NCBI RefSeq assembly: GCF_013402875.1
Contig: NZ_CP058579.1
Location: 2,790,001-2,854,000 of the forward strand
DNA from: Halorarum salinum
GTDB lineage: Archaea > Halobacteriota > Halobacteria > Halobacteriales > Haloferacaceae
Direction of reading: 5' to 3'
Length of the DNA: 64,000 nt
Part shown: positions 1 through 64,000 of the stretch, one piece after another
Numbering within the stretch: position 1 is the stretch's first letter
Layout of the letters: each line of letters starts with the position of its first letter
Notes under the pieces: model-generated
Seen by the model: the letters and a program-made list of their open reading frames with translations, nothing else
Told to the model about the DNA's origin: nothing
The model's database searches: none
Made by a program: the position numbers and the translations under genes

Positions 1-355
1 CGACGGCGGTCGCGAACACCCGGATGTCCCGCACGTAGTTGTTCGTCCCGTCGATGGGGTCGATCACCCAGACCGGCCCCTCCGGCGGAACCTCCTTCAG
101 TACGTCCACCTCGGCGGTCTCACCGTCGCTCCCGCGGGCACTCTCCTCCTCGCCCACGAACGCGTCGTCGGGGAACGACTCGCGGACCGTCTCGATGACC
201 CGCCGCTGGGCGGCGCGGTCGGCCGCCGTGACCACGTCGGTCTTCTCGGCCTTCGTCTCCACGTCGATTCCGATGCGAAAGTGCTTCGCGGCGACGGCCG
301 CGCCGGCGCGGGCCGCCTGCTCGGCCACGGCGGCCCGGCCCGGTTGCTCGCTCAT
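1..355 (-). CDS. inositol monophosphatase family protein (partial, C-terminus off window)
   Basis: Runs off the left edge; only the first ~118 residues are present. It starts MSEQPGRAAVAEQ and contains the metal-binding signatures of the inositol monophosphatase/fructose-1,6-bisphosphatase superfamily: GEEES about residue 72 and DPIDGTNNY about residues 99-107. Family members are Mg2+-dependent phosphatases hydrolysing inositol-1-phosphate, fructose-1,6-bisphosphate or related sugar phosphates in the cytoplasm; the substrate cannot be chosen from this fragment. Start chosen at the ATG at 355 because a TATA-like GATATT lies about 29 bases upstream (382-388). Divergent from the small gene at 447. 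Confidence 0.85.
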   Translation of the reverse strand, partial: MSEQPGRAAVAEQAARAGAAVAAKHFRIGIDVETKAEKTDVVTAADRAAQRRVIETVRESFPDDAFVGEEESARGSDGETAEVDVLKEVPPEGPVWVIDPIDGTNNYVRDIRVFATAV

Positions 356-446
356 GGCCCGCACGAACGGGGAGGCAACCCGAATATCCGTCGGTCCGCC
401 GGCGCCGGCGGATGGGTTTAGGTGCGTCCGCGCGGTAGCTTCGACC

Positions 447-722
447 GTGACCGACGAGCGAACGGACCGCCCCGGTGACGTCGACGCGACGCTCTCGGGC
501 CTGCTCTCGACCGCACGCGGGCACGCCAGCGAGGGCGAGACGGACGAACTGCTCGACGCGCTGGAGGCGGTCGCGACGGTCGCCCGGGCCGAACTCCCCG
601 AGACGGGTCGGCGGGAGCGGGTACTGTTCGGTTGCTCGCGGGTCGAGTACCACGCCGAGGCCGACCACGAGGTGGCGGCCGAGTACCTCCGGGTGATGGA
701 GCGCCTGTTCGATTCCGATTAA
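447..722 (+). CDS. conserved small haloarchaeal protein, unknown function
   Basis: 91 residues from a GTG start (VTDERTDRPG); the reading frame is open further upstream, but a TATA-like TTTAGG at 417-422 sits 25-30 bases before this GTG, fitting a leaderless transcript. The protein is acidic and predicted all-helical, with no cysteine cluster apart from a single C in FGCSR and no membrane segment. Divergently transcribed from the phosphatase gene. I do not recognise a domain. Confidence 0.65.
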   Translation: MTDERTDRPGDVDATLSGLLSTARGHASEGETDELLDALEAVATVARAELPETGRRERVLFGCSRVEYHAEADHEVAAEYLRVMERLFDSD

Positions 723-744
723 CTCGATTCCGACTCAGAGTGAG

Positions 745-750
745 TTTAAC
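745..750 (+). promoter_or_regulatory. TATA-like box for the 775 gene
   Basis: TTTAAC lies 25-30 bases before the ATG at 775, the normal spacing for leaderless haloarchaeal transcripts. Confidence 0.5.
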
Positions 751-774
751 TGGCGCGGGACCGAACGGCCGTCC

Positions 775-1026
775 ATGCGACCGACGGAAGCGGTCAGACA
801 GCTCGAACACGTCATCGACGCGACCACGACCGACGGCGGCAGGCGCTGTGCGGTCACCTACCGGCGGACGTTCGAGCGGGTCGCCGCCGACGGGACCGGC
901 GACGACGTGACCGACCTCGCCACGGCGCTCGGGACGGAGGTCCGACGCGGGAACCGGCCGTCGCCCGCGCAGGCCCGGCGGGAGGCGGACCGCGTCCTCG
1001 GCGTCGCGACCGACGGCGGCGAGTAG
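775..1026 (+). CDS. small hypothetical protein
   Basis: 83 residues, starting MRPTEAVRQL and ending GVATDGGE. Mixed acidic/basic helical protein with no motif I recognise. Start supported by the TTTAAC box at 745-750. It follows the 447 gene by 52 bases but has its own promoter-like element, so it is probably a separate unit. Confidence 0.6.
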   Translation: MRPTEAVRQLEHVIDATTTDGGRRCAVTYRRTFERVAADGTGDDVTDLATALGTEVRRGNRPSPAQARREADRVLGVATDGGE

Positions 1027-1156
1027 GTCGCCGGTGGGCCCGGCCGGAACCGCGGCCGGGACCGGGACGTGGGAGCGACCGTCAGCCACGCCCGCCGCCC
1101 GACCGCCGTTCCGCTTTCGTGCTAGACGGTTTTACCGTGGGTCGTGAAGGGCCGGC

Positions 1157-1471
1157 ATGGTACGGTCCGACCTGGCCGATCGACTCGTCGTACTGGCGAT
1201 CGGACTGTTGATCGTACTCGGTCCGGTCGTGCTCCTCGTGCTCACCCTCGGCTTCCTCATGGTCACCGGGGACCTCCTGGTCAACCAGGTGACGCCCGTC
1301 GAGTTCCTCGAACTGTACGTCATCGACCTGCTCCTGTTCTCCGCCTTCGGCTACGGGGTCTATCGGCTGACGCTGACGCTGGTCGAGAGCCACCTCCCCG
1401 CTTCGCTGGACGCCCTCGAAGGGGAGGACGCCGAGCGGGAAGCCACCGACACGTCCGACGACGCGGAGTGA
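1157..1471 (+). CDS. small membrane protein, unknown function
   Basis: 104 residues with two or three membrane segments: about residues 9-38 (VVLAIGLLIVLGPVVLLVL) and about 52-74 (LYVIDLLLFSAFGYGVY), followed by a very acidic cytoplasmic tail. TATA-like TTTTAC at 1130-1135 is 22-27 bases before the ATG. No family assignment; isolated transcription unit upstream of tRNA-Leu on the other strand. Confidence 0.7.
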   Translation: MVRSDLADRLVVLAIGLLIVLGPVVLLVLTLGFLMVTGDLLVNQVTPVEFLELYVIDLLLFSAFGYGVYRLTLTLVESHLPASLDALEGEDAEREATDTSDDAE

Positions 1472-1714
1472 AGCGCCGCCCTCGCGCGAGCGGCTGAGGG
1501 CCTCCAGCCAGTCGGACCGTGCCCGGTACGACCCTTCCCGTCGGTCGAAGCGAGCGTCGTGCTCGGGAGCGTATCGAGAGCGTGCCCCGAGCCCGTGAAC
1601 CGAGACCCGATCCGATACCCGCGGGTCGGCGTCGGACGCCTCGGCAGTAATCGCGAGGGAAGATCGTCCCGAGAGACGACCTCCGCACTCGTACGGCGGG
1701 TCTCCGCCAGCGAG

Positions 1715-1798
1715 TGCGAGGGATGCGATTTGAACGCATGGACCTCTACAGGAGCGGATCTTGAGTCCGCCGCCGTTTCCAGGCTTGGCTACCCTCGC
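1715..1798 (-). tRNA. tRNA-Leu (anticodon CAA)
   Basis: 84-nt class II tRNA. The acceptor stem pairs GCGAGGG (5', 1798-1792) with CCCTCGC (1722-1716), with discriminator A at 1715. The anticodon loop reads CTCAAGA between GCGGA and TCCGC, giving CAA. A long variable arm is present and the T loop TTCAAAT is closed by ATGCG/CGCAT. CCA is not encoded. A TATA-like TTTTAC lies about 30 bases upstream (around 1829-1836). Confidence 0.95.
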
Positions 1799-1861
1799 AC
1801 GCGTTCGAATCTCCGGCGTGGGTGGGGTAAAACGTTGCGACTCCGTCCGTTCGCCGCCGAC

Positions 1862-2146
1862 TCACCGTCGTGCGGTTCCGGCCCCGACCAGCGACGTGTA
1901 GAACACGGTGCCGAACGAGCCGAGCTGGAGCCCGATCTCGACCCGCGTCACGTCGCCGCCGCCCCGGAGCAGGTACGTCACGAAGCTGGCGAAGCCGAGC
2001 GACAGGGCCAACAGGTACAGGAGTGCGGGTCGGAGCGCCTCGTCGGTCAGGACGCCCCGGACGCGGACGGCGACGCGACGGGGGACGGCGGCGATCCGGG
2101 CGGCGATCCGCGCCAGGGCGGCCACGACCGGGCTGACTGGGTACAC
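1862..2146 (-). CDS. small membrane protein, unknown function
   Basis: 94 residues from a GTG start ([11 protein letters not shown]); the frame stays open upstream but that part is arginine/proline-rich read-through. The N-terminal half is a positively charged helix. The C-terminal half carries two hydrophobic stretches, around [19 protein letters not shown] and the [17 protein letters not shown] region. No recognised family. It is followed 63 bases later by tRNA-Leu on the same strand. Confidence 0.55.
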
Positions 2147-2280
2147 GTTCGTACGTCGTCGACCGTGATCAAAAATCCGGGCCGCGACCCGCGGTCGCCA
2201 CTCGGGGAACCTCGGGGGTCCCACGGCCGTCCGATCCGGACCACCGCGTAACTGAAGGCCGTTCGGGTGGGACGGGGGGT

Positions 2281-2766
2281 ATGGACGATCACACCCGCGA
2301 CCCCGGCGTGGCACCGCCGCTGGGGAACCCCGCAGGGTGGCGCGCGGACGAGCGGGTATGGGAGCACGCGACCCTCCGGCGGGCGACCGAACACGGCGTC
2401 AGACTGTTCAACGCGGGCGAGTACCACGAGGCGCACGACTGCTTCGAGGACGAGTGGTACAACTACGGCTCGGGGACGACCGAGAGCGCGTTCCTCCACG
2501 GGATGGTGCAGGTCGCCGCGGGGGCCTACAAGCACGTCGACTTCGAGGACGACGACGGCATGCGCTCGTTGTTCGAGACGGCGCTCCAGTACCTCCAGGG
2601 AGTCCCCGGTGACTTCTACGGCGTCGACGTGGCGGACGTGCGGTCGACCCTCTCGGCGGCGCTCGCGAACCCGGGCGCGTTCGACGGCCGGCGGATCCGG
2701 CTCGACGGCCATACCCCGGACGCCTACGAGTCCGACTACGAGTACGCCGAGTCGCTGGACGGCTGA
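2281..2766 (+). CDS. DUF309 family protein
   Basis: 161 residues. The hallmark of DUF309 is present at about residues 42-60: [19 protein letters not shown], with the HEAHD helix and the acidic/tryptophan helix, followed by [16 protein letters not shown], the second conserved helix. DUF309 proteins are small all-helical cytosolic proteins of unknown biochemical role. The start ATG directly follows the G-rich leader; no SD is visible. Adjacent on the same strand to the aspartoacylase-like gene (120-bp gap), which may be coincidental. Confidence 0.85.
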
Positions 2767-2886
2767 CCCCTGGCGGGGGACCGCCCGCGCGAGGCCGAAC
2801 CGGTCGTCGCGGACGGCGAGTCGACCCCCCGGGTCGGGACGACCCGGAACCGCGGTTCACAAATAGTGCGCCCCCGGACGACTCGT

Positions 2887-3696
2887 ATGCGAATCCACCA
2901 GCTGGGGGAGGGCGTCCCGGAGGTGGCCGTCGTCGGGGGGATCCACGGGGACGAACCGTGCGGGCCGGCCGCGGTCGATCGGCTCGTCTCCGAGTCGCCG
3001 GCGCTCGAGCGCCCCGTGAAGCTGATCGTCGCCAACGAGGCGGCGCTCGAGCGAGACGAACGCTACCTGGACGAGGACCTCAACCGGGCGTTCCCCGGCG
3101 ACCCCGACGCCGACACCCACGAAGGGCGGCTGGCACACGACCTCGCGCGCGAACTCGAGGGCAGTACCACGCTCGCGCTCCACTCGACGCAGTCGTACGC
3201 GGAGCCGTTCGCGCTGTGTGACACGGTCGACGAGATCGCCCGCGCCGTCGTCCCGCATCTCCCCGTGGACACCCTCATCGAGACCGACCTGTTCACCGAG
3301 GGGCGGCTCATCGAGCATCCCCACACGGTCGAGGTCGAGTGTGGCCTCCAGGGGACCGAGGGAGCCGCCGAGAACGCCTACTGGCTCGCGCGGGCCTTCC
3401 TCGTCGCCACGGGCGCCCTGTCGGCGCCGACCGTCGAGGAACCCGCCGGTGCCGCCGGCGCGGACCCGGGGGCGGTCGACGTCTTCCGACTCCGCCAGCC
3501 GGTCGGCAAGCCGCCGGCCGAGGAGTACGAGGTATTCGCACACAACTTCGAGCGCGTCGACGTCGGCGAGCGGTTCGCCGTCGCGGACGGCGAGACGTTC
3601 ACCGCGGACGAGCCGTTCTACCCGGTGTTGATGTCCGCGCGCGGCTACGCGGACGCGTTCGGCTACGCGGCCGAGAAGGTCGGTACGATGGAGTAA
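2887..3696 (+). CDS. succinylglutamate desuccinylase/aspartoacylase family (M14 metallo-hydrolase)
   Basis: 269 residues. The N-terminus carries the zinc-binding GGIHGDEPCG motif (His and Glu ligands), then NEAALERDERYLDEDLNRAFPG, the R/DLNR(x)F signature of the aspartoacylase/AstE group, then LALHST with the third zinc histidine, and VEVECGLQG with the catalytic glutamate. Such enzymes deacylate N-acyl amino acids; the haloarchaeal substrate is unknown. The ATG at 2887 is chosen over the in-frame upstream codon at 2866 because a TATA-like ACAAATAG (2857-2864) lies 23-30 bases before it. Confidence 0.85.
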   Translation: MRIHQLGEGVPEVAVVGGIHGDEPCGPAAVDRLVSESPALERPVKLIVANEAALERDERYLDEDLNRAFPGDPDADTHEGRLAHDLARELEGSTTLALHSTQSYAEPFALCDTVDEIARAVVPHLPVDTLIETDLFTEGRLIEHPHTVEVECGLQGTEGAAENAYWLARAFLVATGALSAPTVEEPAGAAGADPGAVDVFRLRQPVGKPPAEEYEVFAHNFERVDVGERFAVADGETFTADEPFYPVLMSARGYADAFGYAAEKVGTME

Positions 3697-3747
3697 CCGT
3701 CCGCCGGCCGCCCGCCGCTCCGCCGGACCGGGTCCGAGCGGGACCGG

Positions 3748-4005
3748 TCAGGCCGGCATCTCGTCGAGCTCCTCGAGGTCCTCCATCTCACCGTCCCCCC
3801 TCCCGCCGAACTTCTTCACCCCGACGGCGAGCAACGCGAGCAGGACGAGGACGCCGAACGCCTTCATCCCCGTCCGGCCGCTCGAGCCGGACTCCTCGTC
3901 CGCGACCGTTTCGTCGTCGTCCCCGCCGGACCGGGAGCCGATGGAGCCGGTCGGGCTGAAGTCGAGGCCGTCGTTCACGTGGAGTTCCAGAAGGGTGACG
4001 TCCAT
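3748..4005 (-). CDS. small single-pass membrane protein, unknown
   Basis: 85 residues: an acidic/serine-rich N-terminal half (GGDDDETVADEESGSSG), one membrane helix (about MKAFGVLVLLALLAVGVKKFG) and a short acidic tail ending DEMPA. No signal-peptidase motif is evident. Convergent with the aspartoacylase-like gene. No family recognised. Confidence 0.6.
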   Translation of the reverse strand: MDVTLLELHVNDGLDFSPTGSIGSRSGGDDDETVADEESGSSGRTGMKAFGVLVLLALLAVGVKKFGGRGDGEMEDLEELDEMPA

Positions 4006-4112
4006 GGAAAACCGTACGGCGACCAGTGGCTTATCCGTTGGGGCCGCTTCGCGTCCGGCCGGGCGTGCCGTCGGCCCCGAAGCGGCGACCGGCCGGGCAC
4101 GAGGCCCCGGCC

Positions 4113-4168
4113 GTGAACGTTCGCGGCGGTCGTGATCGTTCGCGGCAGTCGTGAACTATCGCGGGCGG
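4113..4168. repeat. 19-bp tandem repeat, about three units
   Basis: Units 4113-4131, 4132-4150 and 4151-4168 (last one degenerate) share GTGANC-TTCGCGGC-GTC. They lie in the 263-bp gene-free gap between the small membrane gene and aIF1A, about 550 bases upstream of the former's neighbour and downstream of aIF1A; no gene is evident in this gap. Confidence 0.6.
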
Positions 4169-4268
4169 AACGTCACCTCGAACGGAGCGGGTGGTTGGTC
4201 GTGGCCGTCGCTCCTCGTTGCGTTCGTGTGACCGACGCGTAAAGTTCGCCCTCAGGCGGACCGGACGG

Positions 4269-4553
4269 TCATTCGATGTGCCCCTCCTCGCGGAGCTGCT
4301 GGGCGTCCTCCTCGGAGTACCGCCACTCGACGTTGGCCTTCTCGTCCTGCCAGTCCCACGGCTCGGCGATGACGACGTCCCCCTCGTTGATCCAGGTCCG
4401 GTACTTCATCCGGCCGGGAATCCGTCCCATCCTCGTCTTCCCGTCCACACATCGGAGTCGAACGTGGTTCCCCCCGAGGTGTTCGGTCACCACGGCGAAC
4501 ACCTGATCGCTGTCGGGCATCCGGAGGTTCCGGCGCCCAGATTCTTCACTCAC
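4269..4553 (-). CDS. eif1A: translation initiation factor aIF-1A
   Basis: 94 residues, the normal length for archaeal aIF1A. The OB-fold (S1-like) is recognisable from [18 protein letters not shown], the basic [14 protein letters not shown] strand and [11 protein letters not shown], ending with the acidic helix [14 protein letters not shown]. The factor binds the ribosomal A site and promotes initiator tRNA and mRNA selection with aIF1 and aIF2. CTTATC about 28 bases upstream of the start (4580-4585) is a fitting TATA box. Monocistronic, divergent from nothing closer than TrmB, which also reads on the minus strand. Confidence 0.95.
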
Positions 4554-4666
4554 GCCTAGTGGTTGGCGCGTAGGACGGATAAGTCATTGGAGTCTTCCGC
4601 TAACGTTTGACACGGGGTACGGAGGGGGACGACCCGGTGGTACCCGGGGTCCGTTCCGACCGGCGG

Positions 4667-5704
4667 TCAGGCCCGGTCGAGTCGTATCTCCTGGCCCTCG
4701 ACGTCCTCCAGAGCCGCGACGAGGCCGCCGATGCTCACACGGCCGCCCTCCGGGTCCTCGACGGTGATGGAGGCGACCTGCTCGGACTCGTCGAACTGGT
4801 ACTCCACGACCGGCCCCTCGACGCGGACCTCGTTGCCGGTCTCCACGTCGCGTCCCGTGATGACCGCGCGGAAGTTCCCGTCGAGCTCGTGGACGTCCTT
4901 CACCGCGCGGCGGATGGACGCGTACGTCCGGGGGAACGGCCGCCCCTCGCCGTCGGTCGCGATCCCCTCCGCGGTGCTCCACAGCACCGTGCCGAAGAAG
5001 CCCGACACCAGAAAGCCCAGCGCCGACCGGTTGAAGATGACGCCGTAGCGGTCGCGGTCGTCCCGCAGGGCGTCCTGGGTCGCGTACACCGAGTACTCGC
5101 CGTCGGCCACCGCGATGACCGGCGTCGTGATGCCGCGACGGCCGCGCACCTCGGTGGCGATCGCGTCGTACTCGAACTCCTCCGGGGAGGGTGCGCGCGA
5201 GGCGGGCGTCACGAGCAGTTCGATGGCGATGCCGTCGGCGATGCGCGTCGCGAGGGTCTCGCGGAAGCGGCGGAGCAGGTCCGGCGTGAGCGAGACGGTG
5301 AGTTCGTACTCCGCCTCCTCGATCACCTCCTCGATGTACCGGAGGATGGTCGAGCGGGACTTCACGAGCGACACCGCCTCGGTGTCCCGCGTCGGCGCGG
5401 TGTACCGCGCCTCGAGTTCGTCGACCATCTCGGCCAGCGACGACCGGATGTCCCCGAACGCCTCGCCGGGGTCGACCGCGACGATCTTCATCGGGCGCGA
5501 CTCGCGCAGTTCCACGAGCCCCCTGTCCGAGAGGCTCCGGACGGTGTCGTACACCCGCGGCTGCGGGATGTCCGTCTCGCCGGCGATCTCGCTGGCGGTC
5601 AGTTCGCCACGTTCGAGCACGGCGAGGTAGGCGTCGATCTCGTACTCGCCGAGGTTGAACCGTTCCCCGACGCGCTCCATCGTCGAGCGCAGGTCGTCGG
5701 CCAT
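4667..5704 (-). CDS. trmB: TrmB-type sugar-sensing transcriptional regulator
   Basis: 345 residues. The N-terminal ~75 residues form the TrmB winged helix ([19 protein letters not shown]... [18 protein letters not shown]), followed by a coiled linker and a C-terminal sugar-binding region (TrmB C-domain; [14 protein letters not shown]..., [26 protein letters not shown]). In Halobacterium salinarum the orthologue is a glucose-responsive global regulator that activates gluconeogenesis and represses glycolytic and cofactor genes. Its own promoter contains a match to the published TrmB site, see the regulatory feature at 5737. The ATG at 5704 is followed by [15 protein letters not shown], the usual family N-terminus. 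Confidence 0.92.
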
Positions 5705-5724
5705 ACGCTATCCATCGACCGCTG

Positions 5725-5732
5725 GTATAAGG
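5725..5732 (-). promoter_or_regulatory. TATA box of trmB
   Basis: Read on the minus strand, CTTATACC is centred about 25 bases before the trmB start codon, the normal archaeal position. Confidence 0.6.
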
Positions 5733-5736
5733 TATT

Positions 5737-5752
5737 TACTGACTCGCGAGTA
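5737..5752. promoter_or_regulatory. TrmB operator match (TACT-N7-GAGTA)
   Basis: TACT at 5737-5740, seven bases, GAGTA at 5748-5752. This is exactly the TACT-N7/8-GAGTA consensus reported for Halobacterium TrmB, and it contains the 10-bp palindrome ACTCGCGAGT. It lies immediately upstream of the trmB TATA box, and the only start-proximal gene nearby is trmB itself, so autoregulation is the likely meaning. Confidence 0.7.
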
Positions 5753-5792
5753 GTACCTGTTTCCGAAACGTGGTCCTCCCGTTCCGGTCCCG

Positions 5793-6548
5793 TCACATGT
5801 ACATCCGGTCGAGCGGCTGTTCCTCCTCGCTCTGCTCCTCGAACCTGTCGGCGAGGTTCTGGTAGTACTGCTGGACCTCCTCCGCGAACTCCTGTAACGG
5901 GTCGGTGTCGATCCCGAGCCCGTACACCGACTCGGCGGCGTCGAGCAGCCTGATGGTCGCCTCGACGTCCGGGGCCAGCGCGTGGACCGGCGTGACGTAG
6001 ACGCCGACGCCGAGGTCCGACTCCATCCCCCGGGCCATGAGGGCGGCGTTCGTCCCGTCGAGGAAGCCGGCCCCCATCGGCGGCACGTCGGCCGCGGCGT
6101 CGCCGGAGAAGTGATCGGCCACGTAGTCGTCGCTGGCGACGTAGAACGCGCGGTGGTCGTTCGGCCCGTGGGGGAACGGCACGCCCGAGAGGACGGCGAT
6201 CTCCTCGACCCCCTTCGACCCGGTCCAGTCGAGGATGGCGTTCGAGAACGGCTCCGCGATGGGGACGGGGACGAGCAGTTCGCCGACGAGCACGGTCACG
6301 TCGAGGTCCGACCGGGAGTAGAGCCGCGTCGGATAGCGCGGCTTCCCCTCCTGGAACGGGGTGATCGTCGGGAGCCCCTCCGCCCGGATGTGGCCGGTCT
6401 GCTCGAGTTCGAGGTGGTCGACGAGGTAGTCGACCGCCGTCAACCCCGCGAGCCCGAACCCGGAGAACCCGGCGAGCACCGTCGCCGCGGGTTCGGTTCG
6501 GGTGTCGACGTGGAAGGTCGCTCCGCCGTCGGTGCTGGGATCAGCCAT
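5793..6548 (-). CDS. PAC2 family protein (proteasome-assembly-chaperone-like)
   Basis: 251 residues of PAC2 (PF09754) type: VLAGFSGFGLAGLTAVDYLVDHL at the N-terminus, then FQEGKPRYPTRLYSRSDLDVTVLVGELLVP and MGAGFLDGTNAALMARG, the characteristic glycine loops, ending in a glutamate-rich coiled tail (FAEEVQQYYQNLADRFEEQ). Archaeal PAC2 homologues are cytosolic; a role as proteasome-assembly chaperone is proposed from sequence kinship, not shown here. It lies upstream of trmB on the same strand with an 88-bp gap. Confidence 0.85.
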   Translation of the reverse strand: MADPSTDGGATFHVDTRTEPAATVLAGFSGFGLAGLTAVDYLVDHLELEQTGHIRAEGLPTITPFQEGKPRYPTRLYSRSDLDVTVLVGELLVPVPIAEPFSNAILDWTGSKGVEEIAVLSGVPFPHGPNDHRAFYVASDDYVADHFSGDAAADVPPMGAGFLDGTNAALMARGMESDLGVGVYVTPVHALAPDVEATIRLLDAAESVYGLGIDTDPLQEFAEEVQQYYQNLADRFEEQSEEEQPLDRMYM

Positions 6549-6771
6549 GTCCCGTCGTACGACGCGTTCGGAGTTAGTGATACCGCCCGTCGCGACGCCG
6601 CCGGGTTCGATCGCGTTCGCCCCGGTTCGACCGCGTTCGCGCCCGAGGCCCGAGGGAGCCGTGGATCCTGAGGTCGACGGGGTTCCCGATCCGGTCGGCC
6701 GGTTGCCGTGCTCCGCCGACGGCCGCGTGCGGAGGGGAACGCTTTTTCGCCGGGCCGCCCTCGCCCGCCGT

Positions 6772-7755
6772 ATGCAGGCTGGGACCGCGACGCCGACCCG
6801 GACCGAGGTTCCAGTCGACGGACCCGCCGGGTCGCTCCTCGGGTTCTACAACGAACTGCTCAACTTCCCAGGGGCGAGGGCCGCGGTCGTGCTGCTGTTC
6901 CTCGCATTCGGGGCGGTGGTCTCCCGCTACGCGATCAGGCTGCTCGGCCGACCCATCGCGCGCCGGTTCGTCAGACAGAGCGTCGCACAGACCGTCCTCC
7001 GCGGCGTCCACGTCGGCATCATCCTCCTGTTCGGCTTCGTCGGCCTGGGGGCGGCGGGGATCGAACTGGGGAACATCGTCCTCTCCGTCGGGGTGTTCTC
7101 CGCGGTGGTCGGTATCATCCTCGCGCCCATCGTCGGCTCCATCATCAACGGGCTGTTCGTCCTCGCGGATCAGCCGTTCGAGATCGGCGACATGATCGAA
7201 CTGGCCGAGGGGACCACGGGGTTCGTCGACGACATCACCCTCCGGTACACGAAGGTGTTCACCATGGACAACACGTTCGCGGTCATCCCCAACTCCGTCA
7301 TCCGTGACGACCTGGTGAAGAACTACTCGGCCGAGGACGAGCGCACCCGCCTCCAGGTGGACGTCGCGGTCACCTACGAGTCGGACGTCGAGACGGCCCG
7401 CCGCCTCATCGAGCGCGCCGCCGCCGACTGCGAGGACGTCATCGAGGGCGGCCCGGACATCCGCATCGGGACCGCGCGCTACCCGGCGAAGCCGACCTGT
7501 TACATCGACCAGTTCGGCGACCACGGCATCCACCTGCGGCTCCGCTACTGGGCGCGGCGCCCGTACAAACTGCTCACCGTCAGGTCGAAGGTCCAGACGG
7601 AGGTGTGGCGCCTGCTAAACGAGGAAGGGGTCGACGTGACCATCCCCTACCCGCACCAGCACCTCGTGTTCGACGAGACGAGCGGCGTCGCGGACGTCCG
7701 CGTGGACGCGAGTCAGGAGCCGAGCGACCGGTCGGGACCCGCCGACCGGAACTGA
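6772..7755 (+). CDS. MscS family small-conductance mechanosensitive channel
   Basis: 327 residues. Three membrane segments occupy about residues 35-125 (AAVVLLFLAFGAVVSRYAI; GVHVGIILLFGFVGLGAAGI; IVLSVGVFSAVVGIILAPIVG), the last being the glycine/alanine-rich pore helix. The beta domain follows (FEIGDMIELAEGTTGFVDDITLRYTKV; DNTFAVIPNSVI) and then the alpha/beta cytoplasmic cage. Such channels release solutes on hypo-osmotic shock, relevant to a halophile. The ATG at 6772 is preferred over an in-frame read-through of 90 codons upstream, which is arginine-rich and not hydrophobic. Confidence 0.9.
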   Translation: MQAGTATPTRTEVPVDGPAGSLLGFYNELLNFPGARAAVVLLFLAFGAVVSRYAIRLLGRPIARRFVRQSVAQTVLRGVHVGIILLFGFVGLGAAGIELGNIVLSVGVFSAVVGIILAPIVGSIINGLFVLADQPFEIGDMIELAEGTTGFVDDITLRYTKVFTMDNTFAVIPNSVIRDDLVKNYSAEDERTRLQVDVAVTYESDVETARRLIERAAADCEDVIEGGPDIRIGTARYPAKPTCYIDQFGDHGIHLRLRYWARRPYKLLTVRSKVQTEVWRLLNEEGVDVTIPYPHQHLVFDETSGVADVRVDASQEPSDRSGPADRN

Positions 7756-7829
7756 ACGCCGACCGGAACCGAACGCCGCCGCGCTGCTCGCCCCGCTCGT
7801 TCGGCGCCCCTCGCGGTCACCCCGGCCGC

Positions 7830-8030
7830 TCACTCCTCCAGTTCGAAGGCGACCTCCACCTCCGCCTGGTACTCCCGTCCCTCGACGCTGGCGATCTCGA
7901 CGCCGAACTCGGTCACCGTCGCCCAGTGGACGTTGTCCAGCGTCTCCTCCGCGCGGTCGAGCGCGTCGTCCACCGCGCCGTCGAAGCTCTCTGTACTCCG
8001 GCCGATGAGGTCGATCTTCTTGAACACCAT
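7830..8030 (-). CDS. dodecin (flavin-binding)
   Basis: 66 residues matching archaeal dodecin almost end to end: [19 protein letters not shown], then the helix [13 protein letters not shown], the key [13 protein letters not shown] with the flavin-stacking tryptophan, and the final strand [13 protein letters not shown]. Dodecins are dodecameric hollow shells that store or buffer riboflavin/lumichrome in haloarchaea. Start: ATG at 8030 fits known family N-termini. An in-frame GTG at 8042 adds four residues, and the TATA-like GTTTAC (8069-8074) is at -27 to -32 from that GTG, so the longer start is possible. Confidence 0.93.
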
Positions 8031-8170
8031 CTCCTCGTGCACCCGGTTCCCCTTGGGCCGCTCGCGTCGTAAACGCTGGGTCGGAACCGAGCCCCCGTCG
8101 CCGAACTGTTGCCGCCCGTGGGTCGGTCGGTGCCGCGCCGGACGGGCCTCCCGGCTTCCCGGTCGGGACG

Positions 8171-8899
8171 CTACGGTTCGTCGACCTCGCTTCCGCTGCT
8201 CCCCCCGTCACCGTCCAGGACGAGCCTGTCGACGCCGACCATCGCGAGGACGATTCCGGCCGTCGCCAGGAGGTGGACGAGCACCACCCCGAACACGAAC
8301 CCGACCACGACCGCGGCCGAGCGGTCGGGCCCGAGGACGAGGCTGCCGCCGTCCCACCCGAGGTACGCCCACACCGCCGTCGGGAGGAGCGAGAGGTACG
8401 GCGACTGCGGGAGGAGCCTGCGGAGTTCCGGGCCCCTCGTGAACCCCTCGTACTGCTCCTCCCTGGAGACGAACGCCCAGTAGACGAAGATGAGCGTGTA
8501 CATGATGCCGGACGCGAGCACGTCGGCGACCTCGCCGGGGTATCTGGTCTCGATGATCCGGAATATCGACACCGTCAGGAAGAATAGCGCGTACATCAAC
8601 AGCGCGTGGGGAAACACCCACAGCTTTGACTGGGCGTCCGGGTGGTGCAAGACCCGCTCGGTCGCCCTGTACGCCCGGACGACCCCCGCGACCGACGAGA
8701 CGAGAAACAGCACGAGCGCGGCGCCGATCCCGAGCCTGACGGCCCCCGTGTCGGCGTCCGCCAGGTCCGAGAGGTACACCGACAGCGCGGCGAAGACGCT
8801 GATCATCGTGAACAGCCGGTAGTTCTCGTTCATGAACGCGGTGACGGTCACCGGCGGCCCCCGGTCGGCCCGGCCGTCACCCTCGTCCTCCCCAGTCAC
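8171..8899 (-). CDS. multi-pass membrane protein, unknown function
   Basis: 242 residues with about six membrane segments: [88 protein letters not shown] and [20 protein letters not shown]. The N- and C-termini are acidic and soluble. No conserved motif recognised. Same strand and 61 bases downstream of the two-gene membrane operon (8961-10264), so possibly co-transcribed with it. Confidence 0.75.
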
Positions 8900-8960
8900 G
8901 TCCCCCGCTCGTCGCTTGAGACCTGTAGCCCTTCTCCCGGCACCGGCCGGGGCGTCCCGG

Positions 8961-9626
8961 TCAGGACCGGGACCGGCGCTCGTCGAGCCGTTCGGTGAGC
9001 GCCCCGGTGATGTCCGTGAGGTGGGCGGTTCCCCAGACGGCGACGATGATGCCCCCGATGGTGTCGAACACCAGATCCAGCAGCGTGTCCTCCAGCCCGT
9101 ACTGGGTGAGCACGGACGTCGTGCCGAGCGCGAGCGCGATCTCGGCCAGGGCGAACTCGAGCACCTCCCAGAACACCCCGAACGCCAGCACGAACAGGAG
9201 GATGAACACGAACATGAACCGCGGGGGGAGCGAGACGGCGTCCGAGTGCTCCTCTATCGCCCGCGTGACGGTGTACCCGGTCGCGGCCACGACCGACGAC
9301 GAGAGCGCGTGAGTGAGGTGGTCCCACCACGGGACGTTCCGGTAGAAGTTCTCCGAGGCGCCCGGCAGGCCGACGGTGCCGAGCGCGTGGAGGAATATGG
9401 CGCTCGTGATCCACAGGGTCAGCCCCGCGTCCATCGGGAGGTCGTACTCCCGTTCGAGCAGCGCCGGTAGGTACGAGACGGCGAGCGCGACGCTCGCGTT
9501 CACGATGATGCCCGTGCTCCCGCGCTCCAGTCCGATGAACAGCAACCCGACGAGCACGATCTGCATCAGCCGGGTGAGCCGTCGCTGGCGGGCCGGCGAG
9601 ATGCGGAGGCGGTCGCGCAGCCTCAC
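8961..9626 (-). CDS. polytopic membrane protein, DUF2238/YjdF-like half of a two-gene pair
   Basis: 221 residues from a GTG whose codon overlaps the TGA of the upstream gene by 4 bases. About six membrane segments. Conserved signature positions: LPMDAGLTLWIT, the WWDHLTHALSS motif (Asp and His in a membrane helix), FGVFWEVLEFA, and DTLLDLVFDTIGGIIVA. This H/E/D pattern resembles the DUF2238/YjdF membrane family (inference). The same protein appears as the C-terminal half of the fused gene at 22769-24130. Function unknown; the partner at 9623 is almost certainly in the same complex. Confidence 0.75.
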   Translation of the reverse strand: MRLRDRLRISPARQRRLTRLMQIVLVGLLFIGLERGSTGIIVNASVALAVSYLPALLEREYDLPMDAGLTLWITSAIFLHALGTVGLPGASENFYRNVPWWDHLTHALSSSVVAATGYTVTRAIEEHSDAVSLPPRFMFVFILLFVLAFGVFWEVLEFALAEIALALGTTSVLTQYGLEDTLLDLVFDTIGGIIVAVWGTAHLTDITGALTERLDERRSRS

Positions 9627-10264
9627 AGTTCGGACACCTCCACGTCGATCCGGGTGTCCGCGTTCGACTGCCGCCGGAAGTAGAACTCGAACAGGAACCC
9701 GGCGACGACGCCCGCCACCGTCGCGGCGACGAAGTCGAGCATGAGCGCCCGCTCGACGACCTCCTCCGGCCGCCCGTCCAGCAGGAACCCCGTTCCGATC
9801 AACGCGTCCGAGGCGTATCTGAGCACGGCCCAGACGCCCGACGCGGCCATCGTCGCGATGGTGACGAAGAAGACCGCGAACCCGTGACTCATCCTGACCG
9901 GCGTGAACACGTCGAGCTCGACCGCGACGATGAGCGCGACCGCCGCCACCGCGAGATACGTCGTCACCCGCCCGGAGAACGTGATCCCCGCGACCGTCTC
10001 CCCGGTAAGCAGTACCCTCCCGACGGCGGGGAGGCCCGCGAGAAGCAGCAGTTCCCACGGCAACATGGCGGTGGCGTCGCGGAACGCGACCGCCGGTACG
10101 ACCGCGATCGCCACGACGAGCAGCACGAACACCCCCCAGACGGCCTCCCCGCCCGTGAGGAGTTCCCCCAGCGCGCCGACGGTCATGACCGACAGCAGGA
10201 GCCAGCCACCCCAGGCGTTGAGTCGCTGGTCCTCGAGGACATCGCGTAGCCTACGTGCCTCCAT
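9623..10264 (-). CDS. polytopic membrane protein, first gene of a translationally coupled pair
   Basis: 213 residues, about six membrane segments (WLLLSVMTVGALGELL; AVWGVFVLLVVAIAVVPAVA; LPWELLLLAGLPAVGRVLL; TYLAVAAVALIVAVELDVF; FAVFFVTIATMAASGVWAVL; FVAATVAGVVAGFLFEFYF). Charged positions in helices include VPAVAFRDA and VELDVFTP. It is homologous by eye to the N-terminal half of the 22769 gene. The start ATG at 10264 (MEARRLRDVL) is preferred to the longer frame because it aligns with the start of the paralogue. Its stop overlaps the next start (CTGTGAGG). Confidence 0.75.
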   Translation of the reverse strand: MEARRLRDVLEDQRLNAWGGWLLLSVMTVGALGELLTGGEAVWGVFVLLVVAIAVVPAVAFRDATAMLPWELLLLAGLPAVGRVLLTGETVAGITFSGRVTTYLAVAAVALIVAVELDVFTPVRMSHGFAVFFVTIATMAASGVWAVLRYASDALIGTGFLLDGRPEEVVERALMLDFVAATVAGVVAGFLFEFYFRRQSNADTRIDVEVSEL

Positions 10265-10321
10265 GCGGGGTCCTTGAGACGGATGTGACAAAAACCGTTC
10301 CGTCACCCCCTCGGCGGTCGG

Positions 10322-11260
10322 TCACCCGAAGAGCGAGACGTACGCCACCGCGTAGGCAGCCGCGGCGACGGTCACCGCCGACAGCCCGGTGTAGGCCGCC
10401 CGCTCCGGCGCCGGCCGTGCGAACTCCCGTCTCCGGATCCGGACCCGCGGCGCGACCCCGACGAGCCCGACCGCGAGGACGCTGAACACGAACGGGTACG
10501 ACAGGTCGAGCGTGGGCGCAGGGATGAGGAACGCGCTGGCGGCGTACCCCGCGCCGGCGGCCGCTCGGGCGTCCACGCGCGGCAGCGACCGCCCCTCGCG
10601 CAGTCGGGTCCAGACGAGCAGCGCGGCCCAGACGGTCGCGAGTTCGAGGCCAAACGCCCCCAGCAGGTGGAGCGTCGGGTCGGGGTGGAGCGTGACGGTC
10701 TCGATCGACGGCGACGCGAACGGGTAGAACAGCGCCGGGGGCTCGCCCGTGAACACGTCGCCGAACGGGTGGCTCGCGAGGCCGACGAGCGCCAGCGCGA
10801 ACGTCCCCCGGGGGCCGAGGTCCGCGCGGCGGAGAACGACCTCGGCCACCGCGAGACAGGCGAGCGCGAAGGCGATCGCCACCAGGCCGGCGAGCACGCC
10901 GGAGAGGACGGCGGTCGTCGCGACCAGCGCCCCCGTAACCGCGACGCCGAGCGCGCGCGCCGGCGTCCGCCCGTCGACCCACGCAGCCGCGGCGAGCGCG
11001 GCGACCGGCGCGACGACGAGCGAGTGGGTCATCCCGCGGTGGACGACGTTCCCCGTCTCCCAGAACGCGGACGCGAGCTCGAGCGGACCGCCGCCGAGCG
11101 CGCCGGCGAGGCCGACGACGGCGTAGCCGATGTCGACGTCGGGAACGGCGGCGAACGCGGCCGCCACGGCGCCGAACACGAGGGCCCGACGCGGCGACTC
11201 GAACCGTGTGGCCGCGCCGGCCACCAGCGCGAACGCGAGGAGGGCGTGCCCGACGAACAT
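10322..11260 (-). CDS. membrane-bound metal-dependent hydrolase, YdjM/DUF457 family
   Basis: 312 residues. The N-terminus MFVGHALLAFALVAG and the motifs VPDVDIGY and VVHRGMTHSLVVAP (HRGxTHS) are the metal-binding signature of the YdjM/LexA-binding, DUF457 membrane hydrolase family; HPFGDVFTGEPP supplies a further histidine and aspartate. Around eight hydrophobic segments follow. The substrate is unknown; family members sit in the membrane with the active site near the surface. CTTATC at 11283-11288, read on the minus strand, is a TATA box 23-28 bases before the start. Confidence 0.8.
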   Translation of the reverse strand: MFVGHALLAFALVAGAATRFESPRRALVFGAVAAAFAAVPDVDIGYAVVGLAGALGGGPLELASAFWETGNVVHRGMTHSLVVAPVAALAAAAWVDGRTPARALGVAVTGALVATTAVLSGVLAGLVAIAFALACLAVAEVVLRRADLGPRGTFALALVGLASHPFGDVFTGEPPALFYPFASPSIETVTLHPDPTLHLLGAFGLELATVWAALLVWTRLREGRSLPRVDARAAAGAGYAASAFLIPAPTLDLSYPFVFSVLAVGLVGVAPRVRIRRREFARPAPERAAYTGLSAVTVAAAAYAVAYVSLFG

Positions 11261-11405
11261 GGCCCGATTTCGGGGCGGGGGGAGATAAGCCTCGTGCCCC
11301 CACCCGGGGGTCGGGCTACGGGATACGGGACGGACGCAGCGGAGGCTCCGGACGCTCGGGCGGGCAGTTCCGCCCTTCCAGTCGCTCAGCGGGCGGTCGG
11401 GTGAC

Positions 11406-11951
11406 CTACGCGTCGTCGGCCAGTTTCGTCCACTCCTGCTCGATCCGGGAGTTCCCGCGGACCACCGTATCCCCCTCGACCCGAAGCCGCGTCTTGCGGA
11501 GTTCGATGGACCGCACCTCGCCGACCGTCCCGTCGACGTCGACCCGGTCGCCCGGGTTGAAGTCGGGGTCGCGGAGGAGGTAGACGCCCGCGACCGCGTC
11601 CGCGATCATGTTCGACAGGGCGTACGAGACGCCGAGCGCGAGAAAACCCGCCGCCGTACCGAGCGACCGGGCGATGCCCTCGAGGCCGACGACCGAGAGG
11701 AACGAGAGCCCCACGGCGAACCAGAGGAACAGGCCGACCAACGTCGCGAGGAACTGGCGGTACACCGGCGACTCGCCAGGCAGCGCCCTGCGGAGGACGG
11801 CCCGGACGAGGGACAGCAGGAGTTTCACAGCGACGACGGCCAGCACGAGGAACACGACCCCCGCGATCAGTCGGGGGAGCGCGGCCTCTACGTCGGCGAG
11901 GAACGCCCGCAGCGCTTCGTCCACGACCCCGGCGACCGACAGCAGGAACAT
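11406..11951 (-). CDS. short MscS-like mechanosensitive channel protein
   Basis: 181 residues, much shorter than classical MscS. Three membrane segments (LIAGVVFLVLAVVAVKLLL; FLATLVGLFLWFAVGLSFL; LGTAAGFLALGVSYALSNMIAD) end in a pore-like helix, followed only by the beta domain (FNPGDRVDVDGTVGEVRSIELRKTRL, VVRGNSRI). The large alpha/beta cytoplasmic cage is absent, and the protein ends just after the beta domain at TKLADDA. It may form a cage-less channel or work with the full-length protein at 6772. TATA-like CATAAAT at 11976-11982 is 25-31 bases upstream. Confidence 0.8.
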   Translation of the reverse strand: MFLLSVAGVVDEALRAFLADVEAALPRLIAGVVFLVLAVVAVKLLLSLVRAVLRRALPGESPVYRQFLATLVGLFLWFAVGLSFLSVVGLEGIARSLGTAAGFLALGVSYALSNMIADAVAGVYLLRDPDFNPGDRVDVDGTVGEVRSIELRKTRLRVEGDTVVRGNSRIEQEWTKLADDA

Positions 11952-12018
11952 GGCCTGCCCTGCTCGCGGCTACCGCATAAATGCAGTCCCGGGCGTCTGC
12001 CCGATCCCGACGGAGCGA

Positions 12019-12261
12019 CTACTCGTGGGCCGCGTCCCACTCCTCCGGCTTCCGGATGTTGCCACAGACGTTGCACTCGATGCGGCCCATCGAGTCCATC
12101 GCGTTGTCCACCGTCTCGCAGTTGCCGCAGAAGTACCCCCAGCGGGTCTCGCCCGCCGGGTCGGCGTAGACGTGGAAGAAGGGCGCCTCGGCGCCGCGCT
12201 CGCCCGCGGACCGGTCCACGTAGCGGTCGCCGTCCGGCGTCTCGATGACGGTCAGGTCCAT
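12019..12261 (-). CDS. small zinc-ribbon protein, DUF5816-like
   Basis: 80 residues. The first half is a beta-rich stretch (VIETPDGDRYVDRSAGERG, FHVYADPAGETRWGYF). The second half has CGNC and CNVCG pairs about 18 residues apart, a zinc ribbon, then KPEEWDAAHE. Widespread in haloarchaea with no known function. Read on the same strand as the mini-MscS gene, 67 bases upstream of it. Confidence 0.75.
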   Translation of the reverse strand: MDLTVIETPDGDRYVDRSAGERGAEAPFFHVYADPAGETRWGYFCGNCETVDNAMDSMGRIECNVCGNIRKPEEWDAAHE

Positions 12262-12388
12262 GGTCCGGGATGCCGGTCGCCGCGGAAAACCGTTCCGGGG
12301 CGGTTCGAACGCGGGCCGGCGCGGACGGGTCGGTTCGAACCGGTTCGATCCTCCGGGTCGGACGGACCCCGCCGCGTTCGGCGCCGGC

Positions 12389-13318
12389 TCAGACGCCCGC
12401 GACGCGTCCGCGGACGCCGCCGAGCAGGCGCCGGAGTTGGACGTGTTTCACGAGCGCGAAGCCGCCGAGGATGCAGCCGAAGCCGGCGAGCGTCCGCGGG
12501 CCGACGACCTGCCCGAGCAGGACCCACGACAGCGCCGCGGCGACCAGCGGTTCGACGTAGCCGACGAGGTTCAGTTCCGTCGGGCCGACGGCCGCCAGCA
12601 GGTGGAAGTAGAGGAGGAACGCCACCGCGCCGGCGAGCACCGTGAGGTACGCGAAGGCGACGATGGCCTCGGGCGTCCAGGAGACGGACCCGATGGACTC
12701 GCCCCTGGCGAGCGCCCAGACGTGGAGCAGCGCGGAGCCGCCGAGCATGGCCCACCCCTCGGTCGTCCGCAGGGGGAGCGAGTCGCCCTCCGGCGCGAGC
12801 ACGGTCCCGAGCGCGTACGCGACCGACCCCCCGAGCACGAGCAGGACGCCGCCGGTGTGGTTGCCGGCGAGGCCGGCGGGGCCGACGCCCGCGACGACGG
12901 CGACCCCGAGAAAGCCAAGCAGGACGCCGACGACCCGCGGCGCGTCGAACCCCTCGCCGCGGTGGAGCGCGGCCGCGAAGCCCGCGGTGAACACGGGCGT
13001 GAGCCCGATGAGCACCGCCGCGACCGCGCCGGAGACGTGCTGGATGCCGAGGAACAGCAGGCCGTGGTACGCGCCGATGACGAAGACGCCCGTGACGGCG
13101 ACGGGGAGCCACTCCCGGCCCCGGGGGCGCCACCGGTCGACGGTCGCCGCGGCGTACGCCACGACGAGCAGTCCGGCGACGTCGTAGCGCAACGCGGCGA
13201 ACGACAGCGGCGGGAAGTAGTCGAGTCCGACTTCGATCCAGACGAACGAGCCGCCCCACAGCGCCGCGAGGAGAGCGAACAGCGCCGCCGGGTGGACGGC
13301 GCGGAGGTCGTAGTTCAT
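12389..13318 (-). CDS. EamA/DMT superfamily transporter
   Basis: 309 residues with ten membrane segments arranged as two EamA repeats; first repeat begins ALFALLAALWGGSFVWIEVGL and ends GLTPVFTAGFAAAL, the second begins WAMLGGSALLHVWAL and ends VEPLVAAALSWVLLGQVV. DMT proteins export amino acids, purines or metabolites. It is transcribed divergently from an Lrp-type regulator (13505) across a 186-bp shared promoter region, which suggests regulation by that protein. TATA-like GTTTAAC (13344-13350, minus strand) sits 26-32 bases before the start. Confidence 0.88.
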   Translation of the reverse strand: MNYDLRAVHPAALFALLAALWGGSFVWIEVGLDYFPPLSFAALRYDVAGLLVVAYAAATVDRWRPRGREWLPVAVTGVFVIGAYHGLLFLGIQHVSGAVAAVLIGLTPVFTAGFAAALHRGEGFDAPRVVGVLLGFLGVAVVAGVGPAGLAGNHTGGVLLVLGGSVAYALGTVLAPEGDSLPLRTTEGWAMLGGSALLHVWALARGESIGSVSWTPEAIVAFAYLTVLAGAVAFLLYFHLLAAVGPTELNLVGYVEPLVAAALSWVLLGQVVGPRTLAGFGCILGGFALVKHVQLRRLLGGVRGRVAGV

Positions 13319-13343
13319 GTGAGAATCGAACGTGGCGTAGATT

Positions 13344-13350
13344 GTTAAAC
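13344..13350 (-). promoter_or_regulatory. TATA box of the DMT transporter
   Basis: GTTTAAC on the minus strand, 26-32 bases upstream of the start at 13318; part of the divergent promoter region shared with the Lrp gene. Confidence 0.55.
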
Positions 13351-13504
13351 CTGACTACAATGATCGGCGGTGAAACTGAGTGGCACGCCCCCTACGTCCC
13401 ATTCTTCACGATTTTACGGCTGCAATTCGTCGAATCGTTGGAGTTCGCTCCAACTCGGCGAGCCGGAGACTATTTGCCGCCCGGGCCGAGTGAGTCCGTA
13501 GCGA

Positions 13505-13990
13505 ATGGACGAGCGCGACGTCACCCTCCTGAAGGCCATCGCGGACCTCGAGACCGGGAGCCCCGAGCGACTCCACGAGGAAACCGGCATCCCCGTCTCC
13601 ACCATCCACTACCGTCTGAACAACCTGAAGGAGGACGGCATCATCGAGAACGACCTCTACGACTTCGACCTCGAGGCGGTGGGGCTCGGGGTGACGGTCG
13701 TGCTGGAGGTGCTGACCGACTACTCCGGGACCCACCACGACATCGGGGAGAAACTGGCGGACATCGAGGGGGTGACGCAGGTGTACTTCACGATGGGCGA
13801 GACGGACTTCATGGTCGTCGCCCACCTGTCGGGCCGGGAGATGGTCGAGCGACTCATCACCGACTTCGAGCGCCTGGAGGAGGTCGAACGGACGAACTCC
13901 ACGTTCGTCGTCTCGACGGTCGCGGACGCGAACTCGGCGCTCCAGAGCTACGACCTGGAGACGCTCGTCGAGGAACTCGTCGACGAGTGA
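13505..13990 (+). CDS. Lrp/AsnC family transcriptional regulator
   Basis: 161 residues. The N-terminal winged helix is clear: DVTLLKAIADLETGSPERLHEETGIPVSTIHYRLNNLKEDGII. The C-terminal RAM (ligand/oligomerisation) domain follows from about residue 65 (VTVVLEVLTDYSGTHHDIGEKLADIEGVTQVYFTMGETDFMVVAHLSG). Such proteins form dimers to octamers and respond to amino acids or related metabolites. Divergent from the DMT transporter, its likely target. A TATA-like CTATTTG lies around 13470-13476. Confidence 0.9.
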   Translation: MDERDVTLLKAIADLETGSPERLHEETGIPVSTIHYRLNNLKEDGIIENDLYDFDLEAVGLGVTVVLEVLTDYSGTHHDIGEKLADIEGVTQVYFTMGETDFMVVAHLSGREMVERLITDFERLEEVERTNSTFVVSTVADANSALQSYDLETLVEELVDE

Positions 13991-14035
13991 CCGGCGACGC
14001 TCCCCGGTCTCCCGAGCGCGGTCGACGACACGCGA

Positions 14036-16456
14036 CTACCCATCGAGAACGTCGACGCCGCTGATCTCGACGCGGACGCCGCCGTCGACCCCTTCCGTGA
14101 CGGCGACCTCCCACCCGTGCGAGTCGGCGATCCGCTCCACGATCGGGAGCCCGAACCCGGTCCCGCCCTCGGCCGTCGAGTACCCCATGTCGAACACGTC
14201 GCCGCGCCGGTCGGGGGGGATGCCGGGTCCGTCGTCCTCGACGTAGAACCCGTCGTCCAGCCCCCCGACCCCGATCGTGACGGTCGGACCGGCGTGTTCG
14301 ACGGCGTTGCGGACGAGGTTCTCCAGCAACTGCTGGAGCCGACCGGCGTCCGCGTGCACGACCAGGTCCGCGTCCGCGACGAGCGTCGCGTCCGCCGTGT
14401 CGACCGTCCGCCGACACGTCTCGACGGCGTCGCCGAGGTCGACGGGCCCCGTCTCGATGGCCGTCCGACCCTCCCGCGCGAGCGTGAGCAGATCGTCGAT
14501 CAACGTCCCCATCCGGTCGTGGGCGCGGGCGACGTCGTCGAGGTGCTCGCTGTCGCAGTCCTCCCGAGCGAGCGACAGCCGTCCCCGTGCCACGTTCAGC
14601 GGGTTCCGTAGATCGTGGGAGACGACGCTCGCGAACTCGTCCAGCCGCTCGTTCTGTCGACGGAGCGTCCGTTCCTTCTCCAACTGGTCGAGCGCCTGCG
14701 CCGCGTGCGAGACGAGGAGCTCGGCGAGCTCCCGGTCGTCCGCGTCGAACGCGTCCGTCCGTTCGCTGACGGTCTGGAAGACCCCGTGGTCGCCGATCGG
14801 GATGCTGAGCGCCGCCCGGTACGGGCCCTGCGGGTTCGCCTCCTCGGCCTCCCGGACGTCGGCGAGGAGGATCGACTCGCCGGTCCGGTACGTCCTGCCG
14901 ACGATCCCCTCCTCCACCGACATCGGCGTGACCCCGTCGGGCGGCATGCCCGACGAGATCGCCGCGATCGGGAGCATGCCGTCCTCCTCGAGGTTGATGA
15001 CGCACCGGTCGAACTCCAGGAGCGTCTCCGCGACCCCGATCGTCCGCCGACAGACGTCCTCGGGGGTGTCGAACGTCGTGATGTCCGTCGCGATGTCGTG
15101 GAGCTCCTTGAGCGTCGACTCGTACTCGTTCCGTCGGGCGTTCGAGAGGAGACGCAGGACCTGGTCGGCGATCTCGCCGACGAACCTGCGTTCGTCGTCC
15201 CGCCACTCCCGGCGGTCGCCCACGTGTTCGTGGCAGACGACGCCGACGACCTCGCCGCCCGAACGGAGGGTCGCGTCGAGCAGCGATCGGATGCCGAGCG
15301 GCTCCAGGTACGGGTCGGAGAGTTCCGCAGTGCGCGGGTCGCGCCGCGCGTCGGCGGCCTCGATCGACCGATGCGTCTCGAGCGCGTCGAAGTAGTCCGG
15401 ATGCTCACTGGCGACGAGTTCGCGCCCCGACTCGTGGGCGTCCGTCGACCGCTCGTACAGGTCGACGTTACGGAGGACGGCGTTGTCGTCCTCGAACAGC
15501 CAGATGCCGACGCGGTCGACGTCGAGCGTTTCGGCGGCCGCCTCCGTTATCGTGCGCGCGCCCTCCACGAGGCTCCCGCTCGTGATCGACTCGTCGACCG
15601 AGACGTCGACGATCGCCCGCCGCTGCTTTCGCGCTCGCTCCCGGCTGCGGTACCCGTCCGTGACGTCCCGGAAGACGATGACGACGCCGACGAGGTCGCC
15701 GTCCCCGTCCTCAATGGGGGCCGCGCTGTCGGCGACGTACCGTTCTGACCCGTCCCTGTCGATCAGGATCGTGCCGTTCGCGAGGCCGACGGTCTCGCCC
15801 CGCTCGATCACCCTCCGAGCGGGGTCCTCCTCGGGTTCGCGGTCCTCCTGGCCGACGATCTCGAAGACGTTCGGGAGCGGCCGGCCGACCGCCTCGGCCG
15901 TCGTCCACCCCGTGAGTTCCTCCGCGACGGGGTTCATCCTGGTGACCCGCCCCTCGACGTCGGTGGTGATGACGGCGTCGCCGATGGACTCGAGGACGAT
16001 CCGGAGGTTCTCGTCGCGTCTGTGCAGCTGCCGTCTGGTGCGGTCGTGTTCGACCTCCTGTTCGATCGCCCGTGCGAGGGCGCCGTGCTGGGACGACGGG
16101 TCGCCCCCTTTCCGGACGTAGCGGTCCGCGCCGAGGTTGAGGGCGTCGATCGCCACCTCCCGTCGACCCTTCCCCGTGAACATGACGAACGGGACGTCGT
16201 CGCCGTGACGCGAGCGGATCGATTCGAGGACCGCGAGCCCGTCGAGTTCGGGCATCTGATAGTCGCAGACGACCGCGTCGAAGTCGCGCTCCTCCAGCAT
16301 TCGGAGCCCCTCCCTCGGCGACGGGGTGGTTTCGACGTCGAACGCGGGCCTGCGGGACTCCAGGACGGACCGAGTCAGCTCGAGGAGCTCCCGGTCGTCG
16401 TCGATGTAGAGGCAGCGTACCGTCCGTTCCGACCCGTTGCTCCTCGAGGTCGTCAT
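14036..16456 (-). CDS. hybrid histidine kinase: REC-PAS-GAF-GAF-HisKA-HATPase
   Basis: 806 residues. Order: N-terminal receiver (about 12-125; acid pocket IDDD, phospho-acceptor D65 in VVCDYQMPELDG, and KGRREVAI/RYVRKGG); PAS (about 148-270, ILESIGDAVITTDVEGRVTRMN... PIEDGDGDLVGVVIVFRDVT); a GAF domain (about 280-430) ending in DQVLRLLSNARR; a second GAF (about 440-590, TPEDVCRRTIGVAETLLEFDR); HisKA with SHDLRNP, H614; and HATPase with LLENLVRNAVEHA, DDGPGIP and GGTGFGLPIV. It is soluble; no membrane segment is seen. It likely autophosphorylates in response to a redox or light-type cue through the GAF/PAS domains, but the signal and output partner are unknown. Confidence 0.93.
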   Translation of the reverse strand: MTTSRSNGSERTVRCLYIDDDRELLELTRSVLESRRPAFDVETTPSPREGLRMLEERDFDAVVCDYQMPELDGLAVLESIRSRHGDDVPFVMFTGKGRREVAIDALNLGADRYVRKGGDPSSQHGALARAIEQEVEHDRTRRQLHRRDENLRIVLESIGDAVITTDVEGRVTRMNPVAEELTGWTTAEAVGRPLPNVFEIVGQEDREPEEDPARRVIERGETVGLANGTILIDRDGSERYVADSAAPIEDGDGDLVGVVIVFRDVTDGYRSRERARKQRRAIVDVSVDESITSGSLVEGARTITEAAAETLDVDRVGIWLFEDDNAVLRNVDLYERSTDAHESGRELVASEHPDYFDALETHRSIEAADARRDPRTAELSDPYLEPLGIRSLLDATLRSGGEVVGVVCHEHVGDRREWRDDERRFVGEIADQVLRLLSNARRNEYESTLKELHDIATDITTFDTPEDVCRRTIGVAETLLEFDRCVINLEEDGMLPIAAISSGMPPDGVTPMSVEEGIVGRTYRTGESILLADVREAEEANPQGPYRAALSIPIGDHGVFQTVSERTDAFDADDRELAELLVSHAAQALDQLEKERTLRRQNERLDEFASVVSHDLRNPLNVARGRLSLAREDCDSEHLDDVARAHDRMGTLIDDLLTLAREGRTAIETGPVDLGDAVETCRRTVDTADATLVADADLVVHADAGRLQQLLENLVRNAVEHAGPTVTIGVGGLDDGFYVEDDGPGIPPDRRGDVFDMGYSTAEGGTGFGLPIVERIADSHGWEVAVTEGVDGGVRVEISGVDVLDG

Positions 16457-16632
16457 TCCTCAGTGCACTTCGATGAATCGACAAAAACGTTCCCCTAAAT
16501 TACGCGACGCTTTCGGGGCAAGCCACGGAGAACGCCGTCGAACGCGGCGCCGGGAGTTCGCGGTACGTCGGGACGAACGGGGGTTCGATCCTACCGTCCG
16601 TTCCCGCCGCGGGGGGCCGACGTCGGCCGCCG

Positions 16633-17001
16633 TCACGTCCGGAACGACTCGCCGCAGCCGCACTCGCTCTCGACGTTCGGGTTCTCGACGTGGAAGCCGG
16701 CGGCCTGCAGGCCGGACTCGTAGTCCAGTTTCGCGCCGCCGACGTAGTTCATCGACGCCGGGTCGACGAACACCCGGAGCCCGTGCTGTTCGGTCACCTG
16801 GTCGTCCTCCTCGGGTTCGGTGTCGAACCGCATCCCGTAGGAGAGCCCCGCACAGCCCCCCTGCTGGACGAACAGCCGGAGCCCGCTCACGTCGGTGTCC
16901 ATCCCTTCGCCCTCGAGGAGCGAGAGCGCCTCTCGGGCGGCGTCGGCGGTCACCGTCACCGGTACCCCCGTCGCCTCGCCGCCGGACGCGTCCGTGCTCA
17001 T
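16633..17001 (-). CDS. HesB/IscA family iron-sulfur cluster assembly protein
   Basis: 122 residues. Has the three conserved cysteines of A-type carriers: C50 in QQGGCAGLSYG, C114 and C116 in the ECGCGESF tail, plus the family phrase MNYVGGAKLDYE. A-type proteins deliver Fe-S clusters to apoproteins. The ATG at 17001 (MSTDASGG) is selected; an in-frame start 21 codons upstream would add a proline/cysteine extension. Located just 82 bases downstream of hisD on the same strand. Confidence 0.92.
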   Translation of the reverse strand: MSTDASGGEATGVPVTVTADAAREALSLLEGEGMDTDVSGLRLFVQQGGCAGLSYGMRFDTEPEEDDQVTEQHGLRVFVDPASMNYVGGAKLDYESGLQAAGFHVENPNVESECGCGESFRT

Positions 17002-17083
17002 GCATGGTGCTATCGCACGGAGGGGGTTAACTGTGACGCCGATCCACCCGTTCCGAGGGTCCACTCCTCGGCGGTCGGCCGGT

Positions 17084-18370
17084 TCAGTCCTCCAGGCGCT
17101 CGCGGACGCTCGCGGCGTGGGCCTCCAGCCCCTCCGCCTCCGCGAGCGTCGTCACCGTCCCCGAGAGCTCCGCGAGCGCGTCCGCGGAGAGCCGCTGGAC
17201 GGTCGAGGAGCGGAGGAACGTGTCCACCGAGAGCCCGCCGAACGCCTTGGCCCCGCCGTTCGTCGGGAGGACGTGGTTCGTCCCGGAGGCGTAATCGCCG
17301 GCGGCGACCGGCGTGTGCGGCCCGAGGAACGCCGATCCGACGTTCGTGATCCGGTCGAGCAGCGCCTCGTCGTCGGCCGCCTGGACCGAGAGGTGCTCCG
17401 GCGCGTACTCCTCGGCGAACAGCACCGCCTCGGACATCGAGCGCGCGTACAGCACGCCCGAGGCGTCGTTCGCGAGCGCCGCCTCGATGGCGTCGGCCCG
17501 CTCGCGCTCGGGGAACCGCTCGCGGACCGCGGCGACGACGTCGGCCGCGAGTCCCTCGTCGTCCGTCACGGCGACGACGCTCGCCTCCGGGTCGTGTTCG
17601 GCCTGCGCGAGCAGTTCCGCGGCGACGAATCGGGGCTCCGCCGTGTCGTCGGCGAGGACGAGCACCTCGGAGGGGCCGGCGAGGAAGTCGATCTCCACGT
17701 CGCCCCGGACCTCGGCCTTCGCCGCGGTGACCCACTTGTTCCCGGGGCCGACCACCTTGCGGACCGACGTGACGGTCTCGGTCCCGTACGCGAGCGCGGC
17801 GACGGCCTGCGCGCCGCCGACCGAGTAGACCGCGTCGGCGCCTGCCTCGTGGATGGCCGCGAGCGTGACCGGGTTCACCTCCTCGGCGGGCGGGGTCGCG
17901 ACGGCGACGTGCTCGACGCCGGCGACCGTCGCGGGGACGACGCCCATGATGGCCGAGGAGGGGTAGGCCGCCGCGCCGCCGGGAACGTAGACGCCGATCC
18001 GGTCGAGCGGGCGGAACCGCCGGCCGAGCGTCCGCCCCTCGGAGAACTCCCTCGTCCAGTCCTCGGGGAGCTGTGCCTCGTGGAACTCCCGGACGTTCGC
18101 GATGGCCTCCCGGACCGCGGCCATCGTCCCGTCGTCCACCTCGGCGGCGGCGCGTTCGGCCTCGTCGGTCACCTCGAGGTTGCCGACCTCGACGCCGTCG
18201 AACTCGCGGGAGAACTCCCGGAGCGCGACGTCGCCCTCCTCGCGGACCTGCCCGACGACGTCCGCCACGTCGTCGCGGACGCCCGCCACCCCCGCGTCGC
18301 GATCGAAGAACGCCCGGCGCTCGTCGGGGGAGAGCTCCGCGACGGCGCGGGCTTCGAGGTTCGATGTCAT
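17084..18370 (-). CDS. hisD: histidinol dehydrogenase
   Basis: 428 residues, full length for HisD. Recognised by the family blocks RIGVYVPGGAAAYPSSAIMG, VNPVTLAAIHEAGADAVYSVGGAQAVAALAYG, KVVGPGNKWVTAAK, DFLAGPSEVLVLAD, HDPEASVVAV and TNHVLPTNGGAKAFGGLS. Oxidises L-histidinol to L-histidine with two NAD+ in the last steps of histidine biosynthesis, zinc-dependent. The His/Glu ligands lie in these blocks. Isolated here from other his genes, as is usual in haloarchaea. Confidence 0.97.
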   Translation of the reverse strand: MTSNLEARAVAELSPDERRAFFDRDAGVAGVRDDVADVVGQVREEGDVALREFSREFDGVEVGNLEVTDEAERAAAEVDDGTMAAVREAIANVREFHEAQLPEDWTREFSEGRTLGRRFRPLDRIGVYVPGGAAAYPSSAIMGVVPATVAGVEHVAVATPPAEEVNPVTLAAIHEAGADAVYSVGGAQAVAALAYGTETVTSVRKVVGPGNKWVTAAKAEVRGDVEIDFLAGPSEVLVLADDTAEPRFVAAELLAQAEHDPEASVVAVTDDEGLAADVVAAVRERFPERERADAIEAALANDASGVLYARSMSEAVLFAEEYAPEHLSVQAADDEALLDRITNVGSAFLGPHTPVAAGDYASGTNHVLPTNGGAKAFGGLSVDTFLRSSTVQRLSADALAELSGTVTTLAEAEGLEAHAASVRERLED

Positions 18371-18509
18371 GTCGTCGGCTCCGGTCCGCCGCGGAAAAGA
18401 CGTTCCGGTCCCGCGAGCGGCCGTCTCACGCGGTCGGACGCCGCGCCGGCCGGCCGGCGGAGAGCCCGCGGGAAGCCGACGTCCGGGAGCCGTACCGAAG
18501 AGCCCGTTC

Positions 18510-19247
18510 CTACGCGCCGGTTTCGCCGTCCGTGTGCTCGGCGGCCGCCCCCTCCCCGCCCGCCTCCCGCCAGTAGAACCGCGGGCCGAGACTCATGTAG
18601 CCGAGCGCGAGGAACAGCAGCGCGAACGCGAACACGTCGCCGGGGCGGCCCGGGAGGAGGATCGCGCCGGCCTGCACGGCGCCCATGACGAGCGCGTCCC
18701 GCCAGTGGAGGTCCGGATACCGGATGGGCGTCACCATCAGGACGGCGAGTACCGTCGCGAGTCCGAGCAGCAACGTGGGCGAGCCCATCCCGGCCAGCGT
18801 TCCCGCGGCCACGATGGTGGCCGCGAGGGTCGTCTGTACGCCGTGGGTCGTCTTCTCCCCCTCGTCCTCCACGTTGTACACGCCGAGTCGGACGACCGCC
18901 ATCGAGACGAACAGCGCCGGCACGACCGCGGAGGCGACGAACAGCGCCGGCGAGCCCGCCCACGTCCACTCGCCGGTGGCGACGACCGCGACCAGGACCG
19001 CCGGGGCGACGCCGAAGGAGGCGACGTCCGCGAGCGAGTCGAGGTGGGGCCCCACCGGCGTCCCGCCGTACTTCCGGGCGAGCACGCCATCGAGTCCGTC
19101 CGCGACGGCGGCGAGGAGGACGAGTCGAGCCGCCGTGGCCGGGTCGAACGTCGCGGCCAGCGCCGCCAGGAGCCCGAGCGCGGCGTTCCCGGTCGTGACG
19201 AGGTCGGCCACCCCCAGTCGCGAGACGAACCGCGGCCGCCGGGACAT
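18510..19247 (-). CDS. pssA: CDP-alcohol phosphatidyltransferase, probably archaetidylserine synthase
   Basis: 245 residues with six to eight membrane segments. The catalytic CDP-alcohol motif is intact: DGVLAR, then G, then LDSLAD within residues about 51-70, as in other family members though one residue shorter between Arg and Gly. The following FGVAPAVLVAVVA and VRLGVYNVEDEGEKTTHGVQTTLAA segments match the serine branch (PssA-like). It likely makes archaetidylserine from CDP-archaeol and serine in the cytoplasmic membrane. In haloarchaea this activity is part of the lipid-attached protein-sorting pathway. The exact alcohol is inferred. Confidence 0.82.
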   Translation of the reverse strand: MSRRPRFVSRLGVADLVTTGNAALGLLAALAATFDPATAARLVLLAAVADGLDGVLARKYGGTPVGPHLDSLADVASFGVAPAVLVAVVATGEWTWAGSPALFVASAVVPALFVSMAVVRLGVYNVEDEGEKTTHGVQTTLAATIVAAGTLAGMGSPTLLLGLATVLAVLMVTPIRYPDLHWRDALVMGAVQAGAILLPGRPGDVFAFALLFLALGYMSLGPRFYWREAGGEGAAAEHTDGETGA

Positions 19248-19344
19248 GTTCCCCCGGTGGATGAGGCCGGATTTACGTCTTTACATCCCGCGTGCCCGTT
19301 CGGCAGGCCCCGCGAGCCGCCCCGCACGCCCCGAAATCGGGGGC

Positions 19345-19351
19345 CATATAT
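19345..19351 (+). promoter_or_regulatory. TATA box of the halocyanin-like gene
   Basis: CATATAT lies 24-30 bases before the ATG at 19375. Confidence 0.65.
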
Positions 19352-19374
19352 CCCGTCGGCACCGATCCCCGGCC

Positions 19375-19788
19375 ATGCGACGACGACGGTTCCTGGCGAC
19401 CGCCGGCGCGGCCGCGACGCTCGCCGTCTCGGGCTGTCTCGGCGACGCGCTCGCCGAGGACGACTACGACGTCGGCATGACCGCGGAGGCGTTCCGCCCG
19501 CGGGAGTTCACGACGACCGTCGGCGAGGAGGTCGTCTGGGCGAACACCTCCTCGCGCGCCCACTCGGTGACCGCCTACGAGGACACCCTCCCGGAGGGCG
19601 CCGACTACTTCGCCACGGGCGGGTTCGACTCCGAGGCCGCCGCCCGCGACGCCTGGGACGGGAACGACGGCGCCATCACGAGCGGGGAGACGTTCTCGCA
19701 CGCGTTCGAGGTCGCCGGCGAGTACTCCTACCTCTGCATCCCGCACGAACGGGCGGGGATGGTCGGGACCGTCGTCGTCGAGGAGTAG
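19375..19788 (+). CDS. halocyanin-like blue copper protein, Tat lipoprotein
   Basis: 137 residues. N-terminus MRRRRFLATAGAAATLAVSG is a twin-arginine signal ending at the lipobox SGC (C21), so exported folded and lipid-anchored. The cupredoxin domain has copper ligands H63 (ARSRAHSVTAY), C121, H124 and M129 (YLCIPHERAGM). Halocyanins carry electrons on the outer face of the membrane. The TATA box at 19345-19351 fixes the start. Monocistronic. Confidence 0.92.
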   Translation: MRRRRFLATAGAAATLAVSGCLGDALAEDDYDVGMTAEAFRPREFTTTVGEEVVWANTSSRAHSVTAYEDTLPEGADYFATGGFDSEAAARDAWDGNDGAITSGETFSHAFEVAGEYSYLCIPHERAGMVGTVVVEE

Positions 19789-19924
19789 ACGCCCACGCGT
19801 TTCTACCGGATTGGAGCGGTTTCCACGCGGAAACCGTTCGGCAGCGACGGAGTCGCCGCTCGCGTCGTCTGCCGCCGAAAAACGTCGAAATCGAGTCGCT
19901 ATGCGGTGGACGGCGTCCGTGGAG

Positions 19925-20575
19925 CTACGCCTCGTCGCCCTCGACGGCGACGTCCTCCTCGTCCACGTCGACGGCGGCCTCCTCCTCGGCGGCGACCTCC
20001 TCGGGCCGGGCCTCGAGCGAGAGCTTCTGGACCTCGACGCGGCGAAGCGGGTAGATGGTCTTCGCCTCGCCGTAGATGGCCGAGGAGAGTCGGCCCTCGA
20101 CGACGGAGTCGACGAGCCCCTCGAACGTCCGGTCCGCGGCGGCCTCCTCGACGATGTCGGTCATCACCGAGCGGATGGCCTGCTCCTGGGAGCGGTCGGC
20201 CTTCTTCGTCGTGAACGCCGCGGGCTGGAGCCGGACGCGGTAGTCGTCGGTCGTGCGGACCGTGAGGACCGCGTCGACCTTCGAGGCGCCGCGGCGGACG
20301 AGCGAGCGCAGGTAGTCCCGCGCCAGTTCGTGCTCGATGAACTCGGTGTACGCCGAGTCCGAGCCGACGTCCGTGATCTTGAACGTCAGCTTCGTGTTGT
20401 TCTTGCTCTGGTCGTCGGTCAGGTCGCCGAGGGTCGTCTCGACGGTCCGTCCGATGACCTGGTTCGGTTCCTCGGCGATGGTCTCGCCGAGCTCGGCCCT
20501 GTCGAACTGCTCGGGCGCGAGCACGGTGTACCACCGCTTGCCCTGTCGCTGTCGTGAGACTGATCGTTCACTCAT
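19925..20575 (-). CDS. rps3ae: 30S ribosomal protein S3ae (eS1)
   Basis: 216 residues, normal for archaeal S3ae. Recognisable from KRWYTVLAPEQFDRAELGETIAEEPNQVIGRTVE, LTDDQSKNNTKLTFKI, VRRGASKVDAVL and the long acidic C-tail (EEEAAVDVDEEDVAVEGDEA). It sits on the 30S platform near the mRNA exit. Its ATGAGTGA start overlaps the pcc1 stop by 8 bases, so translation is coupled in the S15/RecJ-like/Pcc1/S3ae unit. Confidence 0.97.
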   Translation of the reverse strand: MSERSVSRQRQGKRWYTVLAPEQFDRAELGETIAEEPNQVIGRTVETTLGDLTDDQSKNNTKLTFKITDVGSDSAYTEFIEHELARDYLRSLVRRGASKVDAVLTVRTTDDYRVRLQPAAFTTKKADRSQEQAIRSVMTDIVEEAAADRTFEGLVDSVVEGRLSSAIYGEAKTIYPLRRVEVQKLSLEARPEEVAAEEEAAVDVDEEDVAVEGDEA

Positions 20576-20894
20576 GTGTGTCGTTGTGTTCGCTAGATTC
20601 GCTGTGGTCGCTGCCGTCGCCGCGTTCGGTCCCGTCGTCCACGTCGCGAGCGCTCGCGACGACCGCGTCCGCCGCGGCGACGTTCACGAGGTAGTCGTCC
20701 GCGGAGGCGTGGAGCCCGCCGGTCGTGTCCCGTTCGATCCGCGTGCGGACGACGTCGCCGTCCGCCTCGGTGCGGATCTGCGGGGTGTTGTCCGGCGCGA
20801 GCGCGGCGGCCACGGTCCGCGCGGCCGCCGCGTCGGCGTGGCGCGTCTCGAACGTCGCGGTCCGGGGTTCCTCGGTCCGACTCCGTTCGCTCAT
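20568..20894 (-). CDS. pcc1: KEOPS complex subunit Pcc1
   Basis: 108 residues. The first ~80 match Pcc1: TATFETRHADAAAARTVAAALAPDNTPQIRTEADGDVV... TGGLHASADDYLVNVAAADAVVA. Pcc1 is the dimerising subunit of KEOPS, with Kae1, Bud32 and Cgi121, that adds t6A to position 37 of ANN-decoding tRNAs. The last ~25 residues are a low-complexity D/S/H/E extension (SDHSESSEHNDTHE). It overlaps the upstream stop by four bases and the downstream S3ae start by eight. The frame is open much further upstream, but only this part is real. Confidence 0.88.
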   Translation of the reverse strand: MSERSRTEEPRTATFETRHADAAAARTVAAALAPDNTPQIRTEADGDVVRTRIERDTTGGLHASADDYLVNVAAADAVVASARDVDDGTERGDGSDHSESSEHNDTHE

Positions 20895-22030
20895 AGCGCC
20901 CCCCTGAACCCGCCCACGAACGACTCGACGTCGCCGTCGAACCTCGCGTCGCCGAGCCGGGCGTCGCCACTGGCCGTGCCGTCCCCGGCCGCTTCCCGGA
21001 GTGCGGCCGTGACGTCCGTCGTCCCGTCGACGCCGGCCGCCGCGGCAGCGCCGTCGGCGACCACGAGCGCGACCGGCTCGGGCGACGCGAAGTCGCGCGC
21101 CAGCCGCGCCGCGGTCGCGAGGACGGCGTGGCCGTCCGACTCGCCGTCGATCCGGACGACGAAGGCGCCGTCGTAGCGGCTCGTCGACGGGTCGTCGAGC
21201 AGGCCGTGTGCGGCGGTCGCGTGCGAGCGCCAGGCGTCGAGCGCGGCCTCGCGGGCGACGTCGTTGCCGAGCGCGAGCGCGACGCCCAGCCCTGGCGCCT
21301 CCCGTGCGGTCGCCGAGAGCACGTCCGCGTACCCGCCGAGGGTCTCGAACGGGCCCTCCGGCGTCGCGTACGGGTGGAGCGCGCGGCCGACCGCCTCGGC
21401 CGCCCGCGGCGGCGCGTCGGCGGTCGCGTCGAGCGCGACCGCGGAGGCGAGCCGGCGTCGGTCGTCGTCGTCCGGTTCCGCCGGGTAGTCGAGGTCGGCC
21501 AGCAGCGCGCGCGCCGCCTCGGGGTCGCCGGAGAACGGCGCCCGGAACAGCGCCGAGCCCGCGAGCCCGTCGGCCGGGTCGGCGGTCGGCACGGCGACGC
21601 CGGGCCGACGCTCGACCGCGTCGCGACGCTCGGCCGACTCGAGGAGCGAGCCGCTCCCGTCCGCGCCCGGCGCCGACTCGGCGGCGACGACCCCCGCGAG
21701 CCCCACGACGGGGTCGGGGTCGGCGCCGAGTTCCGCCACGACCTCGGCCGCGACGACCGACACGGGCCGGTCGCCGGCCGGGACGAACGTCGCGTCGGGC
21801 GCAGTCCAGCCGAGGGCGACGGGCGTCCCGTCGCCGTCGGGGGCCGTCCCCGCGCGGGTCGTTCGGACGTGGAACGGCGTGCTGGCCGAGCGGAGCGCGC
21901 GTGCGAGCAGGCCGGCGGCCGCGAGCGCGTCGCCCGTCGGGCGGGCGCAGAGGCGGACGAACTCGGCCTCGCGCAGCGTCGCCGCTACCGCGTCGGGGGC
22001 TGGCGGGTCGGCCGCGCGGGACGTGGACAT
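20891..22030 (-). CDS. RecJ/Cdc45-like DHH-superfamily protein with degenerate active site
   Basis: 379 residues, alanine-rich. The position where active RecJ has a DxDGDA-type motif reads RPTGDALAAAGLLARAL, and I see no DHH motif downstream, so the catalytic metal site looks lost. It is related to the archaeal RecJ-like/GAN/Cdc45 family that associates with the replication (CMG) complex. Conserved haloarchaeal neighbours (S15, Pcc1, S3ae) are maintained. It lies 6 bases after the S15 stop and overlaps pcc1. An enzymatic nuclease role seems unlikely from these residues; a scaffolding role is inference. Confidence 0.7.
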   Translation of the reverse strand: MSTSRAADPPAPDAVAATLREAEFVRLCARPTGDALAAAGLLARALRSASTPFHVRTTRAGTAPDGDGTPVALGWTAPDATFVPAGDRPVSVVAAEVVAELGADPDPVVGLAGVVAAESAPGADGSGSLLESAERRDAVERRPGVAVPTADPADGLAGSALFRAPFSGDPEAARALLADLDYPAEPDDDDRRRLASAVALDATADAPPRAAEAVGRALHPYATPEGPFETLGGYADVLSATAREAPGLGVALALGNDVAREAALDAWRSHATAAHGLLDDPSTSRYDGAFVVRIDGESDGHAVLATAARLARDFASPEPVALVVADGAAAAAGVDGTTDVTAALREAAGDGTASGDARLGDARFDGDVESFVGGFRGAL

Positions 22031-22036
22031 CGTGGT

Positions 22037-22501
22037 CTACTCGAGGAGCCGTTTCGCGGCGCCGTAGCTGTACTTGAAGTCCTCGTCGAGTTCGTCGCCC
22101 CGGTAGTAGTTCACCAGGCGACGGATCTTCGACTCCGTGTTCTGGAGCGCGCGCTTGTTCTGTGCGTCCTGCGCGTTCTCGTCCACGTGCTCGCGCAGGC
22201 GGACGGCGCGCTCGAGGAGGTTCCGCAGGTCCTCGGGGAGCTCCGGCGCGGCGTCGTTCTCCTCGAGGATCTCGGTGACCTTCTTGCCGGTCGCGAGCTT
22301 CACGTCGGGGACGGGCGTGCCCTTCACGCCCTCGTCGCGGAGCGCCAGGCCGATCCGGCTGGGGTCGTGCCCCTGCTCCGCGAGTTCGACGACGCGTTCC
22401 TCGACGTCCTCGGCGTCTACGTCGCTCCACTCCGGGGGTTCGTCTGCCACCGGGTGGTCCGAACCGGACGAACCGCGGCGGCGTGTGTGCATTCGTGCCA
22501 T
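22037..22501 (-). CDS. rps15: 30S ribosomal protein S15 (uS15)
   Basis: 154 residues, archaeal length. Start MARMHTRRRGSSGSDHP is the typical family N-terminus and is preferred over a frame 16 codons longer. The S15 core follows: EDVEERVVELAEQGHDPSRIGLALRDEGVKGTP, NKRALQNTESKIRRLVNYYRG. It binds 16S rRNA early in 30S assembly. First gene of the S15/RecJ-like/Pcc1/S3ae unit. Confidence 0.98.
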   Translation of the reverse strand: MARMHTRRRGSSGSDHPVADEPPEWSDVDAEDVEERVVELAEQGHDPSRIGLALRDEGVKGTPVPDVKLATGKKVTEILEENDAAPELPEDLRNLLERAVRLREHVDENAQDAQNKRALQNTESKIRRLVNYYRGDELDEDFKYSYGAAKRLLE

Positions 22502-22768
22502 ATTACTGGTTGGAACGCACGCACCGCAGAAGCGAGCCGCCGCCGGCACCTAGCGCGTCCGCACCGTCGCCGTGACGGCGCGGATACGGCTGGCCGACGG
22601 GGGCACCTCCGCAATCTCGAAGCCCACGGCGGGCGAGTCAGATTTGCGGCCGTGCTGTTCCCATCCGCACGTGCTCCCGCGACGGGTTAAACCGTTTCGG
22701 GTCGGTCGCGGCACGCGCCGGACGTCGGGTGCTGGTACCGCCAGTACGGTTTTCCTCCGCGGCGTCCT

Positions 22769-24130
22769 ATGGTTTCGTACATGGTCACGACGCGACCGCT
22801 GGTGACGCTACGTGGACTCCGCGCCGAAGTCGCGTGGCTGCTCGTCGTCGTGCTCGTCGCTTGCGCGGTTCGGTTCCTGACGCTCGGGGAACTGGACTGG
22901 GCCGTGTTCGTCGCGCTCGTCGTGGCCGTCGCGGTCGTTCCGCCGGCCATCGAACGCGACCCGGCCGTGACGATGCCCTGGCCCCTGCTCGCGCTGGTCT
23001 CGGTTCCAGTTCTCCTGCGTGCGGCCGGCGTGGTGAGCGCGGCCACGCCGTTCCTCGTGATGGCGGGGCTGGCGCTGCTCGCCGCCATCGCGCTCGACTC
23101 GTACACGTCGCTCGCGCTGACCCCCCGCTTCTCCGTCGTCTTCGTGATCGTCACTACGATGGCGTTCGCGGCCGTCTGGACCGTCGGTACCTGGGCGTCC
23201 GACGTCCTCCTCGGGACCGAGTTCGTGGGCGGACAGACGGAGCTCATGTGGGACATCGTGGCCGCGACCGGGGCGGGCGTCGTCGCCGGGTTCGTGTTCG
23301 AGGCGTACTTCCGGCTCTCGGATCGCCCCGACCGTCCCGACGCACCGACTGGCGACACCCGAGTCGAGGGGGTCGCCGAGGAATCGGACGACGACGGGTC
23401 CGCGGACGATGCCGGATCCGCGGACGACCGCGCCGAACGCTCCGACCACGACGGCCGCCACGAGCGGCCCAATCGACGGGACACGGCCGAGTCGAAGGTG
23501 GATCTCCCCGGCGACCGTCGCCAGCAACGGTGGGCGGTTCACGCGATGCGCTCGATCCTGGCGCTCATCGCGGTCGTGGGCGCCGTCCAGTTCAACGTCG
23601 GAATGTTCCTCAACGGCGCCGTCACGCTGGCGGTCACGTTCGCCCCCGCCCTCCTCAGGCGGGAGTACGGCTACCCGATGGGCGTCGGCCTGACGCTGTG
23701 GGTGACCGCGGCCGTCGGCCTCCACGCCGTCGGCGTGATCGGACCGTATCGACAGTTCGGCTGGTACGACTCGGTCGCGCACGCGCTGTCGGCGACGCTC
23801 ATCGCTGGCATCGGCTACGCGCTGGCGCGCGCCGTCGAACTCCACACCGACGCGGTCGACTTCCAGCCCACGTTCCGGAGCGTGTTCGTCGTCCTGTTCG
23901 TCCTCGCCGCGGGCGTCGCCTGGGAGCTCCTCGAGTTCGCGAGCGGCGGCGTCGCGGCAGTCTTCGGGGGACGAGCGGCGCTGGCTCAGTACGGTACCGG
24001 CGACATCGTCAACGACCTCGCGTTCAACGCAGCGGGCGGCGTGCTGATCGCGGTGCTCACCGTCGGCCGTTTCGAGGCCGTCGCTCGGTCGCTCGCGAGT
24101 CGGGTCGGCGTTTTCGCGCGGAATCAGTAG
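22769..24130 (+). CDS. large membrane protein, fusion of both halves of the 8961-10264 pair
   Basis: 453 residues. Residues about 1-190 (six hydrophobic segments ending VVAGFVFEAYFRLSD) resemble the 9623-10264 product. A long acidic soluble linker of ~65 residues (DTRVEGVAEESDDDGSADD and beyond) follows. Residues about 256-453 (WAVHAMRSILAL; REYGYPMGVGLTLW; WYDSVAHALSATL; AWELLEFASGG; DIVNDLAFNAAGGVL) resemble the 8961-9626 product. Function unknown. An alternative ATG at 22781 would shorten it by four residues. It is the last core gene before tRNA-Ala and the island. Confidence 0.8.
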   Translation: MVSYMVTTRPLVTLRGLRAEVAWLLVVVLVACAVRFLTLGELDWAVFVALVVAVAVVPPAIERDPAVTMPWPLLALVSVPVLLRAAGVVSAATPFLVMAGLALLAAIALDSYTSLALTPRFSVVFVIVTTMAFAAVWTVGTWASDVLLGTEFVGGQTELMWDIVAATGAGVVAGFVFEAYFRLSDRPDRPDAPTGDTRVEGVAEESDDDGSADDAGSADDRAERSDHDGRHERPNRRDTAESKVDLPGDRRQQRWAVHAMRSILALIAVVGAVQFNVGMFLNGAVTLAVTFAPALLRREYGYPMGVGLTLWVTAAVGLHAVGVIGPYRQFGWYDSVAHALSATLIAGIGYALARAVELHTDAVDFQPTFRSVFVVLFVLAAGVAWELLEFASGGVAAVFGGRAALAQYGTGDIVNDLAFNAAGGVLIAVLTVGRFEAVARSLASRVGVFARNQ

Positions 24131-24200
24131 CGTCGGGTTCCGGCGGTCGTGGTCCCGTGGGGCCGTCACTCGTTCGCAGACGGCGACGTGAACCGAGGGG

Positions 24201-24206
24201 TTTATG
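24201..24206 (+). promoter_or_regulatory. TATA box of tRNA-Ala
   Basis: TTTATG 29-34 bases upstream of the tRNA 5' end at 24235. Confidence 0.55.
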
Positions 24207-24234
24207 CCCGAACCTCGGTTACGGAGGAGTGCGA

Positions 24235-24306
24235 GGGCTCGTAGATCAGTGGTAGATCACTCCCTTGGCATGGGAGAGGCCCCGGGTTCAAATCCCGGCG
24301 AGTCCA
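24235..24306 (+). tRNA. tRNA-Ala (anticodon GGC)
   Basis: 72 nt. Acceptor GGGCTCG pairs with CGAGTCC, one G-U pair, discriminator A. The anticodon stem CTCCC/GGGAG closes loop TTGGCAT, anticodon GGC. The T arm is CCGGG-TTCAAAT-CCCGG. It borders the accessory island on its 3' side, the usual place for integration, but I find no clear second copy of its 3' end in the window. Confidence 0.95.
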
Positions 24307-24479
24307 CTCCGATTCCTGCGCCATACCCAGGGTCCACGACCGCAAGGTACTGACTCTGAGGCGGCCGGATTCGCCACTTCTGGGCTGACGACCGCTCCCT
24401 CAGCTCCGGGAGTTCAACACTTTTTCAGACGCGGGTCCCCGCCTGCTCGCGGTTTCGTGAGGGAACGAAGGTCGTCGGC

Positions 24480-24578
24480 GTGAGCGTTATCGACCTCCTC
24501 CTCTGCGACGACTGCGGGGGCGAGATCGAGGAGGACCAGCGATGCCCGGCGCTCGACGATGGGAGGTGCCGTCCATGA
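24480..24578 (+). CDS. 32-residue zinc-motif peptide, possible
   Basis: GTG start, VSVIDLLLCDDCGGEIEEDQ then RCPALDDGRCRP. CDDC plus two further cysteines suggest a metal-binding finger. Its TGA overlaps the ATG of the following primase-like gene (ATGA), consistent with real coupled translation in the source element. Low certainty because of the short length. Confidence 0.4.
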   Translation: MSVIDLLLCDDCGGEIEEDQRCPALDDGRCRP

Positions 24579-25692
24579 CGGGTAAGCCGTGCGATCACTG
24601 TGGCGAGCCCGCCACCGATGCCTTCCTCGGGGCTCCCATCTGCGAGCTGTGCGTCTTGGACGGCGACGCGCGTGCCGACTATACCAGTACGGGCGACAAG
24701 TCGACGTCCGAAGAACCGTCCAACGGTTTAGATAACGAGGCTGAAACGCCCGACTGCGTCGGGGAAGGGTCGACGGATTCGGCGGAAACCTGCCCTACGT
24801 CGGCGGCATCCGTCGGTAAGGCACGAACTCGGGGAGGAGAATTCAAGGAAGCGGCTGATGCGCGCGCCCAGGCGTGCTTCCGCACAGCCCTGGAGTGGTT
24901 CCACGCCCGCCTCGACGACCCGATACGCGACCATGGCCCCGACGGGGACCACCCGAGCGGCCCGATACGGCCCGGGAGTACTTCTGCGACTGGCGCGGGT
25001 GGACGCCAGAGACTGTCGAGGCGAAACGGCTGGGGTGGGCTCCGCCCGTGGACGAGGACGGGGATAGTGACGCATCCAGCCTCCTCCGGCACCTCCGGCA
25101 GGCGGGCTTCAGCGACCCGACCATCCTCAAGACGGGGCTGTTCACGGCCGACCTCCGGCCACTGTGGCAGGGGCGGTACGTATTCCCGTACTTCGACGTG
25201 GACGGGGAGCCTGTTTATGCTATCGCGCGCGTGACCGGTGGCGAGCGGGGCGGCGCGGACGGCGGCGAGGGCCATCCGGCCGACTTCATGTCCGGAAAGT
25301 ACGCGAAGCCCGCGCACACGAAGGAGTACGTCTCACTGTCCGAGCCGATATACGGTCTCGATACACTCCGCTCGGACGAGCCCGTGCTCATCACCGAGGG
25401 AATGCCGGACGCGGTGAGCGCCCACGAGGACGGATACGCGTGCCTCTCGCCGGTGACCAGGCAGTTCAAGAACTCCGACTACAAGTCGCTCCTCGACGCA
25501 CTCGATGCGCACGACGTGGAGCGCGTCTACGTCGTCCAGGACGCCGAGGAGGCCACGAGCGACCATGTCGACGAGCGCGAAGGGTGGCGCGCGCTCTCTC
25601 ACCCCCAGCGGAGTTCAGGGCTCGCGGGTGCCCTCACGACCGCGGCGCTTCTCGCCAAGCATGGGGTCGACGCCCGCGTGGGCGACCTCCCG
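24575..25692 (+). pseudogene. phage/plasmid primase-like (TOPRIM) gene, frameshifted
   Basis: Begins MTGKPCDHCGEPATDAF with a CxxC...CxLC zinc finger, then an acidic linker. It reaches FRTALEWFHARLDDPIRDHG in the first frame, but the continuation ERPDTAREYFCDWRGWTPET is in another frame from about 24952, so one base has been lost or gained near 24950. The second part has the primase-like phrase ETVEAKRLGW and a TOPRIM fold: VLITEGMPDAVSAHE with the EGxxDA acidic motif, and VYVVQDAEEA. Active TOPRIM proteins synthesise RNA primers or bind DNA. At about 25690 it runs into a polymerase remnant. Confidence 0.75.
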
Positions 25693-26723
25693 AGCCCGAG
25701 CGGGAGGAAGGGTATCTTGGCGACGTCCTCGGTCCGCTGATCGACGATCGCGATGAGATTAAGTCGGCCATCAAGACGACCGACGACCCGGCAGAGCGAG
25801 CAGCGCTCGAGGATCGCTCGGCAGCGTTGAAGTGGATCCTCGTCGCGTGCTTCGGCTATCAGGGCCACGCGAACGCGAAGTTCGGACGGATCGAATGCCA
25901 CGAGACGATCAACGCCTACGCCCGCGAGATCCTCCTCGACGCCAAAACAGCGTTGGAAGATGGAGGGTGGCGAGTGCTCCACGGGATCGTGGACTCTATC
26001 TGGGTAACGCCGGCGGCGGACGTCGACGTTGAAGACCGCCGGCCACTTGAGGAGATTACGGCGGAAGTCTCGCGAGAGGCCCAGATCGAACTTGAGTACG
26101 AGGCAGCATTCGACTGGGTCGCCTTCTGCCTGCTCCGGGATTCAGACGCTGGCGCACTCACGAAGTACTTCGGACGACGCAGCGGCGAGGTACTTCCATC
26201 CAATCCTGCCGAGGATCAGGGCGAAGCGGTGAAGCTCCGGGGGATCGAGTGTCGCCAGCACGACACCCCCCTGTTCGTTGCCTGCGTCCAGCGAGGTTTT
26301 ATCGCGACGTTCGACAGGACGCACGACGTCGACGCCGTCCTCGGCGTCTTAGAGAGATGGCTCACCAAACTCGCTGCCGGGGACATCCCTGTAGAGCAAC
26401 TCGAAGTACAGCAGCGCGTTTCGAAGGACGTCGAGCAATCCAGTCAGGAGACACTCACAGTCTGTGCGCTCCGGCGGATGAAACGCCAAGGAACCCCACT
26501 CGCGCCTGGACAGCAGGTCGAGTACGTCGTCGTAGACGCTGACGGGCGCGGGACGGAACGCGTTCGACTCGCCCGTGAGCACGTCGACGACTATGATGCC
26601 GAGTGGTACCGCGAGCAGTGTATTAGTGCTGCGGTGAGTGTCCTCTCACCAGGCGGGTGCAGCGAGGCGGATATCAAGTCACATCTTGCAGAGAGTGAGA
26701 CGCCGCCGATCCAGGCGTATTAA
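25693..26723 (+). pseudogene. family B DNA polymerase C-terminal remnant
   Basis: Only the C-terminal third or so of a PolB is present: EGYLGDVLGPLIDDRDEIKS, then the fingers/motif B region LKWILVACFGYQGHANAKFG, then motif C as LHGIVDSIWV, where the classical YGDTDS first aspartate is replaced (I-V-D-S). The rest reads through EQCISAAVSVLS to a tail ending PPIQAY. No exonuclease or N-terminal domain is present. The reading frame joins the TOPRIM remnant near 25690, presumably by a deletion. Archaeal PolB2-type proteins with degraded motif C are known, so the motif change itself may be ancestral. Confidence 0.8.
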
Positions 26724-27011
26724 CGAGATCGAGAGTGAAGTGACTATTTGACCAACAGTTTTCATTATATATCGACTGGCCCACCAACGATGTGGGCATG
26801 CCCAGGGGATGACAGGGGTATCCCGAACCGGCTTCATCCACCGAATCTCTCGTGGAGCCGGCTCCCCCACTTCCGAGAATGGCCGATCGAAGGATGATTG
26901 GCTATGTTTGACATCTTTTGTTGTAATCCTGGATTAAGTTCCTTGGTCCTCCTGACTACGATCGGTCGGGTTGATTCGCCAGGGCGAGAGGCGACCGATC
27001 CGGAACTCTTC
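26724..27011. other. intergenic, hairpin and repeat-core word
   Basis: No gene supported. It contains a TATA-like ATTATATAT around 26764-26773, a bulged inverted repeat with arms 26828-26841 and 26852-26861 (CCGGCT...CCAC / GTGG AGCCGG), and the short core ACTTCCGAGAAT near 26870 that is shared with the dispersed island repeat. Confidence 0.4.
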
Positions 27012-27440
27012 TCAACTCACGTTCTGCGGATCTACCAAGACGGTGAATCCTTCATCGGCCTTCAGTACCCCCTGAACAGGTCCGTCCGCAACTGAGTTGT
27101 CGATTGCGTCTTCACCAACGCTCACTACCCGATTGACCGCGTCGACGAGCCATCCTCTCGTTCCCGAGCCCTCTTCCGACAGTACAACGACGTATTCACC
27201 CACACTGCCTTCGTCGTTGGCCCCACCTGCATCGAAAATGGCCCGCGGATCCAGCACACTCGTTGTGCGTCCCCGGAGGTCCATCACACCGAGCACTGAC
27301 CGGTCCGCGTTCGGGAGCGGCGTCAGCGACCCATCCATTGTCACGACTTCCTCGACGCTTTCGAGTGACACACAGTACTCCTCACCGCCGACCTGGAACT
27401 CGAGCACTTCGAGCTCTGTTTCAGTCGAATTCGCGGTCAT
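27012..27440 (-). CDS. cheW: CheW-like chemotaxis coupling protein
   Basis: 142 residues forming a single CheW domain: VLEFQVGGEEYCVSLESVEEVV, LPNADRSVLGVMDLRGRTTSVLDPRAIF, EYVVVLSEEGSGTRGWLVDAVNRVVSV. CheW bridges receptors to the kinase CheA. It is 6 bases downstream of the MCP-like gene on the same strand, making a receptor-coupler operon. No cheA in the window, so it must use a kinase elsewhere. Confidence 0.9.
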   Translation of the reverse strand: MTANSTETELEVLEFQVGGEEYCVSLESVEEVVTMDGSLTPLPNADRSVLGVMDLRGRTTSVLDPRAIFDAGGANDEGSVGEYVVVLSEEGSGTRGWLVDAVNRVVSVGEDAIDNSVADGPVQGVLKADEGFTVLVDPQNVS

Positions 27441-27446
27441 AGCGAC

Positions 27447-28388
27447 TCACCGCCCCGTTTCCAGGCCATCCTCCGCGACATCGTTGATCGTATCGACGTG
27501 ATCGCCGGCGTTCCGGATGGCGTCCGACTGCTCGCGCACCGCGGCGTCGATCTCGCGGGCCTCCGTGAGGATCCGGTCCGCGTTCTCGGCCGTCTGGTCC
27601 ACCATCGCGGAGATCTCCTCGGCGCTCGCGGCCTGCTGGTCGGTCGCGGTGGCGACCTGGGTGACGCCGACGTCGAGTTCGTCGACGGAGTCGGAGATGT
27701 CCTCGAGATTCTCCATTGCATTATCGACTTCCTTGATTCCGTCTTCGACCCGCTCGTCGCTCTCGTCGAGCGCGTCGACCGCCGAGGACGTGTCGGACTT
27801 GATGCCGTCGAGCGTCGACTCGACGTCGGCGGCGCGCTGCTGGGACTCCTCCGCGAGCGACTTGATCTCCTCGGCGACCACCGAGAATCCGGCGCCGGCC
27901 TCGCCCGCCCGAGCGGCCTCGATGCTCGCGTTCAACGCGAGCAGGTTCGTCTGGTCGGCGATGCCGTTGATGACGTCGATGATGACGTCGATCTCGTCGA
28001 CGCCGTCGTCGATCTTCCGGACGCGCTCGGAGACGGTGGTCGAGGCGTGTCGGACCTCGTCCATCGCGTCGATGACGTTCCTGGCCGACTGGCGGCCCTC
28101 GCTGGCGAGGTCGCTGACCTCCTGGCTCTCGGCCGCGACCTCCTCGGCCGAGGAGGCGACCTCCTCGACGGCGGCGCTCATGTCCGTGACCTCCGAGCGA
28201 ACCTCGCCCATCCCCTCGCTCTGTTCGCGGCCGAGGTCCACGATCGCGTCGGTCCTGCCGGCGATCTCCTCGGAGGCCCCCTGGAGTTCTGCGAGCGCGT
28301 CGGAGACCTCATCTTCGACATCCTCGAGTTCTTGTTCGACGTCCATTGCTTCCGTCTGCTGCCCATCGTCCACGGGTTGGGATGACAT
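27447..28388 (-). CDS. soluble methyl-accepting-type transducer (sensorless)
   Basis: 313 residues, nearly all coiled coil. The signalling tip IADQTNLLALNASIEAARAGEAGAGFSVVAEEIK (read in two parts) is about residues 143-176, and flanking heptad repeats run almost to each end. There is no membrane segment, PAS, HAMP or other input domain, only ~60 residues before the coiled coil (MDVEQELEDVEDEVSDALAEL). It may pair with other transducers or sense through a partner. The promoter has TATA-like ATATTATAC about 25-33 bases upstream (28408-28422, minus). Confidence 0.88.
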   Translation of the reverse strand: MSSQPVDDGQQTEAMDVEQELEDVEDEVSDALAELQGASEEIAGRTDAIVDLGREQSEGMGEVRSEVTDMSAAVEEVASSAEEVAAESQEVSDLASEGRQSARNVIDAMDEVRHASTTVSERVRKIDDGVDEIDVIIDVINGIADQTNLLALNASIEAARAGEAGAGFSVVAEEIKSLAEESQQRAADVESTLDGIKSDTSSAVDALDESDERVEDGIKEVDNAMENLEDISDSVDELDVGVTQVATATDQQAASAEEISAMVDQTAENADRILTEAREIDAAVREQSDAIRNAGDHVDTINDVAEDGLETGR

Positions 28389-28407
28389 CGGTTGGACCCG
28401 AGGGGAG

Positions 28408-28422
28408 TCTGTATAATATTGT
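28408..28422 (-). promoter_or_regulatory. palindromic TATA region of the transducer gene
   Basis: The near-palindrome TGTATAATATTGTAT spans the expected TATA position relative to the start at 28388. Confidence 0.5.
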
Positions 28423-28604
28423 ATCCCTCGAATTACACATTCTGGTTCCTTCAGGCTTAATTTTCTACTTAGATGTTAATTACTCGATTTGAAGGAGAAT
28501 TATTCCATGCAGCAAAGTGCTAGAAACGGATTCCTTGCTGGAGCTACGGCTTTCGGAAGGTGAGAATAACCAAATTTCTTATAATCCTCTTGGGTTCTGC
28601 CAAA

Positions 28605-28736
28605 GGACTTCCGAGAATACCCCAGTCGCGGCAGTCATCCTTTCTGAATTGTCCTGTTCACTTCCTAATACGATGCTACTGACCCAGTTATATTCAACAA
28701 TGAGTGTCTGAATCTATCGCTAAGCAAGTCTGCGAG
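28605..28736 (+). repeat. dispersed island repeat, copy A (diverged)
   Basis: Shares with copies B and C, in order, CTTCCGAGAAT, GTCGCGG-AGTC, TTCTGAATTG, the AATACGA/AACACGA block, ATTCAAC and the AGTCTGCGA end. It lacks the leading CCATCAGTCAGCCGCA block. Confidence 0.6.
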
Positions 28737-28816
28737 TTCAACGATGACCTAACCAGTTAGACCCAGGTCTTATCCCCACTAGTACTCTGGAAGCCCTATA
28801 GAAGTCCCAAATTTAG

Positions 28817-29242
28817 ATGACCATTGACGTCCTCCTCGTCGAAGACGATCCTGCTGACGCGCGACTAGTCGAAGAAGCGTTCAACTCAATTGAGCGCAGT
28901 ACTTCGATTTCCGGTGTCACGACACGTCAAGAGGCGATCGACTTCCTGACCGAGCGCGTGGATGGGAAGTCGACCACTATTCCTGATATCCTTCTGTTAG
29001 ACCTGAGCCTTCCGGACGACGACGGATTCGCCGTGCTTCGGGAGGTAAGGGAGAATCCTGATCTCGTCGGACTCCCCGTCCTCGTGTTCACGAACTCCGA
29101 CGCCGAGGCCGACGTTCACCAGAGCTACGAGCTCCAGGCGAACGCCTATCTCAGAATGCCCGATAATCCAGATAAATACGAGACGGTCGCACGAGAGGTC
29201 ATTACCTTCTGGGTCGACTACAACCGCTCACCCCCGGGGTAG
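28817..29242 (+). CDS. CheY-like single-domain response regulator
   Basis: 141 residues. Acid pocket E9-D10-D11 and phospho-acceptor D62 (LLLDLSLPDDDG) are present, and the switch threonine is in VFTNSD. The normally invariant lysine of the K-P motif is replaced: ANAYLRMPDNPD has Met114 where Lys is expected. The domain ends soon after with FWVDYNRSPPG, so no output domain. It probably signals by binding a partner; the lost lysine may alter its phosphorylation-linked switching. Nearest neighbours are the transducer (divergent) and a winged-helix gene (convergent). Confidence 0.88.
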   Translation: MTIDVLLVEDDPADARLVEEAFNSIERSTSISGVTTRQEAIDFLTERVDGKSTTIPDILLLDLSLPDDDGFAVLREVRENPDLVGLPVLVFTNSDAEADVHQSYELQANAYLRMPDNPDKYETVAREVITFWVDYNRSPPG

Positions 29243-29281
29243 CACTCTACCCAATTCACGGGAGACCCGTTTTCACCTGTC

Positions 29282-29644
29282 TCAGTCGATCTCAGGATAC
29301 GACCAGTCCTCCGGCAACTCATCTGGATGGTCATCGATGAGTCGGATGAGTGGCCGCACGTCCTCGAACTTCGGCCCACGGGTGATAGTGTCAGAGTCAC
29401 GGTCCCAGCTGATGATCCCGGCCCGCTTGAGGCGCGGGAGATGCTTCCGATTGAGTTCAGCTTTGAACAGCTCCCAGTCCTTCTCCTCCGTGTTGAACCT
29501 GGGAGCGGTGAATTCCTCAATATCACGTCGATTGTACTCGTAAAGCGTCATCATGATCCGACGACGAGTCGGATGGCTCAGACAGATGAACACTTGGTCG
29601 AGTGCAATGCATCCCATTGGGGAAGTGTCTGTGAGGTTGGACAT
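29282..29644 (-). CDS. winged-helix regulator, DUF7344-like
   Basis: 120 residues. ALDQVFICLSHPTRRRIMMTLYEYN is the recognition region of haloarchaeal winged-helix proteins. It continues with FKAELNRKHLPRLKRAGIISWDRDSDTITRGPKFEDVRPLIRLIDDHP, where HLPRL is the conserved helix and the GPKF/RPLI section is the C-terminal wing/helix. Probably a DNA-binding repressor. Several fragments of relatives lie in the island. Confidence 0.82.
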   Translation of the reverse strand: MSNLTDTSPMGCIALDQVFICLSHPTRRRIMMTLYEYNRRDIEEFTAPRFNTEEKDWELFKAELNRKHLPRLKRAGIISWDRDSDTITRGPKFEDVRPLIRLIDDHPDELPEDWSYPEID

Positions 29645-29883
29645 TGGTTCCGGGGACGCATTCCTCCATTCATTAGGTCCGTACTATAGAGGATTAAGCG
29701 TTTGGCACTGATTGACACGCAAGCGTTGGAATCCGACCATAATCTCCACCATCTTTCCTTCAGTTTCTATCAAATTCTAATTGTGAGTAGTTGTAGACCC
29801 GGAATAAAGGTGGGGAATCCACTCCTTTGGGAATACAACGCTGGCATGGAAGTTGATTCAACTCACATTCGAAGAGTGCGTTC

Positions 29884-30006
29884 ATGCCAAACTATCATTG
29901 TCACAAGTGTGGACGACAATTTTTCGTCAAGGTGGAGAACGACTACGGCACCTATGAATTCAGACGATGTCCGCACTGCAGGAGCGCGAAGACTACGCTT
30001 GCATGA
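29884..30006 (+). CDS. 40-residue zinc-ribbon microprotein
   Basis: MPNYHCHKCGRQFFVKVEND then YGTYEFRRCPHCRSAKTTLA. Two CxxC/CPHC knuckles 23 residues apart form a classic zinc ribbon; this length is typical of such haloarchaeal microproteins. It is convergent with a second zinc-ribbon microprotein (30065-30193) across a 58-bp gap. The island context and intact frame suggest it is expressed. Confidence 0.6.
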   Translation: MPNYHCHKCGRQFFVKVENDYGTYEFRRCPHCRSAKTTLA

Positions 30007-30064
30007 CGATGTTGGTTCGCTCCCTCGGGGGTATGCCAGTAGTTAAGAAGCGATAAACACTTCT

Positions 30065-30193
30065 CTACAGAATAACTCCAAGTCCTCCATCATCGAGAGG
30101 CGAGATGGACCCTGACCCACAACCTGGACATGTCTTTTCGAATGCAGAGATAGCGTATCTTGCATTGCAATCGTCACACCAGACTCGTGGCAT
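30065..30193 (-). CDS. 42-residue zinc-ribbon microprotein
   Basis: MPRVWCDDCNARYAISAFEK then TCPGCGSGSISPLDDGGLGVIL. CDDC and CPGC pairs 16 residues apart form a zinc ribbon. Convergent with the microprotein at 29884. No other feature; the function of this class (possibly regulatory or RNA/DNA binding) is unknown. Confidence 0.6.
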   Translation of the reverse strand: MPRVWCDDCNARYAISAFEKTCPGCGSGSISPLDDGGLGVIL

Positions 30194-30530
30194 CAGTTAA
30201 CACCTGATCCAACGCTATCCATTTGGCGAAGCACACTACCGAATATCCGATTCATCAGTTGTTACCCCTCTCGGAACGGTGGAGGTCAGTGCCCCAAGTC
30301 AGTCATCCCAGCAATAGCAAGTACCGACAGGTGGAGATCTGGAGGGTCAATTGAAACCACCTCCGGCACCACGAATCGCTTATGAATACGTTAGTGCCAG
30401 TCAATGATGTAAACCACATCTCGAATTCTACTCGCTGTGAGCTACCTTGACAGCGACCTACCGGGTCTCGTCTCATCGCAAGCGATGTGGTTCTGATATT
30501 GCCCAGTATCAAGAGTTGTCACTCTCCGTT
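30194..30530. other. gene-free stretch
   Basis: 337 bp of island DNA without a supportable gene on either strand; stop codons are scattered in all frames. I see no strong repeat in it. Confidence 0.5.
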
Positions 30531-30698
30531 TTAGAGCCGGAATCGCCCTCGTTTGGTTTGAAGTCCGATGAGTGTTGCTCCGATAAGGAGACTGATAATG
30601 CCGAGGAGGATGATCCAGCGCGTCGGATCGCTCAGATGGACCAGGAGCTCGTCGAGCGTGGGACAGCTGGTCTGTGGGCGGTTGTTAGAGTCCGTCAT
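30531..30698 (-). pseudogene. probable remnant of a DUF7344-like winged-helix gene with a membrane tail
   Basis: 55 residues from MTDSNNRPQT. The central phrase TLDELLVHLSDPTRWIILLG corresponds to LDQVFICLSHPTRRRIMMTL of the intact winged-helix gene at 29282, but the following part becomes a membrane-like helix (ISLLIGATLIGLQTKRG) and then stops. Either a small tail-anchored protein or, more likely, a decayed winged-helix gene. Confidence 0.45.
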
Positions 30699-31426
30699 GG
30701 CTGCGTGGCTCTTCGGAAACGGGAGAGCGAATGTAACGTTCCGCGTATCAACCACACGAAGCGACCAAGGCGACCGATCATCCGGTTCAAGCGACCACTC
30801 CATCATCGGGGCCAAACGCACAGGGCAGTATCGTGTTTCCGTGGAAGGACGGAGGTGCTTCAGCCAGATAAGGGGGGAGATGGATTAACCGGTTTGCACT
30901 GAAACGGAGTGAGTCAGGGGGATCTCTTCCCACTGATTCGTTTCTAACCTGTACATTGTGTTCCATCAGTCAGCCGCACGAAGTCACTTCCGAGACTCAC
31001 CTAGTCGCGGTAGCCGTCCATCTGAATTAGCCTGCCCACTGCCAAACACAATGCGACTGGCCGATTACCTTCAACTACTGATGCCTGAATTAGCCATTAA
31101 GTAGGTCCGCGAATGTATAGACGCATATTTAAACTAGAACAACTCCGGAGAATAACGGAGAAGTGTTGCTTCGGCGCTAGATCAAGGAAGGGACGAGGGA
31201 GGGTACCCAACTTTTGACACTCGTCGTCGAACTCCTTCGTTACTCGCTTATCTGTCAAGCGACGTCGGTAAAATCGTTTTGGGAATTGGACGTATAGCTT
31301 CCTATGCGTTCCATCGCCTTCCTTTTATTACGACCGGCCGATTAAGATCCTGACGCCCGGTCGTGGCGATGTGGCGTAGAGTCGTTGTCCCGTTCACGAA
31401 CAGTCACCAGTTTCCCGCCCAAAACC
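30699..31426. other. gene-free stretch holding repeat copy B
   Basis: 728 bp without a convincing gene. Contains repeat copy B at 30960-31112. The end (31230-31426) carries the promoter region of the 31427 gene but I see no strong TATA box. Confidence 0.6.
30960..31112 (+). repeat. dispersed island repeat, copy B
   Basis: Begins GTTCCATCAGTCAGCCGCA and ends AAGTAGGTCCGCGA. Roughly three quarters identical by eye to copy C over its whole length. Confidence 0.75.
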
Positions 31427-32026
31427 ATGGCAACCACTGAATCCCCCGTCGACCAGCAGACCGTCGAAGAGATCATCAGAGACTGGCCGAACGAGCCGAC
31501 GGAGATCGCAGAGCGCGTCATCGAGCGGTACGGATGGCCGGACGAGGCAGCGCCGAGCGAGTTGCTCTGGTATGATAACGGCTCGTGGAAGCGGACGGAG
31601 TTGTACCGTGACGGCATCCCGCACAACTTCCCGAAGGAGCACACTGACTATCTCAAGCAGGTCATCGACTATCGTGTCCCGCCCGAGAAGTTCGACGATC
31701 TCGGGCGGTTCGACGGTAGCGTGTACGTTGACCGAACCAACGGCGAACTCGCCTCCAAATGCGATCAAGAGGCGGCGAACGTCTTGGCGCTCAACCTCGC
31801 TCACGATATCATCACCGGCAAGATGTCAGTGGACGACGCTCGCCAAGAATATGCTGTCACGATGGTCAAGTCGAGGATGGGTGGATCCCCAGAGTATACT
31901 CAAAGGCTCCAGTTCTCCCTCCCCCAGGACAAGCAGCGCGACCCCGACGAGTCCATCGTCACTGACGCAATGAAAGAGGAGGTCAAAGACCAGCTTGAGG
32001 ACGTCACCACGGCCGAAGGGGGGTAG
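31427..32026 (+). CDS. conserved protein of unknown function
   Basis: 199 residues from MATTESPVDQ; soluble, acidic, with two patches: RDWPNEPTEIAERVIERYGWPDEAAPSELLWYD near the start and a helix-rich second half (ANVLALNLAHDIITGKMSVDDARQEYAVTMVKSRMGG). No cysteine cluster. I do not recognise the family. It has intact coding character and is followed by a 42-residue ORF and the CBS gene on the same strand. Confidence 0.7.
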   Translation: MATTESPVDQQTVEEIIRDWPNEPTEIAERVIERYGWPDEAAPSELLWYDNGSWKRTELYRDGIPHNFPKEHTDYLKQVIDYRVPPEKFDDLGRFDGSVYVDRTNGELASKCDQEAANVLALNLAHDIITGKMSVDDARQEYAVTMVKSRMGGSPEYTQRLQFSLPQDKQRDPDESIVTDAMKEEVKDQLEDVTTAEGG

Positions 32027-32064
32027 CACCCACGGGAGACCAACCGCTTGATCTTTCCCATTTC

Positions 32065-32193
32065 ATGGTCAATGACGTCCTCGACTATCACCCATCTGCC
32101 CTGGGAACAGAGGGATACGCTCCCGTTGCTGCCAACTACATTGAGTATGAACGTGGGTTAGACGACTTCCTAGCGAAAGCCCTAGCTTGTTGA
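32065..32193 (+). CDS. 42-residue hypothetical protein, possibly a fragment
   Basis: MVNDVLDYHPSALGTEGYAP then VAANYIEYERGLDDFLAKAL, AC. No family recognised. The 38 bases after the previous gene and the 28 bases before the CBS gene suggest it belongs to the same unit, but it may be an N-terminal fragment of a larger lost gene. Confidence 0.4.
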   Translation: MVNDVLDYHPSALGTEGYAPVAANYIEYERGLDDFLAKALAC

Positions 32194-32221
32194 GACAGCA
32201 TTAGCTAGCTGAGATGTACTC

Positions 32222-32647
32222 ATGCCAGTTGGACATCTAGGTCCAGACGATGTCGTAACCGAAGGTCGTGACGACACGCTGGGCGATGTCGCCGAGACGC
32301 TCGACTCGGAGGGCGTGGGGGCTGCCGTCATTGCCGAGGACAACGAACCGGTTGGTATCGTCACCGACCGCGATATCGCCCTCTCCGTCACAGACGGTGA
32401 CGATATCGCCGAGCGACCGGTCGAGGACGTGATGACCAATGACCCTGTGACACTGCGCGAGGACGAGGAGGCAATCGAAATCGCGCGGACCATCGGTGAG
32501 CATAACGTGCGGCGGATTCCCGTCGTCGACGATAGTGGGGACCTGACGGGCATCGTCACACACGACGATGTCGTCGCCACCGTCGGCGAGCAACTCGATG
32601 AAATCGCCGATACAATCGAGGTTCAATCACCCGAATATAGCCCATAA
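32222..32647 (+). CDS. CBS-domain pair protein
   Basis: 141 residues forming two tandem CBS domains: VVTEGRDDTLGDVAETLDSEGVGAAVIAEDNEPVGIVTDRDIAL and VMTNDPVTLREDEEAIEIARTIGEHNVRRIPVVDDSGDLTGIVTHDD. CBS pairs bind adenosyl nucleotides and act as energy or ionic-strength sensors. It stands alone here with no enzymatic partner domain. Confidence 0.92.
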   Translation: MPVGHLGPDDVVTEGRDDTLGDVAETLDSEGVGAAVIAEDNEPVGIVTDRDIALSVTDGDDIAERPVEDVMTNDPVTLREDEEAIEIARTIGEHNVRRIPVVDDSGDLTGIVTHDDVVATVGEQLDEIADTIEVQSPEYSP

Positions 32648-32814
32648 TCCGACTCCGCTTTCCTTTTTTCAGTTCACGGACGATGCGAGGGTTCGTCCGA
32701 TCCCTCGCGGACGGCAATCGAACCGCGGACGATACTTGACATCCGGATTTGTGCGCCCAACAGCTGGCGAAGCGGGCAGTCAACCGACGCCCGCCGATCA
32801 GTAACCGATCCCTT

Positions 32815-33453
32815 TTAGCTTGACGACTGCTCGTCGTCGAGATACGCCATAGCCTCCTCGTCGGAGACCTGTCCGAATTGCTCGTAAAACTCCCCAACTG
32901 CACTGAAATGGGGCGGACTCTCGACGGCAATGACGTTGTCGGCGTCAGTTTGGAGCTCCTCGATCACATCGGGCGAGCCAACGGGGACCGCCAGGACCAC
33001 ACGCTCCGCACCAGCCTCATCTACGTGTCTCAGACACGCTCGGACCGTCGCCCCAGTGGCGAGCCCGTCATCGACAATGACGACCCGATTCCCAGCTAGC
33101 TCCGGAGGGTCACGATCGCTCCGATACTGGTCGGCTTTCTGACGCGCGTTCTCCGCCTCCCGCTCGCGTACACGCTCGATGTACTCGTCCGGGACGTTCA
33201 GTTGCTCAATGAGGTCGTCGTTCAGCCAACTGCTGCCATCGCTGGCGACGGCACCGATGGCAAGCTCCGAGTTGCTCGGGGCGCCGATCTTGGACGCGGC
33301 GACGATATCGAGCGGTACGTCGAGCGCATTGGCAACGGGCCGTGCGACGGGAAGCCCGCCGCGCGGGATTCCGAGGACAATATCGGCCTCGACGTCGTCC
33401 TGGTCGAGAACGTCGGCGAGTTGGCCACCGGCGTCCGTCCGCTCTTGGAACAT
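32815..33453 (-). CDS. type I phosphoribosyltransferase-like protein
   Basis: 212 residues. The PRPP-binding signature NRVVIVDDGLATGATV is intact at about residues 119-134, and DIVLGIPRGGLPVARPVANALDVPLDI gives the N-terminal loop. Such stand-alone domains in haloarchaea are of uncertain substrate. It ends in DDEQSSS. Convergent with the CBS gene across 167 bp. Confidence 0.88.
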   Translation of the reverse strand: MFQERTDAGGQLADVLDQDDVEADIVLGIPRGGLPVARPVANALDVPLDIVAASKIGAPSNSELAIGAVASDGSSWLNDDLIEQLNVPDEYIERVREREAENARQKADQYRSDRDPPELAGNRVVIVDDGLATGATVRACLRHVDEAGAERVVLAVPVGSPDVIEELQTDADNVIAVESPPHFSAVGEFYEQFGQVSDEEAMAYLDDEQSSS

Positions 33454-33963
33454 GGCGTGGTCACCCGGGCGCGTTACGGGCCTCGCACGTTAGTGGTTGC
33501 CGCAGGAAGGGACGGTATCTCGGAGACCACTCCCGTAATCGAATCATGGTCGGTGCTACAGACGTCGTTTGCGATATCAGCTGTGGGTGAGACGGCCTCG
33601 TGAACTCAGGAGCTACTCTCCTTACTGGGAGGGACTTTGCGGTCACGGTGGCGACATTTTTGCGCTTGTTGCGATGCTGGACCACGACGCCGGAGCAGCT
33701 AGCCCCGTTCACTTCGTGAAGCTGCCGCGGTGCTTTCGACTCCGTTATCGATACATGACGAAGTGACCAGTGTCTATTGATCCGACTTATCGTAGTCGTG
33801 CTCATGGTAACGGGCAACCTCATACGCTGTGCAGATCCCGGTGACCGCGAACGATATCTGACGATCTGTCAAATGCTCTCTCCCCGAAGTACATTACTCT
33901 CCGACCTCTACTCGCCAGGTGTTTTTCCGACACTAGGTCAACTGGATGAGTAGCTTAGACTGA
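33454..33963. other. gene-free stretch
   Basis: 510 bp with no supportable gene. Short frames exist, for example SPVHFVKLPRCF on + and ICTAYEVARYHEHDYDKSDQ on -, but both are too short and lack starts; they may be scraps of lost genes. Confidence 0.45.
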
Positions 33964-34317
33964 TCACTGCGTGCCTTCCTCGTGAAAGAAGAGATTGACC
34001 AGAAGGACGAGAAAGACGAGCGTGAGGAGGCTTGCGGTTTGGTCGATTGGCTGGCCCCAGTCGCCAATGAGGAGCGAAAACAAGGTGAGGATGGCGACGA
34101 GCGGTGCAAAGACGAGATATAATATCGGTTGCCAGTAGTGCGTGAAAAAGGCGATCAGCCACATGACGAAGACGATCCACAGTACGAGATAGTTCCCCCC
34201 TCCCTCTGTCCACCACAGATAAAAGTAGACTGCAAAAAGCACTACTGCAACTACGATAGCAGTCAAATTAAATTTATACCCTGGCTGATTTTTCCAATCC
34301 AGTCTGGGCACGACCAT
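33964..34317 (-). CDS. small three-pass membrane protein
   Basis: 117 residues with three membrane helices: FNLTAIVVAVVLFAVYFYLWW, YLVLWIVFVMWLIAFFTHYW / PILYLVFAPLVAILTLFSLLIG, and ASLLTLVFLVLLVNLFF. The ATG at 34317 is chosen over an upstream TTG because the TATA-like TTTAAG is about 28 bases before it. Function unknown; it lies upstream of an antiporter on the same strand with a ~180-bp gap. Confidence 0.65.
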   Translation of the reverse strand: MVVPRLDWKNQPGYKFNLTAIVVAVVLFAVYFYLWWTEGGGNYLVLWIVFVMWLIAFFTHYWQPILYLVFAPLVAILTLFSLLIGDWGQPIDQTASLLTLVFLVLLVNLFFHEEGTQ

Positions 34318-34503
34318 GTCTGTAAATCGACTCGCGATGTGCTTAAATCGCGTGACCAATAGGGAATCTTACTTATCGGTTATTTTCAACCATCGCTATC
34401 TTGTCCCTGGATGCACCTATACAATATTGAAAGCCCGAACCGCCAACTCCACTCTCTGTACTGGTTACTGAGGGCCAGGGGGGAGAGTCCTCTTCACCAA
34501 GGG

Positions 34504-35766
34504 TCATTTAAGTACCCGCATCACAGGGGTGGCCAGCACGCCGTGAAGCACGATAGAGACAAGTACCACGAAGCCGACGAACGCCCAGAGCTCGTCACCG
34601 CGAGCGAGGAGTTGTGCCTCCCGGAACGACGCCTCACTGAGGGCATGCGAGAGGTAGAAAAACGAACCGATACCGCGGATGCCGAACAACGAAATCACGA
34701 GCCGTTCGGCCCACCCCAACGGCGATCCAACCAAGCTCACGACCCCGGAGAGCGGACGGACGACGAACACGAGCGCAAGGGCGACGGCGGCGCCCATCGG
34801 CGAGAGCGGCCTGAGCAGCCCGCCGGCGAGCACGCCGCCGAACAGGACGAGCACCGCCGCCATCAGCAGCCGCTCGGTCATTACGGCGAAGTCATGGAGC
34901 GCGAAGTGGTAGTCGTGGTCCCACTCGTAGTGGCGGAGCTCGCGCGCGGCGACGAACACCGCGATGAAACCATATCCGTGGACGAGCTCGGTAACTCCGT
35001 ACGTGATCAAGGTCGTAGCGAGCGCCTCCGCGCCGTTCAGGATCTTGTCGTACTCCGACGTCGCCGCCCCGCGGAACACGAACGATGCCATCAGCCACCC
35101 GGCGCCGTAGCCCGCGAATAGACCGATGGCCACTTTGTATACGACGTCGACGAGCAGCCAGTCGGTCACCCAGCCGGTGGACGCGAGGGTGGCGGCGCCG
35201 GCCATGGCGATGGCGAGGTTCGTGAACGGGAACGCAAGCCCGTCATTGAGCCCGGCCTCCGAGGTGAGCGCGAACCTGACGTCGTCCTCTTGGTCGCCCG
35301 GCGCGACTGTCTCGTCGGTCGACTCGGTCGGCGCGGTGGTCTGCACTTCGGACGCGAGCACGGGGTCGGTCGGGGCGACGACTGCCCCCAGGAGCACTGC
35401 GACAGCGGGGAGCGCTCCGAGCACCCAGTAGCCGAGTAGCGCAGTGAGCGCAATGGTAAGCGGCATCGCCACGCCCAGGAGTCGCCAGGTCATTCCCCAC
35501 GACCAGAGGTCCAGCGGGCGGTCGATTTTGAGGCCCGCCCCCATGATGGAGATAATGACGACCAGCTCCGTGAGTCGCTCCGTGACCTCACTCTCTGCGA
35601 TGGGGTTCGGAGGTTGGACGCCCAGCGGGAGCGAGAACAGCACAAAGCCCGCGGCGACGTAGATGATGGGGATCGAAAGCGGCTTTCCGGACAGGAACCG
35701 GGGGAGGACGACCGCAGCGAGGATGGCGACGCCCGCAACGATGAGCCCAACCTCGTAAGAGACCAT
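34504..35766 (-). CDS. cation:proton antiporter (CPA1/NhaP-type)
   Basis: 420 residues, about 12 membrane segments. The conserved ion-binding region is VVAPTDPVLASEVQ with the TD pair and, further on, SEAGLNDGLAFPFTNLAIAM with the ND pair: together the signature of CPA1 Na+(K+)/H+ exchangers. A glutamate/aspartate-rich loop (TESTDETVAPGDQEDD) separates them. It exchanges cytoplasmic Na+ for protons, fitting a halophile. The start at 35766 (MVSYEVG) is preferred to one nine codons upstream. Confidence 0.9.
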   Translation of the reverse strand: MVSYEVGLIVAGVAILAAVVLPRFLSGKPLSIPIIYVAAGFVLFSLPLGVQPPNPIAESEVTERLTELVVIISIMGAGLKIDRPLDLWSWGMTWRLLGVAMPLTIALTALLGYWVLGALPAVAVLLGAVVAPTDPVLASEVQTTAPTESTDETVAPGDQEDDVRFALTSEAGLNDGLAFPFTNLAIAMAGAATLASTGWVTDWLLVDVVYKVAIGLFAGYGAGWLMASFVFRGAATSEYDKILNGAEALATTLITYGVTELVHGYGFIAVFVAARELRHYEWDHDYHFALHDFAVMTERLLMAAVLVLFGGVLAGGLLRPLSPMGAAVALALVFVVRPLSGVVSLVGSPLGWAERLVISLFGIRGIGSFFYLSHALSEASFREAQLLARGDELWAFVGFVVLVSIVLHGVLATPVMRVLK

Positions 35767-36107
35767 GAGAGAACAGGTGTAAGGGCTGTTCACCTAAATT
35801 GGATGTGTCCGTGAGAGTGAAGACTATTTGCTTCGTTTGTCGCAACCAGCGAGCATTTGCTCGCACGAAAGCGAATGCTATGTGACCGTGTAATCTCAAA
35901 CGTACAGTTGGCTCAAGAATCTCTCACTACAGATACCGTACATAGCGTTCCATCAGTCAGCCGCATAGGACCACTTCCGAGAATACCCCAGTTGCGGTAG
36001 CCGTCCTTCTGAATTGGCCGGTCCACTGCCAAACACGACACTATTGGCCGGTTATTTTCAACTACGATTGTCCGAATCAACCGTGAGTAGGTCTGCATAT
36101 CAAGCAG
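35767..36107. other. gene-free stretch holding repeat copy C
   Basis: 341 bp containing repeat copy C; a frame read through the repeat on the minus strand (35913-36098) has no coding support. Confidence 0.6.
35947..36098 (+). repeat. dispersed island repeat, copy C
   Basis: Starts GTTCCATCAGTCAGCCGCAT and ends GAGTAGGTCTGCATA; the best match to copy B. Contains CACTTCCGAGAATACCCCAG and CCACTGCCAAACACGA. Confidence 0.75.
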
Positions 36108-36281
36108 TCAATACGCCCTGGGACGATGACTAGTACAGACGAGCGGCATTCGCCCGTGGTCGTCCTCGACGCGGGGGTGTTGGTCGTGAACCCAGTCGTT
36201 GACGACTTCCACGGGGTCAGCCCCGAGGTTGATTACACGCTCACCGCGGTCACGGTTCTTCAGCGGCGTTCCCGGGGCGTG
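36108..36281 (-). pseudogene. tyrosine-recombinase (integrase) scrap
   Basis: On the minus strand, KNRDRGERVINLGADPVEVV followed by NDWVHDQHPRVEDDHGRMPL resembles the catalytic-domain segment of haloarchaeal tyrosine recombinases (the strand with an expected LVCTS end), but the rest of the protein is missing on both sides. It lies next to repeat copy C and is fused in frame to a winged-helix scrap. Confidence 0.6.
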
Positions 36282-36440
36282 ATGCAGCACCGTCCGTGAT
36301 CGGTCGGGTTCTCCGGCCCCCGAATCCACCTGCGTGGGAACGTGAACGGTGTCCTCTTCCGAACTCGATTAGAGCAGTTCGACGAGGAGCGTGCGACGGT
36401 GTTCGTTCGCCAGCGCATCGAAAGTGTAGTCGTTCTTGAT
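36282..36440 (-). pseudogene. winged-helix (DUF7344-like) scrap with in-frame stop
   Basis: On the minus strand, YTFDALANEHRRTLLVELL followed by a TAA codon (36369-36371), then SSEEDTVHVPTQVDSG and RTVLHH, correspond in order to the helix-turn-helix start and the LHH/HLP helix of the same family as 29282 and 37314. The scrap then runs into the integrase scrap. Confidence 0.6.
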
Positions 36441-36458
36441 TCTCGAGGGGGTCCCAAA

Positions 36459-36489
36459 GTGGGGCCGGTCGGCGAGCCGGCCGGCCTCA
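36459..36489. repeat. GC-rich imperfect inverted repeat
   Basis: GGGGCCGGTCGGC and GCCGGCCGGCCTC form arms of a hairpin inside the otherwise gene-free 36441-36669 stretch; it could act as a transcription terminator or is a relic of insertion. Confidence 0.4.
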
Positions 36490-36669
36490 CTTCCTCACCG
36501 TGCGGTTCGAACCGGCCCACGATAACGGTGTTGTGAACGCAGGCAACAACGTTCGAGAATCCACAGTAAACAGGGAACGAACTGTTTATTCTGGTTCCAT
36601 CGGCGTGGTTATCATCGATGTGTCTCCAGTGTTCTGCGGAAACCACAGCCGTATCGAGAAGGGGTTCGC

Positions 36670-37185
36670 TCACGAATCGGCGTCGTCTACGTCCCCTCCG
36701 CCGTGCGCGTCCCTCCGGTCTGTTCCCTGCAGGAAGAAGTGGTTGAACGGCTGGACGTGCCGGCGTCGCATCATCTCCGAACTCTCGATTTCGACGCCCA
36801 GATCGTGGATCGCGTCGGTCATTCGGGTGATGTCGGCCGTGCTCGTCCCGACGACGTCGACGTGGACGTTCCGGCGGCCGGTGAGCATCTCCCGGACGTC
36901 AATGACGCCCTGGATGCCCCGGATCTGCTCCGAGATGTCGGGAAGGTTGGCGGGTGATGCGCTGATGACGAACGTCATCTGCAACGGGAGGTTGGCCGCT
37001 TCGTAGTCGATCTCCGGGTGGTAGCCCTCGATGGTGCCGTCGGCTTCGAGTTGGTCGATCCGGTTGCGAACGGTGCTGGCGGAGACGCCGGCGGTATCGC
37101 CGATCTCCTGTGCCGTCGTGTTTCGGGCGTCCCCCTGGAGCAGATAGAGGACGCTCCGGTCGACTTCGTCCAGGTCACGGCCCAT
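36670..37185 (-). CDS. Lrp/AsnC family transcriptional regulator
   Basis: 171 residues. Winged helix: DEVDRSVLYLLQGDARNTTAQEIGDTAGVSASTVRNRIDQLEADGTI; then a RAM-type domain (LQMTFVISASPANLPDISEQIRGIQGVIDVREMLTGRRNVHVDVVG). The C-terminal ~30 residues are a polar extension (HFFLQGTDRRDAHGGGDVDD). Lone gene between two clusters of gene scraps. Target unknown. Confidence 0.88.
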   Translation of the reverse strand: MGRDLDEVDRSVLYLLQGDARNTTAQEIGDTAGVSASTVRNRIDQLEADGTIEGYHPEIDYEAANLPLQMTFVISASPANLPDISEQIRGIQGVIDVREMLTGRRNVHVDVVGTSTADITRMTDAIHDLGVEIESSEMMRRRHVQPFNHFFLQGTDRRDAHGGGDVDDADS

Positions 37186-37313
37186 AGCTGACCCACGGCG
37201 TGAGGACTCCTAACACGTTCCCTCCTCGCGCTGGAACGCTGTCGCGTCGTTGTTTCATCCTGCCAGTGGATTTCCAGGAGAATCGGCCGGGATCTACCGG
37301 GCGGGAGACCCGG

Positions 37314-37652
37314 TCAGAACTCCGAATCCATCCGTCGGTTCGCAGTCCGGAGGCCATCTAAGAGGGACTCCAGCTCGGTATGCCCTCGATACTGGACCGT
37401 TTTTGATGGCGCGTCATAGTTCACGACACTGGCGTCCGCGAGCTTGGGGAGAATCGCGTGGTGTAACTGGATGGTGACCTGGTCTACCTCCCTATCGGCT
37501 TGCGTACCGAGTGCGTTCGCGATGTCACCGACGGAGAACACGTCCGTCGACTCCTCTCTCATGTAGGTGAGTGCACTCCGGCAGTGTGAGTTCGCGAGGA
37601 GACTCAGTAACTGGTCTACCGTCTCAGTGCGGATTGCTTGTTGGTGGTCCAT
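37314..37652 (-). CDS. winged-helix regulator, DUF7344-like
   Basis: 112 residues from MDHQQAIRTE. TVDQLLSLLANSHCRSALTYMREE matches the start of the family, followed by VSVGDIANALGTQ and VTIQLHHAILPKLADASVVNYDAPSKTVQYRGHTELESLLDGLRT, where LHHAILPKL is the HHxHLPxL-type helix. An in-frame ATG 27 codons upstream is less likely. Confidence 0.78.
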   Translation of the reverse strand: MDHQQAIRTETVDQLLSLLANSHCRSALTYMREESTDVFSVGDIANALGTQADREVDQVTIQLHHAILPKLADASVVNYDAPSKTVQYRGHTELESLLDGLRTANRRMDSEF

Positions 37653-37978
37653 GGTAGGGGTCGATCGGAACAGTGACCGGATCAAATCTGTATGCGAACC
37701 ACGAGGCGATCCTCGGGAATGGACGGCAGTCAAGCCTTCAGTACCACGTTCACTGCCCGTGAGAGCGGACGCATACTGTGATATCTCGGCAGCTGTGGAT
37801 GAGTCATACGTGCGTCAGACGATGAAGAGCGGCTTTCACCCACATCCTCACGGTAGTGTCAGCAGTTGACCGGATTGTTCACCCATACTGATCATCGAGC
37901 GACACGAACCTACGCCAGATGGGGATTCCCGACGAACCCGGGATCCTCCCCTTTGATCGGCATCACGTGCCATCGTGA
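37653..37978. other. gene-free stretch
   Basis: 326 bp with no supportable gene; a + strand frame overlapping it has no coding character. Confidence 0.5.
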
Positions 37979-38039
37979 ATGGGCGAGACGCTTGACATGA
38001 GGAGTACGCTACGCTCCGTTACGAACTTCATCACGTGCG

Positions 38040-38170
38040 CCTCCCCCGAGTTAGAGGATGTTGGACCCGTCGAGTTCAACAGGTTCGAAGGCGATGTGGT
38101 GCGGGGGGCAAAGTTCGACGAGGCCCGTCCGATTCTCGAGGCAATTGACGAAGAACCTGGGCGTTACTCA
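38040..38170 (+). pseudogene. winged-helix (DUF7344-like) C-terminal scrap
   Basis: Plus-strand reading LEDVGPVEFNRFEGDVVRGA then KFDEARPILEAIDEEPG closely follows the GIISWDRDSDTITRGPKFEDVRPLIRLIDDHP end of the intact 29282 protein. The DNA-binding half is missing and the frame runs into the antisense of the next gene. Confidence 0.55.
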
Positions 38171-38221
38171 GTGACGTGGGGTGTTTCACTCGCGACGTGG
38201 AAACGGATCCCAGTCGGGAGG

Positions 38222-38650
38222 TCACCTCTGGGCTTGACGGATGAACTCGTCGAGTTCTTCTCCGATCAGTGTCGCGACGCGCTCGCTGTACTGCCACAGT
38301 GCTGCATTGAGTCGCTCTTCGGTCTCGTCGTCGAGATCGTCACCTCCCTGAAGGACGGAGTCCGAGGTGATCTGGGGGTGGTACACGCAGACGACGCCGA
38401 TCGAACTGGCCGAACTCGTGGACCCGCCGGTGTGGATCCCGTACTGGTCAGTCCCCCACACGCCATCGCCACCCTGTCGCTCCATCGCCGAGTCGAGCGC
38501 ATCGAGGAGTCGAACTTCCTCGGAGGTGAGGACCGGGTCGTCACCGTCGAACAGTTCGTCGTACGCCCGGGTCCGGGCGCTGTTCGTCCATTGTTCCAAG
38601 TGTGATCGCGCCAGTACGACGAGCTGTCGCTCGTCCGGGAACTCGGCCAT
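38222..38650 (-). CDS. conserved haloarchaeal protein of unknown function
   Basis: 142 residues, soluble, mostly helical: MAEFPDERQLVVLARSHLEQW, DGDDPVLTSEEVRLLDALDS, and the C-terminal ETEERLNAALWQYSERVATLIGEELDEF. A central TSSASSIGVVCVYHPQ segment carries a single cysteine. I do not recognise a domain with confidence. Intact frame, unlike its neighbours. Confidence 0.7.
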   Translation of the reverse strand: MAEFPDERQLVVLARSHLEQWTNSARTRAYDELFDGDDPVLTSEEVRLLDALDSAMERQGGDGVWGTDQYGIHTGGSTSSASSIGVVCVYHPQITSDSVLQGGDDLDDETEERLNAALWQYSERVATLIGEELDEFIRQAQR

Positions 38651-38968
38651 GCGTCTAGGACGACGTGCAGATCAATCAACGTTCGTACGACGCCTCCGAT
38701 CGGCGGACGTGGGGGCGGCGGTACCGACCGCCGAGCGATACGACCCGAATCACGCACGGACGCCCGGAGAAACGCGATTCCGAGGACGGTGGCGCCTGAC
38801 AGAAGCGCCACGGATGAGTCCGGTACGACAGTTCGATCGGTGATGGTTCACGATCCGGCGCGATTGCACCCGTCTCGATGACCGCAGCGCCCGAGATCGT
38901 TGATGGTCACTCGTGGGGGATTCGATTCCGTACACACGAACCAAGAACGTGGATGTCGTTATGGGGAT
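38651..38968. other. gene-free stretch
   Basis: 318 bp between two genes; a minus-strand read (VALLSGATVLGIAFLRASVR) hints at a membrane-anchor scrap but has no start. No TATA box I trust for the gene at 38969. Confidence 0.4.
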
Positions 38969-40005
38969 ATGACTGATCGGGGTGACCGACAACGTTGGTT
39001 TTCGGATCGTGTCGGATCATCGATTTTGGCGGCGGTGAGCAGCGTTCTCGCCGCGCTCCTCGTACTCACACAGCATCAATACGTCTCGCTCGCGAGCGTC
39101 CTCGCATACGTTCTCGCACCCGTACGGCGGAGGCTCGAGCGTCGGATGCGCTCGGATACGGCTGCCCTCACCCTCATCTCGCTCGCGACATTCGTGCTTT
39201 TCATTCCGGTTGCATACATCCTCACGGTCGCGATTCAGCAGGGACTGGGGCTCCTAACCGCCATCCGGGAAGGGGAACTCAGTCCTGACACGATTCAGGG
39301 CCGGATCGAGACCATTGGCTACGTGATCGACTTCGATCTGTTGTATGCGACGTATCAGGAACCGATCGCCACCGGGGTGCAGCGTCTCGCGACCGGCGCA
39401 ATAACCGTCATCGGTGGCCTCCCCGGCGTGCTGATCGGGCTCACCGTGACGGTCTTCGTACTTTTTGCGTTGTTGCGAGACGGTGAACAGTTCGTCACGT
39501 GGCTATGATCGGTAGTCCCCGTCTCCGATCGTGTACAGCGGGAACTGCTCGAAGAACTTGACGCTCTCATGTGGGCGTCCGTTATCGGAAACGTCGCTGT
39601 CGCGGGGGTTCAGGCGGTACTGCTTGGCATCGGATTGGTGCTCGTAGGCATGCCGGGCGTCGTGTTCTTGACCGTGGCGACGTTCATCCTCACGCTGCTC
39701 CCGCTCGTCGGGCGTTCGGCGTCTGGCTTCCGGTTTCGGGCTACTTGCTCGCGATCGGTCGCCCCCTCGCAGCGGTCCTTCTGTTCGTATACGGATCGGT
39801 GGTCAGCGCATCGGACCTCTACCTACTCCCGGCGATCATCAACCGGAGCGGAGCGCTCAACGTAGCGACCATCGTCGTGGGAATCTTCGGAGGAATCGTC
39901 CTGTTCGGGGCGGTCGGCCTGTTCGTCGGCCCCGTCGTCCTCGGCGGAACGAAGGTCGCCCTCGACCAGTTCACCCGGGAGCAGATGAACCCGACCACCG
40001 ACTGA
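38969..40005 (+). pseudogene. AI-2E family transporter, broken
   Basis: Begins MTDRGDRQRWFSDRVGSSIL. The AI-2E/TqsA-like pattern is clear: TLISLATFVLFIPVAYILTV, GLPGVLIGLTVTVFVLFALL, then VIGNVAVAGVQAVLLGIGLV, FGVWLPVSGYLLAIGRP and VATIVVGIFGGIVLFGAVGLFVGPVVLG. It is broken by a TGA at 39506-39508 (where the frame before and after continues and a tryptophan is expected) and by a one-base loss near 39710. Family members export small molecules such as AI-2. Probably non-functional. Confidence 0.85.
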
Positions 40006-40113
40006 TTGGAATCGTCCCCGCCGTCGATTCTCTCGTGTCGACCAGCTGAGGTTGCGTCACCCATATCGGTGGGCGACCACACCGTTATCCGAGTCGGTCT
40101 CCGATTGCATGGG

Positions 40114-40432
40114 ATGGTAGATGACGAACAGGGCCGAGACGACCAAGCGGACGACGAAGAGGGACACCGGCGAAAGCGGAAGCGAGGGGAAATACGCGAT
40201 CGTACCGACGAAGACCTACCGATGCCCGGCGACCCCGGTGGGCGGCTCGGTGACCTCGATGACGCGCTCGATACCCACGACGGATGGATTGGTCGAGGCC
40301 TCTGTCGACTATGCGATCGATACGCAGGGCGGGGAGGAATCCCTCGAGGAAGTGCTTGCCCCAACTGACAACCAGACGTACGACTCCGCCGACGACGTTC
40401 GCAGCCGAACACTGGGACTAGTACATCGCTGA
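40114..40432 (+). pseudogene. DUF5789-type protein gene, frameshifted
   Basis: First frame: MVDDEQGRDDQADDEEGHRR through RLGDLDDALDTHD. The continuation TTDGLVEASVDYAID then GGEESLEEVLAPTDNQTYDS and ADDVRSRTLGLVHR is in another frame, beginning near 40270. Together they reproduce a haloarchaeal DUF5789-family protein (small acidic, function unknown). Confidence 0.7.
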
Positions 40433-40801
40433 TGAGTACGCCCCAACCATCCCCCGTCTCGCCAGTTGGACGTCCCGAGCTCTGGTACGTATCTCCGCTG
40501 TTGTCACCGTTACATCAGTCAGCCGTAAGTGGATCGCTTCCGAGAATCGATCCCTCCCGGCACTCACCACCGTCCGAGCCCCGACGCTTCGAGGACGGGG
40601 CCTCTCACGCCGATCGGACCGATCGAACTAGCTACGGTTCCGGAACGTAACCAAGCGGGTCGGTAAGAGGGACTTCATCAGTCCGTCCATCGTGTCCGGA
40701 TAGTCCATCGGAAGGAACCAGTCTCGTTCGTAACAGGTCCACTCGCAATTCGCTCCGAGAGGAGGATGCACGCATCCGCTGTAGCTACGTTCGCACGGAA
40801 C
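40433..40801. other. gene-free stretch, island right edge
   Basis: 369 bp with no gene. It contains a partial copy of the island repeat (40511-40548), and the sequence returns to core GC from about 40800. The island's right border is therefore put between 40650 and 40800. A CAGGTCCACTCG near 40736 shares only a short word with the tRNA-Ala end and is not a convincing attachment site. Confidence 0.5.
40511..40548 (+). repeat. dispersed island repeat, partial copy D
   Basis: TACATCAGTCAGCCGTAAGT followed by GCTTCCGAGAAT matches only the left ~40 bases of copies B and C. Confidence 0.5.
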
Positions 40802-41044
40802 CTACCCCTTGATTATCAGGATTCCGTCGTTCGTCGTCACCTCCCTCGCGTCCTCGGGCACGTCGAACTCCAGTTGCCGGTCGCCGGCCACGACGATGGC
40901 CGTCTCGCCGACGCGGTCCAGCGTCGCCTCCACGCCCGGGCCGAAGTCGACGATGATCTCGCTCCCCTCGTCCGACTCTCGGGTGGTGATCGTGACGTCC
41001 TCCTGGCGGTCGGCCGCGGACCGGAGCTGTCGTGGCATCTCCAT
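40802..41044 (-). CDS. small conserved haloarchaeal protein (Hsp20-like strand pattern)
   Basis: 80 residues, beta-rich: VTITTRESDEGSEIIVDFGPGVEATLDRVGETAIVVAGDRQLEFDVPEDAREVTTNDGILIIKG. The alternating pattern resembles the C-terminal part of alpha-crystallin/Hsp20 domains, but it is shorter than a true sHSP, so the call is uncertain. First core gene after the island. Confidence 0.6.
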   Translation of the reverse strand: MEMPRQLRSAADRQEDVTITTRESDEGSEIIVDFGPGVEATLDRVGETAIVVAGDRQLEFDVPEDAREVTTNDGILIIKG

Positions 41045-41190
41045 GGTACGAGGGTCGGCCGAGACGCACCTAAGGGCTGTGTCCGGTTGGCGACCGCTGG
41101 TTGTCCCGACGGCGTCGTGGGATCGAACTCGACGGGGTCACGCAGGTTCGCCCCGAACCCTTTTCGCCGCCACGTGCGACCACCTACACC

Positions 41191-41955
41191 GTGCAGGTCG
41201 CCATCCTCACGGTCGGCGACGAACTCCTCGCCGGCGAGACGGAGAACACGAACGCCTCCTGGCTCGCCCGCCAGCTGGCCGAGCGCGGGGCGAGCGTCGC
41301 TCGCATCCTCGTCGTCCCCGACGACGCCGACACCATCGCGACGTACGTCCGCGAGTGGGCCGCCGAGTTCGACGCGGTGCTCGTCACCGGCGGGCTCGGC
41401 GGCACCCACGACGACGTGACGATGGACGGCGTCGCGGCCGCGTTCGGCCGGGACGCCGTCGTCGACGCCGACGCGCTGGAGGCCGTCACGGAGTCCGCCC
41501 GCGCGTTCGCCGACGCGAACCCGGACGTCGTCGACGAGTACGACCTCGATCTCGACCTCGAGGCGTGGGCGCGGATGCCCGAGGGCGCACGGATGCTTGA
41601 CAACCCGGCCGGTCTCGCGCAGGGGTGCGCGGTCGGGACGGTCTACGTCCTCCCGGGCGTCCCCGAGGAGATGCGCGCGACGTTCGAGGGCGTGGCGGGG
41701 GAGTTCTCGGGCGACGCCGTCTCGGAGACCGTGTACACGCCCGCCCCCGAGGGGGCCCTGGTCGCGACGCTCGCGGAGCTCCGGGACCGGTTCGACGTCG
41801 TCGTGGGGAGCTATCCGGCGCCGCGCGGAACGCCCAACCGGGTGAAGGTGTCCGGATCCGACCCGAAGACCGTTCGAGCGGCGATCGACTGGCTGGAGGA
41901 TCGCGTCGAGACCGTTCCGCCCCCCGAGTCGGACCGTCGACCCGGCGACGCCTGA
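41191..41955 (+). CDS. CinA/MoaB-like molybdopterin-binding domain protein
   Basis: 254 residues from a GTG (VQVAILTVGDELLAG). TVGDELLAGETENTNASWLARQL and VLVTGGLGGTHDDVTMDGVAAAFG are the family signature of the MoCF/CinA domain, and VYVLPGVPEEMRATFEG matches the CinA-type continuation. Family members include nicotinamide-nucleotide amidase partners and cofactor-binding proteins. The start 30 codons upstream would be arginine-rich and is rejected. Confidence 0.85.
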   Translation: MQVAILTVGDELLAGETENTNASWLARQLAERGASVARILVVPDDADTIATYVREWAAEFDAVLVTGGLGGTHDDVTMDGVAAAFGRDAVVDADALEAVTESARAFADANPDVVDEYDLDLDLEAWARMPEGARMLDNPAGLAQGCAVGTVYVLPGVPEEMRATFEGVAGEFSGDAVSETVYTPAPEGALVATLAELRDRFDVVVGSYPAPRGTPNRVKVSGSDPKTVRAAIDWLEDRVETVPPPESDRRPGDA

Positions 41956-41990
41956 GTTATTGAGGTTGAAAATCCGTCCGGATAGAAGGC

Positions 41991-42794
41991 ATGCTTAACA
42001 CCCGGGGTGTCGAACGGGGGAGCGTGTTCAGGGGGGAAGCAACCGACCGGGCCGTCAGCGAGACGATCGGGTTCGTCCTCGTCTTCTCGCTCGTGGTCTC
42101 GTCGGTCGGTATCGTCTACGTGGTGGGGTTCCAGGGGCTCACGGAGGCCCGCGACGGCGAGCGCGTGGACAACGCCGAGCGCGCGTTCGAGGTGCTCGCG
42201 CACAGCATCGAGGACCTCACCCGCCGCGGCGCCAGCAGCAGGGCGACGGAGATACGCGTCGCCGACGCCGGCATCCGGGCGGGCCAGCCCGTGCTGATAA
42301 ACGTTACCGGCGACTACGACACGGACGACCCGAACTCCGCCGAGGACTTCGTCACCGGGAACGTGAGCGTCACCCCGATCGTCTACGAGACGACCGCGGG
42401 GGGTGACCGCGTCCGGTACGTCAACGGGGCCGTCCTCAGAGGCACGGACGACGGGATGGCCATGCGCGAACCTCCCAACGTCGTCGTCGACGACAACCGG
42501 ACGGTGATTCCGATCGTACAGACGAGCGTGTTCGGGACCAAGCGGATCGACGGGAGCACGACCGTGCTGGTGAGAACCGAGCGGACGCTCTCGGACGTGG
42601 TCATCGCCGAGCGCGGTACGTACGACGATGTGACGGTTCGGATGCACACGCCGAACACCGACCCCTGGCGGCGGTTCCTCACGGCGCAGGGGATGACGTG
42701 CTCGGTTCCGAACGAGGGAACGCTCCGGTGCAACGCCGAGGACGTGAAACGGCTCTCCCTGGTCGTGTACGACGTCGACGTCACCTTCGAGTGA
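41991..42794 (+). CDS. archaeal pilin-like secreted protein
   Basis: 267 residues. N-terminus has a short positive region then ATDRAVSETIGFVLVFSLVVSSVGIVYVVGFQ, the type IV pilin-like hydrophobic helix preceded by charged residues seen in haloarchaeal secreted proteins of this operon class. The rest is extracellular, beta-rich, with polar TIPIVQTSVFG and a final CSVPNEGTLRCN cysteine pair. It ends one base before the stop of the convergent 42796 gene. Confidence 0.75.
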   Translation: MLNTRGVERGSVFRGEATDRAVSETIGFVLVFSLVVSSVGIVYVVGFQGLTEARDGERVDNAERAFEVLAHSIEDLTRRGASSRATEIRVADAGIRAGQPVLINVTGDYDTDDPNSAEDFVTGNVSVTPIVYETTAGGDRVRYVNGAVLRGTDDGMAMREPPNVVVDDNRTVIPIVQTSVFGTKRIDGSTTVLVRTERTLSDVVIAERGTYDDVTVRMHTPNTDPWRRFLTAQGMTCSVPNEGTLRCNAEDVKRLSLVVYDVDVTFE

Positions 42795-42795
42795 C

Positions 42796-44289
42796 TCACC
42801 GGAACTCGACGCGTACCCTGTTCTCGGTGACGTGGAGGTAGGTGATGTACTGTGGACCCTGGGCGGTCTCGTACCGGAGGGAACCGTACGACATGTCGTT
42901 GTTGAGTCGGAGACCGTTGCCGTTCCCGCCCGTCGAGTAGTACACCACGAGGTCGATGTCCGGCGCGAGGTTTGCCATGTAGTGCCGCACGAGATGCCGG
43001 CTGGTGGTCTCGTTCCCGTCCTCGACGTCCATCGGTTCGCCGTCCTGCTCGTGGCCGAAGTGGACCGAGTCGTTGATCTGGTCGTCCCAGTCCCGCTCGA
43101 GGTCGTCGTTCGAGACGGTGTGATCGCCGTACGTCAGGTTCGTCCCGCCGGTGAAGTCCACTGCAAGTTCCACGTCGTTCCCGTCACACTGGAACCTGAT
43201 CGGCCCGGAGTCGGTCTCGACGCTGTCGTTCGTCCAGGCGTGCACGTCGTCGTGGCCGTCCCCTCGATAGAGGATGTCGTACACGATGGGTGACGTCTGC
43301 TGGACCTCACCCCCGGAACACTTCGGGTTCGTCCCCGACGGCGTGTGGATCATCATCTCGTACTCCTTCCCGTCCGACTCCCCGTGGAAGGCGAAGTACA
43401 TGTTGTTGAAGTTCCCGTTGTCCGACTCCAGCGTGATCGAGAAGTCGTCGACCGAGTGGCCGTCGGCGATGCCTCGCGCCTCGACCGCGTTCGACCGCGA
43501 CGGGAGGCGGAAGTCGCCCACGTCGCCGCCCGTCTCGAGTTCCACGTGTGCGGTCCGGTTCCCGTGGTAAATCGTGACGTTCCCTTCGGTCCGCGTGTCG
43601 AAGTAGCGCCCCCACGCCTCGTAGTACTCGCTGTGGACGGTGAGCACGACGGTCCCGTTCCGGACCGGGTTCAGGTACGGCCGGCCGTCCGGATCGGGAT
43701 ACGACCGTGAACTGTTGGGGTAAATCGACTCCGTCGCGCCCTCCTTCCTCACGTACGCCGTCGGCGCCCCGCCCGCTCCGCCGCTACCGACCGTCCGAAC
43801 CACCGGCAGCGTCAGCGTCGCGTCGCGGTAGGTCACCTCCGGGGGCGAGACCATCATCGACCCTCCGCCGTCGGAGCGCCAGACGCCCCCGCCCTGGTAG
43901 GCGACGGTCGTATCGCCTTCGGTGTACCGGACGGCACCCAGGCTCTCGTTGTAGACCTCGTGGTCGTCGCCGTCGCTGTAGTTGTGATGCGTGACGCGGA
44001 TCCAGCCGGCGTCCTCCTCGACGCCGTAGGTCCCGTCGCCGCCGTCGCCGAACTCGACCCGCTGGGATGAGGAGTCGCCGAGCGCGACCATCGAGGTCCG
44101 GGAGTCGAACTGCGTCATCGCGTTCTCCACGCGGTCGACCGTACTCGTGCTCCTGCTGTCCTCGAGCGCCTGGCCGCCGAGGCCGACGACCGCCCCCGCG
44201 CCGGCGATGGTGATCGCGACGAGTAGCACGAACCCGATCGTGGTCGACTGAGCGCGGTCGTCCTTTCCACCTGTCACATTTACTTTCAT
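42796..44289 (-). CDS. pilin-like secreted protein of the PilB/PilC cluster
   Basis: 497 residues. Begins MKVNVTGGKDDRAQSTTIGF and continues VLLVAITIAGAGAVVGLGGQ, a pilin-like N-terminal helix after a charged segment. The remainder is a large beta-rich extracellular domain with many Asn-Gly/Asp loops and several N-glycosylation sequons (e.g. NYS, NVT), ending VTENRVRVEFR. Last gene of the cluster. Likely a cell-surface pilus component or adhesin. Confidence 0.75.
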   Translation of the reverse strand: MKVNVTGGKDDRAQSTTIGFVLLVAITIAGAGAVVGLGGQALEDSRSTSTVDRVENAMTQFDSRTSMVALGDSSSQRVEFGDGGDGTYGVEEDAGWIRVTHHNYSDGDDHEVYNESLGAVRYTEGDTTVAYQGGGVWRSDGGGSMMVSPPEVTYRDATLTLPVVRTVGSGGAGGAPTAYVRKEGATESIYPNSSRSYPDPDGRPYLNPVRNGTVVLTVHSEYYEAWGRYFDTRTEGNVTIYHGNRTAHVELETGGDVGDFRLPSRSNAVEARGIADGHSVDDFSITLESDNGNFNNMYFAFHGESDGKEYEMMIHTPSGTNPKCSGGEVQQTSPIVYDILYRGDGHDDVHAWTNDSVETDSGPIRFQCDGNDVELAVDFTGGTNLTYGDHTVSNDDLERDWDDQINDSVHFGHEQDGEPMDVEDGNETTSRHLVRHYMANLAPDIDLVVYYSTGGNGNGLRLNNDMSYGSLRYETAQGPQYITYLHVTENRVRVEFR

Positions 44290-44338
44290 ATATCTTCTCC
44301 CGTATCAAATACTCGGCGAGTCGGTACGCTCTGGGTCA

Positions 44339-44830
44339 TCAGTCCGGATTCACCTCCCCGTTCGTGACGAGCGATAGGTGGTCCCCACCCTCGTCATCGA
44401 GCACGACGACGACGGTTCCACCCGCCACCTGTGTTTCGGCCATCGGGACCTGCGTCCGGACGGTTACGTTTCGGGACACGTCACTCACCGGACTGGAGAA
44501 CGTCAGCACGTACTCGCCCGGCTGGTCGGTCGGCGGTGCATTCTCGGAAACGCGGATGAGGTAGCCACTCTCGGCGACCGAACCCGGAAGCTGTACGGCC
44601 ACTCGAAGCTCGTCCGCACCGGTGGCGGCCATCGAATCCGTCTCGGCGATCCCCGTCGCCAGTTGCTCGCCGAGCACGTCGAACTCCTCGCGCGTCACCG
44701 ATTCCTGTCTGTTCTCGAGGAACGTCCCGCCGGCCACGAGCAGCCCCGATACGAGGATCGCGCTGAGCGCGAGCGCGATGACGTAGTTGACCGTGACCGA
44801 AACGGCGCGGTCCTCGCGTCGGCGCGTCAT
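44339..44830 (-). CDS. pilin-like accessory membrane protein (DUF7266-type)
   Basis: 163 residues with one N-terminal hydrophobic helix, REDRAVSVTVNYVIALALSA then ILVSGLLVAGGTFLENRQ, followed by an extracellular beta-rich domain ending VTNGEVNPD. The start overlaps the stop of the 44827 gene by four bases. Part of a set of small pilin-like proteins following pilC; family named from memory. Confidence 0.75.
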   Translation of the reverse strand: MTRRREDRAVSVTVNYVIALALSAILVSGLLVAGGTFLENRQESVTREEFDVLGEQLATGIAETDSMAATGADELRVAVQLPGSVAESGYLIRVSENAPPTDQPGEYVLTFSSPVSDVSRNVTVRTQVPMAETQVAGGTVVVVLDDEGGDHLSLVTNGEVNPD

Positions 44831-45762
44831 GCCGCCACCTCCGCCGCGTTCGGCGCGACTGTAACCTCGCTCCGGTAGTACACCGTCGGACTGCGGTACA
44901 CTACCTCGATGTCCGCGGAGTAGATGGCCGTCGAGCGGAACGGGCCGTCGCCCCCGTAGGCCACGAAGTTCGATCCGGCGAGGTCGTCGTGGCGGACGCT
45001 CGCCGTCAGGGAGTAGGTCCCCGACACGTTGTCCGCGTTGGCGTACCTCACCTCGTAGTCTCCCTCCAGCGTCCGATAGAAGTCGAGGGCGTCACAACTG
45101 CTGCCGTTCGCGGTTCCGGCGGCGAAATCGATCCTCACCGAAGGACCGGGCCTGTCGCAGGTTCCGACCACCGACCCGTCCCCGTCCGTCGTCCGGATTT
45201 CGACGCCGGAACCCGGGTCGTACATCCGGACCGAGTAGGTAGCAGATCCGTTGTCGAACGTGACGTTGAACGCGTTCGTTGCGTCGCCGGCCAGCCCTCC
45301 ATCTTCGACCGCCATCGTGTAGTTGCGCGTCCGCACGTCGGTCGCCAGCGTCCAATCCTCGGACGCCGACGCGTCGGTGAAGTTCCGGGTTTCGTTCTGG
45401 ACGATTCGCGTTCCGTTCGTCACGGACGCCACCTCGGTGCTCGGCGCGTCGCCCTCCGACGCGTACTGTCTGGCCGTCCCGTCGTCCCAGTCGCCTATCG
45501 CCGCGGTCACGTTCCGGTGTATGGAGTCGTAGGAGTCGTTCCCCCCGACCGAGACGCGGTCGATGGTGCCGGCGGTCGCCTCGGTCGCCGCGTTCCCGTA
45601 GCCGACGACGTCGACCGCCTCCACGCCCGTCCCCCTGCTGGCGACAGTCTCGGTGTAGATGGCCGTGTTCAGGAGGAACGCGAACGAGACGAACAGCACC
45701 GCGAGCGCGAGCGCGCCGACCAGCATGAGTTGGCCCCGGTCGCTCCCCCTCAGATGCGCCAT
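44827..45762 (-). CDS. pilin-like accessory membrane protein (DUF7261-type)
   Basis: 311 residues. N-terminus AHLRGSDRGQLMLVGALALA VLFVSFAFLLNTAIYTETVA contains the pilin-type membrane helix. The rest is extracellular, with C pair (DRPGPSVR; SSCDALDFY) and many sequons. It overlaps both neighbours by a few bases (45750-45762 and 44827-44830), so tightly coupled in the operon. Confidence 0.75.
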   Translation of the reverse strand: MAHLRGSDRGQLMLVGALALAVLFVSFAFLLNTAIYTETVASRGTGVEAVDVVGYGNAATEATAGTIDRVSVGGNDSYDSIHRNVTAAIGDWDDGTARQYASEGDAPSTEVASVTNGTRIVQNETRNFTDASASEDWTLATDVRTRNYTMAVEDGGLAGDATNAFNVTFDNGSATYSVRMYDPGSGVEIRTTDGDGSVVGTCDRPGPSVRIDFAAGTANGSSCDALDFYRTLEGDYEVRYANADNVSGTYSLTASVRHDDLAGSNFVAYGGDGPFRSTAIYSADIEVVYRSPTVYYRSEVTVAPNAAEVAA

Positions 45763-46340
45763 ACGACCACCTCGATCCGAAGTACGTTGTACACTGGGCT
45801 GTCCGGCGACACGTCGTCGGCGTAGAAGTTCTCCGTCTCGTCCAGCCGGGGGCCGGTCGGGTTCCCGTCGGCGTCGTGAACGCGGTCGTCGTCGTACAGC
45901 GTGACCGTCGTGGTTGCGACCGCGGAGTTGTCGCTCGGCGCGCCCAGATTCACGAGCGGCACGGCGTCGACGCGGTCCAGGTCGGTCCCCCGCAGGAACG
46001 TCACGGTGACGTCCATCGCGACGCCGCGCGAGCGGAACGTCTCGTTCAGCGTCCCGCCGAACGGCGTCGGCGGTCCGCCGTTGAGGTAGCCGTCACGGGT
46101 GGCCCCGTGGAAGGTCCCGGCGGTCCCGTTCCACGCCAGGAGCGTCGGCTTCAGGGTCCCGTTCGCGGCGGCCGTGTCGAGTACCCCCTCGGCCATCGCC
46201 GCCTGCTGGTTCTCGATGTGCTGGTTCGACGTGCTCCCGGTGAGGGGCGTGACCGCGGTCACCTGCAGGGCGAACGCGACCGTCGAGAGCAACAGTATCC
46301 CGGCGGTGACCGCCTCGAGGGTGTGGGCTTGCCCGCGCAT
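45750..46340 (-). CDS. pilin-like accessory membrane protein (DUF7288-type)
   Basis: 196 residues. MRGQAHTLEAVTAGILLLST and VAFALQVTAVTPLTGST give the N-terminal pilin-like helix, with the typical E near the end of the signal. The extracellular part is small and beta-rich, ending LRIEVVVWRI. Only one base separates it from the 46342 gene. Confidence 0.75.
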   Translation of the reverse strand: MRGQAHTLEAVTAGILLLSTVAFALQVTAVTPLTGSTSNQHIENQQAAMAEGVLDTAAANGTLKPTLLAWNGTAGTFHGATRDGYLNGGPPTPFGGTLNETFRSRGVAMDVTVTFLRGTDLDRVDAVPLVNLGAPSDNSAVATTTVTLYDDDRVHDADGNPTGPRLDETENFYADDVSPDSPVYNVLRIEVVVWRI

Positions 46341-46341
46341 A

Positions 46342-46878
46342 TTACCACACCCTCGCGACCAGCCTGTAGGGTTCGTCGTCGATCGATACGACGCGCCGAC
46401 CGCTGGTGACCGACTGCGTGTCGACGGGCGTCGGACCTGCCGCGAGCGTGACGTCGCTCTCGTCGGGGTCCTCGATCGTGGCGACGCCGCCGTCGAGATG
46501 CTCGACCGTGACGTTCATCGACAACCCGTTCTCGAGACCGAACAGCACAGCCGGTTCGTCGACCGTCGTGTCGTATCGGCAGTCGTCGGGGTGGTCCCCG
46601 AAGTCGTCGTCGGTCAGCCCCTCGAAGAACGCCGTCGTACACGCGGCGTTGAGGACGAACGGCGTCGCCGGGTCCCCGAGTTTGTCCGTCGCGAGCGAGG
46701 CGGCGACCCGGTCGGCAGTGCCGACCGTGCTGGACCCCTGGAACGGCACGAAGATGTCGGGGACGAACAGGACCACGAACGTGGTCGCCAGGAGGAACAC
46801 GCCCATCCCGATGGCGAAGTCGATCGTCGTCTGGGCGCGGGTTCGGTCCTGCCCCCGATCGACCCTCACGTCGTTCAT
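46342..46878 (-). CDS. pilin-like accessory membrane protein (DUF7287-type)
   Basis: 178 residues from MNDVRVDRGQDRTRAQTTID, then FAIGMGVFLLATTFVVLFVPDIFVPFQ, the pilin-type helix. Contains four cysteines (NAACTTAF, DDCRYD). Ends YRLVARVW. It overlaps the pilC stop by four bases. The reading frame is open far upstream through pilC, but only this portion is coding. Confidence 0.78.
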   Translation of the reverse strand: MNDVRVDRGQDRTRAQTTIDFAIGMGVFLLATTFVVLFVPDIFVPFQGSSTVGTADRVAASLATDKLGDPATPFVLNAACTTAFFEGLTDDDFGDHPDDCRYDTTVDEPAVLFGLENGLSMNVTVEHLDGGVATIEDPDESDVTLAAGPTPVDTQSVTSGRRVVSIDDEPYRLVARVW

Positions 46879-48908
46879 GCCACCACCACCCACACGCCGA
46901 GCGCGAGCGTCAACAGCACGACGACGAACTTCACGCCCGAGACGATCCTCGCGTCGCGGATGTAGCCGCTGATGAACCCCGAGATGATCGCCTGGATCGT
47001 GACGGCGTGGAAGAACAGCAGCGAGAGGACCGCGGGGTCGATGCCGCCGCCGAAGCTCATGCCGCCCGCGGCCCCTCCGCCGCCCCCGTCGCCCGCCTGG
47101 TCGGTGAGCCCGCCCATCACGTCGATGAACTGCGTCTGGAGGATGGCCATCACCCCGAGCAGCGTGACGTACGTCATCAGGATGATCGCGACCTGCATCC
47201 TGGCGCGCGACTTGCGTTCCCGGTCGATGTCGTCCTGGTTCTCGGAGGCCTGCGCGGCGGTCGTCAGCACGTCCGTGATCTGGCTGGAGGCCTCCTGGGC
47301 CTCCGAAACCAGCTTCACCGTCCGGGCGAGCCGCGGGATGTGGTACTCGTTGTTGAACTCGACGAGCGCCTCGCGGACGCTCATCCCGTAGTTCACCTTC
47401 GCGTACATCACCTCGAACTCGTCCGCGAGCCGTCCCGAGGAGGTGTCGGCGACCGTCTCGATCGACTCCAGGAGCGTCTGGCCGGTGTCGTTCGCCGACG
47501 AGAGCTTCCGGAGGTTGTCCGAGAGCTTCCCGGTGATCCCGGCCCGCCGTCGGACGTTCCACTCGTGGAAGACGGCGAGCGGGAGGAGCGTGACGTACGC
47601 GGGGAAGTACACCCAGAGGAACGTTCCCCAGATGGGGTTCCCCACCATCCCATCCCACGTCAGCGGCGCGCGTCCGGACGCGACCGCGATGGCGAGGAAC
47701 ACGAGCGCGGCCGGCGCCGTCAACGCGAGCGTGAACGCGGGGTTGTTCCGGAAGAAGACGTGTGGCTTCCGCAAGAGCCCCTTGGTCCGGTGGGTCCCCT
47801 CCTTGCTCTTGATCCGGTCGAAGACGCCGTACGGTCCCACGAACGACTCCACCAGGCCGAGGTGGACGAGCCCCTCCCGCTGGGTCTGGGCGAACTGGTC
47901 GTCGACCCCGGACGGGTCGAGGTAGCCGTCCCCGATCTCGTCCTGCTTGACCGTCGAGACGAGGACGAGGAAGCCGACGCCGATGAGCGGGGTGAGCAGG
48001 TAGACGGTCGCGTACAGCAGGAAGTCCTGGCCGTCCCCCAGCATCGACATGATGACGAGGATGATGATGAGCAGCAGCGGGAACAGCGAGAGGGTCATGT
48101 ACATCTCGCCGAACAGCTCCAGCGTCTCCAGGGTGAGCTCCTGCTGCTGTTTGGCGGTCCGGAGGTGTTTCTCCTTCTTGTCCCGGAGGAACTGCTCCAT
48201 GTCCCCGCCCGAGTTGATGATCGAGAGCATGTCGGTGAGGAACTGCGACAGTTCGGCGCTCGGGGTCTCGATCGCCTGCTCGCGCACGGCGTTCCGGTAG
48301 TCGGTCCCGAAGTACTCCGTCTCCTGGACGATGCTCTGGAACTCCCGCGCGACCTCCCCGTACGTGTCGTCGGCCTTCGCCATCGACTCGAGGATCTCGA
48401 GCTGGTTCAGCCCGCCGACCGACAGCGCGTACATGAACGAGACGGAGTCCGCGAGCAGCATGTTGATCTCCCGCTCGCGGGCGCTCGCGCGCTGGTACGG
48501 GATGGCCAGCAGCGTCCCGAACCCGAGGCCGAACCCGATGGAGCCGAAGACGACTCCGCTGACGAGCACCCCGACCGGCATCGTGAGGCTGTCGAGCAAC
48601 TGCGCCTGGCCCGACGACGAGACCGGGATCCCCAGCCCGACCGTCTCGGTCGTCACGATCCCGAACGCGAACAGCGCCCAGCCGAGCAGCGCGCCGACGA
48701 GCCAGAGCGCGCCCCCGACGAGGACGCCGACCCCGAGCGCGCGCGAGACGTACAGTTCGACCGGCTTGTTCATCCGCGCCTCCGTCAGCTTCTCCTCGAC
48801 GTTGGCGACGAAGTCGCCGTCCTCCCCGAAGAGCCGACGGAACAGGGGGTAGAAGGCGTCCGCGAACCCCCGCGCGTCGCCGAACCCGTCGCCCGTGTCC
48901 AGGCTCAT
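46875..48908 (-). CDS. pilC: PilC/TadC-type membrane platform protein (T2SS F family)
   Basis: 677 residues, two T2SSF domains with three or more membrane segments each. First domain includes LLADSVSFMYALSVGGLNQLEILESMAKADDTYGEVAREFQSIVQ and SINNSGGD-like spacing (IINSGGDMEQFLRDKKEKHLRTAKQQQELTLETLELFGEMY). Second domain: ITGKLSDNLRKLSSANDTGQTLLESIETVADTS. The protein anchors the pilus base in the membrane and works with the ATPase PilB encoded just upstream (one-base spacing). Assigned to the PilB3/PilC3-like haloarchaeal system by gene order. Confidence 0.9.
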   Translation of the reverse strand: MSLDTGDGFGDARGFADAFYPLFRRLFGEDGDFVANVEEKLTEARMNKPVELYVSRALGVGVLVGGALWLVGALLGWALFAFGIVTTETVGLGIPVSSSGQAQLLDSLTMPVGVLVSGVVFGSIGFGLGFGTLLAIPYQRASAREREINMLLADSVSFMYALSVGGLNQLEILESMAKADDTYGEVAREFQSIVQETEYFGTDYRNAVREQAIETPSAELSQFLTDMLSIINSGGDMEQFLRDKKEKHLRTAKQQQELTLETLELFGEMYMTLSLFPLLLIIILVIMSMLGDGQDFLLYATVYLLTPLIGVGFLVLVSTVKQDEIGDGYLDPSGVDDQFAQTQREGLVHLGLVESFVGPYGVFDRIKSKEGTHRTKGLLRKPHVFFRNNPAFTLALTAPAALVFLAIAVASGRAPLTWDGMVGNPIWGTFLWVYFPAYVTLLPLAVFHEWNVRRRAGITGKLSDNLRKLSSANDTGQTLLESIETVADTSSGRLADEFEVMYAKVNYGMSVREALVEFNNEYHIPRLARTVKLVSEAQEASSQITDVLTTAAQASENQDDIDRERKSRARMQVAIILMTYVTLLGVMAILQTQFIDVMGGLTDQAGDGGGGGAAGGMSFGGGIDPAVLSLLFFHAVTIQAIISGFISGYIRDARIVSGVKFVVVLLTLALGVWVVVA

Positions 48909-51900
48909 CTATCCGTCCCCGGGGTTCTCGACGTCGCCGAACCCCCAGTCCTCGATGGTCTCGTCCGACGCGTCGTCCTCCGACTCGTCCCCGTCGAGCA
49001 CCTCGGCGTCCGCCGGGTGGGTCGACCCGTCTCCGCTGCCGAGTCCGCCGCCGGGTCCGTTCCCGTCGATTCCGTCCGCTCCCACTCCGGTTCCGTCCGC
49101 GAACCCGTCGTGGCCGTCGTCCGGGCCGGCACCCCCGCGGTCGCCGTCGGTGAACTGGTCGACCGCGTCGAAGGCGCTCCGGGCGCCCCCGCCGGAGTCC
49201 TCCCCGCCGGCGTCCGTGCCCGACCCGACCTCGTGGGGTTCCTCCTCGAACCCGTCCGCGAAGAACCCGGTCTCGGACCCCCCGGAGTCCGTCGCTGCGG
49301 GTTCGAACTCGCCCCCGTCGTCGGGGTCGGCCTCGACGGTCCGCTCGGGTTCGACGTCGCCGAGCGCCGAGAGCACGCTGCCGGCGGGCCGTCCCCGGTA
49401 CTCCGCGAGGAGGTCGTCGGCATCGTCGAGCACGTCCGTCGCCTCCGCGGCCGTCCGTTCGGTCGGGTCCGGGCGGGGGACCATCTCCTCCTTGTCGGGG
49501 TCGACGTCGATGAGGACCGACTCCATCTCGCGCAGGTCCTCGAGCGACGCTTCGAGCTCGTCGTTCGCGATCAGCGCGAGGATGGTGTCCGGGTCGTTGA
49601 TGAACGCCTGGAGGGTGGCCGCGACCTGGGTGTACGTGTTCAGTCCGCGGTCGATGAGGTACGCGAGCACGACCCGCCGCTTCCGGAGTTCCTCCTGGAG
49701 CGTCCCGTGGGACCAGCCCCGGTCGAACGCGATCTCCTCGAGCGTGTTCGACTCGCCCATCTTCAGGAACGAGTCGCTCTCGGCCTGCCACTGGTAGACG
49801 TCCTGGACGTTGATCTCGTCGTTCTCGGCGTCGTAGTGGTTGATCTCCGTGAGCGACTTGTTCCGGCGGACCTTCCGCCCTTGGACGCGCGTCGACGTCT
49901 GGACGGAGACGAGATCGAGCGCCGAGAACATCGTCTTCGAGACGTTGATCGGGTCGGTGGTGAACCGTTTGAGCACCTCGCCGACGCTGTCGGCGTGGAA
50001 CGTGGTGTAGGTCGTGTGCCCGGTGGACATCACCTGGAACAGCGTCCGGCCCTCCTCGCCCCTGATCTCGCCCATCACGATGTAGTCGGGCCGCTGCCGA
50101 AGCGCGGCCTCGAGCAGGTCGAACTCGTCCACGTCGCCCTTGTCGTCCTCCGAGAAGGACGGCCGCGTGACGGAGGCGATCCAGTTCCGCTGGGGGAGTT
50201 CGACCTCGCGGGTGTCCTCGATGGAGACGATCTTCGAGTTCGACGGGATGAACAGCGAGACGGCGTTCAGGCTCGTCGTCTTGCCCGACGCGGTGCCGCC
50301 GGCGAAGATGAGGCTCTTGTGGTTCTCGATGCAGAGCCAGAGGAACGTCATCTCGTCGAGCGAGAACGTCGTCCAGTTGACGAGGTCGATGGGGGTGAAC
50401 GGGACGTCCTTGAACTGTCGGATGGTGTAGTTCGTCCCGTGGTCGGACACCTCCCGGCCGAGCGTGAGCTGGGCGCGCGAGCCGTCCGGGAGCGTCGCGT
50501 CCACCTGCGGCCGGCGCTTGGAGATGCCTTTCCCGGAGCGCTGGGCCAGTTTTACGACGAAGTCGTCGAGCTCCGTCTCCCCGTGGTAGACGTTCGAGAT
50601 GATCTGCTCGTAGTCGCCGTGGTAGACGAACACCGGCGAGTTGTAGCCGTCACAGGAGACGTCCTCGACGTTAATGTCGTGTTTGATGCCGTCGATGCGC
50701 TCGTAGCCGATGAAGTCGCGCCGGAGGTAGTACAGGAGCTTCCGGACGGTGTACTCGGTCAGCGTCTCCGGGTCCTCGGCGACGACCGCGGGCTCCGGAC
50801 GCGCGCTGATCCCCTCCAGTTCGTCGTCCGGGACCGGTTCCTCGTAGCCGAGCGCCCTGACGAGTCTGCCCGCGATCCCGTCGTCCGGGTCGACGTCGAA
50901 CCGGTCGGCGAGCGCGTTCCCGAGCGCCTCGCCGCCCTCCCGCTCGTAGAGGTCGTACCGCTCCAGCAGTTCGTACGTCTCCTCGCGGATCACCTCCCTC
51001 CGGTGGGTCTCCTCGCCCGCGACCACCCCCTCGTCGGCGTACTTGATGGCCGAGCGGAGCTTCCCCTCCAGGAACTCCGTGAGGTCGTCCTCGATGGGGT
51101 TGCGGTACGGTTCGACCACGTAGTACTTCTTCTCGTTCTCCTTGGTCGAGTGGAACACGACGACGAACGAGTACGGCTCGTTCACCCAGTAGCGCTCCAC
51201 CTCGCGGAAGTGCGTCTTCTTCGCCATCGGAACCGCCTTCTCCAGGTCGTACCGGTTCGTGACGGTCGTCGTCCCGTCGGGGTCCGAGAAGAACGCGTCC
51301 TCGTCGAGGTCCTCGTTGACGTTCACCGTCCGCTCCTCGACGACCTCGTCCAGTTCGGGGGCGCGCTCGCTCAGGTGCCCCAGCACGTCCTCGATCGCGT
51401 CCGGGTCGAACCCCAGCGCGTCGGTCCTGTCCCCGTGGGTGAACTCCTCGGGTTCGCCCTCCTCGTCCGTCGGCGGGTTCCCTTCCTCGTCGAGGAAGTA
51501 CTCCTCCTCGTAGTGTTTCCACGTGTAGATGTCCTTGTAGACCGGCGTCTCGTCGTAGCCGATCAGCGGCGACTGGTCGGTGACGTGCCGGGCCACGTCG
51601 GACGCGCTCGACGCACGGTCGGGAACCTCGTCGGGGTCGTACCCGAGCAACTCGGCCGGGTCGACGCCGACCGCGCGAACGTCGTCCGCCGTGAGCGGCC
51701 GTCTCCGGGGCGGGACGTCGGACGGGTCGCCCTCGCCCGGCCCGTCGACGTCGCCGTCGCTCCCGACGTCGCGTTCTGCGTCGGCGTCGCGTTCGGCGCC
51801 GTCGCCCCGTTCGGCGCCGTCGTCGACGACTGCCCGATCGTCCAGTTCGTCGGCCCGTGCGTCGTATCCGTACTCGCGAAGGAGATCCGCCCACGTGTAC

Positions 51901-51998
51901 TCCCCAACGACGACCTGCGTCCCCCCGCGTGGCGACCCCGCGTCGGCGAACTCGTCGAGCTCGCCCGGCGGCGTCACCTCCGCGTCGTCGGTAGCCAT
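48909..51998 (-). CDS. pilB: PilB-type pilus assembly ATPase (type II/IV secretion)
   Basis: 1029 residues, longer than most PilB (~550-900) because of an acidic N-terminal extension (about 170 residues) and an acidic Gly/Asp-rich C-terminal extension (about 200 residues). Catalytic core: Walker A FAGGTASGKTTSLN with K573, ASP/His-box region around VSIEDTREVELPQRN, Walker B DYIVMGEIRGEEGRTLFQVM, and the following STGHTTYTTFHADS. Powers extension of surface pili from the cytoplasmic side. Promoter TATA at 52025-52031. Confidence 0.92.
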   Translation of the reverse strand: MATDDAEVTPPGELDEFADAGSPRGGTQVVVGEYTWADLLREYGYDARADELDDRAVVDDGAERGDGAERDADAERDVGSDGDVDGPGEGDPSDVPPRRRPLTADDVRAVGVDPAELLGYDPDEVPDRASSASDVARHVTDQSPLIGYDETPVYKDIYTWKHYEEEYFLDEEGNPPTDEEGEPEEFTHGDRTDALGFDPDAIEDVLGHLSERAPELDEVVEERTVNVNEDLDEDAFFSDPDGTTTVTNRYDLEKAVPMAKKTHFREVERYWVNEPYSFVVVFHSTKENEKKYYVVEPYRNPIEDDLTEFLEGKLRSAIKYADEGVVAGEETHRREVIREETYELLERYDLYEREGGEALGNALADRFDVDPDDGIAGRLVRALGYEEPVPDDELEGISARPEPAVVAEDPETLTEYTVRKLLYYLRRDFIGYERIDGIKHDINVEDVSCDGYNSPVFVYHGDYEQIISNVYHGETELDDFVVKLAQRSGKGISKRRPQVDATLPDGSRAQLTLGREVSDHGTNYTIRQFKDVPFTPIDLVNWTTFSLDEMTFLWLCIENHKSLIFAGGTASGKTTSLNAVSLFIPSNSKIVSIEDTREVELPQRNWIASVTRPSFSEDDKGDVDEFDLLEAALRQRPDYIVMGEIRGEEGRTLFQVMSTGHTTYTTFHADSVGEVLKRFTTDPINVSKTMFSALDLVSVQTSTRVQGRKVRRNKSLTEINHYDAENDEINVQDVYQWQAESDSFLKMGESNTLEEIAFDRGWSHGTLQEELRKRRVVLAYLIDRGLNTYTQVAATLQAFINDPDTILALIANDELEASLEDLREMESVLIDVDPDKEEMVPRPDPTERTAAEATDVLDDADDLLAEYRGRPAGSVLSALGDVEPERTVEADPDDGGEFEPAATDSGGSETGFFADGFEEEPHEVGSGTDAGGEDSGGGARSAFDAVDQFTDGDRGGAGPDDGHDGFADGTGVGADGIDGNGPGGGLGSGDGSTHPADAEVLDGDESEDDASDETIEDWGFGDVENPGDG

Positions 51999-52024
51999 TG
52001 GGTACCCGTCGCTCCGCTGGCCAC

Positions 52025-52031
52025 CTTAAAT
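52025..52031 (-). promoter_or_regulatory. TATA box of the pil operon
   Basis: On the minus strand ATTTAAG sits about 27-33 bases before the pilB start at 51998. Confidence 0.6.
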
Positions 52032-52192
52032 CCACCCTTCGAATATCAGTTACGATAACGAACCGTTCGCGGGACACGGGGGCTCTATCGCGAAATTTCC
52101 GGTCGACCTTCTAAAATTAAAATGCGGTGAACGGCCCGTATGTACGGTCTCCGCTCCGTCGTCGCGGTCCCGACCCCGGGAGGGCAGTTCGA

Positions 52193-52810
52193 TCAGCCCT
52201 TCCCGGGTTCCGGGTTGGCCATCGACCCGGCGTCCCGTCCGCCCACGCGCCGGCGAACGCCGCGCGCGACGACGATCATCGAGAGGCCGGTCGAGAGCAG
52301 GTGGACGCCGACGATCACGCCGAGCGCCCACGGGACGACGGCGAAGAAGCCGACCCAGAGCAGCCCGGCCAGGACGACCGAGAACGTGCCGCTCGCGATC
52401 ACCCACGCCCAGCCCTCCTCCTCGCGGAACGCCGCCCCCATCGCGATCTCGACGAGCCCCGAGACGAGGAGGTACGCGACGAGGAGCACGGTGAGCGTCA
52501 CGACGCCGATCACCGGGTTCGAGAGCAGCGCGATCCCCCCGAACGCGTAGACGACGCCGAGCAGCGCCTCGAGGAGGAACCCGCGCCACTCCCGGGCGCG
52601 GAACGCGTGCGCGACGTGGACCAGCCCCCCGACGACCAGCAGTCCGCCGAACACCACCGCGACCGAGACGGTGGCGACGAGCGGGAACAGGAGCGCGAGG
52701 AGGCCGAGGATCGCGACGACGATGCCCCCGACCTCCAGCGAGCGCCAGCTCGTCTCGAGTCCCGGCGTCGATGCTCCCGGTTCCGTCCTCCTGGGTTCGC
52801 CGGTGCTCAT
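52193..52810 (-). CDS. HdeD family membrane protein (DUF308)
   Basis: 205 residues with about six membrane segments in three hairpins (SLEVGGIVVAILGLLALLFP; VAVVFGGLLVVGGLVHVAHAF; LLEALLGVVYAFGGIALLSNP; TLTVLLVAYLLVSGLVEIAMG; FSVVLAGLLWVGFFAVVPWAL; GVHLLSTGLSMIVV). HdeD in enterobacteria relates to acid resistance; in haloarchaea the role is not known. Confidence 0.9.
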   Translation of the reverse strand: MSTGEPRRTEPGASTPGLETSWRSLEVGGIVVAILGLLALLFPLVATVSVAVVFGGLLVVGGLVHVAHAFRAREWRGFLLEALLGVVYAFGGIALLSNPVIGVVTLTVLLVAYLLVSGLVEIAMGAAFREEEGWAWVIASGTFSVVLAGLLWVGFFAVVPWALGVIVGVHLLSTGLSMIVVARGVRRRVGGRDAGSMANPEPGKG

Positions 52811-53062
52811 TGGTGGTCTCCGGAGGTGCTTCCACGCCGAGTCGGATTGTTATGGATCCGGAATCGAGCCGTAAGTCCGCTCAAACGAACGGTGGGCGGT
52901 CGGGGACGCCCGTGATCGATCGTAAGCGCCTCCTACCGACGACCTCCCGGTCGGCGTAGGCCGTCCGGGTAGTCACGTCCGGAACTGGAACGGGTCGCCT
53001 GCCGGGTCTCGTCGCGGGCCGGTTCGCTCGTCGCTCCGGGTCTCGCTGCCGTTCGACCGCTA

Positions 53063-53135
53063 CGGGCGTGACGGGATTCGAACCCGCGATCTAGAGGTTA
53101 GGAACCTCTCGCCGTGTCCGCTTGGCCACACGCCC
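53063..53135 (-). tRNA. tRNA-Arg (anticodon CCT)
   Basis: 73 nt. GGGCGTG acceptor pairs with CACGCCC, discriminator G. Anticodon stem AGAGG/CCTCT closes loop TTCCTAA giving CCT. The T arm is GCGGG-TTCGAAT-CCCGT. The tRNA 3' end faces left, away from the provirus. TATA-like sequence at 53159-53166 on the minus strand. Confidence 0.95.
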
Positions 53136-53189
53136 CGCTCGTAGGTGCGGGTGGCCGGTAGAAAAACGGTGCGGGAGCGGGCCGGCGTC

Positions 53190-53492
53190 TCAGTTCGTCT
53201 CGGTCTCGGCGTCTGCGTCCGCGCCGATCTCCGGTTCGGGCTCCGAGGCGCCGTCGGCGCTCGTCTCGCCCGTCGTGTCCGTCTCGCCCGTCGTGTCCGT
53301 CTCGCCTTTCATCTCCTGGAGTTCGTCCTCGATCTCCTCGCGACCCTTCTTGAACTCGCCCATCGCCTGCCCGGTCGACCGGGCGAGCTTGGGGATCTTG
53401 TTCGCGCCGAACAGCAGGACGAGCACGAGGAGGATGATGAGCATCTCCGGCCCGCCCGGGATCGCACCGAACAGGGGTGCTGTGGTGAGCAT
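53190..53492 (-). CDS. tatA: Sec-independent translocase TatA/E family subunit
   Basis: 100 residues. N-terminal single membrane helix (GPEMLIILLVLVLLFGANKI) followed by the amphipathic helix PKLARSTGQAMGEFKKGREE, then an acidic tail with a six-residue repeat TTGETD. Part of the twin-arginine translocase, which exports folded proteins such as the halocyanin in this window. TATA box GATTATAGG (53518-53526, read minus as CCTATAATC) at the correct place. Confidence 0.9.
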   Translation of the reverse strand: MLTTAPLFGAIPGGPEMLIILLVLVLLFGANKIPKLARSTGQAMGEFKKGREEIEDELQEMKGETDTTGETDTTGETSADGASEPEPEIGADADAETETN

Positions 53493-53517
53493 CTCTACGT
53501 TCGCCTAACCCGGTGGC

Positions 53518-53526
53518 GATTATAGG
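53518..53526 (-). promoter_or_regulatory. TATA box of tatA
   Basis: CCTATAATC on the minus strand, 26-34 bases upstream of the tatA start. Confidence 0.6.
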
Positions 53527-53546
53527 CTTTTTGGAGAAATCAGCCG

Positions 53547-53621
53547 GGCAGTAATCGCCCCCCTCGCCACCGAGATCGGCAGTAACAGGCCGTCAGTCGG
53601 ACCCGGCCACTGTAAGATTAC
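53547..53621. promoter_or_regulatory. three GTAA boxes in the provirus left-end promoter
   Basis: GGCAGTAA at 53547-53554 and 53578-53585, and the palindrome GTAAGATTAC at 53612-53621. The GTAA words start at 53551, 53582 and 53612, i.e. 31 and 30 bases apart. They lie just before the first provirus gene and between it and tatA. Confidence 0.4.
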
Positions 53622-53639
53622 CGACCAGGAGGTGGCCGC

Positions 53640-53786
53640 ATGAGCACCGCCGTCCTCGAGGGACCGTGGTGCTCCGCGCTCGGCTGCCGCGATCCCGCAG
53701 ACGTCGTTATCGACCACCCCGAACACGGGCACCGGACGGTGTGCGACGACTGTGCCGGCGATCACGAGGTGGTTCGCGATGTCTGA
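53640..53786 (+). CDS. 48-residue zinc-finger protein, first provirus gene
   Basis: MSTAVLEGPWCSALGCRDPA then DVVIDHPEHGHRTVCDDCAG, HEVVRDV. Four cysteines in two knuckles form a likely zinc finger. A strong SD GGAGGTG sits 7 bases before the ATG, unusual here and typical of the virus. Its TGA overlaps the ATG of the next gene by three bases plus two. Confidence 0.6.
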   Translation: MSTAVLEGPWCSALGCRDPADVVIDHPEHGHRTVCDDCAGDHEVVRDV

Positions 53787-54246
53787 AGAGTCGGACGTCC
53801 GCCCGGAGGACGCCCTCCAGGTCGCCCAGCGAGCGCTCGCCGTCGCGAACGAGACAGCCGCCATCGAAGACCGCGTCGAGGAGTTGGAGAACGAGGTAAC
53901 AGCGCTCCGGCTGAAGTACGGCGACCTCGACGAGGGCCGCGAGTACGACGCACTCACCCGTGACGAGAAGATCGGGCGCGTCCGCAACCGCGCCTTCCAG
54001 CGTGCGACCGGCTCGAACGGGCGGGCCGCCCTCGACTACAACGACATCCGCTGGGACGTCTTCGAGGGCGAGCCGAGCCCGATGCACTGCTACGACCTCA
54101 TGAAGTGGGCCGCCGAGGCGCGCGGATTCGACCACCAGACGCCCTCGCAGGGGAACGAGCACCTCGCGGTCGACGCCGACGAGGCGAAGCTCGGCGTCGT
54201 TTATTCCGCGAATAAAGAGAGTTCGTCGGAGGGTCGTTCAGCATGA
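53779..54246 (+). CDS. hypothetical provirus protein with coiled coil
   Basis: 155 residues from MSEESDVRPEDALQ. A short coiled coil (EDRVEELENEVTALRLKYGDL) is followed by a basic helix (EKIGRVRNRAFQRATGS) and a central aromatic section (MHCYDLMKWAAEARGF). Possibly DNA binding by its basic region, inferred only. It ends right where the 17-bp palindrome 54200-54216 lies within the last codons. Coupled to the 48-residue gene upstream. Confidence 0.65.
   Translation: MSEESDVRPEDALQVAQRALAVANETAAIEDRVEELENEVTALRLKYGDLDEGREYDALTRDEKIGRVRNRAFQRATGSNGRAALDYNDIRWDVFEGEPSPMHCYDLMKWAAEARGFDHQTPSQGNEHLAVDADEAKLGVVYSANKESSSEGRSA
54200..54216. repeat. perfect palindrome with TTTATTC arms
   Basis: TTTATTC-CGC-GAATAAA. 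A second TTTATTCGCG sits at 54396-54405, at the TATA position of mcm. Together they suggest an operator or an origin element near the helicase gene. Confidence 0.5.
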
Positions 54247-54395
54247 CCCGATTCGTCCGCGGAATCCCACCGCCGTTGTACTCGTCTGAAAACTCGGTTG
54301 TGTAGTTCCTGTAAGCAAGATGCGGACAGTCGCGGGTACACCGACCAGGACGCCGCCGCACGCCTTGTGTGGCGGCTTGGACGGCTCCGGTCGCG

Positions 54396-54405
54396 TTTAT
54401 TCGCG
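54396..54405 (+). promoter_or_regulatory. TATA-like element of mcm
   Basis: TTTATTCGCG begins 27 bases before the mcm ATG at 54423 and repeats the arm of the palindrome at 54200-54216. Confidence 0.5.
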
Positions 54406-54422
54406 GCGAAAAGACCGACACG

Positions 54423-56528
54423 ATGTCAACGACAACCCAGGCGGCACGAGACGAGACGGAGGAGCTCATCCGGTTCCTCCGTGAACGCTACGCGGACGAG
54501 GTGGCACGCCTCGCCCAGCGATACCCGAAGGAACAGACGGCGCTGGAGGTCGACTACACCGACCTCTACGCATTCGACCACGACTTCGCCGAGGACGGCC
54601 GCGTCACGCTGCTCGACCAGCCCGACACGGTCCTTCGCCAGCTGAACGAGGCGCTCCGCCAGTACGACCTCCCGGCGGACGTCACCATGTCGGACGCCCG
54701 CGTACGCGTCCACAACCTCCCCGCCGACCGGACGTACTACCCGGGGGAGTTCTCCCCCACGGACGAGGCGGGCACCTACCGAGCCATCACGGGGGAGATC
54801 TCCCGGGCGACCGACGAGTACAGCAAGGTCGTCGAGGCGGCATTCGAGTGCGAGCGCTGCGCGACGATGACGTACATCCCCCAAGTGGACACGGGGTTTC
54901 AGGAGCCTCACGAGTGCCAGGGGTGTGAGCGGCAGGGGCCGTTCCGCGTTGATCACGACCAGTCGGAGTTCATCGACGCTCAGCAGTTCCGCATCCAGAC
55001 GCCGCCGGAGATCGCCTCCGGCGCGGGGACGGAAATCGACGTGTTCGTCGAGGACGACCTCGCCGGCGAGGTCACCGTGGGCGACCGCGTCACCGTCACG
55101 GGCATCCTCCACATCGAACAGCAAACGAAGGGGCGCGAGAAGACCGGAAAGTTCGAGCCGTACATGGACGGCGTCCACATCGCGCTCGAACAGACGGACC
55201 ACACGAGCCTGGACGTCGCCCCGGAGGACCGCGAGCGCATCCACGAACTGGCGGGCGGCGAGGCGGGCGACCCGCTCGACCTGGGCGCGGCGTCGATCGC
55301 GCCGAAGATCTACGGCTACGACCAGATCAAACGGATGGGCATCCTCGCGATGGTCGGTGGGTCGCGCGTGGAGTACCCCAGCGGGGACGCCGACCGCGGC
55401 GAGTTCCACATGCTGCTGCTGGGCGACCCCGGGACGGCGAAGTCGAAGCTCATCGAGCGCATCGAGGAGCTCGGCTGGCGGACGGTCGGCATGTCGGGGA
55501 AAGGAGCGACCATCGCGGGGACGACCGCGACGGCCGCCCAGGACGACTTCGGCGATGGTGACTGGACGCTCGACGCGGGCGCGTTCGTGAAGGCGAACAA
55601 GGGGACGGTCTGCATCGACGAACTCGACGACATGCCCGCGGACGTCCGCGCGGCGATGCTCGAGCCGATGTCGAAGCAGACCATCCACATCAACAAGGCT
55701 GGCATCAATACGCGGCTGAACACGCGGACGGCGGTCATCGCCGCTGGCAACCCTGAGCACGGCCGATTCAACGAGTACCAGCCGGTTCAGGAGCAGTTCG
55801 ACCTCGGGTCGACGCTGCTCTCGCGGTTCGACCTCATCTACGTGTTGAAGGACAAGCCCGAGGAGGAGCGCGACTCCACGCTCTCGGGGCACATCCTCGA
55901 CTCGCGGGACGCCGGCAAGTGCCTCCAGAACGGCGAGGACGTCGCCGACGCCGACGCCGAGACGGTGACGCCGCCGGTCGCCCCCGACATCCTCCGGAAG
56001 TGGATCGCGCTCGCCAAACAGCAGCCCGAGCCCACGTTCGCGAGCGAGGCCGTCCGGAACTCCATTCAGGAGAGCTTCACCACCATGCGGGGCATCAACG
56101 GCGATGACGAGGACAGCCCCGTCCCGCTGACGTTCCGGAAGCTGGAGGGTATCGTCCGCATCGCCGAGGCGGCCGCGAAGTTCGAGTTCTCCGAGGAGAT
56201 CACCGAGCGCCACGCCCAGATCGCCACCGAGGCGGTGGGCGAGTCGATGCGCGACTTCGGGATGGACCAGGACGGCAACTTCGACGCTGACGTCCAGGAG
56301 ACAGGCACGTCGAAGACGCAGCGCGACCGCATCCGACTCGTCGCGGAGACCATCACCGAGTTGGAGGAGACTGCGGAGAACGCGGAGGCGGAACGCGACG
56401 ACGTCGTCGAGGCGCTCTCGGACGAGTTCCCCGAGCACAAGATTCGCGACACGATGGCCACGATGCAGCGGAACGGCGAGGCGTCCGAGCCGAGCAACGG
56501 CACCATTCGCTACCTGGGGAAGGTGTGA
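54423..56528 (+). CDS. mcm: MCM replicative helicase
   Basis: 701 residues, the normal size of an archaeal MCM. N-terminal domain, then a zinc ribbon at about residue 142 (CERCATMTYI... CQGCERQG), an OB-fold, and the AAA+ core: Walker A GDPGTAKSK about residues 334-342, Walker B VCIDELDDM, sensor 1 VIAAGNPEHGRFNEY, arginine finger LLSRFDLIYVL, and a C-terminal winged helix. Hexameric 3'-5' DNA helicase that unwinds the viral (and possibly host) DNA. Provirus-encoded copy, not the cellular one. Confidence 0.95.
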   Translation: MSTTTQAARDETEELIRFLRERYADEVARLAQRYPKEQTALEVDYTDLYAFDHDFAEDGRVTLLDQPDTVLRQLNEALRQYDLPADVTMSDARVRVHNLPADRTYYPGEFSPTDEAGTYRAITGEISRATDEYSKVVEAAFECERCATMTYIPQVDTGFQEPHECQGCERQGPFRVDHDQSEFIDAQQFRIQTPPEIASGAGTEIDVFVEDDLAGEVTVGDRVTVTGILHIEQQTKGREKTGKFEPYMDGVHIALEQTDHTSLDVAPEDRERIHELAGGEAGDPLDLGAASIAPKIYGYDQIKRMGILAMVGGSRVEYPSGDADRGEFHMLLLGDPGTAKSKLIERIEELGWRTVGMSGKGATIAGTTATAAQDDFGDGDWTLDAGAFVKANKGTVCIDELDDMPADVRAAMLEPMSKQTIHINKAGINTRLNTRTAVIAAGNPEHGRFNEYQPVQEQFDLGSTLLSRFDLIYVLKDKPEEERDSTLSGHILDSRDAGKCLQNGEDVADADAETVTPPVAPDILRKWIALAKQQPEPTFASEAVRNSIQESFTTMRGINGDDEDSPVPLTFRKLEGIVRIAEAAAKFEFSEEITERHAQIATEAVGESMRDFGMDQDGNFDADVQETGTSKTQRDRIRLVAETITELEETAENAEAERDDVVEALSDEFPEHKIRDTMATMQRNGEASEPSNGTIRYLGKV

Positions 56529-56530
56529 CC

Positions 56531-56746
56531 ATGACGGGCGAGGACCTCCCGGACGACGTCGGCCTCGCTGGCAAGGCATGCGGCTACACGCCCACCGGAG
56601 CAGACGGACCGACTCCGGGCGTCATCCGCGGGAGCATCCGCGAAGAGGACCCCGAGACGGGAGTCGAACGGGCGCGCGTCCTCGTGGACCCCGAAGGGAA
56701 GGATGTACTCGTGAACACGGACCGGACGCGGGTGGAGGTGTTCTGA
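56531..56746 (+). CDS. small provirus protein
   Basis: 71 residues from MTGEDLPDDVGL, with a beta-rich core (GVIRGSIREEDPETGVERARVLVDPEGKDVLVNTDRTRVEVF). Possibly a small OB-like or anti-restriction-type fold, not recognised. The gene starts three bases after the mcm stop. Confidence 0.55.
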   Translation: MTGEDLPDDVGLAGKACGYTPTGADGPTPGVIRGSIREEDPETGVERARVLVDPEGKDVLVNTDRTRVEVF

Positions 56747-56749
56747 GCC

Positions 56750-57103
56750 GTGTCGCAAGCCACCACCCGGAAGGAGCGAAAGGCGGTCTACGAGGCGGTG
56801 CTCCGCGTCGTCGACGCGCAGACGTCACCCGAACAGGCTCCGGGCATCCGCCGGACCACCATCACCCGCCTGCTGACCCCGCCCGAGGGCCCCCACGACC
56901 TCGACGACGTCCGGTCGGCCATCCGTGCCGCGCGGGAGAACGACGAGCTGCTCTCGTGGCCGGACCACGCCGGCCGTCGGCGCTACTCGCTGGCCGACGT
57001 CGAGAAGTTGCGCCGGGTGGCCGAGTGGGAAGGGGAGCGAGAGCACCCGAGGCCGGCTGTCGTCGGGTGGGCCAACCGGATGGTCGCGGAGGTGTCGGAC
57101 TGA
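56750..57103 (+). CDS. helix-rich provirus protein with a wing-like C-terminus
   Basis: 117 residues from a GTG. Helical N-terminus (RKERKAVYEAVLRVVDAQ) then DVRSAIRAARENDELLSWPDHAGRRRYSLADVEKLRRVAEWEGE, suggestive of a small winged-helix or DNA-associated fold. Its TGA overlaps the next ATG. Confidence 0.55.
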   Translation: MSQATTRKERKAVYEAVLRVVDAQTSPEQAPGIRRTTITRLLTPPEGPHDLDDVRSAIRAARENDELLSWPDHAGRRRYSLADVEKLRRVAEWEGEREHPRPAVVGWANRMVAEVSD

Positions 57104-57567
57104 TGGGCAAAGGAGAGCACTACGAGCGCGAGCTGATGGACCGCCTGAAAGCGGAGGGCTTCGCGTACACGCGCACCCCGGGTTCGGGCGGGAAGACCAC
57201 GGAGGCACGCCCGGACATCGTCGCCGGCCACCGCCACCTCGACGTCACGATCGCGACGGAGGCGAAGTTCCGCTCCGGCGGGTCGTGTCCGTACAAGAGT
57301 GAGGAGATCCTCGGCCTGGAGTCGTGGGCGCTGAAGTTCGGCGCGACACCGCTGCTGGCAGCCCGCTTCAGCCGGGACACGACGTGGTACTTCCTGCCGC
57401 CCTCCCAGGCCAACGAGACGCCGAGCGGGAACCGAAGCATCCGGAAGGCCGACCGGGATGACGCCCTCACGCTCGAGGACATCATCACCGGAGACCTCCC
57501 GCCGATCGAGGAGTGCCTGACCCGCTGGGACGTCGAGTCCTACGCCGAGCGCTGGAGGACAGCATGA
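57103..57567 (+). CDS. hjc: Holliday junction resolvase-like nuclease (Hjc family)
   Basis: 154 residues. The archaeal Hjc/PD-(D/E)XK pattern is present: YERELMDRL (E8/E10), ARPDIVAGH (D38), TEAKF with E53 and K55. Cuts four-way junctions; in viruses this helps resolve replication or packaging intermediates. It sits next to replication and small proteins. The start is coupled to the upstream gene. Confidence 0.82.
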   Translation: MGKGEHYERELMDRLKAEGFAYTRTPGSGGKTTEARPDIVAGHRHLDVTIATEAKFRSGGSCPYKSEEILGLESWALKFGATPLLAARFSRDTTWYFLPPSQANETPSGNRSIRKADRDDALTLEDIITGDLPPIEECLTRWDVESYAERWRTA

Positions 57568-57881
57568 ACTGCCACTACCCCCCGCCGACCAACGGCGCGA
57601 CCTGCACCAACTGGCAAGTGTTCGAGTCGTGCTGGCGCCTCTACAAGCGCGGCGAGACGGGGCCGATGGAAGGGGGCGTCCTGCCCAGGACCCTCGCCGA
57701 CGCCGTCGACACCACGCGAAACGTCATCCAGAAGCGTTGCACCGTCCTCGTCGCCCGGGGCGTCCTCGTCAAGCTGGACACTCTCGCGGGCGACCCGCTC
57801 CGACCCGTCGTGTCCTGGGCGCCCGCCGCGCTGGTCGAGGAGTCGCCGAAGCCCGTCGTCCCCGGAGGGCCACTCCGATGA
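57564..57881 (+). CDS. probable DNA-binding provirus protein
   Basis: 105 residues from MNCHYPPPTN. CTNWQVFESCWRLYKRG and LADAVDTTRNVIQKRCTVLVARGVLVKLD give a winged-helix-like pattern. Two early cysteines may form a short knuckle. Overlaps both neighbours by ATGA-type junctions. Confidence 0.6.
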   Translation: MNCHYPPPTNGATCTNWQVFESCWRLYKRGETGPMEGGVLPRTLADAVDTTRNVIQKRCTVLVARGVLVKLDTLAGDPLRPVVSWAPAALVEESPKPVVPGGPLR

Positions 57882-58111
57882 CGATCACGCTCCCCCCGGC
57901 AGTCGTGGATGCCAGCGCGTCGGAGAAACTCGTCTGGGTCGTCCTCGACGAGTCGGGGCCACTGTCCGCGGCGGAATTGGCGGCCCAGACGGGCCTCTCG
58001 CAGTCGGGCGTCTACAACGCCCTGGGCGAACTCCGGAGCCGGGAGACGGTCGAGAAGCGGCGCGACCCCACCGACTCCTACACCCACCTGTTCCACACCA
58101 TCCAGGGGTGA
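57878..58111 (+). CDS. winged-helix provirus regulator
   Basis: 77 residues. LVWVVLDESGPLSAAELAAQTGLSQSGVYNALGELRSRETVEKRRD is a clean winged helix-turn-helix (MarR/ArsR-like), probably a transcription factor or replication initiator accessory. Confidence 0.75.
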   Translation: MTITLPPAVVDASASEKLVWVVLDESGPLSAAELAAQTGLSQSGVYNALGELRSRETVEKRRDPTDSYTHLFHTIQG

Positions 58112-58259
58112 CGGATTCCACTATGCTGCAACGAACTGAGGTATTTTATGACCAGAGCGCCGTCTACGAGATAAGCGACGCCCCAACCAGGCACCCCGTG
58201 ACCGGGCTGTTCACAGCAGCCCGCGACCGCACAGCCCTGCGTGTGGGACTTTTCCACCC

Positions 58260-58832
58260 ATGTCAGTTCAAGCCCTGAGCCAGGCCGACATCCGTGAGTA
58301 CATCGACCAGGGCCAGCAGGCCCGGGCCTACGAGTGCGCCTACTGTGGCGGTAACCGCGGGAAGCACACGTCCGTCCGCGGCTCCTACTGTTCGTGGGAC
58401 TGCTACGACAACGACGAGCGCGAGAAGGCCGCCCGGGACGTCCTCAGAACACTGGCGAAGGACCACCGCTACTGCCGCACATGCTTCCGGAAGACGAAGG
58501 TGGTCGAGACGCCGGACGACGCACGGGACTACCCCGACGCCGTCTGTGGCTACCAGTACCCAACGCCCGACGCCGAGGAAGTGTGGCGCGACAAGCGCGG
58601 CCGGCAGGCGACCGGGCTGGGCTGTACCTGCGGGAACTGCCAGCACTCCCACGCGGATCCCGACGTCCAGCGCCGATATCTCGTGACGGCCGTCTACTTC
58701 CTCACTGAGGCCGTCGCGACACTCCAACATGAGGACAAGCTCGACCACCACCTCGACCGGGAGCAGCTGTTTCAGGCTGCCATCGACACCGGAGCCATCC
58801 GCCCCGCGCTGGAGGTCGCGATCCAGGTATGA
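58260..58832 (+). CDS. multi-zinc-finger provirus protein
   Basis: 190 residues. Three cysteine pairs: CAYCGGNRG... CSWDCYD, CRTCFRK, and CTCGNCQHSH. The N-terminal half is helical, the C-terminal part is an all-helical tail (YLVTAVYFLTEAVATLQHEDKLDHHLDREQLFQAAID). Function unknown; its spacing upstream is 148 bp of probable non-coding DNA including a TATA-like TTTTATGA around 58142-58149. Confidence 0.65.
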   Translation: MSVQALSQADIREYIDQGQQARAYECAYCGGNRGKHTSVRGSYCSWDCYDNDEREKAARDVLRTLAKDHRYCRTCFRKTKVVETPDDARDYPDAVCGYQYPTPDAEEVWRDKRGRQATGLGCTCGNCQHSHADPDVQRRYLVTAVYFLTEAVATLQHEDKLDHHLDREQLFQAAIDTGAIRPALEVAIQV

Positions 58833-58942
58833 CTGAGTACAAGACGTGGGTGTGTCCGAACGACCACCGCACACATGAGCCAGAAGAACCGTCCGATCCA
58901 TGCATCCACTGCGGGATCGACAACTGGAGCGTCAGGGAATGA
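58829..58942 (+). CDS. 37-residue zinc-ribbon provirus microprotein
   Basis: MTEYKTWVCPNDHRTHEPEE then PSDPCIHCGIDNWSVRE. Cys9 and Cys25/Cys28 with His13 make a probable zinc site. Start and stop overlap both neighbours (ATGA), supporting translation. Confidence 0.6.
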   Translation: MTEYKTWVCPNDHRTHEPEEPSDPCIHCGIDNWSVRE

Positions 58943-59109
58943 CCATCCCCGAACGCGTCCGGTTCACCTTCGGCGATCGGGACATGGTCGGCCGCGTCGT
59001 CGACGCGGAACCCACGGGAACACTCCCCGGCGGCCCGGACTGGCGGCTCCGTGTGGACGTCGACGGCATCACCTACCCGACGCTCGCCTCCGAGGCCGAG
59101 GCGGTCTGA
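58939..59109 (+). CDS. small beta-rich provirus protein
   Basis: 56 residues from MTIPERVRFTFGDRDMVG, then RVVDAEPTGTLPGGPDWRLRVDVDGITYPTLASEAEAV. Likely a small beta-barrel; no family recognised. Overlaps the previous stop by four bases. Confidence 0.5.
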   Translation: MTIPERVRFTFGDRDMVGRVVDAEPTGTLPGGPDWRLRVDVDGITYPTLASEAEAV

Positions 59110-59363
59110 CCTGCGTCCCGATGACCCTGCTGCCGGAACAGTAGGCGAGGACCCCCCCTTGTACCGCTTCCCGACCGGCCGGCACTAACCCCATTCGGAC
59201 CTTCCGACACCAACGAGCACGACACCGCCGGCCGCCCCTGAGCCCGCGACAGTCACGCTCCGAGCACGCTACCCCACGGACAACGTGGGCCGTGCGACGG
59301 GCGCCGGGGCGCAACTCCCCGACGGGCTCCTTCGCAGTACCACTACGAAACAGCGTCAGAGCC

Positions 59364-59657
59364 ATGCATGAGCCACGGACCACACCCACCGATCCGAAGA
59401 ATCGTGCCCAGATCGAACTCCTCGGCCTCGCGAGGGCCCTAATGCCGAAGACCGACACCTACCCCGGCCGGAAGGCCGTCGCCATCATCCTCGTCACCAC
59501 GTGGTCGCTCATGACCGTGGCGATGAGTCTCGAAGGCGTCGCCACCGTCACGCCCCCCTTCTACGGCGCGTTCACGGCACTGGTGTTCCTGCTCGTGGGG
59601 CGCCTCTGGAACCTCGAAGTCGAGGAGATGCTCCCCGGGACGTCGGGCGGGAAGTGA
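59364..59657 (+). CDS. small two-pass membrane protein of the provirus
   Basis: 97 residues; two helices: KAVAIILVTTWSLMTVAMSL and PPFYGAFTALVFLLVGRLW. Followed by the acidic tail ending GTSGGK. Could be a holin-like or membrane-scaffold protein; no positive evidence for lysis. Located before the terminase genes, preceded by a 254-bp gap with no gene. Confidence 0.6.
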   Translation: MHEPRTTPTDPKNRAQIELLGLARALMPKTDTYPGRKAVAIILVTTWSLMTVAMSLEGVATVTPPFYGAFTALVFLLVGRLWNLEVEEMLPGTSGGK

Positions 59658-59809
59658 TGCCGGAGTTCACGACCGACACGGGTGAGACGCGAGACGTCCC
59701 GCCCGTCGAGGAGCGTATGGAACCCTGCCAGTTCTGCGGGGATGACGTCTTCATGGGCCTCCTCGAGGACCACGAGGCCGTCTGCACCGAGAACCCGGCG
59801 AACCAGTAA
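59657..59809 (+). CDS. 50-residue zinc-finger provirus microprotein
   Basis: MPEFTTDTGETRDVPPVEER then MEPCQFCGDDVFMGLLEDHE and AVCTENPANQ. CQFC plus H and C form a C2HC-type finger. Overlaps the previous stop by one base (TGATG) and ends 3 bases before the terminase small subunit. Confidence 0.6.
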   Translation: MPEFTTDTGETRDVPPVEERMEPCQFCGDDVFMGLLEDHEAVCTENPANQ

Positions 59810-59812
59810 CTC

Positions 59813-60340
59813 ATGGCTGACGACGTCTGCGGCTACGAGGACACCCACTCCGGAGAGCCGTGCAAGCGGGCAGCCGGCTGGGGCCGGGACGCCGACACAG
59901 GCTACTGCCGGACCCATGCTGATGACGATGACGCGGACGGCCCGCCGGCCCACCGGGAGACGAAGCTCACCAAGGAACGCCAGGAGGGAATCGCGGCGGC
60001 CATCGAGAGCGGGAAGTCCATCGCGTCGGCCTGCCGCATGCACGGCATCCAACCGGCGACGTTCTACAACTGGATGGACCGCGGCGAGGGCGAGGACGAA
60101 GGCCCGTTCGCGGACTTCTTTGACCGCATCGTGCGCGCGAAGGGCTACGGCGAGGACCACTACGTTCAGCCCATCATCGAGATCGCGAAAGAGCAGGGCG
60201 ACCTCGCGACGCTCATGTCGCTGCTGAAGCAGCGCTATCCCGATTCGTGGGGCGACGTCGACAGGGGCGAGCAGGCCGGTGGCATCACCGTCACCTCCGA
60301 AGTCGTCGAGATCTCCGAGGACTCACCCGAGGTGCAGTAG
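59813..60340 (+). CDS. terS: terminase small subunit
   Basis: 175 residues. A cysteine-containing N-terminus (CGYEDTHSGEPCKRAAG) is followed by the DNA-recognition helix-turn-helix SGKSIASACRMHGIQPATFYNWMDRGE and a C-terminal oligomerisation part (LMSLLKQRYPDSWGDVDRGE). Binds the packaging site and loads the large subunit, which starts 3 bases after its stop. Confidence 0.85.
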   Translation: MADDVCGYEDTHSGEPCKRAAGWGRDADTGYCRTHADDDDADGPPAHRETKLTKERQEGIAAAIESGKSIASACRMHGIQPATFYNWMDRGEGEDEGPFADFFDRIVRAKGYGEDHYVQPIIEIAKEQGDLATLMSLLKQRYPDSWGDVDRGEQAGGITVTSEVVEISEDSPEVQ

Positions 60341-60343
60341 CCC

Positions 60344-61672
60344 ATGGCAGCGACGGCCGACACGAACGGAAACGGACTCACGCTCCGCTGGAAGCTCTCA
60401 CCGAAACAGCGGCAGTTCTTCGAGTCCGACGCGAAGTACCGCACCCTGGCGGGTGGGCGGCGCTTCGGCAAGAACACGGTCGGCCTCGCCTCCCAGATCG
60501 ACTTCGCCATCCGGCCGCACGCCTACCGGTGGGGGCGGGACGAGGGCGTCGTCACGTGGTGGGTCGCCCCGACCTACAACCAGGCGAAGAAGTACGGCTT
60601 CGAGAAGGCGCTCGAGATGCTGCCCGACCGGCTCATCGACGGCGAGCCGAAGCGAACTATCCCGTTCGAGATTCCCCTGGTGACCGGGTCGCAGCTGGAG
60701 TTCTACTCTTACGACCGGCCGGAGTCCCTCGACGGCGCGGGCGTCGACGACATGACGATCGACGAGCGGGGCTACATGGACGACGACATCTGGGAGTCGA
60801 ACCTCGCGCCGATGCTGCTCGACACGGACGGCCGGGCGGCGTTCATCGGCAAGGCTGCCTACTCCGAGCACTTCGTCGCCTGCTTCGAGCGGGGCCAGCG
60901 TGACCACCCCGACGACGTCGAGTACGCCTCCTGGCAGGCGACGACGTACGACAACCCGTTCATCCCGGACGAGCGGGTGGATGACCTGTTCGGCGACCTC
61001 CCTGAGCGCGTGTTCAACCGGGAGATCATGGCTGAGTTCGACGCTGGCGGCGACTTCCTCACGCGGGACATGCTCGAGTTCGTCCACGCCGAGGACATCC
61101 CAGAAACCGAACTCTCGTGGCACGTCGTCGCCGACCTCGGCGTCGAGGCGGACCCGTCGAAGGCCCGCGAGAACGACACGGACTTCTGGGCCGCCGCGGT
61201 CGTCGCCTACGACAGCCTCCAGCAGCAGGCGTACCTCATCGACGTCACCCGGACGCGCGGCATGACGAAGGACCAGGGCGTCGGGTGGCTCGCCGCCATC
61301 ATGGACGGTGTCCCGACGAAGCGCGTCGGCGTCGAGGCGGTCCAGGCGCAGGTGTGGTTCGTCCAGGACGCCCAGAAGGCGGGGCTCGACGCCTACCCCA
61401 TCGAGAACGACCGCCCGAAGGAGGAGCGCCTCACCTACCTCAGCGTCCCGTTCTCGAACGGGCGCGTCAAGCTCGTCAACCACGACGATCCCGACGACCG
61501 CGGGCCTGGTCAGGAGTTCGACCCGCGATGGAACGAGTTCGTGAGCGAGTGGCTCTCGTTCCCGACTGGAAGCCACGACGACATGCTCGACGCGACCGAG
61601 ATGACGCTCCGGCAGCTGAACCTCGGCGGGTCGGTCGAGGCGTACAGCGGCCACGCGTACGGTGATCGCTGA
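60344..61672 (+). CDS. terL: terminase large subunit (TerL)
   Basis: 442 residues. Walker A AGGRRFGKNTV about residues 36-46 and Walker B GAGVDDMTIDE with the catalytic Asp/Glu are present in the ATPase; the nuclease domain has ADLGVEADPSKA and the DDMLDATEM end. Cuts and pumps viral DNA into the procapsid, the strongest proof that this is a tailed-virus genome. Confidence 0.95.
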   Translation: MAATADTNGNGLTLRWKLSPKQRQFFESDAKYRTLAGGRRFGKNTVGLASQIDFAIRPHAYRWGRDEGVVTWWVAPTYNQAKKYGFEKALEMLPDRLIDGEPKRTIPFEIPLVTGSQLEFYSYDRPESLDGAGVDDMTIDERGYMDDDIWESNLAPMLLDTDGRAAFIGKAAYSEHFVACFERGQRDHPDDVEYASWQATTYDNPFIPDERVDDLFGDLPERVFNREIMAEFDAGGDFLTRDMLEFVHAEDIPETELSWHVVADLGVEADPSKARENDTDFWAAAVVAYDSLQQQAYLIDVTRTRGMTKDQGVGWLAAIMDGVPTKRVGVEAVQAQVWFVQDAQKAGLDAYPIENDRPKEERLTYLSVPFSNGRVKLVNHDDPDDRGPGQEFDPRWNEFVSEWLSFPTGSHDDMLDATEMTLRQLNLGGSVEAYSGHAYGDR

Positions 61673-61962
61673 TGCCGGACCTGCCCACCTTCTCCGAGGC
61701 GAAGGAGGCCATCGAGGACGTCCAGGAGCACGGCCGGACGCTCCTCCCGTGGCTTCCCGACCCGCCGACGTGCGAGTGCGGGGCGCTCATGTACGCCAGC
61801 GAGACGTTCGCGCCGAAGCAGGCAATGTACGTCAACTCGTGGGAGTGCCGCAACGGCGCCTGCGACGCGCCCGACCGCTACCGCGACGACCCCGGCGTCC
61901 CGGACCCCGAGCCACCCAGCCGGGGCGCCACGCAACTCTGTGAGGTGTTCAACTCCAAATGA
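61672..61962 (+). CDS. small provirus protein with zinc-type cysteines
   Basis: 96 residues. CECGALMYASETFAPKQAMYVNSWECRNGACD carries four or five cysteines in a probable zinc ribbon between proline-rich ends. Placed between the terminase and portal genes; overlaps both by one to four bases. Confidence 0.65.
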   Translation: MPDLPTFSEAKEAIEDVQEHGRTLLPWLPDPPTCECGALMYASETFAPKQAMYVNSWECRNGACDAPDRYRDDPGVPDPEPPSRGATQLCEVFNSK

Positions 61963-63848
61963 GTCAGGACGATACCGACACACGACGCTTCCACCGACTC
62001 CGTAGCGCAGCCTCGACGACGAGACGCCTCGCCGGCGCCTGGGCGGACGCGAAGACCGCCAGGCTCCAGGCGGCCGTCGAGACGCCCCAGAGCTGGGTCG
62101 ACGGTGGCGGCGACGCCAGCGAGGATCGCTGGCAGGACCGCCGCGCGAAGCGGAAGCAACTCAAGGAGTACCACAAGGTTCGACGGGACGGCGGCATCGT
62201 CGCGACGCTCCTCGAGGCGCGGGCGCTGATGGTGTTCGGCCCGGGCGGGAAGTTCACCTCCGAAGACGACGAGGTCGCAGACTGGCTCAACGACCAACTC
62301 AACGACCGGGATAACCTGACCTACGACATCGGCCTCGACACGTACTTCTTCGGCTACGCACTGGGCGAGCCGATCGAGACGACCGGCGGTGACTTCTCTC
62401 ATATCGAACTGATCGAGCCGTGGACGACCGTCCCCCAGCGAAACCGGAAGGGGGAGATCGACCAGTGGGAGCAGGAGATCACCGAGCACGGCGGAAAACA
62501 CACTCAGACGTTCGACCCGGACGACATCGTCCACTTCAAGACGATGAAGGCGAGCGGCCGGGACCGCGTCGGCATGTCGCTCCTCGGCCGGAGCATGGAC
62601 GAGGCGGAGGCCTACCGCGACAACCAGCGCGCCATCAAGAACGCCGTCCAGATGCAGGGCTTCCCCAAGTTCCACGTCAAGCTGGGGCGGGAGGGCGGCG
62701 CCGTCATCGACGACAACGAACTCCGACGCGCTCGCCCGCAGTTCGACAACATCCACGAACTCACGAAGTGGGTGACTGGCCAGGACGTCGACATCGACGT
62801 CATCGAGGCCGAGAGCTTCGAGTTCGAGGGCATCACCGAACACGACCTCTCGAAGCTGGCGATCGCGTTCATGCTCCCCGTCGAACTCACGCAGATCGGT
62901 GGGGGTGACGGCCTCGGGACGGGCTTCCCCGCGAAGCTCCGGCGGCAGTTGTTCCTCCTGGGCGCGCGCTCGCACCAGCGCCTGCTCGGCGACCAGCTGG
63001 TCCAGCAGGTGGGCCGGCCGCTCCTCGAGGAGTACAGCCCGTTCGACGCCGACACGCAGATCGAGTACACGTTCAACGACCCCATCACGGACGTCGAGGA
63101 GTTGCAGACGGTCACGCGCGCCATCGGCGACGACCTGACGTCGAACGAACGGCGCGAACTGTTCGACTTCCCGCCCCACGACGATGACGACATCGGTGAG
63201 TCGTACGACGCGCCGGGCGAGTCCGGTGGCGAGGACGGCAACGGCCTCGACTTCTTCTCAGAGCACGCGCTGGCCGACACCGACGAGGACGTGTGGATGC
63301 AGCTCTACGAGGAGAAGCTGTGGACCGACGAGACGGACCAGCGCCTACTGGCGTTCAGTGATGCGGAGGTCCCCCAGTTCGTGCAGGAACGCCTCCGCGA
63401 GGCCATCCTCGGCGGCGCACTTTTCCCTGACTTCGACGGCGTCGACGATCTGATGGACCTCCGGATGGAGTTCGTGGAGACACTCACCGAGGACGGGTGG
63501 TCCATCGCCGAACTCCAGGACCGCATCTTGGAGATAGAGCCCGACCTCGCCGAGCACGAGGCGGAGCGGATCGCCCGGACGGAGACGCAGGCCGTCGTCA
63601 ACGACGCCCGGGAGATCGGCTACCGAGAGCGCGACGACTTCGAGGACCTCCGCTTCCGGTGGGCGGGGCCGGACGACCACCGGACGACCGAGACGTGCGA
63701 GGCGATCAAGGATCAAACCCCCGAAGAGGGACTCTCGCTGTCGGAACTCGAGTCCCTCGTCGAGGAGGTGGCCCGCGAGGAGGGTCACGACCCGCGGAAG
63801 TGGACGCCGCACATCCAGTGTCGGCATACGTACGTCCGAGACGTATAG
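61959..63848 (+). CDS. portal protein fused to MuF-like head morphogenesis domain
   Basis: 629 residues. The portal part spans roughly residues 1-430: FSHIELIEPWTTVPQRNRKG, DPDDIVHFKTMKASGRDRVGMSLLGRSMDEAEAY, and the central helical region. An acidic linker follows, then the C-terminal ~170 residues form a MuF (phage Mu F-like) domain: ERIARTETQAVVNDAREIGY, FRWAGPDDHRTTETCEAI and WTPHIQCRHTYV. Portal proteins form the ring through which DNA enters; MuF domains help assemble the head. The fusion in one protein is noted as unusual. Confidence 0.88.
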   Translation: MSQDDTDTRRFHRLRSAASTTRRLAGAWADAKTARLQAAVETPQSWVDGGGDASEDRWQDRRAKRKQLKEYHKVRRDGGIVATLLEARALMVFGPGGKFTSEDDEVADWLNDQLNDRDNLTYDIGLDTYFFGYALGEPIETTGGDFSHIELIEPWTTVPQRNRKGEIDQWEQEITEHGGKHTQTFDPDDIVHFKTMKASGRDRVGMSLLGRSMDEAEAYRDNQRAIKNAVQMQGFPKFHVKLGREGGAVIDDNELRRARPQFDNIHELTKWVTGQDVDIDVIEAESFEFEGITEHDLSKLAIAFMLPVELTQIGGGDGLGTGFPAKLRRQLFLLGARSHQRLLGDQLVQQVGRPLLEEYSPFDADTQIEYTFNDPITDVEELQTVTRAIGDDLTSNERRELFDFPPHDDDDIGESYDAPGESGGEDGNGLDFFSEHALADTDEDVWMQLYEEKLWTDETDQRLLAFSDAEVPQFVQERLREAILGGALFPDFDGVDDLMDLRMEFVETLTEDGWSIAELQDRILEIEPDLAEHEAERIARTETQAVVNDAREIGYRERDDFEDLRFRWAGPDDHRTTETCEAIKDQTPEEGLSLSELESLVEEVAREEGHDPRKWTPHIQCRHTYVRDV

Positions 63849-63926
63849 CGACGGAATCTGGCGACGCCGGCCACGGTCAAAACGGGCGGGGTGGTGGCTT
63901 GGGCGACGGCGGGACTGACTTCACGA

Positions 63927-64000
63927 ATGGACGCACCAGACGACGAACTGAGAGACATCGCGACGGTCCACGACCTCGCCGACGTCCAGGATCCCGGCCG
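63927..64000 (+). CDS. partial virion-morphogenesis gene, 3' end off window
   Basis: Starts MDAPDDELRDIATVHDLADVQD and runs off the window. By position after the portal/MuF gene it is likely a protease, scaffold or capsid gene, but the 24 visible residues cannot show which. Confidence 0.4.
   Translation, partial: MDAPDDELRDIATVHDLADVQDPG

Follow-up and report, generated by a model that had tools for sequence, protein, structure and literature searches.

What might two overlapping genes for small membrane proteins be doing in a haloarchaeon that also carries both as one fused gene? The question comes from a 64,000-nucleotide stretch of Halorarum salinum DNA (the window), in which a first-pass annotation had matched a translationally coupled gene pair, half for half, to a single longer gene. 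The three open frames lie where it placed them (Table 1). The protein of the first gene of the pair, N, aligns with the first half of the fusion (42% over 142 aa, E 2e-19), and that of the second, C, with the second half (41% over 202 aa, E 1e-51). Alignment gives significant similarity for each half, and the lack of similarity that the annotation had named as its refutation was not found. The coupling is visible at the N/C junction, CTGTGAGG, where the GTG of C shares 4 nt with the TGA of N. An acidic linker joins the halves of the fusion at about residues 186-248 and is disordered in the structure model (block pLDDT about 50), and the motifs WxDxxxHALS and WExLEFA are found in both pair and fusion. 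The “D-N-x-GG end” is real, but its wording was imprecise: the pair reads DLVFDTIGG and the fusion DLAFNAAGG, and D-x-x-x-[D/N]-x-x-G-G is a better description. What was missed is that the halves are paralogous, that the putative active site is kept in the C half alone and that the family can be placed.

Table 1. Features of the N/C locus, its fusion paralogue and their neighbours (positions in the window)
Feature	Position	Strand	Description
N subunit gene	9623..10264	-	213 aa; Wok/DUF2238-like six-helix membrane protein, presumed inactive paralogue
C subunit gene	8961..9626	-	221 aa, GTG start; divergent DUF2238/Wok-family (Lipocone) membrane protein, putative active site intact
GTGA overlap, N stop/C start	9623..9626	-	4 nt; translational coupling
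WDHLTHALS motif, codons D102 to H106	9309..9323	-	Start of helix H2; D, H and S invariant in C, absent from N
WEVLEF motif, codons E154 to E157	9156..9167	-	Helix H3; the two E residues are kept throughout C and the single-domain relatives and are substituted in N
D180 to D184 codons	9075..9089	-	Start of helix H4; the two D residues are kept throughout C and the single-domain relatives
Natural N-C fusion paralogue	22769..24130	+	453 aa
N domain of fusion	about 22778-23353	+	
Acidic linker of fusion	about 23354-23485	+	
C domain of fusion	about 23486-24115	+	
YdjM-family (PF04307) membrane protein	10322..11260	-	Predicted metal-dependent hydrolase; directly upstream, same direction; PF04307 E 1.9e-16
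Membrane protein	8171-8899	-	242 aa; directly downstream of N/C pair
MscS-type mechanosensitive channel gene	6502-7755	+	Flanks region
MscS-type mechanosensitive channel gene	11406-11951	-	Flanks region

The kinship of the two halves is revealed only by profiles and by single-domain relatives. Direct BLAST of the window N protein against the window C protein detects none (E 0.59); the N half of the fusion aligns with the window C protein at E 5e-4. When profiles are compared (hhalign), N matches C at E 1.4e-9 over 183 columns. A set of single-domain proteins, the source genomes of which are methanogens (mcrA is present), matches the N profile at E 1.5e-20 in profile-profile comparison and the C profile at E 2.4e-36 over 196 columns (hhalign). 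Reversed profiles, which served as controls, gave E values of 0.0065 to 0.46. Individual single-domain proteins match both halves about equally; for example, the one at locus L108 matches N at 6e-13 and C at 2e-13. As far as sequence comparison goes, the paralogy of N and C is well shown. A joint tree places the N domains in one group (100) and unites the C domains with the lone C genes in another (100), which points to an old duplication with no exchange of roles. The single-domain form may well be ancestral, which would set the direction of the duplication; the tree is one without an outgroup.

The single-domain proteins also help to place the C half. DUF2238 (PF09997) covers part of the Wok family of the Lipocone superfamily (PMC12419801). 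The window C protein matches DUF2238 at 21.8 bits (E 1.9e-4), which is below the Pfam curated cut-off of 26.4 bits. Several haloarchaeal C halves, with their neighbours in frame, exceed this cut-off (26.8-27.8 bits), as do methanogen relatives (L107 at 31.7 and L108 at 30.7 bits), and 20 of the 22 members of the alignment of C and single-domain proteins match DUF2238 at E 0.01 or better. The C profile is homologous over its full length to the set that includes L107 and L108. These matches place the C half, as a divergent member of DUF2238, in the Wok family. The N half falls into no Pfam family; its scattered matches (AOX, Sterol_MT_C, DUF2070 and others) are taken as chance, being weak and differing from member to member. 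No NCBIfam match was found for the N, C or fusion protein, and in the plasmid records checked the genes of both families are annotated “hypothetical protein.” The first-pass annotation had called the function unknown. This remains correct for the biochemistry; it no longer holds for the family, which can be assigned to DUF2238, Wok and the Lipocones and has a specific published prediction.

Predicted structures agree with this placement. The Wok layout consists of two N-terminal helices, a four-helix core and a C-terminal tail; the H3-H4 linker of Wok is described as a “handle” (PMC12419801). The AlphaFold2 model of the window C protein (pLDDT 85.9) has the same order of helices and tail, with two N-terminal helices (11-35 and 38-61), four more (67-83, 101-127, 135-167 and 178-203) and a tail (206-217); its H3-H4 linker, at about 168-177, is present and non-helical. 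The AlphaFold2 model of the fusion (pLDDT 83.7, pTM 0.82) has six helices in each half and would fit an arrangement in which the two halves are held in a set position relative to each other. A sequence-profile search of the PDB gave no match, and fold searches of the PDB with the fusion and with C alone (Foldseek, VIA-align) gave none at E <= 0.001 or Z >= 8. The matches that did appear in the fold searches are unrelated helical proteins; a new fold is not implied.

The two halves differ most in the residues of the putative active site. For Lipocones, helices 2, 3 and 4 are proposed to contribute a histidine, a glutamate and an aspartate, respectively, to this site (PMC12419801). The residues were aligned column by column for 88 C, 15 single-domain and 85 N domains. 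In the numbering of the window C protein, D102, H106, E154, E157, D180 and D184 are present in 100% of the C halves and the single-domain relatives, so the C half carries the histidine in H2, the glutamate in H3, the aspartate in H4 and the second polar positions. The N half has R, Q or S at position 106, mostly A at 154, R or Q at 157 and mostly A at 180, and it retains W153 (97%) and, at 184, an acidic side chain (D 54%, E 38%). In 203 distinct units, from haloarchaea and a few methanogens, the motifs WDxxTHxxS and WExxE occur in 203 of 203 C domains and in 0 of 203 N domains. Because the active-site residues are lost and the motifs are missing throughout, we infer that N is catalytically inactive; it lacks the H, E and D of an active Wok member and is filed as an inactive homologue.

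This asymmetry also bears on a different kind of explanation. Transporters with internal pseudo-symmetry typically consist of two homologous halves, split or fused, and their functional residues are usually kept in both. N and C could similarly be the six-helix halves of a transporter, flippase or channel, with the conserved acids and histidine binding an ion or a lipid. The two homologous halves that are found split or fused fit such a reading, as do the MscS channel genes of the window, a homologue of which was found no more than 8 kb from the pair in 57 of 80 related loci. We nonetheless consider it unlikely, since nearly all of the conserved polar residues are in one half, the single-domain relatives carry identical residues and the residue set fits the active-site prediction published for an enzyme superfamily.

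The genes are widespread and are seldom separated. The C family was detected in 139 of 145 sampled haloarchaeal genomes (it is absent from 6) and the N family in 136 of 145. Given this wide occurrence, the conserved motifs and families lie far beyond chance. Among the matches listed, 109 of 150 N matches have a C match directly downstream; for most of the remaining listed N matches, the loci were fetched and inspected individually. One lone N without an adjacent C was seen (L217, 1550-2176), directly downstream of YdjM. At L217 the usual following C gene is missing, and the genome has another N-C pair (L270). As read from gene order, pairing is near-obligate and well shown, with N almost never lacking an adjacent C.

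The 203 units include those of named genomes from a search of genome contigs with the haloarchaeal alignment subset A3, a search that favours close relatives of the window pair. They comprise 167 split pairs, each with N ahead of C, 33 N-C fusions and 3 C-N fusions. A 4-nt stop/start overlap is possible in 139 of the 167 split pairs, which is an upper figure because the start codons were picked nearest to the overlap. Haloarchaea with only one form, which the annotation had suggested looking for, do exist: at least one genome (G029) carries the fusion without the split pair, and several carry the split pair without the fusion. A tree of 127 units requires at least four changes between the split and fused states; N-C fusions occupy three or more distinct positions in it, C-N fusions a single one. 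The C-N fusions (L077, 4650-5939; L078, 4623-5927; L087, 5198-6448) come from genomes of two families and form one clade; their C domains group with stand-alone C genes. The fetched loci include 12 haloarchaeal C domains standing alone (the one at L098 is incomplete), most of them in the C-N fusion clade. The stand-alone C genes at L246, L249-L253, L255, L268 and L274 have the active-site motif intact, and each has a YdjM-like gene about 80-200 bp away on the opposite strand. Since the lone-C clade has no adjacent N, C may work there alone or with an N supplied in trans.

The genome of the window has a second split N-C pair (L067, 4631-5853) and a divergent lone C gene (L068, 5170-5772), with four C-domain copies in all. 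The N-C fusions at L111, L123, L130 and L133, all from one methanogen family (f12), nest inside the haloarchaeal fusion clade, which suggests gene transfer between methanogens and haloarchaea.

From the existence of a fusion, the annotation had predicted that the separate proteins form one complex. That prediction is strengthened by the repeated split and fused changes and by the reversed domain order; the physical N-C heteromer itself is something that we infer from gene and domain arrangements. N and C might instead share a pathway without touching each other, with the fusions and the gene order reflecting co-regulation alone, and the lone C genes would be in keeping with this. Such an arrangement seems improbable to us: at least four changes of state and both domain orders are hard to explain by co-expression alone, an N without active-site residues has no obvious role without a partner, and the pTM of the fusion model suggests a defined mutual placement of the halves.

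The most consistent neighbour of the pair is the YdjM-family gene. It is adjacent to N on the upstream side in 53 of 80 named haloarchaeal loci, in the same order as in the window. With a wider profile, a YdjM gene turned up no more than 1.5 kb away from 95 of 118 split pairs, 10 of 12 lone haloarchaeal C genes, 6 of 24 N-C fusions and 2 of 3 C-N fusions, counts that omit loci with short flanks unless a match is present and therefore favour matches. Near the N-C fusions, the C-N fusions and the lone C genes, it is mostly on the opposite strand. With 8 YdjM genes in the 4.26 Mb of the window's genome, about 1% of cases would be expected to have one at this distance by chance. Since differing gene arrangements share this partner family, the counts argue for a functional link between YdjM and the N/C family; the YdjM proteins are hydrolases by prediction only. 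The 242-aa membrane protein on the other side of the pair has no Pfam match and no homologue in 80 related loci.

For the reaction itself, the superfamily is the guide. Wok proteins are predicted to exchange phospholipid head groups, possibly in cardiolipin synthesis, and some have been proposed to replace the HKD cardiolipin synthase in bacterial neighbourhoods (PMC12419801). Haloarchaea make cardiolipins, and their synthesis is reported to go up on osmotic shock (PMC9385802). The N-C complex could then be a second cardiolipin or glycocardiolipin synthase that joins two archaeal lipids by head-group exchange. However, displacement of the HKD enzyme was not seen: PLD-type (HKD) proteins are present in 141 of 141 sampled haloarchaea, so the bacterial argument that equates Wok with cardiolipin synthase does not apply here. 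A separate putative haloarchaeal Cls group has already been described (PMC9385802), and none of the conserved neighbours was recognised as a gene of lipid biosynthesis. We therefore do not favour cardiolipin synthesis as the specific reaction and regard it as a doubtful assignment. The window C protein is itself no PLD-type enzyme in disguise; it has no PLD Pfam match and no HKD motif, as it lacks lysine altogether.

The reading that we prefer, and hold to be probable, is that of an enzyme-pseudoenzyme membrane heteromer in which C is the active subunit and N its partner, acting on the head groups of ether lipids. N and C would descend, by an old duplication, from one ancestral six-helix domain of the DUF2238/Wok Lipocone type. 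In C, the putative active-site residues D102, H106, E154, E157, D180 and D184 would sit at the mouth of a four-helix cone. N would have the same helices with most of these residues lost and would serve as a structural or regulatory (pseudoenzyme) partner, and the coupled genes or the single fused chain would ensure a one-to-one assembly. On the outer side of the membrane, the complex would cleave off or exchange a head group that is linked through phosphate to an archaeal ether lipid or to a polyprenyl carrier; this lipid chemistry is predicted from the superfamily only. An outward-facing active site is suggested by the superfamily prediction together with an N-in/C-in charge count, which is weakly informative because haloarchaeal proteins are acidic. 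The neighbouring YdjM-family protein would act in the same pathway. More tentatively, and with rather less confidence than in the heteromer, we propose that an obligate enzyme-pseudoenzyme Lipocone heteromer and a YdjM partner remodel the head groups of outer-leaflet ether lipids across haloarchaea and some methanogens.

Among known systems, DUF2238/Wok (PMC12419801) is alike in the profile of the C half, the two extra N-terminal helices with the four-helix core and the H/E/D pattern; E. coli gave a match in the control search with PF09997. What differs here is the company of the C domain: a degenerate paralogue, N, is either encoded next to it or fused to it, and the main text of PMC12419801 describes neither a degenerate-partner arrangement nor a YdjM neighbour for Wok. 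The cpCone and VanZ-1 Lipocones do have a duplicated domain with an inactive second copy (PMC12419801), so an active and an inactive copy likewise occur in one protein. They are, however, other Lipocone families, and the inactive copy is second there. Here it is usually a separate gene; it comes first in most fusions and second only in the rare C-N fusions. The phosphatidylserine synthases PTDSS1/2 are proposed to have the superfamily and the head-group exchange chemistry in common with the C half (PMC12419801), but they are circularly permuted, and no sequence or fold match to them was found in this analysis. The PLD-type (HKD) cardiolipin synthases are unrelated to the C half, with a possible overlap in product. 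The C family is part of a described superfamily, and other Lipocone families are already known to pair active with inactive domains. What seems to be missing from the literature examined is any account of the N partner in archaea, of the split pairs and the fusions of either order, or of the association with YdjM.

Few of the sampled haloarchaea lack the family, and it is often present in several copies. Its placement among the Lipocones yields a concrete hypothesis, namely that of head-group chemistry on outer-leaflet lipids, and does so in organisms that are genetically tractable. The asymmetric pair, fused repeatedly and in either order, also offers a clear natural case of an active-site domain that keeps a degenerate paralogue as its partner. 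If the proposal is true, the Lipocone heteromer together with YdjM would constitute a widespread lipid-modification step of archaea that has so far had no gene assigned to it.
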